Below, piece after piece: positions 1 through 44,075 of a DNA stretch of 44,075 bases (the first letter of the stretch is position 1; each line of letters begins with the position of its first letter). The position numbers and the translations under genes are program-made. The notes below the pieces were generated by a model. The model saw nothing but the letters and a program-made list of their open reading frames with translations, did no database searches and was not told the origin of the DNA. The DNA is from Akkermansia muciniphila. Lineage in GTDB: Bacteria; Verrucomicrobiota; Verrucomicrobiia; Limisphaerales; UBA9464. Where the stretch lies: the NCBI GenBank assembly GCA_945898055.1, contig CAMDGV010000034.1, positions 1-44,075 of the forward strand. The letters are read 5' to 3'.

Positions 1-251
1 AAGCCGTAGTAGACCAGAAGTTGCTGGTGTTCCCCATCGTGGTAGACGGTGAGCAGGGGATTGCGCTTATCGGCGCCGAGGATCAATTGACCGGAGGGCG
101 GCAGGGGTGCCGAGCGGGCGGGTTTCGACGCCGAATGGCGATCCGAAGCCGTGGTCTGAATCGAAATCACCGGCTCGGTCGGTGCGACCAGTGTGGATGG
201 CACCGCAGCGACCAACTCAGGAAACAGATCGCTACTTTCATCGTCTGGCAT
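1..251 (-). CDS. Hypothetical protein, partial (runs off the left edge)
   Basis: An open frame on the minus strand starts with ATG at 249-251 and stays open for 83 codons to the window edge, so the C-terminal part is missing. The N-terminal half is rich in Ser, Pro and Ala and looks disordered. The last visible part (SGQLILGADKRNPLLTVYHD and on to a VYYG) looks like the start of a folded domain. I do not recognise the family; a transposase-related protein is only a guess. No clear Shine-Dalgarno sequence precedes the start. It lies in the same direction as the small gene at 327-542 and lnt. Confidence 0.5.
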   Translation of the reverse strand, partial: MPDDESSDLFPELVAAVPSTLVAPTEPVISIQTTASDRHSASKPARSAPLPPSGQLILGADKRNPLLTVYHDGEHQQLLVYYG

Positions 252-326
252 TCGTCACGATAAGTCTGCCTACGCAAAAAATCGCTCAAAATTTAGGGAT
301 TTGAACTCGCACCTGATTCCTAGGCT

Positions 327-542
327 TTACCCCCATTTTTCTGAGGTCTGAGGCTTCGCTCCATCGACCCTGCGAGCCACCATGAGGTCGCCGGCCGGGA
401 TGTCGAGAACGAGTTTAATTTGCCGATAGGGAGGCGGCTGAGTTGGTGGAGCCTCAGGGAGAGGATCTGCTGCAATGGGAACTGGCAACGGTGGGTCCGA
501 TGCCACGCTTAGAGACGGTGAAGAATTCGAATGTCTTTTCAT
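327..542 (-). CDS. Small hypothetical protein, 71 aa
   Basis: An ATG-started frame of 71 codons ends at TAA. The first half is a Ser/Pro-rich stretch and the second half contains a more protein-like segment (KLVLDIPAGDLMVARRVDG). There is no signal peptide or membrane segment. It lies 84 bases downstream of lnt on the same strand, so it could be co-transcribed with it. I do not recognise a family, and a frame this short with a proline-rich start could be fortuitous or a fragment of a larger gene. Confidence 0.35.
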   Translation of the reverse strand: MKRHSNSSPSLSVASDPPLPVPIAADPLPEAPPTQPPPYRQIKLVLDIPAGDLMVARRVDGAKPQTSEKWG

Positions 543-626
543 GGGGAGAGGCCTACTTTGAACTTTGTTCCGAGCGGCCGCTAGGTCTGCGCTTGCCCCG
601 GAAGATAAGACGGGACAAGCGCAGAG

Positions 627-2159
627 CTAGCTCTCATGCAATCTATCAGTTCCCGGAACTCGACGCCTTCGCCAAGAAACGAGGGTGAGCCAGAGAATCA
701 CGGCAGCCGTTGCAGCAGTGCACGCGGGTGCCAACCCGGCGTCGGGAGGAATGGAACCACCCGATGCGGTGAAGCGGAGTGTGCCCGCCAAGGTTGCTTC
801 GGGGCCCGGAAACGGCGCTGTGTCGGTTTCGTGGCCCTCCCGATCGATGATCTGGGAAACACCAGAGCTGGCCACGCGGAATATCGGCACGCGGTATTCA
901 GCGGCCCGTATCACCGCCATGCGGGCATTGAGTTGGTGTTCGTATGCGCCCCACTGCTCGACATCCATGGTGGGGATCAAGAGGGCGACGGCACCCTGTC
1001 TGATGAGGCCATCCATCACCTGCCGATAGCTGGCGTCGTAGCAAATGGCGATGCCGAGTTTGCCCCACGGCGAATCCCAGACCGTCTGCGATGGGGCCGG
1101 TTCACCATCGACAAAGAACTGAATGGGCCGCGACTTGGCTTGCTGGAAAACGACTTCGCCGTTGGTGCTGATGACAAAGGCTGTGTTGTAGAAACGTTCC
1201 TTTGAAACATGGGGTCGGAACCAGGGCAACCCGCTGCTGGAAAGGGGCGTGGCCATTGCGGTTCCATTCGTGCCGGCAATGGCCGGGGTCATGGCTTCGG
1301 GAGCCGAGGTCTCGATGGGTTGCTTGCCTCCAACCACCAGCCATTTGCGGTTTTGCCGGCACCAGATCTTCAGCGCCTTGGGCGGCGGGCCTTCCAGAGA
1401 GTACTCACTGAGCATCAGCAACTCGGCTTCCGGATGAGACCGAGTCAGTGAGTCGAGGCCTTTGAGGAGGTCCGGAAGCGCTGGGAACTCCAGTTGGATC
1501 CCAGCGACTTGCAGCGATTGGGTGGCTTGATCTTCCCTCGGCGCCGGAAACAGGGTTACCAGGGCGAACAGGGCGCAAGCGCTCGATAGGCCGAGCCCGG
1601 CCCCTCGACGTGAGGCGCGATCGGTTGCCGAGAGCAGCATCGCCCCTTGGCCGGCGGCGTAGGCAACCCCAAAGCCTAAACCGTAAATCCCAAGTCGTTG
1701 AAGGACCTGCGGAGCGAGTCCCGGCGGCCAGCATTCGCCGGCCGTAAACCAAGCGAAGCGCAGCCACCACACCTCGCTGCGCAGGTATTCGATACCGCAC
1801 CAAAGCACGGGCAAGAGCAGGCTGGCCACTCGACTACCCCACCGAACCTCGACCCGGTTCAAAACCAGGAGAAATGCGGCGTGAAACAGGGAGAGGATGA
1901 GCCAAAGCGGGATGGCGGCGGCTTTGAAGATATCCCAGAGGAAGCGCATCTGCGGTACATACACGCCCAACCCGATCACCAGCCCGACGTAGAACGCGTG
2001 TCGGGGGGTAGACAATTTCCTCAGTTCAAATAGGCAGCCCAAGTGTCCTAAGACCAACCACCAAAAGGCAGGGAAAATGAAGGCAACGTGAAATGTCGCC
2101 AAGGCGCCCAACGCCAGCAGGATTGCCGAGACCGCTTTCAGAGTTGGCGAGCGGATCAT
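627..2159 (-). CDS. lnt: Apolipoprotein N-acyltransferase (Lnt)
   Basis: Lnt transfers an acyl chain from phospholipid to the N-terminal cysteine of diacylated lipoproteins, the last step of lipoprotein maturation in the inner membrane. The 510-residue protein has the expected architecture: several hydrophobic segments in roughly residues 8-200, a carbon-nitrogen hydrolase domain from about 215 to 455, and a final membrane helix near 479-496. The catalytic triad can be placed at E252 (LSEYSLEG), K342 (AKSRP) and C373 (GIAICYDASY). The length is close to that of the E. coli enzyme. The start is an ATG at 2157-2159. Several lipoproteins with lipoboxes elsewhere in this window would be substrates. 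The active-site lysine loop diverges from the proteobacterial form, so the exact acyl substrate is not certain, but the family is clear. Confidence 0.88.
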   Translation of the reverse strand: MIRSPTLKAVSAILLALGALATFHVAFIFPAFWWLVLGHLGCLFELRKLSTPRHAFYVGLVIGLGVYVPQMRFLWDIFKAAAIPLWLILSLFHAAFLLVLNRVEVRWGSRVASLLLPVLWCGIEYLRSEVWWLRFAWFTAGECWPPGLAPQVLQRLGIYGLGFGVAYAAGQGAMLLSATDRASRRGAGLGLSSACALFALVTLFPAPREDQATQSLQVAGIQLEFPALPDLLKGLDSLTRSHPEAELLMLSEYSLEGPPPKALKIWCRQNRKWLVVGGKQPIETSAPEAMTPAIAGTNGTAMATPLSSSGLPWFRPHVSKERFYNTAFVISTNGEVVFQQAKSRPIQFFVDGEPAPSQTVWDSPWGKLGIAICYDASYRQVMDGLIRQGAVALLIPTMDVEQWGAYEHQLNARMAVIRAAEYRVPIFRVASSGVSQIIDREGHETDTAPFPGPEATLAGTLRFTASGGSIPPDAGLAPACTAATAAVILWLTLVSWRRRRVPGTDRLHES

Positions 2160-2193
2160 AGTGTCAGGGTGAAGGCCGTGGGGTCTGGCGACA

Positions 2194-2221
2194 AGCTAGA
2201 TCACCCTAGCTAGATCACCCC
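2194..2221. repeat. Tandem 14-bp duplication between lnt and dnaA
   Basis: The unit AGCTAGATCACCC plus one base occurs twice head to tail (2194-2207 and 2208-2221; the last base differs) in the gap between the dnaA stop and the lnt start. It lies just upstream of lnt. It may be a simple slippage duplication or two half-sites; no function is assigned. Confidence 0.5.
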
Positions 2222-2294
2222 GGCGCGCACAGGCAAGGCACCACTTCGCCAAAGCGACACAAGTCCCTCAATAATACCAATCCCTCCACCGAGC

Positions 2295-3683
2295 TCAGCG
2301 GGTCAATTGCTTCTCAAGGTATCCCACATCTTGACGCACCTTAGCCTCGACCTCCATGCGGTCACGCACCTGACGGCAAGCGTGCAAAACAGTGCCGTGG
2401 TCACGTCCGCCAAACGCATCTCCAATCGAACTAAGTGAGTGATCAGTCAATTGACGCGCTAAGAACATAGCGATCTGCCGAGGAAACGCGATGCTCTCCG
2501 GTCGTCGCTTACTCGACATATCGGCCAATCGGATATCGAAGTAGTCGGCCACACGCCGTTGAATCTCACCCACCGAAACCGCCACCTTTCCTTCTTCCTG
2601 CAAAATCTCGCGAAGGAGGGTTTCAATCGTTTCGATATCCAATTGCTTCCCAGTCAACTGGGCATAGGCGGCAACCCTGACGAGTGCACCCTCGAGACGT
2701 CGAATATTAGTGCGAATCCGGTTAGCTAGGAAGGTGATGATTTCAGCCGGTAGTTCGACACTCAGGGCCGCCGCTTTCTTGTGTAAAATAGCCAACCGCG
2801 TCTCGACGTCTGGGGCCTTAATATCGGCGGTCATTCCCCATTCGAACCGAGAGGTCAGCCGTTGTTCGAGTCCTTGAATCTCATTAGCAGGCCGATCACA
2901 GGTCATCACAATCTGTTTATGGGCGTCGTGAAGAGCGTTAAAGGTATGAAAAAATTCCTCCTGAATACGTTCCTTACCGGCCAGAAACTGGACGTCATCA
3001 ATGAGGAGTACGTCCATTTCGCGATACTTCTTCCGGAACTTGGGCAGGAGTCCGTTTTGAAGGGCCTCAATAAATTCATTGGTAAAGCGTTCGCAGGAAA
3101 GATAGCCAATCCGAGGATTTTTCCGATTAGCCGAGACGTGTTGTCCCACCGCTTGCAGCAGATGGGTTTTACCCAGCCCCACCCCACCAAAAAGGAAAAG
3201 CGGATTATAGGTGAGACCCGGCTTTTGGGCGACAGCGATGCAAGCCGCGTGGGCATGCTGATTATTATTTCCCACTACAAAAGTCTCGAAGGTGTTATTT
3301 GGATTAAAGAAAGCCTCAGGTTTACGGGGGCCGACGTCTTTAACAGATCCCGCCGACACCTTTGGTGAGGGTTCTGCCGCCAATGCCACCTCAGCCGAAG
3401 CCGTCTCCTGTTTGGTACTTGGTGCAGTTTCAGCGGCTCGGACAGCAAAGGCTATCTGAATAGGACGAATGGCAGCTCGACTCACGACCGATCTCAAAAC
3501 ATCGAGATAATTGTCCTTTAACCAAAATTCACAAAATTCATCGGCTACCTCCAAGGTTAAAAGATCTCCGTCAATCTGACTGGCGGCTACTGGCGCAAAC
3601 CAAAGGTTATAAAGTTCGGTCTTCAGCATCCCTCGAAGGGTCTGTTGTGCTGCGGACCAAATAGCTTGAGCGGTGTCGGGCAT
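2295..3683 (-). CDS. dnaA: Chromosomal replication initiator protein DnaA
   Basis: DnaA binds DnaA boxes at the origin and melts it to start replication. The 462-residue protein shows the usual four-domain plan: an N-terminal DnaB-interaction domain (about 1-80), a variable Ala/Pro/Ser linker (about 85-120), an AAA+ domain with Walker A GGVGLGKT at 166-173 and Walker B LLIDD ending at D230, and a C-terminal DNA-binding domain with the signature GGRDHGTVLHA at 425-435. The start is an ATG at 3681-3683 with no evident Shine-Dalgarno. Unlike the classical dnaA-dnaN order, dnaN lies 15.6 kb away with dnaE between them. A near-consensus DnaA box and a 16-bp palindrome precede the gene and may serve autoregulation. 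Confidence 0.97.
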   Translation of the reverse strand: MPDTAQAIWSAAQQTLRGMLKTELYNLWFAPVAASQIDGDLLTLEVADEFCEFWLKDNYLDVLRSVVSRAAIRPIQIAFAVRAAETAPSTKQETASAEVALAAEPSPKVSAGSVKDVGPRKPEAFFNPNNTFETFVVGNNNQHAHAACIAVAQKPGLTYNPLFLFGGVGLGKTHLLQAVGQHVSANRKNPRIGYLSCERFTNEFIEALQNGLLPKFRKKYREMDVLLIDDVQFLAGKERIQEEFFHTFNALHDAHKQIVMTCDRPANEIQGLEQRLTSRFEWGMTADIKAPDVETRLAILHKKAAALSVELPAEIITFLANRIRTNIRRLEGALVRVAAYAQLTGKQLDIETIETLLREILQEEGKVAVSVGEIQRRVADYFDIRLADMSSKRRPESIAFPRQIAMFLARQLTDHSLSSIGDAFGGRDHGTVLHACRQVRDRMEVEAKVRQDVGYLEKQLTR

Positions 3684-3722
3684 GTACGGGAAAAAGAGGC
3701 GATTTTAAACCATTTAACAGCT

Positions 3723-3731
3723 TTATTCACC
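3723..3731 (+). promoter_or_regulatory. DnaA-box-like site upstream of dnaA
   Basis: TTATTCACC differs from the DnaA-box consensus TTATNCACA at the last base only and lies 40 bases upstream of the dnaA start. DnaA autoregulation through such sites is known in other bacteria; here it is inferred from position. Confidence 0.4.
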
Positions 3732-3753
3732 TAAGAGCTTCACAGAAATGTAC

Positions 3754-3769
3754 TCTGCCAATTGGCAGA
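3754..3769. promoter_or_regulatory. 16-bp perfect palindrome upstream of dnaA (candidate operator)
   Basis: TCTGCCAATTGGCAGA is its own reverse complement and lies about 70-85 bases upstream of the dnaA start codon, a usual place for a promoter or operator. The binding protein is unknown. Binding by a dimeric regulator is an inference from the symmetry alone. Confidence 0.45.
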
Positions 3770-3842
3770 AATTTCGATGTAAAGAATAAACGAACAATGT
3801 CACTGGTAAGTAAGGGCAATTCGGATTTGCTCAGAGGCTTAA

Positions 3843-3875
3843 AAAGCGTTGGAAACCCTTTGTTTCCAACGCTTT
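3843..3875 (-). terminator. Intrinsic terminator between the H1-like gene and dnaA
   Basis: A perfect 13-bp inverted repeat (AAAGCGTTGGAAA, seven-base loop, TTTCCAACGCTTT) is followed on the minus strand by a run of five T. It is placed to end transcription coming from glnB and the H1-like gene before dnaA, so dnaA probably has its own promoter in 3684-3842. Confidence 0.75.
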
Positions 3876-3999
3876 CATCTTAGTTAAGTAGTTTCTTATT
3901 AATAAAAACCTACCGCCACAGCCTCCTAAAATTCCGCGCCACAGCTGAAGTTTTTAGGTCAAACTGTACGAGGCAGCGAGAAGAAGTTTTAACGGGTTA

Positions 4000-4025
4000 T
4001 TCTCACGTTATTCACATCGTGAGAA
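4000..4025. promoter_or_regulatory. Inverted repeat with a consensus DnaA box in its loop
   Basis: Two perfect 8-base arms, TTCTCACG (4000-4007) and CGTGAGAA (4018-4025), flank a ten-base loop that contains TTATTCACA (4008-4016), an exact DnaA box. It lies in the 377-base gap between dnaA and the H1-like gene. No T-run follows, so it is not a good terminator. It may be a DnaA titration or regulatory site; this is inferred. Confidence 0.45.
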
Positions 4026-4060
4026 AACGCCAAAAAAAGGTCCTCTTTAGGGAAATTATA

Positions 4061-4444
4061 TCACGATTTTTTGGCAACCTTGGCCGCTGGCTTGGCCACC
4101 ACAGCCGGTGCCTTAGCGACAACCTTAGCCGCTGGCTTGGCCACTGCGGCCGGTGCCTTAGCGACAACCTTGGCCGCTGGCTTGGCCACTACGGCCGGTG
4201 CCTTAGCGACAACCTTAGCCGCTGGCTTGGCCACTGCGGCCGGTGCCTTAGCGACAACCTTAGCCGCTGGCTTGGCCACTACGGCCGATGCCTTAGCGGC
4301 AACCTTAGCCGCTGGCTTGGCCACTACGGCCGGTGCCTTAGCGACAACCTTAGCCGCTGGCTTGGCCACTACGGCCGGTACCTTAGCGACGGCGGGAGCG
4401 GCTGGGGTTGACGTTGTCTTAGTTTTTTTTACGGGTGTGGGCAT
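4061..4444 (-). CDS. Histone H1-like Lys/Ala/Pro-repeat protein
   Basis: This 127-residue protein is almost entirely Ala, Lys, Val and Pro. After a basic leader (MPTPVKKTKTT) it contains six 15-residue units of the form PAAKVVAKAPAVVAK and ends in KKS. Such lysine-rich repeat proteins resemble the C-terminal tail of histone H1 and bacterial H1-like proteins, which bind DNA non-specifically. A role in nucleoid compaction is inferred. The minus frame is preferred because its composition matches that family, while the plus-strand frames through the same repeat give Trp/Cys/Gly-rich or Ala/Leu/Thr-rich products of no known kind. It lies 27 bases downstream of glnB and is probably co-transcribed, ending at the terminator at 3843-3875. 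No clear Shine-Dalgarno precedes the ATG. Confidence 0.75.
   Translation of the reverse strand: MPTPVKKTKTTSTPAAPAVAKVPAVVAKPAAKVVAKAPAVVAKPAAKVAAKASAVVAKPAAKVVAKAPAAVAKPAAKVVAKAPAVVAKPAAKVVAKAPAAVAKPAAKVVAKAPAVVAKPAAKVAKKS
4091..4360 (-). repeat. Six tandem 45-bp repeats inside the H1-like gene
   Basis: Six in-frame 45-bp units encode the 15-residue KAP motif, with small Ala/Val, Thr/Ala and Pro/Ser differences between units. The similarity between units allows copy-number change by slippage without a frameshift, so the length of the protein may differ between strains. Confidence 0.85.
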
Positions 4445-4471
4445 GATTTTTGTTTTTTTGTAACCATTACA

Positions 4472-4810
<339 letters not shown>

Positions 4811-4938
4811 CTACGTTCGAGCAACAGGCTTGGAGATGGCTTTCAATATAGCCTTTCAGCTTTAGCTGACAATTTGATTCCTCATAATTCTCCGCAGGCT
4901 TCCCGTTCGACCGACCCAATGGCAAACTCATCTTCACA

Positions 4939-6111
4939 GTGCGTGATTCATGGCAAAAGTTTACGGAAGAGGCTGAAACCTATTTTCTCGCTGTCATTCT
5001 TGGGGATCTTCAAGGCCGTAAAGCAAGAGCTATTCGCTATCTGCTGCTGGTGTTATCTTATCTTTTTGCCGGGATTGTTAAGCTCCGCCGCCTTTTTTAT
5101 AGCCTCCGGCTTTTTCGGGATTCCACACTCGGGGTGCAGGTCATTGCGATTGGCAATCTGACGGTTGGTGGCACTGGAAAGACGCCCGCCGTCGAGAAGT
5201 TTGCTCGCACCCTTCAGGATGCGGGTCGAAAGGTTGCCATTCTGTCGAGGGGTTATCGCTCACGACCAAAACCTTTTACCGAACTACTGATGGATAAGTT
5301 ACTCCTCCGAGAGGATACCACGCCTCCCCGCATTGTTTCAGATGGCCACTCCTTGCTTCTCGATTCGGAGTCCGCCGGCGACGAGCCCCACATGTTAGCC
5401 TCAAACCTGCGTGATGTTGTCGTACTGGTCGATAAGGACCGAGTCAAAGCAGGTCGCTATGCGGTGGAGAAATATGGCTGCGATACTCTTTTGCTCGATG
5501 ATGGATTTCAATATTGGCGACTCGCCGGTCGAAGGACCGACGTTGTCCTCATCGATTGCCAACAACCTTTCGGCAATGGCTACTTGCTTCCCCGTGGAAC
5601 CTTACGCGAACCCCCGTCTCATCTTGTCCGCGCTCATGTGATCTTCCTCACCAAAAGCGACGGTAAAACAGAAGCACTACGCGAACGAATACGTGGAATC
5701 AATCCCCGCGCTGATATCATCGAATGCGTTCATCATCCTCTTTACTTCGAAGACGTTTTCACCGGGGAACGCCAGGGCTTAGGCCTTCTTGCTGGCCGTA
5801 AGGTCGCCAGCCTCACCGGCATCGCCCAACCTGAAAGTTTTGAATCTAAACTTGTCGAACTAGGAGCAGAAATTGTCTTAGCCCGCCGATTTGCCGATCA
5901 TCATCGCTTCACCCAACAAGAGGTCTTGGATGCGGTGAACCGTGGAAAAAAACGCCGAGCGGACATGCTTCTCACCACCCAAAAGGATGCGGTCCGATTT
6001 CCAAAGCTGGATCGCAGGGATCTCCCAGTCTACTTTATGCGCGTCGAAATCAAGATTATAGCGGGTGCTGACGGCTTTGATGAAGCGGTTCGCCGGATCT
6101 GTTTTCGCTGA
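4939..6111 (+). CDS. lpxK: Tetraacyldisaccharide 4'-kinase (LpxK)
   Basis: LpxK phosphorylates the 4' position of the lipid A disaccharide at the cytoplasmic face of the inner membrane. The protein has an N-terminal amphipathic/hydrophobic region (about 30-60), a P-loop GNLTVGGTGKT near residues 71-81, and the family motifs DDGFQYWRL and LLPRGTLREP. The start used is a GTG at 4939. No in-frame ATG is available before the conserved N-terminal region, and the frame is open further upstream, so the true start could be slightly earlier. It is divergent from glnB with 128 bases between. Together with Lnt it shows that this organism makes lipid A and an outer membrane. Confidence 0.93.
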   Translation: MRDSWQKFTEEAETYFLAVILGDLQGRKARAIRYLLLVLSYLFAGIVKLRRLFYSLRLFRDSTLGVQVIAIGNLTVGGTGKTPAVEKFARTLQDAGRKVAILSRGYRSRPKPFTELLMDKLLLREDTTPPRIVSDGHSLLLDSESAGDEPHMLASNLRDVVVLVDKDRVKAGRYAVEKYGCDTLLLDDGFQYWRLAGRRTDVVLIDCQQPFGNGYLLPRGTLREPPSHLVRAHVIFLTKSDGKTEALRERIRGINPRADIIECVHHPLYFEDVFTGERQGLGLLAGRKVASLTGIAQPESFESKLVELGAEIVLARRFADHHRFTQQEVLDAVNRGKKRRADMLLTTQKDAVRFPKLDRRDLPVYFMRVEIKIIAGADGFDEAVRRICFR

Positions 6112-6142
6112 TCCGATCTGCCCTCATCAATCCGAATCCCGG

Positions 6143-6176
6143 ACTGCACTTTGGCAAAGTGTTCCAGTCTTTATTT
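6143..6176 (+). terminator. Probable intrinsic terminator after lpxK
   Basis: A hairpin made of CACTT/AAGTG around a short loop, extended by ACTG/CAGT across a three-base bulge, is followed by CTTTATTTT. It lies in the convergent gap between lpxK and dnaE and would end lpxK transcription. Confidence 0.5.
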
Positions 6177-6284
6177 TAATCTCTATCGAACTCAACTTTG
6201 GAGAGTGAGCGAGAGTCTAGCGCTGCGCTTCATCACTGCGGCCTCGACTCGAGTCACTGCTAAGTTGGCCCTCGTTTCCTGAAA

Positions 6285-9200
6285 CTAGTCTCCGCCCTCG
6301 TCACCCCCGCCACTCTTACGTTCCCATCTCCGTTGAACACGCTCCGGAAGACTGTTGTCCAGTTTCACTTGGACTGATTCTTCACCGAACATTTGAACCA
6401 TCGCCGTTTCAAAGGCCTCCGAGGCCTCCACTTGATAACGGTCATTCGGTTCTATCCAAACCGAGGCTCCGTCGGGCATTTGGAGGCAGAGAAAGACAGG
6501 TACCGACCCCTTGTGAGCTTCAATGGCTGCTCGCAGTTCTTCCATCCTTGTCCCAATCAATTGCTCCACCCCCAGCCGTAAATGGAACCGCTGGATAAAC
6601 TTTCTTGATGCCTCCTCAAGTCGCATAATTTCCTGAGGGAACAGCTTTGGTTTATCCTCCCCGGTACTCACTTCAGCTGTCACCAGCAACGGCTGATTCA
6701 ACACAAACAAACTCCCGTACTTATCGTACGCCTCATTCATCGCCAGAATGGTGGCCGTCCCACTCATGTCCTCAAGTGTCACCATCGCGTAAGGTTTGCC
6801 GGTCTTTTTTGAAGAGCCTTTCTGTACCGCGGAAACTAAACCTCCGACCCGAGTCATCGATCGATTTGCCAAGGCTCCAAGTTGCTCGATGGAATGGGTG
6901 GTATGCCGAAATAAAAGTTTTTCGTAAGGACCTAGCGGATGGCCACTGACATAGAAACCGACTAGTTCCTTTTCTTCAGCTAGCCGCTGGGCAATGGGCC
7001 ATTCATCGAGGACCGCACTCTTGGCCGCTTTAGTTGTTCCTTCGGTCGACGTTTCAAAAGTATCAAAAAACGACACTTGTCCTCGGGCCTTATCTGACGC
7101 CATCGCGGTGGCACGTCCGAGTGCTGCTTCAATCTCAAAAAAGACTGTGGCCCGGTTTGCTCCAAGAGCATCACACCCACCTGCTTTAATCAGTGACTCA
7201 AGAGCCTTACGATTCAAAGCTCTTGGCTCAACTCGGCCGCAAAGATCCGCCAAAGAGATGAAGGGGCCACCCGACTCCCGCGCTTGCAAGATCGCTTTTA
7301 CTGCGGCATCGCCCACCCCTTTAATCGCCTCTAATCCAAAGCGAATGGCGACCCCTCCGCGCCCTTCAGAATTCGCCGACGCCGAAAACTTCAACCGACT
7401 TTGATTCACATCGGGCCCCAAAGTCGGTATCCCAAAACTTTTTGCCTCTGCGATGAACAAACTCAGTTTCGCTGTATCACTCTGATCATTGGTCATCATC
7501 GAACAGAGAAACTCCACCGGATGATTGGCCTTCAACCAAGCGGTCTGGTAAGCGACAATCGCATAAGCTGCCGCGTGGGATTTATTGAATCCGTACCCAG
7601 CGAACTTCTCCAGAAGATCAAACACCTCGTTGGCCTTGGATGAGGAGATACTGTGGGTCCGCGCGCAGCCATCTACGAAGTTCTGCCGCTGCTTGACCAT
7701 TTCATCGAGGGCTTTTTTTCCCATCGCCCGACGCAAAAGATCGGCGCCACCTAAGGTGTAACCAGCAAGAGTCTGGGCGGTTTGCATCACTTGCTCCTGA
7801 TAAATCAACACCCCATACGTTTCCTTTGAAATGGGTTCGAGCAACGGGTGCGGATAGACGATTTCCTGTTCCCCATGGCGGCGTTTAATGAAATCAGGAA
7901 TCAGATCCATCGGCCCCGGTCGATAGAGTGATATCAGGGCGGTAATGTGTTCGATGGAGGCGATCTTAAATTTCTTGCAAAGATCCCGCATACCGCTCGA
8001 TTCCAATTGAAATACCCCTAGCGTCTGCGCGTTGTTCAACAGGTCATAAGTCTTGATATCATCCAATGGTAAATCATCGATCGGTATTTTTAGTCCGCTG
8101 TTTTCGTGAACCATTTCTACCGTATTACGAATGACGGTAAGGGTCTTGAGACCCAAAAAATCCATCTTCAACAGGCCTAGGTCACCTACCGGTCCCATGG
8201 CGTACTGGGTTACAATTCCGCCTAAGTCATCTTGTTTAAGGGGAAGAAGGTTAACCAACGGTTGGGCCCCTATCACAACGCCGGCCGCATGAACCCCAGC
8301 GCTCCGCGTTTGATCTTCCAGCAAAAGCGCTGTATCGATGAGTTCGCGGGTGACATCTTCGCTCTCGTACGCTCGTTTGAAGTCTGCATTCTTTTCCAAG
8401 GCATCCTTCAATCCCCACTTCACGTCCGTGATCATTTTAGCCAACCGATCGGTATCGCCAAAACTTAACCCCATTACCCGCCCCACGTCTCGGATCACTG
8501 ACTTGGCTCCCATCGTGCCAAAGGTGATAATCTGAGCCACGGCGTCCCGCCCATATTTCTCACGGACGTACTCTATGACATCTTCACGACGATCGTCGGC
8601 AAAATCGATGTCGATATCCGGCGGGCTGACTCGCTCAGGATTCAGAAAACGCTCGAAAAGAAGGCCATAACGTAACGGATCCACGTTGGCGATTTCCAAC
8701 AAATAGGTGACCAAGGATCCCGCTGCAGAACCGCGCGCCACACACGATATCCCGTTGTCGCGACCCCAGCGGACAAAATCTCCAACAATCAAAAAATAAG
8801 AAACATATCCCGTTTTCTCGATCACCCCTATTTCCAGATCCAATCGTCGAATCAAGATTTCGATCGCTTTGGCCAGTCGTCGGTCATCGAGGGTGTTTGC
8901 TTCCGGCTCGGTCTCCGGAACTGTGTTCAACGAGACCGCGGCTCCCGCTTCCGAGGGCGGCTGATTTTCAGTCGGTTGAAATAAGAAGGCTACCTTGCGG
9001 ATATCTTCGATATGACTCACCACCAAAGAACTTCCCTGCACCCGAGCATGAATGGAATAACGGCGATGAAGACCGTCACAGAGCAGCTTTCGGAGATAAC
9101 CTTCGCGGGTCCAGGTTTCGGGCGGTTGAAAACTGGGATAATGTTCTGCTCCTTTTCCAAACTTGATCTCTAGATTGCACTTCTCTGCCACTTCAACCGT

Positions 9201-10004
9201 GTTCAGAACGGCTTCGGGCGTCTCGGCAAAAAGATTTTGCATCTCTTCCGCTGATCTCAGAAAAAACTGATCCTTCTGATACCGCATCCGCTTGCTTTCA
9301 CTTAACAGTGCCTGAGTGCCAATGCAGATAAGACAATCGTGCGAATGCGCGTGCTCGCGTTGGATGTAGTGAACATCATTTGTGGCCACGCATTTTAACC
9401 CGAACTCCGTTGCCCACGGCAAAAGCTGACGGTTAACCTTGGCCTGCTCAGCAATCCCATGATTTTGGAGTTCGAGATAAAAATCGCCAGCCCCAAACAC
9501 TTGCTTAAAAAAATCGACTGAGTTTCTTGCTCGCTTCAAGTCGTCTTTCAGAATCGCCTCGGGTATTTCACTCGCTAAACACCCACTAAGCCCGATCAAG
9601 CCGGTGCTGTGGGCCGCTAACAGTTCTTTATCAATGCGCGGTTTATAATAATAGCCTTCGAGATTGGCCGACGTCACTAATCGCACCAAATTCTGATAGC
9701 CAGTCAGATCCTTGGCCAACAGGACTAGATGATGGTAAACGTCTCGCATCCCTCCCGAGCCCTGCTTCTTTTCCAGACGCGACCCTGGGGCGATGTAAAC
9801 CTCACAGCCTATGATGGGCTTCACCCCCGCCTTCTTTGCTGCTTTGTAGAACTCAATCGCCCCAAACATATTGCCATGGTCGGTCATGGCTATCGCCGGA
9901 AAATCTAATTCCTTGGCCCGTTGCATCAGACGGTCCAACCGACAGGTGGCGTCTAGAAGTGAAAACTCCGTGTGCAAATGCAAATGTGCGAAGTCAGCTG
10001 GCAT
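6285..10004 (-). CDS. dnaE: DNA polymerase III subunit alpha (DnaE)
   Basis: This is the replicative polymerase. The 1239-residue protein begins with a PHP domain (HLHLHTEFSLLD, DHGNMFG), then the polymerase core with catalytic aspartates D463 and D465 (PDIDIDF) and D615 (KMDFLGLKTL), then a helix-hairpin-helix region and an OB-fold domain near residues 1030-1100 (TRVGGLVSAVQKGSSKKTGK). Compared with E. coli there is an extra segment of about 50 residues near 320-370 (between HARVQGSS and DDRRLAKA) that looks hydrophilic and disordered. The start is an ATG at 10002-10004. It is convergent with lpxK and divergent from the DUF3500 gene; with dnaA and dnaN it makes this a replication-gene neighbourhood. 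Confidence 0.97.
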   Translation of the reverse strand: MPADFAHLHLHTEFSLLDATCRLDRLMQRAKELDFPAIAMTDHGNMFGAIEFYKAAKKAGVKPIIGCEVYIAPGSRLEKKQGSGGMRDVYHHLVLLAKDLTGYQNLVRLVTSANLEGYYYKPRIDKELLAAHSTGLIGLSGCLASEIPEAILKDDLKRARNSVDFFKQVFGAGDFYLELQNHGIAEQAKVNRQLLPWATEFGLKCVATNDVHYIQREHAHSHDCLICIGTQALLSESKRMRYQKDQFFLRSAEEMQNLFAETPEAVLNTVEVAEKCNLEIKFGKGAEHYPSFQPPETWTREGYLRKLLCDGLHRRYSIHARVQGSSLVVSHIEDIRKVAFLFQPTENQPPSEAGAAVSLNTVPETEPEANTLDDRRLAKAIEILIRRLDLEIGVIEKTGYVSYFLIVGDFVRWGRDNGISCVARGSAAGSLVTYLLEIANVDPLRYGLLFERFLNPERVSPPDIDIDFADDRREDVIEYVREKYGRDAVAQIITFGTMGAKSVIRDVGRVMGLSFGDTDRLAKMITDVKWGLKDALEKNADFKRAYESEDVTRELIDTALLLEDQTRSAGVHAAGVVIGAQPLVNLLPLKQDDLGGIVTQYAMGPVGDLGLLKMDFLGLKTLTVIRNTVEMVHENSGLKIPIDDLPLDDIKTYDLLNNAQTLGVFQLESSGMRDLCKKFKIASIEHITALISLYRPGPMDLIPDFIKRRHGEQEIVYPHPLLEPISKETYGVLIYQEQVMQTAQTLAGYTLGGADLLRRAMGKKALDEMVKQRQNFVDGCARTHSISSSKANEVFDLLEKFAGYGFNKSHAAAYAIVAYQTAWLKANHPVEFLCSMMTNDQSDTAKLSLFIAEAKSFGIPTLGPDVNQSRLKFSASANSEGRGGVAIRFGLEAIKGVGDAAVKAILQARESGGPFISLADLCGRVEPRALNRKALESLIKAGGCDALGANRATVFFEIEAALGRATAMASDKARGQVSFFDTFETSTEGTTKAAKSAVLDEWPIAQRLAEEKELVGFYVSGHPLGPYEKLLFRHTTHSIEQLGALANRSMTRVGGLVSAVQKGSSKKTGKPYAMVTLEDMSGTATILAMNEAYDKYGSLFVLNQPLLVTAEVSTGEDKPKLFPQEIMRLEEASRKFIQRFHLRLGVEQLIGTRMEELRAAIEAHKGSVPVFLCLQMPDGASVWIEPNDRYQVEASEAFETAMVQMFGEESVQVKLDNSLPERVQRRWERKSGGGDEGGD

Positions 10005-10295
10005 CTTGTAGGCCCACGATTTGACTAAGTTCTCGGGGTGTCCAGACTCGAATCGCGATCTTCTTTAAATCTCACATCGAAAAAGCTCTCAACTTAAGCC
10101 CTCGCCTTTTCCAAAAAGCGCTCCATTCAGATACCCTCGCCATTTGACTGAGATCAAAGTTATCCCTGTGGGCTTACGAATAAGCTTTCTCCCTAAAGAG
10201 GCACCTGCGGTTGCTGTTTTCTCCGTTGCCCTAAATTGGCGTTGAAAATTGACTCTAAGCTTTCCCTCCGCACCCTACTTATCTACGGTCTGACT

Positions 10296-11318
10296 ATGCC
10301 CGACCAAATTCACTCTGCTCCTGTCTACCCAGCTGGGTCTTCAATTCCCTTCCCTAGACGTTCTTTTCTCAAGACCGCTGTCGCTGGCTTGGCTGCCACT
10401 TCCACCGTAGGATTGGGTCTCCCCTCTTTGCTGGCGGCTCCTAGTCCGAAAGAGAAATCGGAGACCCTCGCCGCTCAACTCTTTGGCTCCCTTTCCGCAG
10501 AGCAACGGACGCGGCTTTGTTTTCCTTTCTCTGATCCCCTCCGCAATAAGGTCGATAATAATTGGTTGATTACCGGCAAACCGATTAGTGAGTCACTAAA
10601 ACCCGATCAACAGGATCTCGTTCAACAAATTTTTGTTCAGTTACACGCACCCTCATTTGCCGACCGAGCTATGGCTCAGATGGTCCATGACAGTGAGGGC
10701 AAAGGTTTCAATGGCGGTACCTCGGTCGCCCTCTTTGGTGAACCCAGTTCTGGGGAGTTTGAATTTGTTTTAACCGGTCGCCATTGTACCCGCCGTTGTG
10801 ATGGCAATTCAGTTGCCGGTGCCGCCTTTGGTGGACCCATTTTCTATGGTCACCAAGCGGGCTCTAAAGATCGTGAAGCTTCCAGCCACCCGGGCAATAT
10901 TTTCTGGCACCAAGCTCAACGAGCTAATGAGCTCTACCAAGCGCTCGATGGTCGGCAGCGTGCTTTGGCTCTCGTCGATGGGACTAGTCGCCCCGAACGA
11001 GCCTCAGAGACGGTTACTCTCAGTGGAAAAAAAACCGGTCTCCCCGGAATCCCGGGTTCAGAACTTTCCGGTGACCAACGTCAGTTAGTGCGCAAGGTGA
11101 TGGTCGATCTTTTAGCTCCTTTCCGACCTGCCGACACCACCGAAGCCATGCAGTTAGTGGATGCCCAGGGAATCGACTCATTAAGTTTGGCTTACTTCAA
11201 ACAGCAAGACTTAGGCAACGATGGCGTCTGGGATGTTTGGCAAATCGAGGGACCCAATCTGCTCTGGTATTTTCGCGGTGAACCTCACGTGCATTGCTGG
11301 GTTCACATCCGTGGATAA
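10296..11318 (+). CDS. DUF3500-like protein with Tat signal
   Basis: The protein carries a clear twin-arginine signal (PFPRRSFLKTAVAGLAATS) followed by a hydrophobic stretch and an Ala-rich cleavage region, so it is predicted to be exported folded to the periplasm. The mature part starts with an SLSAEQRTRLCFPFSDPLR segment and contains FVLTGRHCTRR and FGGPIFYGHQ, which resemble the DUF3500 family of unknown function. I chose the ATG at 10296 (340 residues); a TTG at 10236 would add 20 residues. The plus strand of this gene is rich in C and T, as is the whole area left of 20.4 kb. The Cys and His residues in the conserved core could bind a metal, but this is not shown. Confidence 0.8.
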   Translation: MPDQIHSAPVYPAGSSIPFPRRSFLKTAVAGLAATSTVGLGLPSLLAAPSPKEKSETLAAQLFGSLSAEQRTRLCFPFSDPLRNKVDNNWLITGKPISESLKPDQQDLVQQIFVQLHAPSFADRAMAQMVHDSEGKGFNGGTSVALFGEPSSGEFEFVLTGRHCTRRCDGNSVAGAAFGGPIFYGHQAGSKDREASSHPGNIFWHQAQRANELYQALDGRQRALALVDGTSRPERASETVTLSGKKTGLPGIPGSELSGDQRQLVRKVMVDLLAPFRPADTTEAMQLVDAQGIDSLSLAYFKQQDLGNDGVWDVWQIEGPNLLWYFRGEPHVHCWVHIRG

Positions 11319-11477
11319 CTTTATCTCCGTCAGCGCCTGAGTCTCCTTCAAATCCGTTGGCTCCTAAATTCTTCGGGGGGGTTGGCCCTTTCAGTCACTG
11401 CCTTCTTAGATTTCGGGAACCTCCCGAGCCGTTTTGATCCAGCATGACTGCGTTTGGGATTATCGGCACCGAGACTT

Positions 11478-12056
11478 TCAACCGCGAATCTTCACGCCCT
11501 GAGAAATGTGAACAAAAGCCGGCGGAACATTAGCCCAGACTGGTTCACTGTAAGTCACTTGCTCAAATCGTTCCTGCAAAAGACGGCGAGTCGTCGCTAC
11601 CCGCCCGAGCGAACGACTATGAACATAGTGGAATGTCACCATTCGAGCTTGGGGCGTCAGGAAGGGTACGATGGCATCCAAAACTGCGGCCTGTCGGGAT
11701 TCCCCCCACAACGCCCACGGTAGACCTCCCACAACTCGATCGATCCGTAAGATGCCGAGGGCCGCCGCGACCTTCGGTAGATCTTCAGCCGGCAAGGCCA
11801 CTACTTGGGCTCGAGGGAAGTCCCGCCTCAGACCAGCGGCTAAATCAACTGACATCTCAAAAACCGTCAGTGATATTTTAGGATTTTGTGCTAAGAGCTC
11901 GCGAGTGAAGGACCCACTCCCCGCTCCAAGTTCCACGACTACTTGCCCCTCGGAAATCTGTGCATGGGCCACAATAGCTCGGGCTAGAGCCTTTCCTGAT
12001 GGCACAATTGCCCCCATCTGAACCGGACTCCGCGCTACGCCTCGGAGAAATTGCAA
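11478..12056 (-). CDS. SAM-dependent methyltransferase, phospholipid N-methyltransferase-like
   Basis: A class I methyltransferase fold is shown by motif I VVELGAGSGSFTRELL and by LPWALWGE in the position of the catalytic loop. The N-terminal FLRGVARSPVQMGAIVPSGKALARAI is typical of PmtA-like phosphatidylethanolamine N-methyltransferases and their relatives. It may methylate phospholipid head groups at the membrane, but other substrates are possible. No ATG is available at the N-terminus. A TTG at 12054-12056 follows a purine-rich AGGGAGG Shine-Dalgarno and starts just before the conserved FLRG; a TTG at 12122 would add 22 residues. It is convergent with the DUF3500 gene. Confidence 0.8.
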   Translation of the reverse strand: MQFLRGVARSPVQMGAIVPSGKALARAIVAHAQISEGQVVVELGAGSGSFTRELLAQNPKISLTVFEMSVDLAAGLRRDFPRAQVVALPAEDLPKVAAALGILRIDRVVGGLPWALWGESRQAAVLDAIVPFLTPQARMVTFHYVHSRSLGRVATTRRLLQERFEQVTYSEPVWANVPPAFVHISQGVKIRG

Positions 12057-12122
12057 TGTCCCCCTCCCTCCCTCAGTGACTAGGCTATCACCTTCCTGCC
12101 CTTGGTTCGCCGGTGCAATCAA

Positions 12123-12507
12123 TCCCGCCTTGCCTAAGGAGAGATCCCGAGTTCTGTCGGCGCCAATATCACCGGATGATGGATTCTTGATTGGAATAAA
12201 ATTTGAAGCTTTTGTTAGATTTGTTACTTCAGTGCTTAGGTACTTCTTCCAATGGATATTCTCCAGCAGGCTTAGGTCAACGACTTCTTCACTTTTACCT
12301 AAGAAAATTCACTCAGTGCACTTGCTCCAGAGTCAAGAATTGAGGTTTCCATAAATTCATTCTGAACTTTTTGTCGTCCACTCATTCCCTCTCGCCACTT
12401 GCCTTTGCCTTGGAAACGGCGGGTACTCTCCACTTTCAGCGGAGTCTCCTCGGCCATCATCGATACGGGCGGACAATGATTTGATCAGGGCCGATTCAAT
12501 TGATAAC
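12123..12507. other. Gene-free stretch between the methyltransferase and csp
   Basis: I see no convincing gene on either strand here. The stretch is T-rich on the plus strand and holds only short frames without a recognisable product. It probably contains the promoter of the minus-strand methyltransferase. Confidence 0.5.
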
Positions 12508-12542
12508 AAAAAGGGCACAAATTCCCCCTCCTAGTGCCCTTT
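12508..12542. terminator. Terminator-like hairpin upstream of csp
   Basis: AAAGGGCAC (12510-12518) pairs perfectly with GTGCCCTTT (12534-12542). On the minus strand a run of five T follows; on the plus strand only three T. No gene clearly ends here, so it may isolate the csp promoter from antisense transcription, or be part of a regulatory leader. Confidence 0.45.
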
Positions 12543-12553
12543 CTTCCTTCAAA

Positions 12554-12585
12554 TTGACAAGTGAACTCTGACGATTTGTTACGAT
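12554..12585 (+). promoter_or_regulatory. Possible promoter of the cold shock gene
   Basis: An exact TTGACA (12554-12559) is followed by an extended -10-like TGT-TACGAT ending at 12585, but the spacer of 20 bases is longer than ideal. If used, the mRNA leader before the csp ATG would be about 45-50 bases. Confidence 0.35.
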
Positions 12586-12639
12586 ATCTTGCAAAGGCGC
12601 TTGACCTTGGTCGGGTGTCCGTGGGTAGTCTGTAACCGG

Positions 12640-12843
12640 ATGGCAAAAATCAAAGGTACGGTCAAATGGTTCAATGAAGCCAAAGGCTTCGGATTCATCA
12701 CTCCTGCGGATGGAACTAAGGACGTTTTCGTCCATGTCAGTGCAGTCAGCGCGGCTGGGTTTAAGACCTTACAAGAAGGTCAACCGGTCGAGTTTGATAT
12801 CACGGCAGGACAAAAAGGTCCCTCCGCGACCAATCTCAAATAA
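12640..12843 (+). CDS. Cold shock protein (CspA family)
   Basis: This is a single OB-fold RNA/DNA-binding protein of 67 residues, the normal family size. It shows the RNP1 motif KGFGFI and the RNP2 motif VFVHVS, and starts [16 protein letters not shown]. Such proteins act as RNA chaperones during cold shock or growth transitions. The ATG at 12640 fits the family start exactly, so the longer frame upstream is rejected. It stands alone with its own promoter-like sequence. Which Csp paralogue it corresponds to cannot be decided. Confidence 0.95.
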
Positions 12844-13110
12844 GCGCGGCTGGCTTCTCCCCCTCGTTGTTAATTCTCTCGGGAGTGGTCTTGGTTAATC
12901 CAGATCACTTGCCCCTGTCCTGACGAGATACCTGACTCTAGCTCAGGATCTCTGCCCAACAGATCAGAGGTCGCCTAGTAGGCCAACGCTCCAAACGGTT
13001 ACCCCTACGCACGGAAAATCCTTTCCTCTCCTTGGGATTCTTCACTGATTTTCTGTTACTTCTTGGCTCTCGGTTTCTCGATGGGTCCCTTTCTCTCTCA
13101 AAAAATTCCT

Positions 13111-13398
13111 ATGCCTTCACCCTCGGTTCATCCTCGCGATCCCCTTCACGGTGTCACCTTGGAATCAATCCTTGAACAGTTGATCACTCGTTTCGGGTGG
13201 TCTGAGATGGCTAACCGTATTCCGATCCGTTGTTTTCAATTTAATCCGTCCCTCAAATCGAGTCTCACTTTCTTGCGAAAAACTCCGTGGGCTCGTCAGC
13301 GAGTAGAGGATTGGTTCACCTACGAGCAATGGAACAAATCAACCGCCTCTCTGGTTGATTCTTTGTCTCCCCCCGTTGCTAGCTCACCCAAAGAATGA
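13111..13398 (+). CDS. VF530 family (DUF2132) DNA-binding protein
   Basis: The 95-residue product contains the VF530 family core: DPLHGVTLESILEQLITRFGW, then RIPIRCFQFNPSLKSSLTFL and RKTPWARQRVEDWF. This small all-helical family (COG4628) is reported to bind DNA; its cellular role is unknown. I chose the ATG at 13111. An in-frame ATG at 13081 would add ten residues, and further upstream only a TTG is available. A short Ser/Pro-rich tail follows the domain. It lies in a C/T-rich stretch and is convergent with the histidine kinase gene. Confidence 0.85.
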   Translation: MPSPSVHPRDPLHGVTLESILEQLITRFGWSEMANRIPIRCFQFNPSLKSSLTFLRKTPWARQRVEDWFTYEQWNKSTASLVDSLSPPVASSPKE

Positions 13399-13467
13399 GC
13401 CTGGACGGCGAGTCCTAGAAAATATCAGCTCCCCGCTCCCTGAGGCTGGATCTCATCCTAAATCCTC

Positions 13468-14814
13468 TCAAAGGGTCAAAAGAAAGACCGTCCCCTTTAA
13501 GCCTGTCGATTGGACAATCAATTCTCCCTCAATCGAGAGCGCCAACCTTCGGGTTATTGCTAACCCCAATCCTGACCCTCCCGGCTTTGTGGATATTACC
13601 GGCTCAAATACGGTGTTTAGGGATGTCTCAGAGAGACCTTCTCCCTGATCCTTGACCCGTATTTCAAGCCGCCCCCCTTCACCCTCTATCGCTGTGACTT
13701 CGACCGTGCTACCATCGGGCGACGCTTCAGCCGCATTGGTTAAAAGATTCTCGACGATTAGCAAAAGAAGGTTGCCAACTTTATTAGTAAGCACCCGTTG
13801 GGATTGACTGCGCACCACCACTGTCACCCCTCGAATCGCCCGATGCTCGGGCATTCGACGGGCCACCATAGGAAGTAATTCCGCTACCGAAATCTCAAAG
13901 TCGCTCACCCCTCCCTCGTCACGCAAAATTCCCACTACTTCGTCGATCATGGCTTTCATTCGTCGCAGCGCCGCCTCCGCCTCTCTTGCTTCTTCGGCGC
14001 TGTTTCCTTCCCTTGAGATCCCTCTGATAAATTGCTGCAAACCCGTCAATGGACTCCGCAGACCGTGCACCAGATGGGACGCTACGGCCCCCACGGCTCC
14101 TGTTCGAGCGGCTAGGGTTAGCTCACGGTTCGCCTTCTCCAGTCGGATTCTTTGATTCACCAGTCGTCTATTCGCCTGAGCTAGGCTATAAAATGCAGCC
14201 GATAACACCGCCAAGAGCGCTCCCCCAGAGACCAGCAATATCCACCCTGCTCTCCCCTTCAACGTCTCATCCATTCGACCAAACTCTGCCCGAAGATCCT
14301 CTGCCTCAGTCTCCAGCGCTAGGATACTAGACACTCCCTGCCCTACTTCATCTCGGAGTGCTGCAAACACTCGCAAGACAGCGGGTTGATCTTCGGCTCC
14401 AACGACGTATTCGACCCTCACTCGTTCTGCCAAGATCTGCTCGACCGAGACCGATGGAGCCAGGGTCAGTTCCGCACCAATCAAACGGGTTGGGAACCGT
14501 CCTTCGGCATCATATAAAGCGACACTTCGCAAACCCGATAACTGCGGCATTGCTGCCAGATCAACCGCGGCAAAAAGAGGGTCTTCATTTCCCTCAGCTT
14601 TCAAGGCGGACATCCGACCTTCAAAGAGGCCTACAATGACTCTGCCTTCTCTTTGAACTAACAACTCTCGCAGCTCCTCTCGAAGCCCTAGCTGGGTTAG
14701 AACCAGCGCGGCTAATAAGACAGCCAATGCGGCTAATATTCCTAGAAATGCCTTAAGACGCAGCTGTTTGAGGTCAGTTAATGTCATCACACTCAGCCTT
14801 TTTTGAGTTTCCAT
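13468..14814 (-). CDS. Sensor histidine kinase
   Basis: This is a membrane-bound sensor kinase of about 448 residues. A membrane helix near residues 22-43, a periplasmic domain of about 145 residues and a second helix near 190-210 precede a HisKA-type domain with H250 as probable phosphoacceptor (LVHGLRSPLTGL). The ATP-binding domain has an N box (ENLLTNAAEA), a G1 box (KDQGEGL) and a G2 box (GGSGLGLA). The start is taken at the ATG 14812-14814. A GTG at 14847 would overlap the upstream barrel-protein gene, and an ATG at 14787 is also possible. It is eight bases downstream of that gene, so the two are probably one operon. The divergent NtrC-type regulator at 16887 is the likely partner; this is inferred from proximity. 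Confidence 0.88.
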   Translation of the reverse strand: METQKRLSVMTLTDLKQLRLKAFLGILAALAVLLAALVLTQLGLREELRELLVQREGRVIVGLFEGRMSALKAEGNEDPLFAAVDLAAMPQLSGLRSVALYDAEGRFPTRLIGAELTLAPSVSVEQILAERVRVEYVVGAEDQPAVLRVFAALRDEVGQGVSSILALETEAEDLRAEFGRMDETLKGRAGWILLVSGGALLAVLSAAFYSLAQANRRLVNQRIRLEKANRELTLAARTGAVGAVASHLVHGLRSPLTGLQQFIRGISREGNSAEEAREAEAALRRMKAMIDEVVGILRDEGGVSDFEISVAELLPMVARRMPEHRAIRGVTVVVRSQSQRVLTNKVGNLLLLIVENLLTNAAEASPDGSTVEVTAIEGEGGRLEIRVKDQGEGLSETSLNTVFEPVISTKPGGSGLGLAITRRLALSIEGELIVQSTGLKGTVFLLTL

Positions 14815-14822
14815 CCATGGCT

Positions 14823-16013
14823 TCAGAACTCCCACTCGAGGCCACACTGGACGGTGTGCGACTGAAAGTTCTCAAGTTCGACATTAGACCGTTGGGTCTC
14901 AAATAACTCTTCAACAAAGAGGGTCAAATGGCTCCCCAGTCGTCGCTCGAGACGAACGTTGAATTCAAGGTCTTCTCGACGTCGGTACTTGAACAAATCT
15001 TCCGGTGCCGGCGACACAAATTGACGTTCATAACTCCACTCGCTCCAACGACATCCCCAGGCCATTGTCCACGCTTTCCAATCAGCCTTGAGGCTTATCC
15101 CTATCCCAAAGCGGTCGAAGTCATAAAATCCCACCTCTTGATCCCCATTGCCTAAATAGAACAGCCTCAGGGTGCTTTGAATACGGGGTCGATCAATCCA
15201 CCTATTTTTAAACACCAGCTCGGCGTGCCGCTGAGTGAAGTAAGCAACTGTTCCTAATTGAGGGACTCCTAAGAGGTTAGCAGCCGGTCGAGAATCATAG
15301 GCCCGATCGTCTTGCCTGATCGCCACTTCTACTGAACCCTTTGATCCATAATCCAATCCCACGGTTGCTTTTGGCCCCATTGCCCAAAATCCGTCCAGCG
15401 GTTGTTCAAAATTCTGTCGCTGCCACTGATATCCAAGGTCGATTCGGAATCCTCCGATTGGATTCCATCGAATCGACGGACTGGCGGTAAATCCATGGAC
15501 GGTCGCCCTCATTCCTCCATTGCCGTCCTCAAGGGTTGATGCGTCAAAAACTTGATCGGCATACAAATGTTGGCCGAGGAGATTCCAACTCCAGTTGTCG
15601 CTCAAGATACCTCTATAGTCGGCATGAGTTGACATCACGGTCTCTCCATTGACTACCCCTCCGGCGGTGTCCAATTCGACGCGTTTCACATAGCGTCGAT
15701 CATCGCCAATAAACATCAGCGTAAAGCGATGCTGATCAACTGGCATCCGGAAGAGAAAAAATTCGAGACCCCAACCCGCAAAGGGCGTCGCCTGAGAATT
15801 AGTGCCGGCTAGCAAAGAATTATCCCTCCACCCCCCACTTGTTCTTAAGGTCAGGGCCGACTGCCAAAGAAGGGAATCTGGATCTATTTGTTCCTCTCTT
15901 TGTCGAATCGGGCTCGCTTGCCATGGCCCCGCTTCGACCCTCTCGCTCAGCTCTCTCATTAACGCGATTAAACAAACTGCCCCTAGACTGAGCCGTTGAA
16001 TCGTAAATTGCAT
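14823..16013 (-). CDS. Outer membrane beta-barrel protein, unknown function
   Basis: The 396-residue protein begins with a short hydrophobic signal-like segment (RLSLGAVCLIALM). The rest is rich in alternating aromatic and polar residues typical of barrel strands (for example FRIDLGYQWQRQNFEQ and WGCRWSEWSYERQFV). It ends in phenylalanine (GLEWEF), the usual C-terminal signal for BAM insertion. No specific family was recognised. It precedes the sensor kinase in the same direction with only eight bases between them, so the kinase may respond to, or regulate, this barrel. The start is an ATG at 16011-16013. A terminator for the next upstream gene lies between 16046 and 16077, so this operon should have its own promoter close to the start. 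Confidence 0.7.
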   Translation of the reverse strand: MQFTIQRLSLGAVCLIALMRELSERVEAGPWQASPIRQREEQIDPDSLLWQSALTLRTSGGWRDNSLLAGTNSQATPFAGWGLEFFLFRMPVDQHRFTLMFIGDDRRYVKRVELDTAGGVVNGETVMSTHADYRGILSDNWSWNLLGQHLYADQVFDASTLEDGNGGMRATVHGFTASPSIRWNPIGGFRIDLGYQWQRQNFEQPLDGFWAMGPKATVGLDYGSKGSVEVAIRQDDRAYDSRPAANLLGVPQLGTVAYFTQRHAELVFKNRWIDRPRIQSTLRLFYLGNGDQEVGFYDFDRFGIGISLKADWKAWTMAWGCRWSEWSYERQFVSPAPEDLFKYRRREDLEFNVRLERRLGSHLTLFVEELFETQRSNVELENFQSHTVQCGLEWEF

Positions 16014-16045
16014 CGAGTTCGCCCTCGTTCGAGGTTCTAAGAAAA

Positions 16046-16077
16046 AAGGCAGGCGGCCTTAGAGGTCCGTCTGCCTT
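16046..16077 (-). terminator. Intrinsic terminator after the small exported protein
   Basis: AAGGCAGGCGG (16046-16056) pairs with CCGTCTGCCTT (16067-16077) with one G-U type mismatch, and six T follow on the minus strand. It ends transcription of the gene at 16132-16599 before the barrel-kinase operon. Confidence 0.75.
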
Positions 16078-16131
16078 GATCTTCTTGTGATTCTGAAACT
16101 TTTACCCAATTCGATAAAGCTTAGTTTAGCC

Positions 16132-16599
16132 TCAGGGACGATTACCGCTTCGGCCTCGGCCTTCTCCCGGGGTCTTGGGTGTTCCCTGACGCTCTTTAGC
16201 CGCTTGCCGCACTTCCTTCAATTGGTCTCGAATATCAGTCCTGACTTGCTTGGTATCGGTCAAAAACCGTTCTCGGTTCGCTTTAAGTTGAGTTCGGACC
16301 GTGTTCCGTTCTTCTTCGGTCGCAGTGCGAATCCCTGCAGTCAAAGCACGCTGTTGATCAATGAAGGTCTTAGAAAGCTCTCGGTAACTGGTTAACTGGG
16401 CTTGAAGTGCCGCAGGAAGCTTATCCTTTAAGTTAGCTGGAACTTCAATCTTGGGCACCTTTACCTGTGGTCCTTGTTTCTCTTCCTTAGGTATTTCATT
16501 GCCCTTAGGTTTACCGTCGGATTGTGCGTTCGCCACTTGGGTGGTGAGTCCAATCGCTGCGACCGCTGCGATCAGAAGAGTGTAGGGGGTAAATTTCAT
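16132..16599 (-). CDS. Small exported helical protein, unknown function
   Basis: The 155-residue protein has a Sec signal peptide (MKFTPYTLLIAAVAAIGLTT) with a probable cleavage after VANA. A Lys/Pro-rich linker follows, then a long charged helical region (about 60-140) rich in Arg, Gln, Glu and Lys that is predicted to form coiled coil, and a Gly/Arg/Pro-rich basic tail. The composition is somewhat like Spy/CpxP-type periplasmic chaperones, but I do not see their exact LTxxQ motifs. It lies between the barrel-kinase operon and the divergent NtrC-type regulator and could be a target of that regulator (inferred). It has its own terminator. Confidence 0.7.
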   Translation of the reverse strand: MKFTPYTLLIAAVAAIGLTTQVANAQSDGKPKGNEIPKEEKQGPQVKVPKIEVPANLKDKLPAALQAQLTSYRELSKTFIDQQRALTAGIRTATEEERNTVRTQLKANRERFLTDTKQVRTDIRDQLKEVRQAAKERQGTPKTPGEGRGRSGNRP

Positions 16600-16886
16600 A
16601 ACGTTAGTGTGTGGAGTTGAAGGTCTGAGCTGTCTTGTCTTTTTTTTGTTTTAACCGACTCCATCCCCTCGCAATAATCATGCCAGCGACTCATGGGCTT
16701 TTAGGTGCGCTTTTCCTTTAGATTCTAACCCTAGTCAGTTTTAAATTTCGTCGATTAAATTCCTTTTGGGGAATTACACCCATCGAGGGATCGTTCTTTG
16801 AGGGAGCTATTACCCAAATCAGCCTTGTATTTATTTTAACTCTTGCCCCTTGTTAGCCTCTCCAGTGGTTAGATGTTTTTCATCTT

Positions 16887-18302
16887 ATGTCTTCTGTTCC
16901 CCTTTCAGGTTTGACTGTCCTTATTCTCGAGGACGAACCCCTTTGGCGTCGGCATCTCGTCGCTACACTTGAGAAAATGGGCGCTGAGGTCACTGCAGTC
17001 GACTCCTTGACTCGCGCTCGGCTCGTTCTTTCTGCCGACACCTTTGACTATGCTTTAATTGATGTAAATCTGCCGGATGGATTAGGGACAGACCTCCTTC
17101 ATCAGCGAGTCTTCGGATCCCATACAAATGTCATTGTTATGACCTCCGAAGGTGGAGTCAGTGGTGCGGTGGAGGCACTTCGCCTCGGTGCTTCTGATTA
17201 CTTACAGAAACCGTTTGAGCCCCAAGCTCTTGGTCTCTCGCTCGCTCGTGTTCGTCAGCTTCAGGCGACAAGTCGTCGTCTTGAACAACGCTCTTCTCTC
17301 GCTTCTCCATTGGTCTTTGGCCCTTCTCTTTCAAGTATAGAGGACAAGATTCATAAGATCTTGGCCTCCGACCGCCGACTCCTGACTCAACTTCCCCCTG
17401 TTCTCATCTTGGGTGAAACAGGAACAGGCAAGACCACGGTTGCTCGGTGGATTCATACCCAAGGTCCACGCTCTTCTGGCCCTCTTGTTGAAACAAATTG
17501 TTCTAGCATCCCCGACTCGCTGGCTGAATCGGAATTATTCGGTCATGAAAAGGGCGCCTTCACTGATGCTCGCAGCACGCGAATTGGACTTTTTGAAGCG
17601 GCTCACCAAGGGACTCTTTTTCTAGATGAACTTTCAAGTCTCTCGCTGTCGATTCAAGCTAAACTGCTTACTGTCCTCGAAGATGGCCGGATTAAGCGGG
17701 TTGGCGGTTCCCGCTGGATCTCGGTTGATGTCCGAGTTATTGGCGCATCAAATCGCGATCCGAAGCTCCTTGTCGCTGAGGGCCTTTTTCGTGCTGATCT
17801 TTACCACAGGCTGGATCTTTTCAGGATTGGAATTCCTCCACTTCGCGAGCGAGGCCAAGAGATTCTTACTTTGGCTACGCTCCTATTATCCCGGATTGCG
17901 ACAAAGCACCGCCTCCCTTTACGGCCAGTTTCAGCGGCGGGTTGTCGACGACTCATCGGATATCAGTGGCCAGGAAATATTCGTGAGTTGATGCACGAAT
18001 TGGAACGGGCTCTTGTTTTCGAAGAGGGCGAAGAATTGAAATTTGATTCCCTCATGGGTTCTGGCGGAGATCTCGATGAGTGCCATTTAATAAACCAATC
18101 TCAACCAGCAAATATTTGGTGGAATCCTGACTTTAAGTTTGCTGACTCTGGTTTCTCTTTAGAAAACGCGATTCTCTGCGTTATTAGTGCCGCCCTCGAA
18201 CAGTCTTCCGGTAATGTGTCTCAAGCGGCTCGTAAACTGGGTGTTTCAAGAGACTATTTGCGGTATCGTTTAAAATCTCCGACGCCTCCGCCCGACGTCT
18301 AA
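16887..18302 (+). CDS. Sigma-54-dependent response regulator (NtrC family)
   Basis: The 471-residue protein has a receiver domain (1-125) with the acidic pair E15/D16, phosphoacceptor D59 and K108. An AAA+ domain follows with Walker A GETGTGKT at 176-183, the sigma-54 contact loop at 223-228, Walker B GTLFLDE at 242-248 and the arginine-finger region FRADLYHRLD. A Fis-type helix-turn-helix near 440-461 (GNVSQAARKLGVSRDYLRYRL) ends the protein. The loop reads GAFTDA rather than the usual GAFTGA. This variant occurs in some family members, but it touches the sigma-54 contact. The gene is divergent from the small exported protein and the barrel-kinase operon and is the probable partner of that kinase. 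The ATG start fits the receiver domain. Confidence 0.93.
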   Translation: MSSVPLSGLTVLILEDEPLWRRHLVATLEKMGAEVTAVDSLTRARLVLSADTFDYALIDVNLPDGLGTDLLHQRVFGSHTNVIVMTSEGGVSGAVEALRLGASDYLQKPFEPQALGLSLARVRQLQATSRRLEQRSSLASPLVFGPSLSSIEDKIHKILASDRRLLTQLPPVLILGETGTGKTTVARWIHTQGPRSSGPLVETNCSSIPDSLAESELFGHEKGAFTDARSTRIGLFEAAHQGTLFLDELSSLSLSIQAKLLTVLEDGRIKRVGGSRWISVDVRVIGASNRDPKLLVAEGLFRADLYHRLDLFRIGIPPLRERGQEILTLATLLLSRIATKHRLPLRPVSAAGCRRLIGYQWPGNIRELMHELERALVFEEGEELKFDSLMGSGGDLDECHLINQSQPANIWWNPDFKFADSGFSLENAILCVISAALEQSSGNVSQAARKLGVSRDYLRYRLKSPTPPPDV

Positions 18303-18375
18303 CTAAACGGCCTCTTTTCAGATAGCCGCTTTCTAATCTTAAGTTAATCGCTTCAATTAAACCTTAGGCTTTCCT

Positions 18376-19251
18376 TCACCAAGTGACGGTTCGTAGATAA
18401 GTTAAGGAGGCAGGGATCTGTTCAACACTTCGCGCCGATTCGTCCTCAATAAAATAGTGTTTAACTCCAACCTCTTTGGCTGCCTTCAAAATTTTTGGCC
18501 AGTTCATTTGACCTGTTCCTAAAGTGACGTCGTTATTTGGATCTGTTCCACCTCCTTGGTCACCGGTTACAACTCCCTTTTTTAAATCTTTTAAATGGAG
18601 CATTGCCCATCGGTCTGGATACTTTCTTAGCCACGTTGCCGGATCTTGACCTGGAAATTGAACCCAGAGAATGTCCATTTCAAAAGTTACATAACGAGGA
18701 TCGGTCTCCTGAATCAGAATATCCATCGGAGTTCGTCCTAAATTATCTAATACCTTAAACTCGTAGCCGTGGCAGTGGTAGTAAGCTTTAATTCCAGCTT
18801 GCGAAAAAATTTCCCCCGCTTTATTGAGTGTTTTTGCCGTTTTTAGCGCATCGTCCGGGGTGAAATCTCCGTTGCCTTTCACCCATGCTGTTCCAATGTA
18901 TGAGAGCCCTAATTCTTTACCTTCATCTAGCAATGCCTGTGGGTTTTTTCTAAATCTATCGAAAGAGTAGTGTCCCGCTATCGGTTTTAGTTTAGCCTCG
19001 GTCAATAGCTTCTTAAAGACACTCGGCTTTAAATTATAAGTGCCGGCTAGTTCAACTTCCGTTATTCCAAACCCTTGAACTTTGGCCACCGTTTCGGGCA
19101 CATTTCGAGTAAATTGACCCCGTAAACTATAGAGTTGGAGCCCGACCGACCCTTCAAATTTCGTGCTGGCTCGTGTTGCTAACTGACTCGTGCACCCCGC
19201 TCCTAAACTGATACTAATTACAAATAAAGCGAAAATATGTAGAGTTTTCAT
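18376..19251 (-). CDS. Lipoprotein with sugar phosphate isomerase/epimerase (TIM-barrel) domain
   Basis: A 291-residue protein begins with a lipoprotein signal (lipobox LGAGC, C20), so it is predicted to be lipid-anchored, which needs Lnt. The rest is an AP endonuclease 2/xylose isomerase-like barrel: GLQLYSLRGQF at the first strand, then GHYSFDRF, YYHCHGYEF, VTFEMDILW, HLKDLKKG and a final IEDES, which supply the usual His/Glu/Asp metal ligands. Exported members of this family are frequent in Verrucomicrobiota and Planctomycetota and are thought to act on sugars; the substrate here is unknown. It starts six bases after the dnaN stop in the same direction, so it may be read through from dnaN, although no functional link is evident. 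Confidence 0.85.
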   Translation of the reverse strand: MKTLHIFALFVISISLGAGCTSQLATRASTKFEGSVGLQLYSLRGQFTRNVPETVAKVQGFGITEVELAGTYNLKPSVFKKLLTEAKLKPIAGHYSFDRFRKNPQALLDEGKELGLSYIGTAWVKGNGDFTPDDALKTAKTLNKAGEIFSQAGIKAYYHCHGYEFKVLDNLGRTPMDILIQETDPRYVTFEMDILWVQFPGQDPATWLRKYPDRWAMLHLKDLKKGVVTGDQGGGTDPNNDVTLGTGQMNWPKILKAAKEVGVKHYFIEDESARSVEQIPASLTYLRTVTW

Positions 19252-19257
19252 TTTATT

Positions 19258-20373
19258 TTAGGTCATCCGCATCGGCATTATAACATACAAAAACGGTTCG
19301 TTTGTTTTTAAGACCCCTGGACTCAATTCGTCGATAAGCTCAAAATAGACCTCATCATTATCAACAGCTTTTAACGGATCCATCATATAACCGGGATTGA
19401 AGGCGATCGCCATATCTTTGCCCTCATATTTGATCGCTATGGTCTGTCGAGCTTCACCGACTTCGGGAGCATTAGCTGTGATGGTTAATTGATTTTTGCT
19501 AAAGGCTAGCTTAACCGAATTCTGTTTATCTGAAGTCATAATCTCCGCAAGTCGAAGTGCTTTTAAAAACTCTTCTCGCTGTAGCGGGATCCGTTCTTGG
19601 GGCGCAGCCGGTATTACCTGTCGATAATTCGGATAACTTCCATCCACTAGTTTTGTCATCAGTGTGGAAGTGAAGCCGCCCTCAATCGCTGGTTTAATTT
19701 TAAAACTCGCTTGGTTCTCTGAGTATTGAATCTCAACTTGTCCGCCTGTTCCCAGAAGCCGTCCTACTTCATTGATCGCCTTTGTCGGAACAATAAAATC
19801 AGCTTGATTTTCGCTGCTAAGATCAAATTCCTCTTCACAAAGAGCCAATCGTCTCCCATCGGTAGCCACCAAAATCATCCGATTATCTTTTAAACTAAAA
19901 AGGATTCCATTCAACTGATGCCGACTAGGGTCACCGGAAACCGCAAAGCTGGTTTTTCTCAACATCCCTTTCAACTTATCCGAGGACAGCTTAACCGACT
20001 TCTTAGTTGCGAAGGTATTAATTGGTGGGAATTCGTCTGCTGCAAGCCCATTAACCTTGAAAAAAGAACTTCCCGCTTTAATTACCGCCACCGATTTATC
20101 GTTAACCTCGATTGCAATTTGTCCTGCCACGAGTTCACGTGCTATATCAATAAACTTTTTTACGGGAAGCGTTGTTCTACCTGATAATTCAACGTCGGCA
20201 GCGACTGAACAGGAAACGGTAATGTCCAAATCGGTGACCGTCAGTTCCAATCGCCCATCCCCAGCCGAGAGGAGCACGTTAGCTAGGATCGGCAACGTCG
20301 TTCGAGAGCCGACGATGTTTTGAACTGCCGAGAGACCGATGAGAAGCTGCTCCTTGGCAACGGTAAGTTTCAT
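19258..20373 (-). CDS. dnaN: DNA polymerase III subunit beta, sliding clamp (DnaN)
   Basis: DnaN forms the ring-shaped dimer that tethers DNA polymerase III to DNA. At 371 residues it has the family length and starts MKLTVAKEQLLIGLSAVQNI. It shows the conserved TLPILANVLL, the DGRRLALCE loop and the C-terminal PMRM ending that forms part of the protein-binding pocket. The start is an ATG at 20371-20373. Its upstream region contains a consensus DnaA box and the point where strand composition changes, so it appears to border the origin. dnaA is not adjacent but 15.6 kb to the left. Confidence 0.97.
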   Translation of the reverse strand: MKLTVAKEQLLIGLSAVQNIVGSRTTLPILANVLLSAGDGRLELTVTDLDITVSCSVAADVELSGRTTLPVKKFIDIARELVAGQIAIEVNDKSVAVIKAGSSFFKVNGLAADEFPPINTFATKKSVKLSSDKLKGMLRKTSFAVSGDPSRHQLNGILFSLKDNRMILVATDGRRLALCEEEFDLSSENQADFIVPTKAINEVGRLLGTGGQVEIQYSENQASFKIKPAIEGGFTSTLMTKLVDGSYPNYRQVIPAAPQERIPLQREEFLKALRLAEIMTSDKQNSVKLAFSKNQLTITANAPEVGEARQTIAIKYEGKDMAIAFNPGYMMDPLKAVDNDEVYFELIDELSPGVLKTNEPFLYVIMPMRMT

Positions 20374-20645
20374 TGGAGTTATTATTCTGAGAAAGATCTG
20401 AAAGAGAAAGTCTTTATTAAGGGTTGTGAATAAGCCTCAGGACGTCAAGAAAAGGGCGTCCTGCAGGGGCTTCGAGGATAGCATAACTCGGTGGAAAAAC
20501 CTGTTAAGAGATTGGGAGACAACCCGAAGAGACAGTTGTTGGTGAGATATTGAGAGGGAATTCGCGGGTTACTGGTAATCGCATGTGAGGAACTTGAGGG
20601 CTCAAAGGCTTGCAGTGGTGAGAAGGCGGGGTAGAATTTTTGTTT
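20374..20645. other. Candidate chromosomal origin region (oriC)
   Basis: This gap separates genes that lie in a C-rich plus strand (left) from genes that lie in a G-rich plus strand (right), irrespective of gene direction. That is the pattern expected at a bidirectional origin. It contains one exact DnaA box (20425-20433), an A/T-rich segment next to it (20374-20420) and a 7-bp inverted repeat CAGGACG/CGTCCTG (20438-20463). Only one good DnaA box was seen, fewer than usual, so the assignment rests mainly on the skew and on the position beside dnaN. Confidence 0.5.
20425..20433 (-). promoter_or_regulatory. Consensus DnaA box upstream of dnaN
   Basis: TGTGAATAA is the reverse complement of TTATTCACA, an exact match to the DnaA-box consensus, about 52 bases upstream of the dnaN start. 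It may act in origin firing or in regulation of dnaN. Confidence 0.6.
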
Positions 20646-20771
20646 ATGGAAATCTCTCCACGACTCAAATTTAGTAGTGAATCCAGCTCGGAGAAAGTGG
20701 AGAAGCAGAGTGGATTTGTCGAGCGAACCGCTGATCTGACGGGTAAGAAAGGGGTCGAGGAAGAGGTTCTA

Positions 20772-21101
20772 ATGACGGCGATCCCTCTTTTAGGGCAGGG
20801 GGCAAGGAGTCTTTTGGAGAGCGCGATACCCTTGTGGAGCGAAACAGGGCCGTCAATTGAAAGGACGCTGGAATTCAGCTCTTTTGCCGCAGCGATTGAC
20901 TTCGTTGTCCGCGTGGCGCAAGAGGCTGAAAGGGTTCAACATCACCCGGACATTAGAATATCGTGGAGGACCGTTAAACTGAGTTTAACAACCCACAGTA
21001 GCGGCGGGTTAACAGAGAAGGATGTCTCGTTTGCGCTACTTTGTGATGGGATGGAGAGAAATTTTAGTAGTGGATCAGCTAAGCAAGAGGAGGCGGAGTG
21101 A
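20772..21101 (+). CDS. 4a-hydroxytetrahydrobiopterin dehydratase (PCD family)
   Basis: PCD recycles the pterin cofactor of aromatic amino acid hydroxylases by dehydrating 4a-hydroxytetrahydrobiopterin. The 109-residue product shows the family core: FSSFAAAIDFVVRVAQEAE, the catalytic pair H57/H58 followed by P59 and D60, then SLTTHSSGGLTEKDVSFA. The ATG at 20772 is preceded by GAGGAAGAGG at good spacing and gives the normal family length. An ATG at 20646 would add 42 low-complexity residues. No aromatic hydroxylase gene is visible nearby, so the partner is unknown; some bacterial PCDs act in other pathways. It is the first gene right of the proposed origin and is transcribed away from it. Confidence 0.88.
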   Translation: MTAIPLLGQGARSLLESAIPLWSETGPSIERTLEFSSFAAAIDFVVRVAQEAERVQHHPDIRISWRTVKLSLTTHSSGGLTEKDVSFALLCDGMERNFSSGSAKQEEAE

Positions 21102-21114
21102 AAAGGGGTTGCAA

Positions 21115-22092
21115 TTAAGATTTCTGGAGGAAAAACCCCTTCTGTTTCGAGGTTGTCGGATAGCCTGCTTTTTCGAGTACCAAGAGCATATCTTCCCAGG
21201 CTAATCGCTTGTTGGTGATGGTTTCGGCTCGGATTAAATAAGCGGGATGGAAGGTTGGCATCACTGGGGTCCCCTGGAAATCCTGCCACTGTCCTCGTAA
21301 TCTCGCTAAATCGACTGAGGAACGGTTGAGGAGTGCTTCGGTCGCAGTCGATCCTAAAGCGACAATTACTTGAGGCTGGATAATTTTTACTTGGGCTGCC
21401 AACCAAGGATGGCACCGAGCAATTTCATCAAGTTTAGGTTTTCTATTGCCCGAGTCGCCAAGTTGAGTGTCCGGACGACATTTAAGAATATGGGTGATAA
21501 AAACCGCCTCTCGATTCAAACCCATCGCGGTCAGAATTCGAGTTAGCATTTCTCCAGGTTCGCCTCCAAAAGGAAGGCCAACCCGATCATCCAAAAGGTC
21601 GGGCGCTTCTCCAATGAACATGATCTTGGCCTCCATTGATCCGGTCCCAACCACCACTGAAGCGCGAGTTGAGACAAGATTCGGACAAAGGATACAAGAA
21701 AGAATCTGATGACGTAGAGTATCGAAGGCAGCGGCCTTGTTAACGATGGATTGATTTTGAGGGAGCCGATCCGATGAGACCGCACTGGGCGGATTAGAAT
21801 CGAGCGCTTTAGCCCAGCGAGATGACGACCCCAAAGGTTTTAAAGGAGTAATGGAGTTAAGGCTACTCGGCGACAGTTGAGAGGGGGTCGGTGACAGAGA
21901 AAGTACCGCGGGGGATGGAAGGGTGTTATTGGTTAAACGAGGCGCTAAAGGGAGAGCAACTGACGGAAGATGTTTGCTGGCTAGCGCGGTGAGGACCTCG
22001 GATGAAACAGCAACCGAATTGACACCCTGTGAACGTAGCTGTTCGAGGTGGACAATCGTCGCTTCTAAAAGGATGTGATAATTCGCAGACAT
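21115..22092 (-). CDS. Uracil-DNA glycosylase, family 4 (Fe-S)
   Basis: Family 4 UDGs remove uracil from DNA and carry a [4Fe-4S] cluster. The 325-residue protein starts with a helical region (LLEATIVHLEQLRSQGV), then a long Ser/Pro/Leu-rich linker (about 50-115), then the glycosylase domain. The four cluster cysteines can be placed at C133, C136, C205 and C227 (SCILC, LKCRP, ARCHP), and the C-terminal motif is TFHPAYLIR. The active-site motif reads GEAPDLLDD where GEAPG-x-x-E is usual, an unusual substitution. The start is the ATG at 22090-22092; a TTG at 22143 and an ATG at 22137 lie further upstream. It is convergent with the PCD gene, 13 bases apart, and divergent from pyk. Confidence 0.9.
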   Translation of the reverse strand: MSANYHILLEATIVHLEQLRSQGVNSVAVSSEVLTALASKHLPSVALPLAPRLTNNTLPSPAVLSLSPTPSQLSPSSLNSITPLKPLGSSSRWAKALDSNPPSAVSSDRLPQNQSIVNKAAAFDTLRHQILSCILCPNLVSTRASVVVGTGSMEAKIMFIGEAPDLLDDRVGLPFGGEPGEMLTRILTAMGLNREAVFITHILKCRPDTQLGDSGNRKPKLDEIARCHPWLAAQVKIIQPQVIVALGSTATEALLNRSSVDLARLRGQWQDFQGTPVMPTFHPAYLIRAETITNKRLAWEDMLLVLEKAGYPTTSKQKGFFLQKS

Positions 22093-22211
22093 CGAATGGA
22101 TCAAGAATTCCCTGAAGACCGACAAAAGCCAAGACATGGTCAACGACCCAGCAGGGCAATCTATCGAGGAGTTCTGGACGAAACAGGATGGAATGTCAGA
22201 ATCGCAACGCT

Positions 22212-23639
22212 ATGAAATCGCTTCCCTACCGAAAGACTAAAATAATCGCGACTCTAGGACCAGCCACACAGTCCGTTGAAATGGTGGGTCGACTAATTGA
22301 ATCGGGAGTAAATGTTTTTCGACTGAATATGAGCCATGCCGACCCTGCGTGGGTGCGACAAATTGTCGGTAGTATTCGCCAGCTAGCAGAGTTGAACCGA
22401 GTGGGAATAGGGATATTGATGGACACTCAAGGTCCGTCGATTCGAACCGGAGACGTAAAAGAGAAGATTGAGCTCTCAGTCGGAGAGACTTTTTATTTTA
22501 CAGTCCTGGGAGACACCGTGCCTGGAGAGAAGTGGACGAGTGTTGGATATGATCAATTTGCGGCGGATGTGAACGTTGGGGATAATCTGATCGTAGATAA
22601 CGGTGAGATAAAAATGAAGATTCGGTCAAAGACGACGACTCGCGTGGAATGCGAAGTCTTGACTGAGGGCAGCCTAGGGAGCCGGCGGCATATTAATCTC
22701 CCTGGAATCCACGTCTCACTTCCGGCGTTAACCGACAAGGATCGCGAAGATATACGGTTAGGATTGGAGGTAGGGGTGGATTTCATCGCCTTGAGTTTTG
22801 TTCGACAGGCGGAGGATATCGAGCTGCTCCGCGCCTTTATTCGGGAAACGAGCAACAATCATCAACCGCAGATTGTGGCCAAGATTGAGCACCAATTCGC
22901 GGTCGACAATTTTGACGCTATAGCCTTGGCCGCAGATCTAGTGATGGTGGCACGTGGCGATTTAGGAATTGAATGTCCTTATGAAGAGTTACCGATTATC
23001 CAACGCCGAATCGTCAAACAATGCCAAAAAATTGGGCGTCCGGTAATTGTGGCCACTCATATGTTAGAAAGTATGACCCACAGCCCGAGTCCAACCCGAG
23101 CAGAGATTACTGACGTGGCAAATGCTGTTTACGAGCAGGCGGATGCGATTATGCTAAGCGGCGAAACGACGGTGGGGCGGCATCCCATAGCCTGTATAGA
23201 AGTCATGGATACCATTGCTCGCCGGATCGAACGGAGCGGTGGATCGAACTACCATTTAGAGGCGAATCTAACCTCGACGCGACAGAAGCTAGTGCGGAGC
23301 GGTATAACTCTCGCCGATGATCTAAAAGCCGATGGAGTTATCATTTTTACTCAGCGGGGCCATATGGCGCGGTACGCGGCGAGAATGCGGGCGCGGTCAT
23401 CACCGGTTTATGCTTTTGCTGAGCGATGGGCCGACGCCGATGGTTTGACGCTATGCCGGGGAGTTCTTCCGCGGGTGATTAAATTCAATCATCAACAACC
23501 GGACCGAACAGTCGACGCTGCTGTTGAGCAATTGATGGTGTCAGGATTGATCAAGAGCGGGGATACTTTGGTGGTGATTAGTGACGTCGCTTCAGGCGAT
23601 AGAATTGTTGACGGTATAAAGATCCGAGTGGTGGATTAG
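22212..23639 (+). CDS. pyk: Pyruvate kinase
   Basis: Pyruvate kinase converts phosphoenolpyruvate and ADP to pyruvate and ATP in the last step of glycolysis. The 475-residue protein begins MKSLPYRKTKIIATLGPAT and has the substrate-binding RLNMSHA segment and the active-site lysine signature IVAKIEHQFAVDNF near residue 224. MVARGDLGIE, THMLESM and a C-terminal regulatory domain (about 345-475) follow. The length matches bacterial enzymes. The ATG at 22212 is chosen because the conserved sequence starts immediately after it; the frame extends 24 bases upstream. It stands alone, divergent from the uracil-DNA glycosylase gene. Confidence 0.96.
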   Translation: MKSLPYRKTKIIATLGPATQSVEMVGRLIESGVNVFRLNMSHADPAWVRQIVGSIRQLAELNRVGIGILMDTQGPSIRTGDVKEKIELSVGETFYFTVLGDTVPGEKWTSVGYDQFAADVNVGDNLIVDNGEIKMKIRSKTTTRVECEVLTEGSLGSRRHINLPGIHVSLPALTDKDREDIRLGLEVGVDFIALSFVRQAEDIELLRAFIRETSNNHQPQIVAKIEHQFAVDNFDAIALAADLVMVARGDLGIECPYEELPIIQRRIVKQCQKIGRPVIVATHMLESMTHSPSPTRAEITDVANAVYEQADAIMLSGETTVGRHPIACIEVMDTIARRIERSGGSNYHLEANLTSTRQKLVRSGITLADDLKADGVIIFTQRGHMARYAARMRARSSPVYAFAERWADADGLTLCRGVLPRVIKFNHQQPDRTVDAAVEQLMVSGLIKSGDTLVVISDVASGDRIVDGIKIRVVD

Positions 23640-23684
23640 GTAGATTAAGTCGAGTCGACCGAGTGGAGAGATTGAAAGGGCAAA

Positions 23685-24116
23685 CTACTTTTGGTTTGAA
23701 GAAGGGCGAGCCTCGTCACCGAGTTGGGGAGAGCCCTCCGCAAAGTCCCCCGCGGCGGTGTAAGTGTTTCTCCAATGCGAGAGCTTGATTGAACCGACGA
23801 TGTTGGTGCCCCGATAAAGGTCTAAACGTGAACCAGGCGGTGGAATTTGACTTAGGGTGTAATCAAGAATAACGAACCGTAGGCGGTCATGGACTTGGAT
23901 AACCCGGCCTACACTGCGATTAAGTGAACGATAACCGGCGACGATGGGTACAGAGGAGGGCAGACCCGAAGGTTGAGGGGTTGATTTGCAACCGCCAAAA
24001 AGCATCGGAAGCAGGACCGGAAGGCACCAGAGTCGAGAACTAGAGAGTGCCAACCGAGAGGCCAGAGATGTGCTGAGCACAGTTGGGGGCCAATTATTGA
24101 ACGACCATCGAGCCAT
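23685..24116 (-). CDS. Hypothetical lipoprotein
   Basis: A 143-residue protein with a hydrophobic segment ending in the lipobox LFGGC (C43) is predicted to be lipid-anchored. The mature part contains a small beta-rich domain (VGRVIQVHDRLRFVILDYTL, then PPPGSRLDLYRGTNIVGSIKL, then a final GSPQLGDEARP). I know this pattern from small exported proteins of Verrucomicrobiota, where the function is unknown. The signal region before the lipobox is unusually long, so the true start may be a GTG at 24080 or later rather than the ATG at 24116. It is convergent with pyk. Confidence 0.7.
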   Translation of the reverse strand: MARWSFNNWPPTVLSTSLASRLALSSSRLWCLPVLLPMLFGGCKSTPQPSGLPSSVPIVAGYRSLNRSVGRVIQVHDRLRFVILDYTLSQIPPPGSRLDLYRGTNIVGSIKLSHWRNTYTAAGDFAEGSPQLGDEARPSSNQK

Positions 24117-24203
24117 GGCTTAAGCCAAAGGTGTCCCAGCTTTTTGGTCAATCAAGACGTGCCGAGAGATTGCCTTGTGGAAAGAGTTTTGTATCCTCGA
24201 TTT

Positions 24204-24434
24204 ATGGAGTGGCAGGAACCTACGGCGTTAGGAATCGTTGTATTAACAGGGGTGACCTTTGTTTGGAGGTGGAGGCGGATGAGGCAACGGCGGTTTTCCA
24301 AGGCGTTCCCCTGTGGCTGTTCATCGACAGTGCCGGGTACTTTGACCGGTCTCAAGGTACAGGGACGTCGAGGTGAACGAGCGACCCTCACATTTTTAGC
24401 CAAGGGCGACCCTGAGAGAGGGAAAGCAGTATGA
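24204..24434 (+). CDS. Small single-pass membrane protein with CGC motif
   Basis: A 76-residue protein starts MEWQEPTALGIVVLTGVTF, giving one membrane helix followed by a very basic cytoplasmic-side segment (WRWRRMRQRR) and then PCGCSS. The CxC pair recalls small Cys-rich membrane proteins, but I cannot name a family. Its reality is supported by the ATGA overlap of its stop codon with the start of the next gene, typical of translational coupling. The ATG at 24204 fits the membrane segment; the frame is open further upstream but without a better start. Confidence 0.6.
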   Translation: MEWQEPTALGIVVLTGVTFVWRWRRMRQRRFSKAFPCGCSSTVPGTLTGLKVQGRRGERATLTFLAKGDPERGKAV

Positions 24435-25144
24435 GATTATTGCAATATGGCTGGATGAGCCTGTTCTTAATTAAATTTTTCTCTAACTGTTTTGGAGCAG
24501 AGGTGGTGGGCCTTCAGTCTGATGGGGAAAGGCTAGCGACGAGGCTCAGGGAGATGAGGCCAGAAAGAGCGTTAACCAATTATGCAGTGCTGAAAATTAG
24601 AGGTTTAGAGGGTCGAAAAAGTGTGCCAGTTATTATATATACCGTGCCCAACACCAATGGATGGGAAGTGCGCTATGAAGTCAGTGCGCCGGCGAGTCGC
24701 GCGGAGGTTTTAAGTATACAACACACCGTCAATCGGCCGCCGTTCTATAAGTCGAATGGAATGGAAACCAACGAGCTTAAGAATTACCAAAGAGGAATTC
24801 GTTTTGCCGGGAGCGATTTTTATAGGGAGGATTTAGGAATGGAATTTCTCCATTGGAAAAATCAAAGAGTTATAGGTCGGGAGCTTAGTAATGGTCGGAT
24901 CTGCGATATTCTTGAGAGCCGCTCGGACGGACCTGAAATCTATAAGTCGGTCCGTAGTTGGGTGGATGTTCGACTAGGAGTGATTCTCAGCGCCGAGGCG
25001 TATGACGAGCGGCAAATTCGCCTCAAGCAATTTTCAGTCACCCACTTTCGGGAAGTTGAAGACCAATGGATTTTTAGTCTAAGTATAGTCGATAGCCGCA
25101 CCGGGACAAAGACCGAGCTTAGTTATGAGGCTTCTCCGAAATGA
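24431..25144 (+). CDS. LolA-like outer membrane lipoprotein-sorting protein
   Basis: The 237-residue protein has an N-terminal signal peptide (MRLLQYGWMSLFLIKFFSNC, cleavage near FGA) and a LolA/LppX-type fold. FAGSDFYREDLGMEFLHW, DILESRSDGPEIYKSVRSWVD and the final strands match the outer membrane lipoprotein-sorting protein group often annotated COG2834. It is probably a periplasmic lipid- or lipoprotein-binding carrier. Whether it replaces canonical LolA is unknown, as such proteins are often paralogues of LolA with separate roles. The start overlaps the previous stop as ATGA, so the two genes should be co-translated and the small membrane protein may be its partner. Confidence 0.78.
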   Translation: MRLLQYGWMSLFLIKFFSNCFGAEVVGLQSDGERLATRLREMRPERALTNYAVLKIRGLEGRKSVPVIIYTVPNTNGWEVRYEVSAPASRAEVLSIQHTVNRPPFYKSNGMETNELKNYQRGIRFAGSDFYREDLGMEFLHWKNQRVIGRELSNGRICDILESRSDGPEIYKSVRSWVDVRLGVILSAEAYDERQIRLKQFSVTHFREVEDQWIFSLSIVDSRTGTKTELSYEASPK

Positions 25145-25194
25145 AGGTTGATTGAAAAAATAGAGGGAATTGTCCAAGGGGACGACCGGGGAAA

Positions 25195-26565
25195 TTAAAT
25201 GGGGCGGATGAGTTCAGCGAGTGAGACCGAGAGCGATTTATCTAACTCGGCTGCGTAGATAGAAGAGAGCTGATCACGGACAATCGACCGATGACGGTCA
25301 GGCGATGAAATAAGATCTTGACCGTGGGCAATTCTAAGTGAGCCAAGGATCGATCCAATGGAGATAAGGTCGATAGGGCGAGTAGGAACAAACGAAGGTA
25401 CTGGGGTGGCGGTAACGTGCAGAATCTGAGACTCACAAAGGGTCGCAAGAATCGAGGCCGAGATTTTAGGAGGGATGCCGAGGAGATTGGAGAGGTCAGC
25501 GATACCGAGAGGAGGTTCCCCCTTAGTGAAACGGTAGGCAATTTCGGTCATCAGGCGAACAGCAGCGAACTCCTGACCCTTTTGGTTGAGACGATCCCTC
25601 TGACCATCGTGGAAGAGTGCGAGACGATTTTGGTAGATGTAGGCAACCTGAGCACCGAAGAGCAGGATGATCCAAGAAAAGTAGAGGCCAAACAGGAAGA
25701 GAGGGACGGCGCCAATAGAACCGTAGATGCTTGAGTAAGCGAGAACTCGAGTGTTGTAGAGGGCGCTGAGTTGGGAATTTCCCCACCAGAGAAGGGCGGC
25801 GACGGCGGCGCCGACGAGGGCAGCCTTGGCTTCAACTTTGGTGTTGGGCATTAAGAGATAAAAAAGCCCGAAAGCGATGGTAAGAGTCGCAATGGGTAAA
25901 ATAGCTGTATTAAAGAGGCTAATGAAGGGGATTTGTTGGATCCATTGGATATGGTCAACGGTGACTTGAACGTAGGAAGAGGTGGTGACGAGAAGGATCA
26001 CAGCGGGGCCGAGCGTAAGAACGCTCCAGTAAAGAATGAGACTATTCCACAAGGGGCGAGGGCTCGAGGCTCCCCAAATATCATTAAAAGCGACCTCAAC
26101 GGTTCGGATGAGGGACAATGCAGCGAAAATGAGGCCAATCATCGCGGTGAGACCAATTGTCCCAAACCGGATATTGCTAATGTAGCCGATGATATTGGTA
26201 ACCACGGCTTGCCGAGCAGAATTTGAATCCTCTTTTTCAGATAGACCTAAAGTTGGGGCAACATGAAGGACAAGATTTTCGATCCAACCGTTGATTTGTG
26301 CTTCGGCATTATCACTTTTAAAGACAACAAGCATACTGATAGAAACGGCGAGCAGGGGAACCAAGGCCAGGAGAGTGGTGTAGGCTAAGGCAGCAGCCCG
26401 CATTTGGCAGCGGTTCTGCCAGAAGAAAGTTCCAACCAGGGACCAAAATCGAAAGAGTGAGTGAAGGGAGGGGCTCGCTTGAAAAAACCGATGGAGGGCG
26501 ATCAACGGTAGCGTCGAAGGGGGCGGTTCGGGGCTGAGCGGATTAGGGTCTGGAGCAACCGACAT
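25195..26565 (-). CDS. YihY/BrkB family inner membrane protein
   Basis: The 456-residue protein has the YihY (formerly ribonuclease BN-like) core of six membrane helices: MRAAALAYTTLLALVPLLAVSISML, then FNDIWGA after the third helix, then YLLMPNTKVEAKAALVGA and GLYFSWIILLFGAQVAYIYQN. Early RNase BN claims for this family were later assigned to another protein; the function is unclear and a transport role has been proposed. A cytoplasmic C-terminal domain of about 130 residues (roughly 325-456) looks like a winged helix (GEPPLGIADLSNLLGIPPKI). The N-terminus is Pro-rich. The start is an ATG at 26563-26565, 180 bases downstream of mnmG, with no clear site in that gap. Confidence 0.88.
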   Translation of the reverse strand: MSVAPDPNPLSPEPPPSTLPLIALHRFFQASPSLHSLFRFWSLVGTFFWQNRCQMRAAALAYTTLLALVPLLAVSISMLVVFKSDNAEAQINGWIENLVLHVAPTLGLSEKEDSNSARQAVVTNIIGYISNIRFGTIGLTAMIGLIFAALSLIRTVEVAFNDIWGASSPRPLWNSLILYWSVLTLGPAVILLVTTSSYVQVTVDHIQWIQQIPFISLFNTAILPIATLTIAFGLFYLLMPNTKVEAKAALVGAAVAALLWWGNSQLSALYNTRVLAYSSIYGSIGAVPLFLFGLYFSWIILLFGAQVAYIYQNRLALFHDGQRDRLNQKGQEFAAVRLMTEIAYRFTKGEPPLGIADLSNLLGIPPKISASILATLCESQILHVTATPVPSFVPTRPIDLISIGSILGSLRIAHGQDLISSPDRHRSIVRDQLSSIYAAELDKSLSVSLAELIRPI

Positions 26566-26745
26566 GACAGGATCGTAATGAGGTAAGTCGGTTGGGCAAC
26601 CCTCCGTTCGATCGAGCGGAAGAATGTTTTTGGCGATGAGAGAGAATCACACCCGGAAAGTAACAGCCATGGGGCAAGCGATCGGCGGAGTGAAGAGAGG
26701 AAAATGACGACAAAGAAGCATCATAACTAGCTGTCAGATAGAGAG

Positions 26746-28743
26746 TTAAAGATCTCCGCAACATTGATTATGAGCTGAAGGGACTTCGATGTTTTCCTCG
26801 GCCGCACAGCAAGAGGGGTCGGCGGGCTCAGGAGAAGACTGAGGAAAAGGCTGGATGAACCGCTTCATCCAAATCATGAGGAGACTGACATCGGCCGGGG
26901 TAACTCCACTAATACGCCCTGCTTGACCGAGTGTGGAAGGTCGGATCTTTTCGAATTTCAGACGGGCTTCAATCCGGAGACTAGGAACAAGTGAATAGTC
27001 GACAGACGCAGGAATACGGCGATTTTCGAGGTTTTTGATCTTTTCGACCTCAACTTCTTGTCGACTGATATAGCCCGCGTACTTAATGCGGGTTTGAACT
27101 TGAAAAACAATTTCCTCAGGAAGGTCGGAGCGGCTGAGGGGGAGGGCGGCGTAGTCAATTTCCGGTCGTTTAAGAAGGTCCGCAAGAAGAGTCTCGCCGA
27201 CCCGGGTGATTTGAAGTCGCTGGATCTCCTCCTCAATAGCAGCCGATTTTTTTAAATACCGGTCATAATTAGAGGATGGCAGGAGGCCTATTTGGTGAGC
27301 GAGTGGGCTTAATCGTTCATCGGCATTGTCCTGACGAAGCAGCAGCCGGTACTCGGCCCGGCTGGTGAACATTCGATAAGGTTCGGAGGTCCCCTTGGTG
27401 ATCAAATCATCAATGAGCACCCCAATGTAGGACTGGTCACGGCGCAGAAGAAGCGGAGACTTATTCTGACATCGGAGGGCCGCATTGATCCCAGCAATAA
27501 GGCCTTGAGCGGCGGCTTCCTCGTAACCGGAGGTCCCGTTAATTTGACCTGCAAGAAAAAGGTTATGGCAGGTCTTGGTTTCGAGCGAGGCGTCTAGTTG
27601 GGTGGGATGAGCAAAATCGTATTCGACCGCATAAGCAGGTCGGATGATTTCAGCGTTTTCACAGCCAATGATCGACCGGACAATTTGATATTGAATGTCG
27701 AAGGGGAGGCAGGTTGAGAAGCCATTGACGTAGATCTCATCGGTCGCAATTCCTTCAGGTTCGAGGAAGATCTGATGACGCGCTTTATCAGCGAATCGAA
27801 CAAATTTGTCTTCGATACTAGGACAATATCGAGGACCTACCCCCTCGATCACCCCAGAATACATGGGCGATCGGTGGAGATTTGCCAGAATCAGCTCCCG
27901 AGTTAGGTCGGTGGTGTGGGTGATATAGCAGGGCAACTGACCTGCGTTTAGGGCGAGGATTGAACCAGGTGGATAGGGAGAGGTAAGTGGAGGGGGAGCA
28001 GAAGGGGTTTGTTCCACGTGGAACAAAGGGACGTCCCAGAGGTCTTCTTTCCAAAAGGTGAACCAAGGAACAGGAGACTCGCCGTGTTGAATCGCTGTTT
28101 TTGAGAAATCGATAGATTTACGGAGGAGCCGAGGTGGGGTACCGGTCTTGAGGCGGCCAAGCTCCAGGCCAATTTCTTGAAGAGATCCAGAAAGGCCGAA
28201 AGCGGCCGACTCGCCGGCGCGACCTCCCGATTGCTGATTGGAACCCACATGCATCAATCCGCGGAGGAAAGTGCCGGTGGTAATAATAACTGTCGTCGCT
28301 AGGAATTGAACTTCCAGAGCGGTCTCGACGCCAATCACCTGACCTTTCTGATGCAAGAGTCGGAGGGTCTGGCCCTGTTTGCAATCGAGATTCGGCTGAC
28401 GTTCGCAAACCCATTTCATCCGAAACTGGTAAGCCTTCTTGTCGCATTGGGCGCGTGGGGCCCAAACTGACGGGCCTTTTCGCGTATTCAGCATGCGAAA
28501 TTGAAGACCGGTCATGTCGGTGGTCTTCCCCATCTCCCCGCCAAGCGCATCAATCTCACGCGCCAGATGCCCCTTTCCGAGTCCGCCGATAGCTGGATTG
28601 CAGGACATTTGCCCAATGGTATCCAGATTGATCGTCAGCAGTAGGGTCTGGCAGCCCATGCGGGCAGCGGCCAGCGCAGCCTCAACCCCCGCGTGGCCGG
28701 CGCCCACCACGATGACATCATAGTGCTTCGGATAGACAAACAT
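26746..28743 (-). CDS. mnmG: tRNA uridine-5-carboxymethylaminomethyl modification enzyme MnmG (GidA)
   Basis: MnmG, with MnmE, forms the cmnm5 group on wobble U34 of several tRNAs. The 665-residue protein (ATG at 28741-28743) has the FAD motif GAGHAG at 14-19, then SCNPAIGGLGKGHL, KTGTPPRL, CYITHT, GVGPRYCPSIEDK and the C-terminal region ending near ISGVTPADVSLLMIW. It exceeds the E. coli protein (629 aa) because of a Pro-rich insertion of roughly 25-30 residues between FTFW and QLPCYITHT (about 227-263). That insertion carries a perfect parS-like palindrome at codons 240-245. In many bacteria mnmG lies near the origin with mnmE, rsmG, parA and parB; none of these is in the window. A TTG at 28779 would add 12 residues. 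Confidence 0.96.
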   Translation of the reverse strand: MFVYPKHYDVIVVGAGHAGVEAALAAARMGCQTLLLTINLDTIGQMSCNPAIGGLGKGHLAREIDALGGEMGKTTDMTGLQFRMLNTRKGPSVWAPRAQCDKKAYQFRMKWVCERQPNLDCKQGQTLRLLHQKGQVIGVETALEVQFLATTVIITTGTFLRGLMHVGSNQQSGGRAGESAAFGLSGSLQEIGLELGRLKTGTPPRLLRKSIDFSKTAIQHGESPVPWFTFWKEDLWDVPLFHVEQTPSAPPPLTSPYPPGSILALNAGQLPCYITHTTDLTRELILANLHRSPMYSGVIEGVGPRYCPSIEDKFVRFADKARHQIFLEPEGIATDEIYVNGFSTCLPFDIQYQIVRSIIGCENAEIIRPAYAVEYDFAHPTQLDASLETKTCHNLFLAGQINGTSGYEEAAAQGLIAGINAALRCQNKSPLLLRRDQSYIGVLIDDLITKGTSEPYRMFTSRAEYRLLLRQDNADERLSPLAHQIGLLPSSNYDRYLKKSAAIEEEIQRLQITRVGETLLADLLKRPEIDYAALPLSRSDLPEEIVFQVQTRIKYAGYISRQEVEVEKIKNLENRRIPASVDYSLVPSLRIEARLKFEKIRPSTLGQAGRISGVTPADVSLLMIWMKRFIQPFPQSSPEPADPSCCAAEENIEVPSAHNQCCGDL
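28008..28027. promoter_or_regulatory. parS: parS-like site (ParB binding) inside mnmG
   Basis: The 20-base sequence TTTGTTCCACGTGGAACAAA is a perfect palindrome whose core TGTTCCACGTGGAACA (28010-28025) matches the chromosomal parS consensus, as used for example in Pseudomonas. It is read in mnmG as LFHVEQ inside a non-conserved insertion. ParB/Spo0J loads at such sites near the origin to recruit SMC and segregate origins. No parB gene is present in this window, so the assignment is by sequence. Confidence 0.85.
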
Positions 28744-28784
28744 CGGCGTGAGAATAGCGAGAGTGATGGAAGAGATCAACCCGA

Positions 28785-29891
28785 CTACGGATTTGTTCCA
28801 CGTGGAACAAGAGGGTCTTCTTTGATCTTAGTGGATTGGGAAGGTCGGCTGACGGAAGCCTCCGCTTCCGTTAAGGCTTGGGCTAAAAGTTCAGTGTAGG
28901 GATATCGCTCTGATTCAGACAAATGGGAGCGAGTAGCGAAGGCCGCATCCGGAAGAGTTGCCGGTAAAGTCTGAAGGGGGATGCCAGAAGGGCTCAACCA
29001 AAGGGTGAGGGTTGCTAGGCAACGGAGATATCGAGTCTGATAATCAGGTGACGCTTCCGACTCGGGGATTGGGGTGATTCCAATAAAAAGAGCACTTCCT
29101 TCGGGGAGCTGACTTCGTGCTAATCGAGCTGTTTTCTCGAGGCGGCTTGAGATCTCAAGGAGGGGCGGACGAGGGCCGCTGAGTCGGTATTTCCTAGGAT
29201 CAACTGCCCCGCCTTCCGACCTTACAAAGTGGATCAGTTGTTGGTTAAAGCCGTAGTGCCGTCCGAAGTCGCCGGTTAAGGGAAAAGGACGTAGGTAAGT
29301 CTCCAGATGGGTTCGATAAAGAGGAACCCCTAGGAGTGAAGAAAGGTCCCAGAAGGAATCTCTTGAAGGACGAACGAGCGCCGTCTGAGGATCCCGGTCT
29401 AGAAGCTCTTTAAAATCGGTAAGAAGCTCGATGTCACCAGCTGGGCGCATCAGAAAGTCGGGATGAACCAAAAGGACCAAGGTTCTAGGCACTTGGGAGA
29501 TCGAGTGAGAAGCAAGAGCGGCAAAAGCGGGAAGATCAAGCAGGCTCATGGTACCGAGGTTTAGAACAGATTTCTGAAGCTGACTTCCGAGCCTTCGCCC
29601 TGAAACATTCATTAAACAGGAGGAATCACCCACTAGAACGACTTCGGCCACCTTGCGAGACGCCTTCACCTGAAGCCAAAGAAGGGTATGTTCCATGTCC
29701 TGTAGAGGAGCGTGAGGGGGAAGGAGGCCAAAAAAGGAGGCGAGGTGGAGGAGGCCGGACAGAAGACAAACCCCAATGAAGGGCGGGAAAAGAGCGTGAA
29801 TTAGTCCGCGTGAGGTAACCTCAAAGGTATGGCTTTTCAGGAGATTCCTTAAAATTGGAAGTAGATGAAAGAGGAAGGCTCTGTTTTCCAA
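28785..29891 (-). CDS. SGNH/AlgJ-like partner of the MBOAT acyltransferase
   Basis: The protein has an N-terminal membrane segment (ALFPPFIGVCLLSGLLHLASFFGLL) and then an extracytoplasmic domain with VVLVGDSSCLMN, a GDS(S) motif like block I of SGNH hydrolases. ESERYPY near the C-terminus could be the second block. Such proteins commonly accompany MBOAT enzymes and take part in O-acetylation of exported polysaccharide; here the assignment is inferred from the motif and the adjacent MBOAT gene. The start is uncertain: no ATG is available before residue 65 of this frame, and I used a TTG at 29891, which overlaps the MBOAT stop by 43 bases. A TTG at 29963 or an ATG at 29699 are alternatives. Its last codons (LVPRGTNP) are written by a parS palindrome. 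Confidence 0.65.
   Translation of the reverse strand: MENRAFLFHLLPILRNLLKSHTFEVTSRGLIHALFPPFIGVCLLSGLLHLASFFGLLPPHAPLQDMEHTLLWLQVKASRKVAEVVLVGDSSCLMNVSGRRLGSQLQKSVLNLGTMSLLDLPAFAALASHSISQVPRTLVLLVHPDFLMRPAGDIELLTDFKELLDRDPQTALVRPSRDSFWDLSSLLGVPLYRTHLETYLRPFPLTGDFGRHYGFNQQLIHFVRSEGGAVDPRKYRLSGPRPPLLEISSRLEKTARLARSQLPEGSALFIGITPIPESEASPDYQTRYLRCLATLTLWLSPSGIPLQTLPATLPDAAFATRSHLSESERYPYTELLAQALTEAEASVSRPSQSTKIKEDPLVPRGTNP
28794..28809. promoter_or_regulatory. parS: Second parS-like site, at the 3' end of the SGNH-like gene
   Basis: TGTTCCACGTGGAACA is identical to the core of the site in mnmG and lies 784 bases from it, about 50 bases upstream of the mnmG start. It overlaps the final codons of the minus-strand SGNH-like gene and is read in a different frame (VPRGT) from that in mnmG. 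Two exact copies of a 16-base palindrome this close together support a real parS cluster. Confidence 0.85.
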
Positions 29892-31237
29892 GCGGCAGCG
29901 ATGAGAAAAACGAGGAGGCCTTGCAGGAGAATTCGGGCGGGCATAGAGAGATAGGCTCCCCAATCGGGTGATTTAAAATGATGTTGAGCGAGGTCAATCG
30001 CTATTGCTGGAAGTCCGAACCAGAGGAGATAGAGACATCCGCTGAGGAACCAGATGGGTCGAGATCCTTCGAGGAGGGCGAGGCTCATTAAGTGGGCGGA
30101 GTGAAGGTCTGGGACTCGAAAGAGAAGCCATCCGAAACCAACGACCCCGAGGACTCCGAACCAGCGAATCCAGAGAGGCAGCCGGGTAGTGATTGATCGA
30201 AAAAAAAGAGCGCAACATAAAGCGAGCCCATGCCAAACGCCCCAAGCGATAAAATGCCAATCGGCCCCGTGCCAGAATCCCCCCAAGGTCATGGTTAGCA
30301 TCAAGTTTCGCACTGTTTTAGGGGTGCCCTGACGATTACCGCCTAAGGGAATGTAAACAGAATCGCGCAGCCAATCGGAAAGACTGATATGCCAACGTCG
30401 CCAGAAATCACGCAAGCTGGTGGCGAGATAAGGGAGGGCAAAATTCTCCATTAATTCAAATCCAAGAAGTCGAGCTAGTCCGCGCGCAATGTCAGAATAA
30501 CCTGCAAAATCCCCGTAGATTTGAAAGGCGAAGGCGATGATCCCGAGGACAATACTACCCGTGGTGTGAGGGTCTTGGCTAAAAGCGATATTAGCTAAAG
30601 GACCAAAAGAATCGGCGATAACAACCTTTCGAAAAAGGCCGATGAGAATCAGCCAAAGACCCGACTGGATTCCAGCAAGTGTAATCACCCGAGGGGAGGC
30701 AAACTGCGGTAATAAACGGGAAGCCCGCTCGATCGGTCCAGCGACTAGTTGAGGGAAAAAAGCGACAAAAGCGAGGAATTGTAGGGGGTCGCGGGCTGCT
30801 TTTACCTTTCCTTTATCGATATCGAGAATATAGCCTAAGGATTGGAAAGTGTAAAAAGAGATGCCAATGGGGAGAATGATATGGAGAGTAGGCCAATCAG
30901 GAGTGCCGCCGAACGAGCGGATAAGTTGAGCGAAGGATTCAACAAAGAATTCGGTATACTTAAAGACCCCGAGAAGGCCGAGATTCACACAAACACTGAG
31001 AGACAGAAACCGTTTCCGTTTTAGGCCTGAAGCCTCCTCGATGGCGATTCCTAGACGATAATCTAGAAGGGATGAAGCAATGAGCAGCCCGAGAAAACGC
31101 CAATCCCACCAGCCATAAAAAAGCCAACTCGCTGCAACGATGAGACCATTGCGGGCGGACATAGAATGCCGGCAGAGCCAGTAGAGTCCGTAGAAGGCGG
31201 CGAAAAACAGCGCAAATGTGCTGGAATTAAAGAGCAT
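29849..31237 (-). CDS. MBOAT family O-acyltransferase (AlgI-like)
   Basis: The 462-residue multi-pass membrane protein is a membrane-bound O-acyltransferase of the AlgI/DltB type. It starts MLFNSSTFALFFAAFYGLYW, and shows SFYTFQSLGYILDI, GDFAGYSDIARG, FWRRWHISLS and the catalytic-histidine region GGFWHGADWHFIAWGVWHG (about 320-337). These enzymes move acetyl groups across the membrane to polysaccharides. With the overlapping SGNH-like gene downstream it forms a likely two-gene O-acetylation unit. The polysaccharide target is unknown; a glycosyltransferase lies 10 kb to the right but is not clearly linked. The start is an ATG at 31235-31237. Confidence 0.93.
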   Translation of the reverse strand: MLFNSSTFALFFAAFYGLYWLCRHSMSARNGLIVAASWLFYGWWDWRFLGLLIASSLLDYRLGIAIEEASGLKRKRFLSLSVCVNLGLLGVFKYTEFFVESFAQLIRSFGGTPDWPTLHIILPIGISFYTFQSLGYILDIDKGKVKAARDPLQFLAFVAFFPQLVAGPIERASRLLPQFASPRVITLAGIQSGLWLILIGLFRKVVIADSFGPLANIAFSQDPHTTGSIVLGIIAFAFQIYGDFAGYSDIARGLARLLGFELMENFALPYLATSLRDFWRRWHISLSDWLRDSVYIPLGGNRQGTPKTVRNLMLTMTLGGFWHGADWHFIAWGVWHGLALCCALFFRSITTRLPLWIRWFGVLGVVGFGWLLFRVPDLHSAHLMSLALLEGSRPIWFLSGCLYLLWFGLPAIAIDLAQHHFKSPDWGAYLSMPARILLQGLLVFLIAAAWKTEPSSFIYFQF

Positions 31238-31278
31238 TAGCTTTGAGGCTCAAGGAGTTCTAGCGTGTGGCTTTATAA

Positions 31279-31926
31279 ATGAAATCTTCAACTCTAGATC
31301 GGCGAGGGTTTACTTTAGTGGAACTGCTAGTGGTGATAGCGGTCATAGCTATTTTGGCGTCGATGTTGTTACCGGCCTTGGGATCGGCAAAAGCCAAGGC
31401 GGGCGGGGTTCGATGTCAGAGTAATCTGCGTCAATGTGGCCTGAGTACTGCTCTTTATGCTCAGGATCATCGGGGTTTAGTCCGCCTCCAGACGGCTTTG
31501 GAGGCCACCAATACGTGGGCGTTGACCTTGGCAACGAATCAGAATCTTGCAGGGTCGGTTTTTCTCTGCCCGACCTATCCTCCAACCCAGATGACGAATT
31601 GGTTTATGACCTTTGGAGTTTGGCTTGATCCACCCGCGGAGTTGATAGAGGGATCCCTTAAAGAGTTCCTGCAGACCGAACGAGTGAGTCAGCCTGATAA
31701 TCATCCTCATTTGGCAGATACCACGAGTCGAGGGCGATTTGGGATCACAGCTCGCCAATTTTTCTCTTTTCGAAAGACCGAAGATTTTGAAATTCATGGA
31801 AGGCATTCGTCACGAGCCAACGCGTGGTTTTTGGACGGTCATGTTGAGCCGATGGGAAAAAGAAGAGTCGAAAATCTAGGGTTTATTGGGCTTTTTGATC
31901 GGGACTCCTTCCCTGGTTACTTCTGA
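31279..31926 (+). CDS. Prepilin-type N-terminal cleavage/methylation protein with H-x9-DG motif
   Basis: The 215-residue protein has a type IV pilin-like signal (RRGFTLVELLVVIAVIAILA), cleaved between G and F in this family, and the following hydrophobic helix. Near the C-terminus HSSRANAWFLDG matches the H-x9-DG motif. Such proteins occur in large numbers in Planctomycetota and Verrucomicrobiota and are pseudopilin-like; their roles are mostly unknown. The start is an ATG at 31279. Its 3' end overlaps the end of the minus-strand gene at 31876 by 51 bases. Confidence 0.88.
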   Translation: MKSSTLDRRGFTLVELLVVIAVIAILASMLLPALGSAKAKAGGVRCQSNLRQCGLSTALYAQDHRGLVRLQTALEATNTWALTLATNQNLAGSVFLCPTYPPTQMTNWFMTFGVWLDPPAELIEGSLKEFLQTERVSQPDNHPHLADTTSRGRFGITARQFFSFRKTEDFEIHGRHSSRANAWFLDGHVEPMGKRRVENLGFIGLFDRDSFPGYF

Positions 31927-33138
31927 TTGGTGAGAGGACGGGTCCGGAAGTGGGTGGGAGTCCGCACCGACTTGGGGCCGACTTGGGTTTGAAAGTAGGG
32001 ATAAAAGGGGGCGGTCACCACACTCACGACACCCTTTTGCCTTGGAGGTAAATTGGGTTTCACACCGTGGACAAAACAGCGTGTGAGAGGGATCAGTGGG
32101 AATCGCCGGAAGTTCCCAAGAGTCTGGGTCAAGGCCTCCCTGCTTAAGGGATTTACGGGTGAGTGCGGTCATAGTCAGACGGAACCACAATTCTGTTTCT
32201 TGAGCAGCGGGCGTTAAAATAGAGCATTCGGGAAGGCGAGGGAAGCGGAGGTCTCGCCAAGCGGGACGAGCGAAGGTTTCTAAAGACAGTTTATCCAATA
32301 AAACTGAGGCGACTGCGACAGGGCTAAAGTCCTCTAAGAGAGGTCTTTGTACATGGTCAATCGCCCTGATTGCTGCGGCAGGGGAAAGAAGAGACATAAA
32401 ACCAAGGCGGAAGCGGTCGTCATGGGCTTCAGGATACAGTTGTCGATGGGCCAGCACAGCCGACCGCGAGAGGTAGGCTGAAAGGAGCAGGAGCGGAGGT
32501 ACAAGGAAGTAGAGAGAGGGAAACCAGTCAAAAAAAACAAGGGTGACTGGGGTAACCGCAAACAGGTGGCAAAATAGAAGGGTGGCAGTGAAGCGGAGGG
32601 AACTGAGAGCGGACTGAGCGGTGGCCAGTCGTTTACGGATCAATTCCTCGTTAAAGAGGGTTTCTAGAGTATTTAGGAGGGTGGATTCTAATTGGCTTGG
32701 GTCACCCTTCTGAAGGGACCTAATAAGCAAACCGAGTCGGAGGGCTGAGTGAATAGAATCTGCTTTCCAAAAGACAGCATTGTTGAGTTTAAGAACACAG
32801 CCATTGACCTCGACGGTTTTGATCTCGTTCCATTGGAGGAAGGTTGGAGAAGTCAGGGGACGACCGGTAGGATGAAAACAGGCAGCGGACGAGTTAAGAA
32901 TTCCCAGGGGGCCGAGTGAAAATGGAAGACCGAGCGCGACGTAGAGGGAACCAAAAGGAGGAAGAGGCCAAGACCAATGGAGGTCACCCCTGTCATTTTG
33001 GATTGCGCCACTCGCAGTGGACGCAGTCCAACGGCCTAGACCGCGGCGGAAGAGAACGCCGCCTCGGCGCATCCAGAGAACGCACTCGCTGAGATACACC
33101 AGACCGAACACTAAAAGAAGGGTCTGTCGGTCAGTCAT
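31876..33138 (-). CDS. Membrane protein with C-terminal zinc ribbon, unknown function
   Basis: A 420-residue protein begins with a hydrophobic segment (LLLVFGLVYLSECVLWM), has two further membrane helices near 185-230, and ends in a cytoplasmic-looking region with a zinc-ribbon motif CPRC ... CREC (about 357-376) followed by a Ser/Pro-rich tail. I recognise no family. The zinc ribbon suggests metal binding or contact with nucleic acid or protein. It is 33 bases downstream of the beta-CASP gene in the same direction, so they may be co-transcribed. The last 51 bases overlap the end of the pilin-like gene on the other strand, so the disordered tail is the part under double coding constraint. Confidence 0.75.
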   Translation of the reverse strand: MTDRQTLLLVFGLVYLSECVLWMRRGGVLFRRGLGRWTASTASGAIQNDRGDLHWSWPLPPFGSLYVALGLPFSLGPLGILNSSAACFHPTGRPLTSPTFLQWNEIKTVEVNGCVLKLNNAVFWKADSIHSALRLGLLIRSLQKGDPSQLESTLLNTLETLFNEELIRKRLATAQSALSSLRFTATLLFCHLFAVTPVTLVFFDWFPSLYFLVPPLLLLSAYLSRSAVLAHRQLYPEAHDDRFRLGFMSLLSPAAAIRAIDHVQRPLLEDFSPVAVASVLLDKLSLETFARPAWRDLRFPRLPECSILTPAAQETELWFRLTMTALTRKSLKQGGLDPDSWELPAIPTDPSHTLFCPRCETQFTSKAKGCRECGDRPLLSLLSNPSRPQVGADSHPLPDPSSHQSEVTREGVPIKKPNKP

Positions 33139-33171
33139 GGAGTCGCCGGAAAGCGGGAAACCCCGTCGACA

Positions 33172-34554
33172 TTAAATATCGACTGTTTCCCCAGGACCCG
33201 GTTGGAGAATTTTCATTCGTGGATGGCGTTGAAGAATTGCCTCGGCCATCCAATTCCGAGCAACCTCATCACCGTGACCGAGGACAACCGTCCGAGGATC
33301 CACATCAGCCACAAGACCCAATAGATCGTCGCGGTTGGCATGAGCAGTGAGGTCAAAATCTAAGATCTCGCAGCGCCGAGAAAGAGTCCCAACCGACGGG
33401 CTAAACATAAACTTCTCCCCCTGTTTAGCTGCCTTGACGCGTCCTCCTGGAGTCTCGGGATCCGCGTAACCAACGAAGAAAATACCGTTGCGCTCATCCT
33501 CCATTAAGCGAGCGGCAAGAGCATGGGCGCCGGTATTTTCGCTCATCATACCAGAGGTCATGACGAAAATCCTGCCACCTCGAAGTGACATGGAGTCGAC
33601 GTCGGTGGCGGACAGTACTTGGAGGTTGAGGGAGTTGGTGAGCTTCAGAGCGGGGTGCGACCGATTGGTTCGACCGGACTGGAGATCGTAGATTTCGGTA
33701 AAGACACGGCCCAAGCCACCGATGAAAATAGGCTGGTCCCTCAGCTTACGGGCACGAATCAAAAGAGAAAGAAAGGCCAGCATTTCTTGAGTCCGACCCA
33801 ACGCGAAGGCGGGAATGAGAACCGTGCCCCGGCGGGCTAGGACGCGTTCGATGGCTCCAGCGAGCCGATCCAGCTCCCGGTCCCTTCGGAAATTTGCATC
33901 CACTTCGCGGTTGCCGCGAGTTGTCTCCAGAATAAGGGCATCGGCACGGACGCCCTCGAAATCGGCAGCTCTGAGGAGTGTTTGATCGTGAAAACAAACA
34001 TCGCCAGAATAGAAAACCGATTGACTCTTACCACGAACAAGAATTCCAGCAGAACCCAAGGTGTGCCCGGCATCAAAGAACTCTAAGGTAGGTCCTCGCT
34101 TACGACCACTGGGTGGGGTGGCGGTATGTTGAGCCCATTCGATTTCCCTACGGTAGCCAAACCCCTGAAAAACAAAGGACCGATCGTCAATCTCCTCGTG
34201 GGTATAAAGGGGGTATTCTCGAATTCCCAATTCATCTCGTTGGCGAGTCATCACATTGACTGAGTTGTGAAGGATTCGTTCGACGATGAAGTAGCTGAGC
34301 TCGGTCATCATCACGCTTGCTTGGGGAAAATACCTTAAGGCTACGGGAAGAGAACCTACATGGTCATGATGGCAGTGAGAGAGGGCAATGGTGTCGACAT
34401 CGAGATCTTTGACCTTCTCGTAGAGAGGTAGAGAAGCCATCCCTGAGCGCTTGGGGTGCGTGCCGGCATCCATGAGGAGGGAATGCCCGTCCAGGGTGGT
34501 CATCCAAGCACTGGCCCCGATGTCAGCGTCTGGGTTGAGGTTGGTGATTCGCAT
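33172..34554 (-). CDS. MBL-fold beta-CASP metallohydrolase (RNA exonuclease-like)
   Basis: The 460-residue protein has a metallo-beta-lactamase fold with the metal motif HCHHDH at 60-65, then DAGHTLGSAG and SGDVCFHD. A beta-CASP insertion follows (LIPAFALGRTQEMLAFL, FVMTSGMMSENTGAHAL), then a final HANRDDLLGLV and VVLGHGDE. This architecture is shared with CPSF73-like nucleases, so a role in RNA processing is likely. These bacterial members are often annotated as RNA-metabolising metallohydrolases without an established target. The start is an ATG at 34552-34554. The zinc-ribbon membrane protein follows on the same strand. Confidence 0.92.
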   Translation of the reverse strand: MRITNLNPDADIGASAWMTTLDGHSLLMDAGTHPKRSGMASLPLYEKVKDLDVDTIALSHCHHDHVGSLPVALRYFPQASVMMTELSYFIVERILHNSVNVMTRQRDELGIREYPLYTHEEIDDRSFVFQGFGYRREIEWAQHTATPPSGRKRGPTLEFFDAGHTLGSAGILVRGKSQSVFYSGDVCFHDQTLLRAADFEGVRADALILETTRGNREVDANFRRDRELDRLAGAIERVLARRGTVLIPAFALGRTQEMLAFLSLLIRARKLRDQPIFIGGLGRVFTEIYDLQSGRTNRSHPALKLTNSLNLQVLSATDVDSMSLRGGRIFVMTSGMMSENTGAHALAARLMEDERNGIFFVGYADPETPGGRVKAAKQGEKFMFSPSVGTLSRRCEILDFDLTAHANRDDLLGLVADVDPRTVVLGHGDEVARNWMAEAILQRHPRMKILQPGPGETVDI

Positions 34555-34853
34555 CAGAAGAGTCGTTTATAGCCTATCTTGCCCACTGTTCGCAAATAAT
34601 GAAAAGTCTGAGACTGAAATTTCCTAAGGGGTAGGGAGTCGTTTGAAGGCTCATGAGACCGCAAATCGGCTAAATCGACTGTTTAGAAACGAATAACGAA
34701 AAAAGGATAAGATTGATTCATCGACCAACCCGTTTGATTGCTCCGAAACGAAGGCGATTTTTCAAACCTAAAGACGGCAGCTTAAAACCAGCATCAGTCG
34801 CAACGAAGCCTGACCAGGAGCATCGGGACAAGAACATGGGGACAAGAGTCTGA

Positions 34854-35233
34854 AGGTTTCCAAGGTCGACAACGCTGATTGCTGAAGCGCGGGAGTGGCT
34901 TGAGGAAGTCGATATTCGGAGGGGGGGCGACCCTCATTTCTGTCCGGCCGAGAGTTCTGCTCGCACCCAGGAACCTGAGGTGTCCCCGCGGTGTCAAAGT
35001 GCCAGTTCGTTGATCGCAAAGGCGGCGCCAGCGCAGTTGCTCTGCCTGTTCCATAACCTGCTACTTTTTGTCGACGCGCGATTGAAAGCCGAAGTGATTG
35101 AGAAGGAAGCTGAGAGGAAGCGAAAGCGGGAGGTTTTAGCCAAAGCCCAGAAGCTCGCCACTGCAGCGGGGCGAAAGATCCCCGGTCCGGATTCGCCGAA
35201 CGCCTTGCTGGGGACGCCGCCAAGGGAAAGGTA
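34854..35233 (+). pseudogene. Possible transposase C-terminal relic
   Basis: The gap of 785 bases between the beta-CASP gene and the CotH-type gene holds one open frame (34854-35233, first possible start a GTG at 34980) whose product contains LLCLFHNLLLFVDARLKAE and a basic helical tail (EAERKRKREVLAKAQKLA). The pattern resembles the C-terminal end of some DDE transposases, where a FHNLL-like helix precedes a charged tail, but no catalytic residues, N-terminal part or terminal inverted repeats are visible. It may be the remnant of a decayed insertion sequence. The rest of the gap (34555-34853 and 35234-35339) shows nothing recognisable. Confidence 0.3.
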
Positions 35234-35339
35234 ATTGTCGTTCTACGATGCCACGCTTTAGTTCCAATTTTTGGACACCGTTCAGAGGTGAATAAAGGGG
35301 GCAGGCGACCTCTTTGCAGGGTCTAGATTTTTCTAATTC

Positions 35340-38300
35340 TTAGGGCTGTCGTGGTGTGACTAAACGGTAGAGCCGTTGCTGTGAAGTAGGTGGTTCATAG
35401 AGTTCAACAACACGATGGGTGTCTTGCGCAGGAAAATCAGTGTGCTTCTGCCATTGGGAAGTTTCGAGCGCTTCGATCATTTGTAAGCTATAGGTCCGCC
35501 GTGCTGACATTCGGAAGCGAAGAATGAGGCCGGAATCAAAAGGCGTAATCTCGAGGAGGAAAGCCTCTTTACTTAGGGTCGGATCACTGCCCACCGCCTG
35601 CTCATCGCGATTGTTCAATCCATCGCCATCACTATCGGTATTAGGTTGGGCATTCAGTGCTCCAAAAAAACGAGTTTCCCATCCGTCGGCAAGCCCATCC
35701 TCATCTGAGTCCACCAAGTAGGTGATCTCTGCGGTGGAAGAGACAATCCCAATTGGGTAGACCGGATTTGTGATCCGAAAAGAATAGGTGCTCAATGGGG
35801 GAGCCACAGCGGCACCGGCAAGTGTCCAAAAGACCTTGTGACTGTCATTAGTAATCCATACCGATGGCAAAGATGTGGTGGCAACAGCACTTCGTCGAAG
35901 CTCAACGACCAGTGGGAGGACCGCGGTATTTGTTACTTCAAGACTCAGAGTCAGCGGCTGATAAGCGAGGGTCTCAAGGTGGACAGGTTGAAGAACGATG
36001 AGAGGGGCTCCTACTGGTAGAACGGGATCAGAGCCTGTACCCGGAGAGCCGTCTCGTCGGAGACTTGAACGCCAAGAGCTGGGTTCATTCCAAGTTTCTG
36101 GATGGGCGGCTTCGTCCTTTATTTCAATGGAAAACCCGCCGCCATCGGCTGAGGTAATTCCATCTTTATAAACAAAATCGAGAATCTCTTCACCGGTTGG
36201 TTCGAGGATGCGCAGACGCTCGCCTCCATTATCCAGTTGCCCTATGTAATTGCCGATCACCGGAAGTTGTGATCCGTAGCGGGCAGCAAAGGCGACTGAA
36301 TTGGCAACGACAATAAGTCTGGCACCTGGAAGGAGTCGGGCGGCGTCACCGCTAGGAAAGGTAAAGTCGACACCGTCGGTGAAACGTACGCCGGCCAGGT
36401 TTAGAGTTTCGGTGGTCGAAATATTGCGTAGTTCAATAAACTCGAAGGCCTCAGGTGAGATGGGATTTCCTAGGAGCGCCGATGGATGATACATCAACTC
36501 GCTGACTCGTAAGAACCGTTGGGCCAAGCTCTCTGCACCGGGATAAGACCAACTCCCAGCGGCCCGTCCGTCCGATGTTTTAAGAGTCAAGGCCTCGCCC
36601 CGAGCGGAAAGTTGGCCCGAGTAAGGTCCGACGACAAACAAACCTTGTCCTCCGCGTGGACCAGTGGTGCGAGAGCGGAATTGTCGGACATCGGGTGAAA
36701 TATAAAGGGCACTATTGGAGGGGATAACTGTACCGGGTTTGAAAGTGAACGAAATCGCTCCATTCAGGGTCCACCCGGAGAGATCTAGGGCCAGAGCGGA
36801 GCGATTGGTGAGGGCGACGTATTCGTGATTTTGATTGCCTGAAACCGGATTGAAGTCGACCTCAGCGAATTCCGGGAAAGCGTCAGCGGGTTGAACTAAG
36901 GGAATGCCAGCGTTATTGACGTTGGCAATGCCGATCGATTTTGCGGTGTTGGTGATACTGTGGGTCACGTACCAATGTCGACGTCGTGGCACCACGAACT
37001 GGTTGATTAAATCATCGATTCCCGCAGTAAATGTCTTTCCAGGCGCCCAAGGAGATGCGCCCCATTTAGTGCGGTCCAAGGTGACTTCGGCCGAGATCAG
37101 GTTGGTCATCTTCCGGATATGGTTTTCGATGATCCTAGCCTCAACCGGCGTCTCGGGCGGCTGCACCATTTGATCGAGAAGCGAGCGTTCTCGGCGTAAC
37201 AGCATTTGCCGTGTCTCTGGCAGTCGAACGATGACATCGTAGAGTCGATTGTAATTCCCACCGGTACTGGATCCCCCGTAGAGAGGATGACTCTTTGAAC
37301 CGTCCACTGTGGCTTCGAGAGGATTACTTCCACCGTAGAGCTGTCCCCAAGAAGCGTTCATATCAAAGGGAATATTTCGCCATAACCCATCCCCAAAGGT
37401 GTCGCGGTACAGGCTCATGTTGGCCCAGACATCATCGTTCTCAGCACACCAACGAGCTCCAGCGAGATGATTAATGACCTGCGGGACGTCGAGCAGATCG
37501 AAGACCGTATTACGTCGAACAGTGACGGAAGAACTCTCCCGAATGCCTGAGGCTAATTGCAGATAATCGGTACGACTCACCTCCCCATCCGGCTCCAGTT
37601 TTTGAAAGACCCCAGTGCTAGAGAAGTCAGTGACTAAGTTGCCTACGGCTTTGTAGAGGGCACCCCGAGGATCGTAACCTAATCGCTCAACCTGTTCTTG
37701 TCCGATGACGTCTCCATGGAAAGCCAATTGATAAAATTGGCCATTCATTTGAACCCGGATGGGAGCGTGGAACGGGGCCGGATCGCCCATTTGATTGAGC
37801 AACCAGAAACAGAGATGCTGGCGTAAGTAGGCTGGATCGAGATATTCGGCGAGGAGCGCCGATTTGCGGGTTCGCTCAGCGGAATTGGCATGACGCAGCG
37901 CGTGTCCGCGGTTGAACTCGAGCCGATGCGATTTTTTATTTAAGCCGGCGGAGGTGTTTCCCCGAAGTTCCATGTAAATATTGTCATAGAATTCGCCGTC
38001 GTGAAAAAAGGACACACGGCCACCGCCCTCGCTATCGATTCCGCTCAATTGTCCTGGCGCAACGAACAAATGAAAGACAGGTAAGCGGGTAACGAAGTTG
38101 GTCGGTTGAACGAGTGTCCCGAAGTATTCTTCTGTGGACGTGGGATGAGTAAAAAGCGGCAAGCGTGATGAGGCGCCTTTGGAGTCGGTCGCGGTGATTC
38201 GATAACGGATCATCTGACCTGGGGTGGCCACTCCAGCGGGAATGGTCGTTCCAAAAAGGCCGTCCTCGGCCTTGTCATCACCGTGGAGACCGTCGTCGAA

Positions 38301-40148
38301 CATCGGCACAGTGATTTCAGCACCAAACTGCACGCGGTAATGCAAAGCGACACCGCCCACTGATTGAAACGAGGCACGGACCCGAGTGGTTAGCTGGAGT
38401 TCTTCAGCCTGAGTTGGCACGAGCGGTTGATGGGCCGCTGAATCAATAATGGGGCCGGGCAGAGCGGTTCCTGCGGCATTAGGACTGCGGGGCGTCGGTT
38501 GGAGAAAATAAACACCTTGAGTTCCTAGATCCCATGAATTGCCTCGTGGCACCTGAATTGAACCATAAGAGACGTCGGGGAGTTGCCTCGGATAAGCAGG
38601 TGAAAACGCCGAGGCCAGAGTGACCCCATCAGGACGGACGAGGGCGAGAAATTCGCCACCAGCCGAGAGTTGAAAATTGGTGTGGAGCGGTAAGCCCGGA
38701 AGGCGTCGATTAGCCCCAGAAGTAAAGACCACTAAGAATCCGCCAGGCGGTAAGTTGGTGGATGGGAACCGCCATTTTTTGAGGCCGTCAAGCGAGTCAG
38801 TGAGAGCCCAATCTTTGAGATCCAGGGTGGCGTCTGAAGGATTAAAGAGTTCGATCCAGTCCGAATACTGGCCGGTCTCATCTTTGAGGGTCCGTGTATT
38901 CGAAGCCATAAACTCGCTAATGTAAGGTCGAGCTTCTAAGGCATTAGGATCGTGCCGAAGGGTCCAATCGCTGTTCGCGAACGAATTGGGTTTCAGAGCT
39001 TGATCAGTGATTCCGTGGTTATTTGACCAAGTAATCTGGACGATCCCGGCAGGAGGCGTTGGAAATGTGAAAAGGTATTGACTGGCCGCTAGGGTAGAAA
39101 GGCCGGTGGCGGGGATCCCATTGATTTGTAAATCTGCGGCTTCGACTCCCTGAACTGGTTCGCTGAAGAGAACAGTTACCGAGTCCAGCGCGCGAACGGT
39201 GGCGCCTCTAGACGGCACGGTTCCCACAAGAATAGGCGCTGTTTGATCGATTAAAAAATAGGACCACACCGAATCGAGACCGCTGTGGGTAAAAGAATTA
39301 GGAGGGTCCGCTCGATCAGCAATGGTCTGAAGAGAATTCCAAGATACGGTCACTGGTCCGTAAGGCGGTTGGGTAAAGTTAAAAACAAAAGTGGTGTCAT
39401 CAATTGTGGTGACCGAAGTCGAACCAATCTCATTGACCCGCAAATGAGCTGCCACGACCCCGGAAACGGGTTCGCTAAAACGGAGGGAAATTGAGGAGAA
39501 ATGATCCAAGTTCGAGCCTGCGAAGGGTGTCTTCTCGACGAGAGTGGGGCGAAGGGTATCAGCCCGGAAAAAATTGAGAGAGGCGTCGAAGCCAATATCG
39601 CTACTGTTTAGGTTACTTTGGAAAACTTGAACGGCGAGCACATTGGTGCCGGCTATTAGATAGTTCTTGGGCGTGGCCAAGGAATAAGACGTGAACGTGA
39701 CCGGTTCTAACGCATTATTTGCTGCTGAGCCGATCAACACTGGGGAACCGGTCTCACCCGGCATATTGACTCGGAGCACTTCAGTTCCATTGATCCAAGC
39801 TACGAAGCCGTCATCGACCAAAGCCTCTAATCGGAGTCCGTTGATTTCTGCAAGATTGGTTACGACGAAAGTCTTGCGAAGGAACAGGCAATTATAAACG
39901 CCCTGCATTCCCAGAAGTTCGGTGCCGCCTTCTAAACGGTCGCCATACCAAAACGGACCTAAGGCATTGGTGAAAGTGGCATCCTTAAAACCAAGACTTC
40001 GCCAAGTGTCAATTGGGTTGGATGCCTCACTGGTACCGGCCCGCCAGCGCCAGAGGGCACCGGTTGAGATCAGAGGATCACCGAAGCAAAAAGTAGCTAA
40101 GAAGAAGCCAAAGAGACCGAACCGAAGGAGGCTAATCGCGTGTTTCAC
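35340..40148 (-). CDS. Giant secreted CotH/lamin-tail domain protein
   Basis: A 1602-residue exported protein. From the N-terminus it has a signal peptide (LLRFGLFGFFLATFCFG), a jelly-roll-like domain (about 20-190), bacterial Ig-like repeats (about 210-400: LRFSEPVSGVVAAHL, VLFSEPVQGVEAADL) and a first lamin-tail domain (about 410-530, SDWIELFNPSDATLDLKDW). A CotH kinase-like domain follows (about 680-1040, ELRGNTSAGLNKKSHRLEF, FDMNASW), then two more lamin-tail domains (near 1100-1180 and 1220-1320). It ends in calcium-binding type 3 repeats (DSDEDGLADGWE, TDSDGDGLNNRDE). CotH proteins can phosphorylate proteins; cell-surface activity here is inferred. The GTG at 40148 directly precedes the signal peptide; a TTG at 40178 is also in frame. 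Such giants are typical of Verrucomicrobiota. Confidence 0.88.
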   Translation of the reverse strand: MKHAISLLRFGLFGFFLATFCFGDPLISTGALWRWRAGTSEASNPIDTWRSLGFKDATFTNALGPFWYGDRLEGGTELLGMQGVYNCLFLRKTFVVTNLAEINGLRLEALVDDGFVAWINGTEVLRVNMPGETGSPVLIGSAANNALEPVTFTSYSLATPKNYLIAGTNVLAVQVFQSNLNSSDIGFDASLNFFRADTLRPTLVEKTPFAGSNLDHFSSISLRFSEPVSGVVAAHLRVNEIGSTSVTTIDDTTFVFNFTQPPYGPVTVSWNSLQTIADRADPPNSFTHSGLDSVWSYFLIDQTAPILVGTVPSRGATVRALDSVTVLFSEPVQGVEAADLQINGIPATGLSTLAASQYLFTFPTPPAGIVQITWSNNHGITDQALKPNSFANSDWTLRHDPNALEARPYISEFMASNTRTLKDETGQYSDWIELFNPSDATLDLKDWALTDSLDGLKKWRFPSTNLPPGGFLVVFTSGANRRLPGLPLHTNFQLSAGGEFLALVRPDGVTLASAFSPAYPRQLPDVSYGSIQVPRGNSWDLGTQGVYFLQPTPRSPNAAGTALPGPIIDSAAHQPLVPTQAEELQLTTRVRASFQSVGGVALHYRVQFGAEITVPMFDDGLHGDDKAEDGLFGTTIPAGVATPGQMIRYRITATDSKGASSRLPLFTHPTSTEEYFGTLVQPTNFVTRLPVFHLFVAPGQLSGIDSEGGGRVSFFHDGEFYDNIYMELRGNTSAGLNKKSHRLEFNRGHALRHANSAERTRKSALLAEYLDPAYLRQHLCFWLLNQMGDPAPFHAPIRVQMNGQFYQLAFHGDVIGQEQVERLGYDPRGALYKAVGNLVTDFSSTGVFQKLEPDGEVSRTDYLQLASGIRESSSVTVRRNTVFDLLDVPQVINHLAGARWCAENDDVWANMSLYRDTFGDGLWRNIPFDMNASWGQLYGGSNPLEATVDGSKSHPLYGGSSTGGNYNRLYDVIVRLPETRQMLLRRERSLLDQMVQPPETPVEARIIENHIRKMTNLISAEVTLDRTKWGASPWAPGKTFTAGIDDLINQFVVPRRRHWYVTHSITNTAKSIGIANVNNAGIPLVQPADAFPEFAEVDFNPVSGNQNHEYVALTNRSALALDLSGWTLNGAISFTFKPGTVIPSNSALYISPDVRQFRSRTTGPRGGQGLFVVGPYSGQLSARGEALTLKTSDGRAAGSWSYPGAESLAQRFLRVSELMYHPSALLGNPISPEAFEFIELRNISTTETLNLAGVRFTDGVDFTFPSGDAARLLPGARLIVVANSVAFAARYGSQLPVIGNYIGQLDNGGERLRILEPTGEEILDFVYKDGITSADGGGFSIEIKDEAAHPETWNEPSSWRSSLRRDGSPGTGSDPVLPVGAPLIVLQPVHLETLAYQPLTLSLEVTNTAVLPLVVELRRSAVATTSLPSVWITNDSHKVFWTLAGAAVAPPLSTYSFRITNPVYPIGIVSSTAEITYLVDSDEDGLADGWETRFFGALNAQPNTDSDGDGLNNRDEQAVGSDPTLSKEAFLLEITPFDSGLILRFRMSARRTYSLQMIEALETSQWQKHTDFPAQDTHRVVELYEPPTSQQRLYRLVTPRQP

Positions 40149-40287
40149 AAAGAGTGAAGAAAAGATTTCAAGTGTCAAAAAAAGTGAAGCTCAGGAAGTT
40201 TGGAGAGTGTACTTGTGGCTTGGAAGCGTGACAAGGACCACGATCCTACGGAGCGTAAGGAACGCTTTTCTTGAAGCGAGCGTGGGA

Positions 40288-41406
40288 TCAGACCAATTGA
40301 AATGCTTTGGCGAGCGCCTGCAAATGAGCCTTTATAGTAAATTTTCTCTCATAGGTGTCTCGCATTAGTTCGGAGGAACCAACGCCGGCCGTCCGTCCGA
40401 GAGCCGAGGCAATAGAGACGATATCTTGTGGTTTGCAGAGCCCTGGATAGTTGTCAGGAAAATATTCAGGAATAGCGCGCCAACGAGTCGTGACGCAGGG
40501 AAGTCCATAGGCGAGTGCCTCGATCAAGTTGACGGGCTGACCTTCATTGGCGAAGTAGGTCGGAAAAAGGAAGACGTCGCTGTCTCGAAAAAGCCGGTCT
40601 TTTACTGGTCCAACCGCGAAGCCAACGTATTTGACGACTGCAGCGACCGCGGGTTCAGCGAGACGTTTGAGAAATTCCTTCTTTTCTTCCTTTGATAAAA
40701 AGCCCCCAGCCACCCTCAGAACAAACCGACGATTTAGCGACTTGCGATTGGCAAGGACCACGGCGTCAATGGCGTCAAAGATCCCTTTCTCTCGGGTACA
40801 ATGTGCTAGGAAAAGGACACGAACTAAGTCGCGTTGATCCAATTGACGCCGAATCTCTGCGAGATCAGTAAAGTAATCGGGGCAGGGATCTGGGATTCCA
40901 TTACTGACTACCGCGATCCGCCTCGGGGCTAGTTTAGCGGCGTCGAGTCGATTTGATTCAGCAAGGACAATTGAAAGATCAACCCCGCCAAGGAGCCAAC
41001 GGGCTATCCATCGCTCCCAGAAGTGGGAGGTGGATCCCAACCACGCGCCTAGACCAACCGAATGCCAGTGAAAGATAATGCGTTTAAATTGGAACCGCAG
41101 GATGGCGAGTGCGATGAAGTCACGATAAAGAGGGGTCCGCCGTGGAGGAGAGGGAATGTAGTAAAGAGTTGAGCAGTGATGATTCGCGCCGAGTTTTAAG
41201 GCCGTCCGGCAGTGTCGAATCAGAAGTCGAATTTTGCCGCCTCGTGCGGTCCCGACATCGGCCATGTCTTCGGAAAGTCGGGCGTCGACATGGATGACCT
41301 CAATTCCGAGGGAGGGATTTTTGCGGAATCCATCCACCATAAGTTGCACCATTTGACTCTGGCCGTGATGAGGGGGTGGGATATGTGCAAAGACGACGAC
41401 CTTCAT
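40288..41406 (-). CDS. Glycosyltransferase family 4-type protein
   Basis: The 372-residue protein has a GT-B fold: an N-terminal acceptor half (MKVVVFAHIPPPHHGQSQMV) and a C-terminal donor half with VLFLAHCTREKGIFDAI and the E-x7-E region NEGQPVNLIEALAYGLPCV. It probably transfers a sugar from a nucleotide donor during cell-surface polysaccharide synthesis; the sugar is unknown. The start is an ATG at 41404-41406. No other polysaccharide assembly gene is adjacent. It lies upstream of the CotH-type gene in the same direction, with a 139-base gap. Confidence 0.9.
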   Translation of the reverse strand: MKVVVFAHIPPPHHGQSQMVQLMVDGFRKNPSLGIEVIHVDARLSEDMADVGTARGGKIRLLIRHCRTALKLGANHHCSTLYYIPSPPRRTPLYRDFIALAILRFQFKRIIFHWHSVGLGAWLGSTSHFWERWIARWLLGGVDLSIVLAESNRLDAAKLAPRRIAVVSNGIPDPCPDYFTDLAEIRRQLDQRDLVRVLFLAHCTREKGIFDAIDAVVLANRKSLNRRFVLRVAGGFLSKEEKKEFLKRLAEPAVAAVVKYVGFAVGPVKDRLFRDSDVFLFPTYFANEGQPVNLIEALAYGLPCVTTRWRAIPEYFPDNYPGLCKPQDIVSIASALGRTAGVGSSELMRDTYERKFTIKAHLQALAKAFQLV

Positions 41407-41497
41407 GATCTTTAGAATGCCGAATGATCGGCTTGATCCGGTGGAGAATCTTGAGCGGTGGGCGGCGGACCTTCAATAGCCAATAGAAAACTAAGTT

Positions 41498-42256
41498 TCA
41501 AAAAAAACGAGGAGGATAGGTGCATCGTCCGGTGTGGTGTTCAAGTAAGTGGCGAAAACGTTCTAAGCCGGCTTTTTCGCGAGGACCAAGAGTGTAGCGA
41601 ATGTGCCCCCCGAGATAAGCGCGGCGAAAGTCAGCATCAAAATCGGTTCGTTCCTCAATAATATTGGGGATCCGAGCGATGCCTTGTGCTGCAACCTGGC
41701 GTAGTTCGGTGGCTAATGCGGGGGTGGCAACAGCGTCGCGCACAGCCCAAACGGCGTAGATAAACGGGAGATTTGTCTGTCGCTGCCATTCGACACCGAG
41801 GTCGAGCCGAGTGTAGGAAAAGGGGCTCCGAGCAAATTCGATGGCCGGATTCCCAATAAGCAACACAGCGTCCACCGCACTCGCTTGGTCATAAGAGGTC
41901 AACGGAATCACCTCAGGATAGATCCCCCGTTCAGCCAGCAAGATTTTTAAAAGGCTTACACTGGTGCAAGAAGCTGGATCCAAGTGGACACATTGCACGG
42001 TTTCGATGGGAATACGGTGGGCGAGAAAGACGCTAAAAACGGGTCCATCCGAACCGATAGCGACGTCGTCGATGATTTGGAACCCGGGCTTTAGAAGCGC
42101 TTCAGTGACACTTACCAAGGCCACATCGAGGGAACCGTCCTGTAACCGGGCTGCAAGTGTGGAAGGAGGAAGGAACAAGCAGCGGTTCTCCATGCCCTGG
42201 GTTAAGGGCGCCGAGTTCAGGTAAGGAACAGAGCCTATGCGGATAGGGTCAGGCAC
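41498..42256 (-). CDS. mqnA: Chorismate dehydratase (MqnA, futalosine pathway)
   Basis: MqnA dehydrates chorismate to 3-enolpyruvylbenzoate in the futalosine route to menaquinone. The 252-residue protein starts with the family sequence RIGSVPYLNSAPLTQGM and has a periplasmic-binding-like fold with DVALVSVTEALL, LLIGNPAIEF, LDLGVEW and LPFIYAVWAVR. The length is typical. A GTG at 42254-42256 is the start closest to the conserved N-terminus. Other mqn genes are not in the window, and no ubi or men genes of the classical pathway are seen. It is in the same direction as the glycosyltransferase gene but 91 bases from it. Confidence 0.92.
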   Translation of the reverse strand: MPDPIRIGSVPYLNSAPLTQGMENRCLFLPPSTLAARLQDGSLDVALVSVTEALLKPGFQIIDDVAIGSDGPVFSVFLAHRIPIETVQCVHLDPASCTSVSLLKILLAERGIYPEVIPLTSYDQASAVDAVLLIGNPAIEFARSPFSYTRLDLGVEWQRQTNLPFIYAVWAVRDAVATPALATELRQVAAQGIARIPNIIEERTDFDADFRRAYLGGHIRYTLGPREKAGLERFRHLLEHHTGRCTYPPRFF

Positions 42257-42868
42257 AACGGGTGATAAGGTTCCTTCAATTTAGTCTGAGGTCGAATCCT
42301 GAATTTAGTGCATCTCCAAAAAAGAGGGGTGCTTTGTAGGGAGGTTTTCTCCTCCGCAGCGCGGGCGCCATGAGCTCTTTTCTATTGATCACAGTCGGCA
42401 CAGCTAGCCTGCCCCTAATTCTGGTCTTTGTGTGAAGCTGACCAAGAGGCAGCGAGAGGAGGGGTTGTTGCCTGACGGCTACGTGTAGAAATTACCCACT
42501 GAGGGGCAATGGGAGTCGTCGTGTCGGTCTGGCACTACTGGGGCGTCAGGGGAGAGTTAGATTCAATGGAACTGTATGATAAGAACGAAGGAGATGCGAC
42601 GCACGGGGCGAAGGAAAATCAGCCGAACGGGTGGGGAGAACCGAAATGCCTGGAAAAGTATGGGTGCGACGTCGGGTTCCTGCCGCATGAATCGTCGCAG
42701 CCGCTGGTTCATCGGGACTAGGAGCTGCGTTGGGACCTTGTGGTTCTGGGATGGACCGAGTCACCGCCGCCGCCTTCGTGGCATCCATCCGTTCCGGCCT
42801 TAGTTTATCTCGCTAAAAGCGGCGAGGCCGGCTCGGTGGCGGCCCCCGAAAACGTCGAAAAAACAGTT
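42257..42868. other. 612-base stretch without a recognised gene
   Basis: Between mqnA and the arsS-type gene I see only short overlapping frames (for example 42509-42721 plus and 42546-42788 minus) without a domain, a signal peptide or a convincing start. The sequence is G-rich on the plus strand. It may include the mqnA promoter and decayed mobile DNA. Confidence 0.5.
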
Positions 42869-43813
42869 TTATTTCAACGCTCCGGTGCAACTGCTGCCGG
42901 AACCAGCGGTGCAAGCCAAGCAGTGAACGCCCGTTTGAATAGCCTCACCTTCGAGCCACTCCGGCGTTACGTCCCATAGGTAAAGCGGGGTGCTATTGCG
43001 CACCTGCATGTTCAACATCTGATTGAAATCGCAGTCGAAGACCTCTCCCATCCAGCCGATGCTGATTGTGCTGCGGCACATTAAGTTCTCGACCGTCGCC
43101 GGGTTGAAATGGTTGGCGAGCAGGTCCAGATAGGCGTCCCACTGGCCGTGTGCGCGAAGGTCCTCGGCGAAGCGGGCGATGGGCTGATTGGTTATGACGA
43201 ATAACTGGTTGAAAACGATTCCGAACTTGCGGGCTAAAGCATCCTTGAAGTCCGCCTCCAGTTCCGCTTGCGGGCCGGGCAGTTTTGCGCCGAGTGGATT
43301 AAAAACAAGGTTGAGCGGCAACTTCGTGCCGTAGCCTACGGCGTTTAGCTTCTTCAGCGCCGAAATGCTTTTGGCGAAAACGCCGTCACCGCGCTGTGTA
43401 TCCACGTTGTCCGCAGAATAGCACGGGAGCGACGCCACAACTTCGACTTGATGTTGCGCCAAATACTGTGGCAGCCAGGCAAATGATTGCGTCTCGATGA
43501 TGGTGAGGTTGTTTCGGTCAATAACCTGACAGCCCGCCGCACGAGCTGTCTCGACGAAGTAACGGAAATGCTCGCTCAACTCCGGCGCACCGCCGGTGAT
43601 GTCAACGATGGCGGGGCGATACGTGCGAATCCAGTCGCCGACGCGGAGCGCAATTGATTCCGGCATCATCTCTGTGCGCCACGGGGCGGCGTCCACATGG
43701 CAATGGGTGCAAGTTTGGTTGCACTTGCGACCGACGTTAATCTGCAGCGTCTGGAGTTGTCCCCGCCGCAAAGTCAGGCGGTGGGCAGCCAGTTTGGTTT
43801 CAAAACGATTCAT
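42869..43813 (-). CDS. arsS: Radical SAM protein, arsenosugar biosynthesis ArsS type
   Basis: The 314-residue protein has a radical SAM cluster motif C31-x3-C35-x2-C38 (RKCNQTCTHCHVDA), then VDITGGAPEL and the C-terminal part typical of ArsS-like proteins: FDCDFNQML, and a Cys-rich end with CLACTAGSGSSCTGAL. In cyanobacteria ArsS acts on methylated arsenic to build arsenosugars together with ArsM. No arsM or ars resistance gene is in the window, so the role in arsenic chemistry is inferred from family likeness only. The start is an ATG at 43811-43813. The gene looks more GC-rich than its neighbours and lies between a gene-free stretch and a repeat block, which would fit acquisition by transfer. 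Confidence 0.82.
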   Translation of the reverse strand: MNRFETKLAAHRLTLRRGQLQTLQINVGRKCNQTCTHCHVDAAPWRTEMMPESIALRVGDWIRTYRPAIVDITGGAPELSEHFRYFVETARAAGCQVIDRNNLTIIETQSFAWLPQYLAQHQVEVVASLPCYSADNVDTQRGDGVFAKSISALKKLNAVGYGTKLPLNLVFNPLGAKLPGPQAELEADFKDALARKFGIVFNQLFVITNQPIARFAEDLRAHGQWDAYLDLLANHFNPATVENLMCRSTISIGWMGEVFDCDFNQMLNMQVRNSTPLYLWDVTPEWLEGEAIQTGVHCLACTAGSGSSCTGALK

Positions 43814-43864
43814 TTTTCCGAAGGTAAGAACAGTGGCATGACTGGGATAGTCCGAAAAGGGGTG

Positions 43865-44075
43865 AACTATGGGGCAGGCTACCTATTCCTCGGTAGAGGG
43901 GGAACTATGGGGCAGGCTACCTATTCCTTTAGCAGGCGGTCCCTTCGCATCTATGGGCGCGGCCAAGACAACTCGGGCGGACCGAAGTAGGGCACGCGTA
44001 TCCGCTGAGGAGGGGTAAACTATGGGGCAGGCTACCTATTCCTCGGTAGAGGGGGAACTATGGGGCAGGCTACCT
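43865..44075. repeat. Direct repeat block at the right edge
   Basis: The 26-base unit that starts AACTATGGGGCAGGCTACCT occurs at 43865-43890, 43903-43928 and 44018-44043 and, cut by the edge, at 44056-44075. Within each pair the units are separated by the same 12 bases (CGGTAGAGGGGG), giving a 38-base period, and the two pairs are 153 bases apart with unique sequence between. The block lies upstream of the arsS-type gene and continues beyond the window. Confidence 0.9.

Follow-up and report, generated by a model that had tools for sequence, protein, structure and literature searches.

The window analysed here is a stretch of 44,075 bp that comprises the whole of contig C34 in a draft genome of 4,631,575 bases and 136 contigs. 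The genes recognized in it with Pfam and NCBIfam are, from left to right, lnt, dnaA, lpxK, dnaE, a DUF3500 gene, genes for a histidine kinase and a sigma-54 response regulator, a TIM-barrel gene, dnaN, genes for a pterin dehydratase, a family-4 uracil-DNA glycosylase and pyruvate kinase, a brkB-like gene and mnmG. The 15.6 kb that separate dnaA from dnaN contain nine annotated or predicted genes. A profile search of the entire draft finds a single PF00308 match, which is this dnaA. Searches of the window with Rfam at gathering scores and with a tRNA scan gave no matches. The search of genome_contigs provided one relative, L002, an uncultured Verrucomicrobiales MAG whose DnaN is 57% identical. 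It is from this match that the bacterium is taken to belong to Verrucomicrobiota. The coordinates of the features are collected in Table 1.

A 45-bp repeat in seven copies (94% matches) is present at positions 4075-4390, between dnaA and lpxK. The copies sit within a minus-strand open reading frame of 127 amino acids that is rich in Ala, Lys, Val and Pro and that resembles histone H1 by look alone.

Table 1. Genes and sequence elements of the window that bear on the proposed origin
Feature	Position	Strand	Basis
dnaA, initiator, 462 aa	2295..3683	-	PF00308, E 9.8e-68
Proximal box GTGAATAAA (dnaA sense), at -47	3722..3730	+	kept in relatives
Distal DnaA box TTATTCACA, 285 bp from proximal box	4008..4016	+	kept in relatives
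dnaN, DNA polymerase III beta clamp, 371 aa	19258..20373	-	TIGR00663, E 3.8e-94; Pfam
Local AT-rich tract, candidate unwinding region	20360..20420	.	40-bp AT fractions
Gap between dnaN and pterin-4a-carbinolamine dehydratase, proposed oriC	20374..20639	.	skew switch here and in relatives
Pyrimidine tract TTTCTCTTT, formally three NTN triplets, 15 bp past box	20401..20409	-	rule scan
Spacer and trio-like tract ACCC-TTA-ATA-AAG-AC	20410..20424	-	aligns with CCTTACTAAGGAC or CCCTACTAATGGC of relatives
DnaA box TTATTCACA, 60 bp before dnaN start	20425..20433	-	sequence match
Second, weak DnaA box TTTTCCACC, 2 mismatches	20490..20498	-	sequence match
Pterin-4a-carbinolamine dehydratase, right neighbour of gap, divergent from dnaN	20640..21101	+	PF01329, E 2.5e-24
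parS palindrome TGTTCCACGTGGAACA, within mnmG	28010..28025	.	palindrome match
parS palindrome TGTTCCACGTGGAACA	28794..28809	.	palindrome match

Strand composition and parS sites around dnaN

From the base counts of four rows (G14/C25 at 7261, G8/C21 at 13081, G21/C7 at 22741 and G22/C11 at 25201), an earlier note on this DNA had proposed that the sign of the strand composition changes near 20.4 kb, independently of gene direction. The four counts are correct, and both parts of the proposal are borne out. The cumulative GC skew of the 44,075 bases has its minimum (-902) at position 20266 and its maximum (+877) at 44069; the minimum is that of a 44-kb contig, the genome itself being a draft. The depth of the minimum was matched by none of 5000 shuffles of 500-bp blocks, the best of which reached 366. 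A two-segment likelihood fit of positions 3500-43000 also places the switch at 20266, with an interval of 20107-20375 at 3 log units and of 19836-20552 at 10 log units. The best switch point is ~110 bp within the 5′ end of dnaN, and the narrower interval barely reaches the gap between dnaN and the pterin dehydratase gene. The AT skew of the window is lowest at 20178.

At fourfold-degenerate sites the sign flips on either coding strand. On the plus strand, G exceeds C in all 15 genes to the right of the gap (21115 on) and C exceeds G in nine of the 11 genes to its left, although one of these nine, at 14823-16013, is counted by merely -0.01. The two exceptions, lnt (+0.14) and dnaA (+0.08), are both leftmost. 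The corresponding figures for A versus T are 13/15 genes to the right and 7/11 to the left. Skew is positive at the far left of the window (1-2 kb), which produces a minor second sign change near 2 kb in the opposite, terminus-like sense.

A similar pattern is found in relatives of the same family. Over flanks of 1.5 to 9 kb, skew is negative before and positive after the dnaN start at 21 of 29 family loci including the window (20 of 28 relatives). The turn exceeds 0.02 on both sides at 16 of the 29, compared with 19 of 276 control positions. The controls were drawn from G026, from four more genomes of the family and from 58 stretches of G111, and their genomes do not correspond one to one with those of the 29 loci. 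A turn of any size is displayed by 42 of the 276 controls and by none of five dnaA loci; because of the relatedness of the loci and the overlap between controls, these counts are not independent trials.

The eight family loci that do not show the turn at dnaN are those of G026, G025, G031, G008, G011, G012, G043 and G037. The first three belong to the clade nearest to the genome of the window by DnaA (85-87%) among those in which dnaN was found. In G026 (contig C25), the plus-strand cumulative skew climbs to the left and to the right of dnaN alike over ~120-200 kb, apart from small reversals. This genome keeps the gene order of the window from the TIM-barrel gene to a beta-CASP gene as well as the box element upstream of dnaN, and despite the one-sign skew its parS is 10-11 kb from the dnaN start. 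An inversion to the left of dnaN would explain the one-sign skew. In G029, G035 and G021, the block that consists of the TIM-barrel gene, dnaN, the pterin dehydratase gene, udg4 and pyk is inverted relative to mnmG, and a local skew minimum is still found within 1.4 kb of the dnaN start.

That the switch represents a boundary of gene orientation or of a recent inversion, with no origin nearby, is very unlikely. Fourfold sites change sign whatever the gene strand, the turn recurs at dnaN in relatives that have different neighbouring genes, and both parS and the one-contig genome G111, described below, indicate the same place. Such a boundary would nevertheless be in keeping with the variable gene order round dnaN among relatives, with the missing turn at the same gene in G026 and with the finding that blocks to the left of dnaN are on separate contigs in relatives.

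The dnaN start is separated from the two parS sites of the window by 7.6 and 8.4 kb. When one mismatch is allowed, TGTTNCACGTGNAACA has only these two sites in the whole 4.63-Mb draft, and the reversed pattern, taken as a control, has no match in the same genome. Chromosomal parS sites are described as lying mostly near the origin (PMC7333895). The 16-bp sites of the window, less than 10 kb from the proposed origin, are like those of origin-proximal ParABS systems in this respect, but differ in that no parB is seen beside them: the sole ParB_N match of the genome is on a different contig (G000:C47:28950-29225).

An exact parS is present in 39 of 50 family genomes. Among family genomes that have both dnaN and parS, the two share a contig in 23 of 38, at distances of 4.9-29.6 kb (low coordinate to low coordinate). 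For dnaA and parS the figure is one of 36, the one being this window. Outside the family, among the 55 genomes listed from the order, parS is on the contig of dnaN in 22 of 51 (2.3-119 kb away) and on that of dnaA in six of 51, where contigs with several parS sites often entered the counts by their first site alone. Two of these six are one-contig genomes, in which dnaA and parS are 0.58 and 1.17 Mb apart. In G095, G142 and G150 (family f12), dnaA is 3.3-3.7 kb from parS; among the genomes listed outside the family of the window, the next nearest pair is that of G121, at 12.4 kb.

G111, a member of the same order and of another family, is a single contig of 4,726,914 bp. Its skew was sampled by 60 stretches of 20 kb, which amount to a quarter of the chromosome. 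The stretch with the sampled cumulative minimum (centre 3.709 Mb) has its end at the dnaN start, and the sampled maximum is at 1.37 Mb, 2.35 Mb or about half a chromosome away; correction for net skew moves neither. The dnaA gene of G111, at 3.144 Mb and 573 kb from dnaN, is at neither extreme, and parS is 8.5 kb from dnaN. Past rearrangement is suggested by two other features of the profile, a smaller dip around 2.6 Mb and a reversed segment around 4.4 Mb. In G096, also on one contig, ~24 kb separate the sole exact parS from dnaN, and 1.17 Mb separate it from dnaA.

The box and trio-like element upstream of dnaN

The gap does contain the exact DnaA box that the earlier note had placed in it. 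Taken alone, this box is weak evidence for an origin. TTWTNCACA has three matches in the window, and boxes with at most one mismatch from TTATCCACA number eight, where Markov sequences give 5.6 +/- 2.3. The gap has one strong and one weak box and lacks the group of several strong boxes that is typical of oriC. Half-boxes similar to the weak one are found near the same place in relatives (by eye only).

The strong DnaA box of this non-coding stretch is conserved in position. Thirty family regions upstream of dnaN were analysed, out of 45 family dnaN matches. TTRTYCAC is present 60-62 bp before the dnaN start in 28 of the 30, G012 and G013 having diverged versions, and it is found in G111 and L002 as well. 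This pattern, composed after the sequences had been inspected, is within -80 to -45 of dnaN in 30 of 32 regions, compared with 0.0026 expected per region. A longer pattern, also composed after inspection, in which TTRTYCAC is followed a few bases on by C(T)TA[CAT]TA, occurs 22 times in 2,342,235 bases (loci L063 and up). All 22 occurrences are in the dnaN sense and 58-62 bp ahead of dnaN; the exact pattern is absent from seven of the 29 dnaN loci of this set.

In the window the element reads TTATTCACA-ACCC-TTAATAAAGAC. The sequence around it is rich in A + T, with AT fractions of 0.68, 0.75 and 0.65 in 40-bp windows that begin at 20360, 20380 and 20400. In Bacillus subtilis the order is box, then trios, then dnaN. 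Between dnaA and dnaN in that species, a DnaA box is separated from trios by a short GC-rich spacer, and these constitute the basal unwinding system, or BUS (PMC6669920, PMC8287927). The half of the origin in this intergenic stretch, incC, has seven boxes with dnaA adjacent (PMC6669920). The window is similar to incC and its BUS in that a box, a short GC-rich spacer and a trio-like tract precede dnaN. It differs in the distant dnaA, the one good box and the short trios.

The BUS rule (PMC8287927) was applied in a simplified, single-box form, with a box of at most two mismatches, a spacer of 0-16 and at least three NAN trios. It picks out the dnaN box in 17 of 30 family regions, and does so well in G111, with five trios and a spacer of 4. 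In the window, the tract next to the spacer has two consecutive NTN triplets, one short of three trios, and the putative trio is weak. The main box is picked out solely via TTTCTCTTT at a spacer of 15, and the rule has 25 hits across the window, so that it is only suggestive here.

In relatives of the same genus, the tract upstream of dnaN commonly forms a palindrome, CCTTACTAAGG, which is echoed in inverted form (CTTACTA ... TAGTAAG) ahead of the start codon; both were noticed by eye, and the arrangement is broken in the window. A further motif, A[CT]AACC, was chosen by eye beforehand and is seen 83 times upstream of dnaN in 29 regions, where 8.4 are expected; G034, with its short upstream sequence, was excluded, and the motif carries no weight in the origin call.

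The element might be merely a DnaA-regulated promoter of dnaN, the real initiation site being elsewhere within a few kb. Its position 58-62 bp from the dnaN start would suit a promoter, and TACAAT-like hexamers are seen by eye between element and start codon in some relatives. The gap has a single strong box, and one is also present upstream of dnaA, at -47 to -64, so a box near -60 may just mark promoters regulated by DnaA. The proximity of the skew switch, about 50-320 bp from the box, makes this explanation unlikely, as does the joint occurrence of element, skew turn and parS in many relatives, whereas the boxes of the dnaA promoter come without a skew turn (0/5) and have parS on their contig in 1/36.

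Boxes upstream of dnaA

The dnaA gene has conserved boxes of its own. All 30 family dnaA loci analysed have GTGAATAA at -47 to -64. A distal box, in most cases with a second half-box after it, is present at -328 to -346 in 29 of 29, a count that leaves out G030 with its short upstream sequence. The spacing between distal and proximal box is 285 bp in 20 of the 29 loci, 286 in six, and 287, 282 and 274 in one each; the last is shorter than 285 by about one helical turn. In the 20 loci of equal length, the stretch between the two boxes is little conserved past the first ~75 bases. The boxes of G111 are at -333 and -51, a spacing of 282, and the same search upstream of dnaA in G096 found no boxes. 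Strict TTWTNCACA is present in 6 of 30 regions upstream of dnaN and in 6 of 30 upstream of dnaA. Since boxes are kept at least as well at dnaA as at dnaN, their conservation cannot separate a site at dnaN from one at dnaA; skew and parS can.

The likeliest reading of the dnaA-upstream boxes is self-regulation of dnaA, perhaps via a DNA loop. A bolder one is that they are the remnant of a two-part origin. It is highly improbable that the origin itself is at dnaA, or that it is bipartite with its active half there (boxes 3722-3730 and 4008-4016). The two boxes do keep their positions throughout the family with near-constant spacing, and in G111 also. Against this, the window has no origin-type switch at dnaA, none of five relatives turns there, parS is on the contig of dnaA in one of 36 family genomes, and dnaA of G111 is 573 kb from the minimum; self-regulation, moreover, can explain the boxes.

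The proposed origin and the position of dnaA

The gap upstream of dnaN is very probably the bidirectional chromosome origin, oriC, or a part of it, as judged from the sequence features described. This reading follows from the skew switch, the pair of parS sites, the conserved element and the occurrence of the same pattern in relatives. The origin that the earlier note had proposed here is thus supported by two parS sites, a conserved box element, skew turns at 21 of 29 family loci and the G111 minimum at dnaN.

DnaA binding, melting and initiation at the gap are what we infer from this reading. DnaA would occupy the box at 20425-20433 plus weaker sites upstream, and a DnaA filament would grow in the direction of dnaN over the adjoining T-rich, trio-like tract. 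Melting would take place in the AT-rich DNA at 20360-20420, and helicase would then be loaded. One fork would move leftward through dnaN and the other rightward past parS, and the copied parS region would be moved by ParB and ParA. The skew switch would have arisen because the leading and lagging strands differ persistently in how they mutate.

The earlier note had regarded an origin at dnaN, with dnaA 15.6 kb away, as an unusual arrangement. As stated, this did not hold up: of the 125 order genomes in which both genes were matched, 119 have dnaA and dnaN on different contigs, a separation of draft contigs that gives no distance, and the two are separate in Synechococcus elongatus too. Partial matches (dnaA of G046, G087 and G114; dnaN of G169, G073, G151 and G165) were excluded from the contig-sharing counts of family and order, as were secondary matches. 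The two genes share a contig in four drafts, at 8.3, 9.8 and 40 kb and, for this window, at 17.0 kb measured between the low ends, and they are 0.57 Mb (G111) and 1.15 Mb (G096) apart in the one-contig genomes of the order. In the family they are on one contig in one of 42 genomes, the one that contains this window. An origin at dnaN apart from dnaA looks usual in the order, and dnaA is here unusually near to dnaN, rather than far from it.

The nearness of dnaA represents either a recent rearrangement in the lineage or a false join in the assembly, as the left flank of the window is a mosaic of blocks. The dnaA-lpxK-dnaE block matches contig C12 of G020 up to window position 10269, and the remaining 147 bases of that contig are unmatched. 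The ~14.8-17.8 kb block, from a gene of unknown function to the sigma-54 regulator, is off the dnaE and dnaN contigs in G026, G025, G031 and G033. Edges of synteny blocks are seen at window positions 10269 and about 18300. Tetranucleotide correlations are 0.73-0.87 among parts of the window and 0.12-0.61 against two other genomes, a comparison that is blind to joins within a genome. The origin call does not hinge on the position of dnaA.

An origin of this kind, DnaA-type and beside dnaN with dnaA separate, is already known from S. elongatus PCC 7942. There the origin was found experimentally near dnaN at a shift in GC skew, and dnaA and dnaN are encoded separately (PMC7198777). The proposed origin of the window is likewise at a skew shift beside dnaN with dnaA elsewhere, and is of the same type; it differs in belonging to an unrelated phylum, and in that the S. 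elongatus origin is an experimental one. In 12 gut strains, Akkermansia muciniphila among them, origins were placed via parS and skew and were not systematically with dnaA (PMC10197239). The available passages of that study give neither the position of the Akkermansia origin nor dnaN. No description of a dnaN origin in Verrucomicrobiota is among the literature matches listed, which cover titles and the starts of abstracts, with most subscription journals outside.

A more tentative proposal, which we regard as possible and no better than that, is that an ancestral two-part origin was split. The unwinding half may have stayed with dnaN and parS and formed a highly compact origin, while the dnaA-side half may have gone with dnaA as its promoter. 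On the dnaN side, the half would consist of one box and, after a short GC-rich spacer, either a short trio or a palindrome of the kind of CCTTACTAAGG, at a fixed 58-62 bp from the dnaN start. On the dnaA side, it would consist of the distal box pair and the proximal box ~285 bp apart, acting as a looped, self-regulating promoter. If the split did take place, unwinding in this order would start from one strong box, in a natural minimal origin physically separate from the initiator gene.

The position of the origin sets gene dosage and permits growth rate to be obtained from metagenome coverage. A caution against dnaA as origin anchor has already been published (PMC10197239). Anchoring at dnaA would misplace the G111 origin by 0.57 Mb, whereas dnaN together with parS would place it; for G096, the misplacement would be 1.15 Mb if its origin is also at dnaN and parS.
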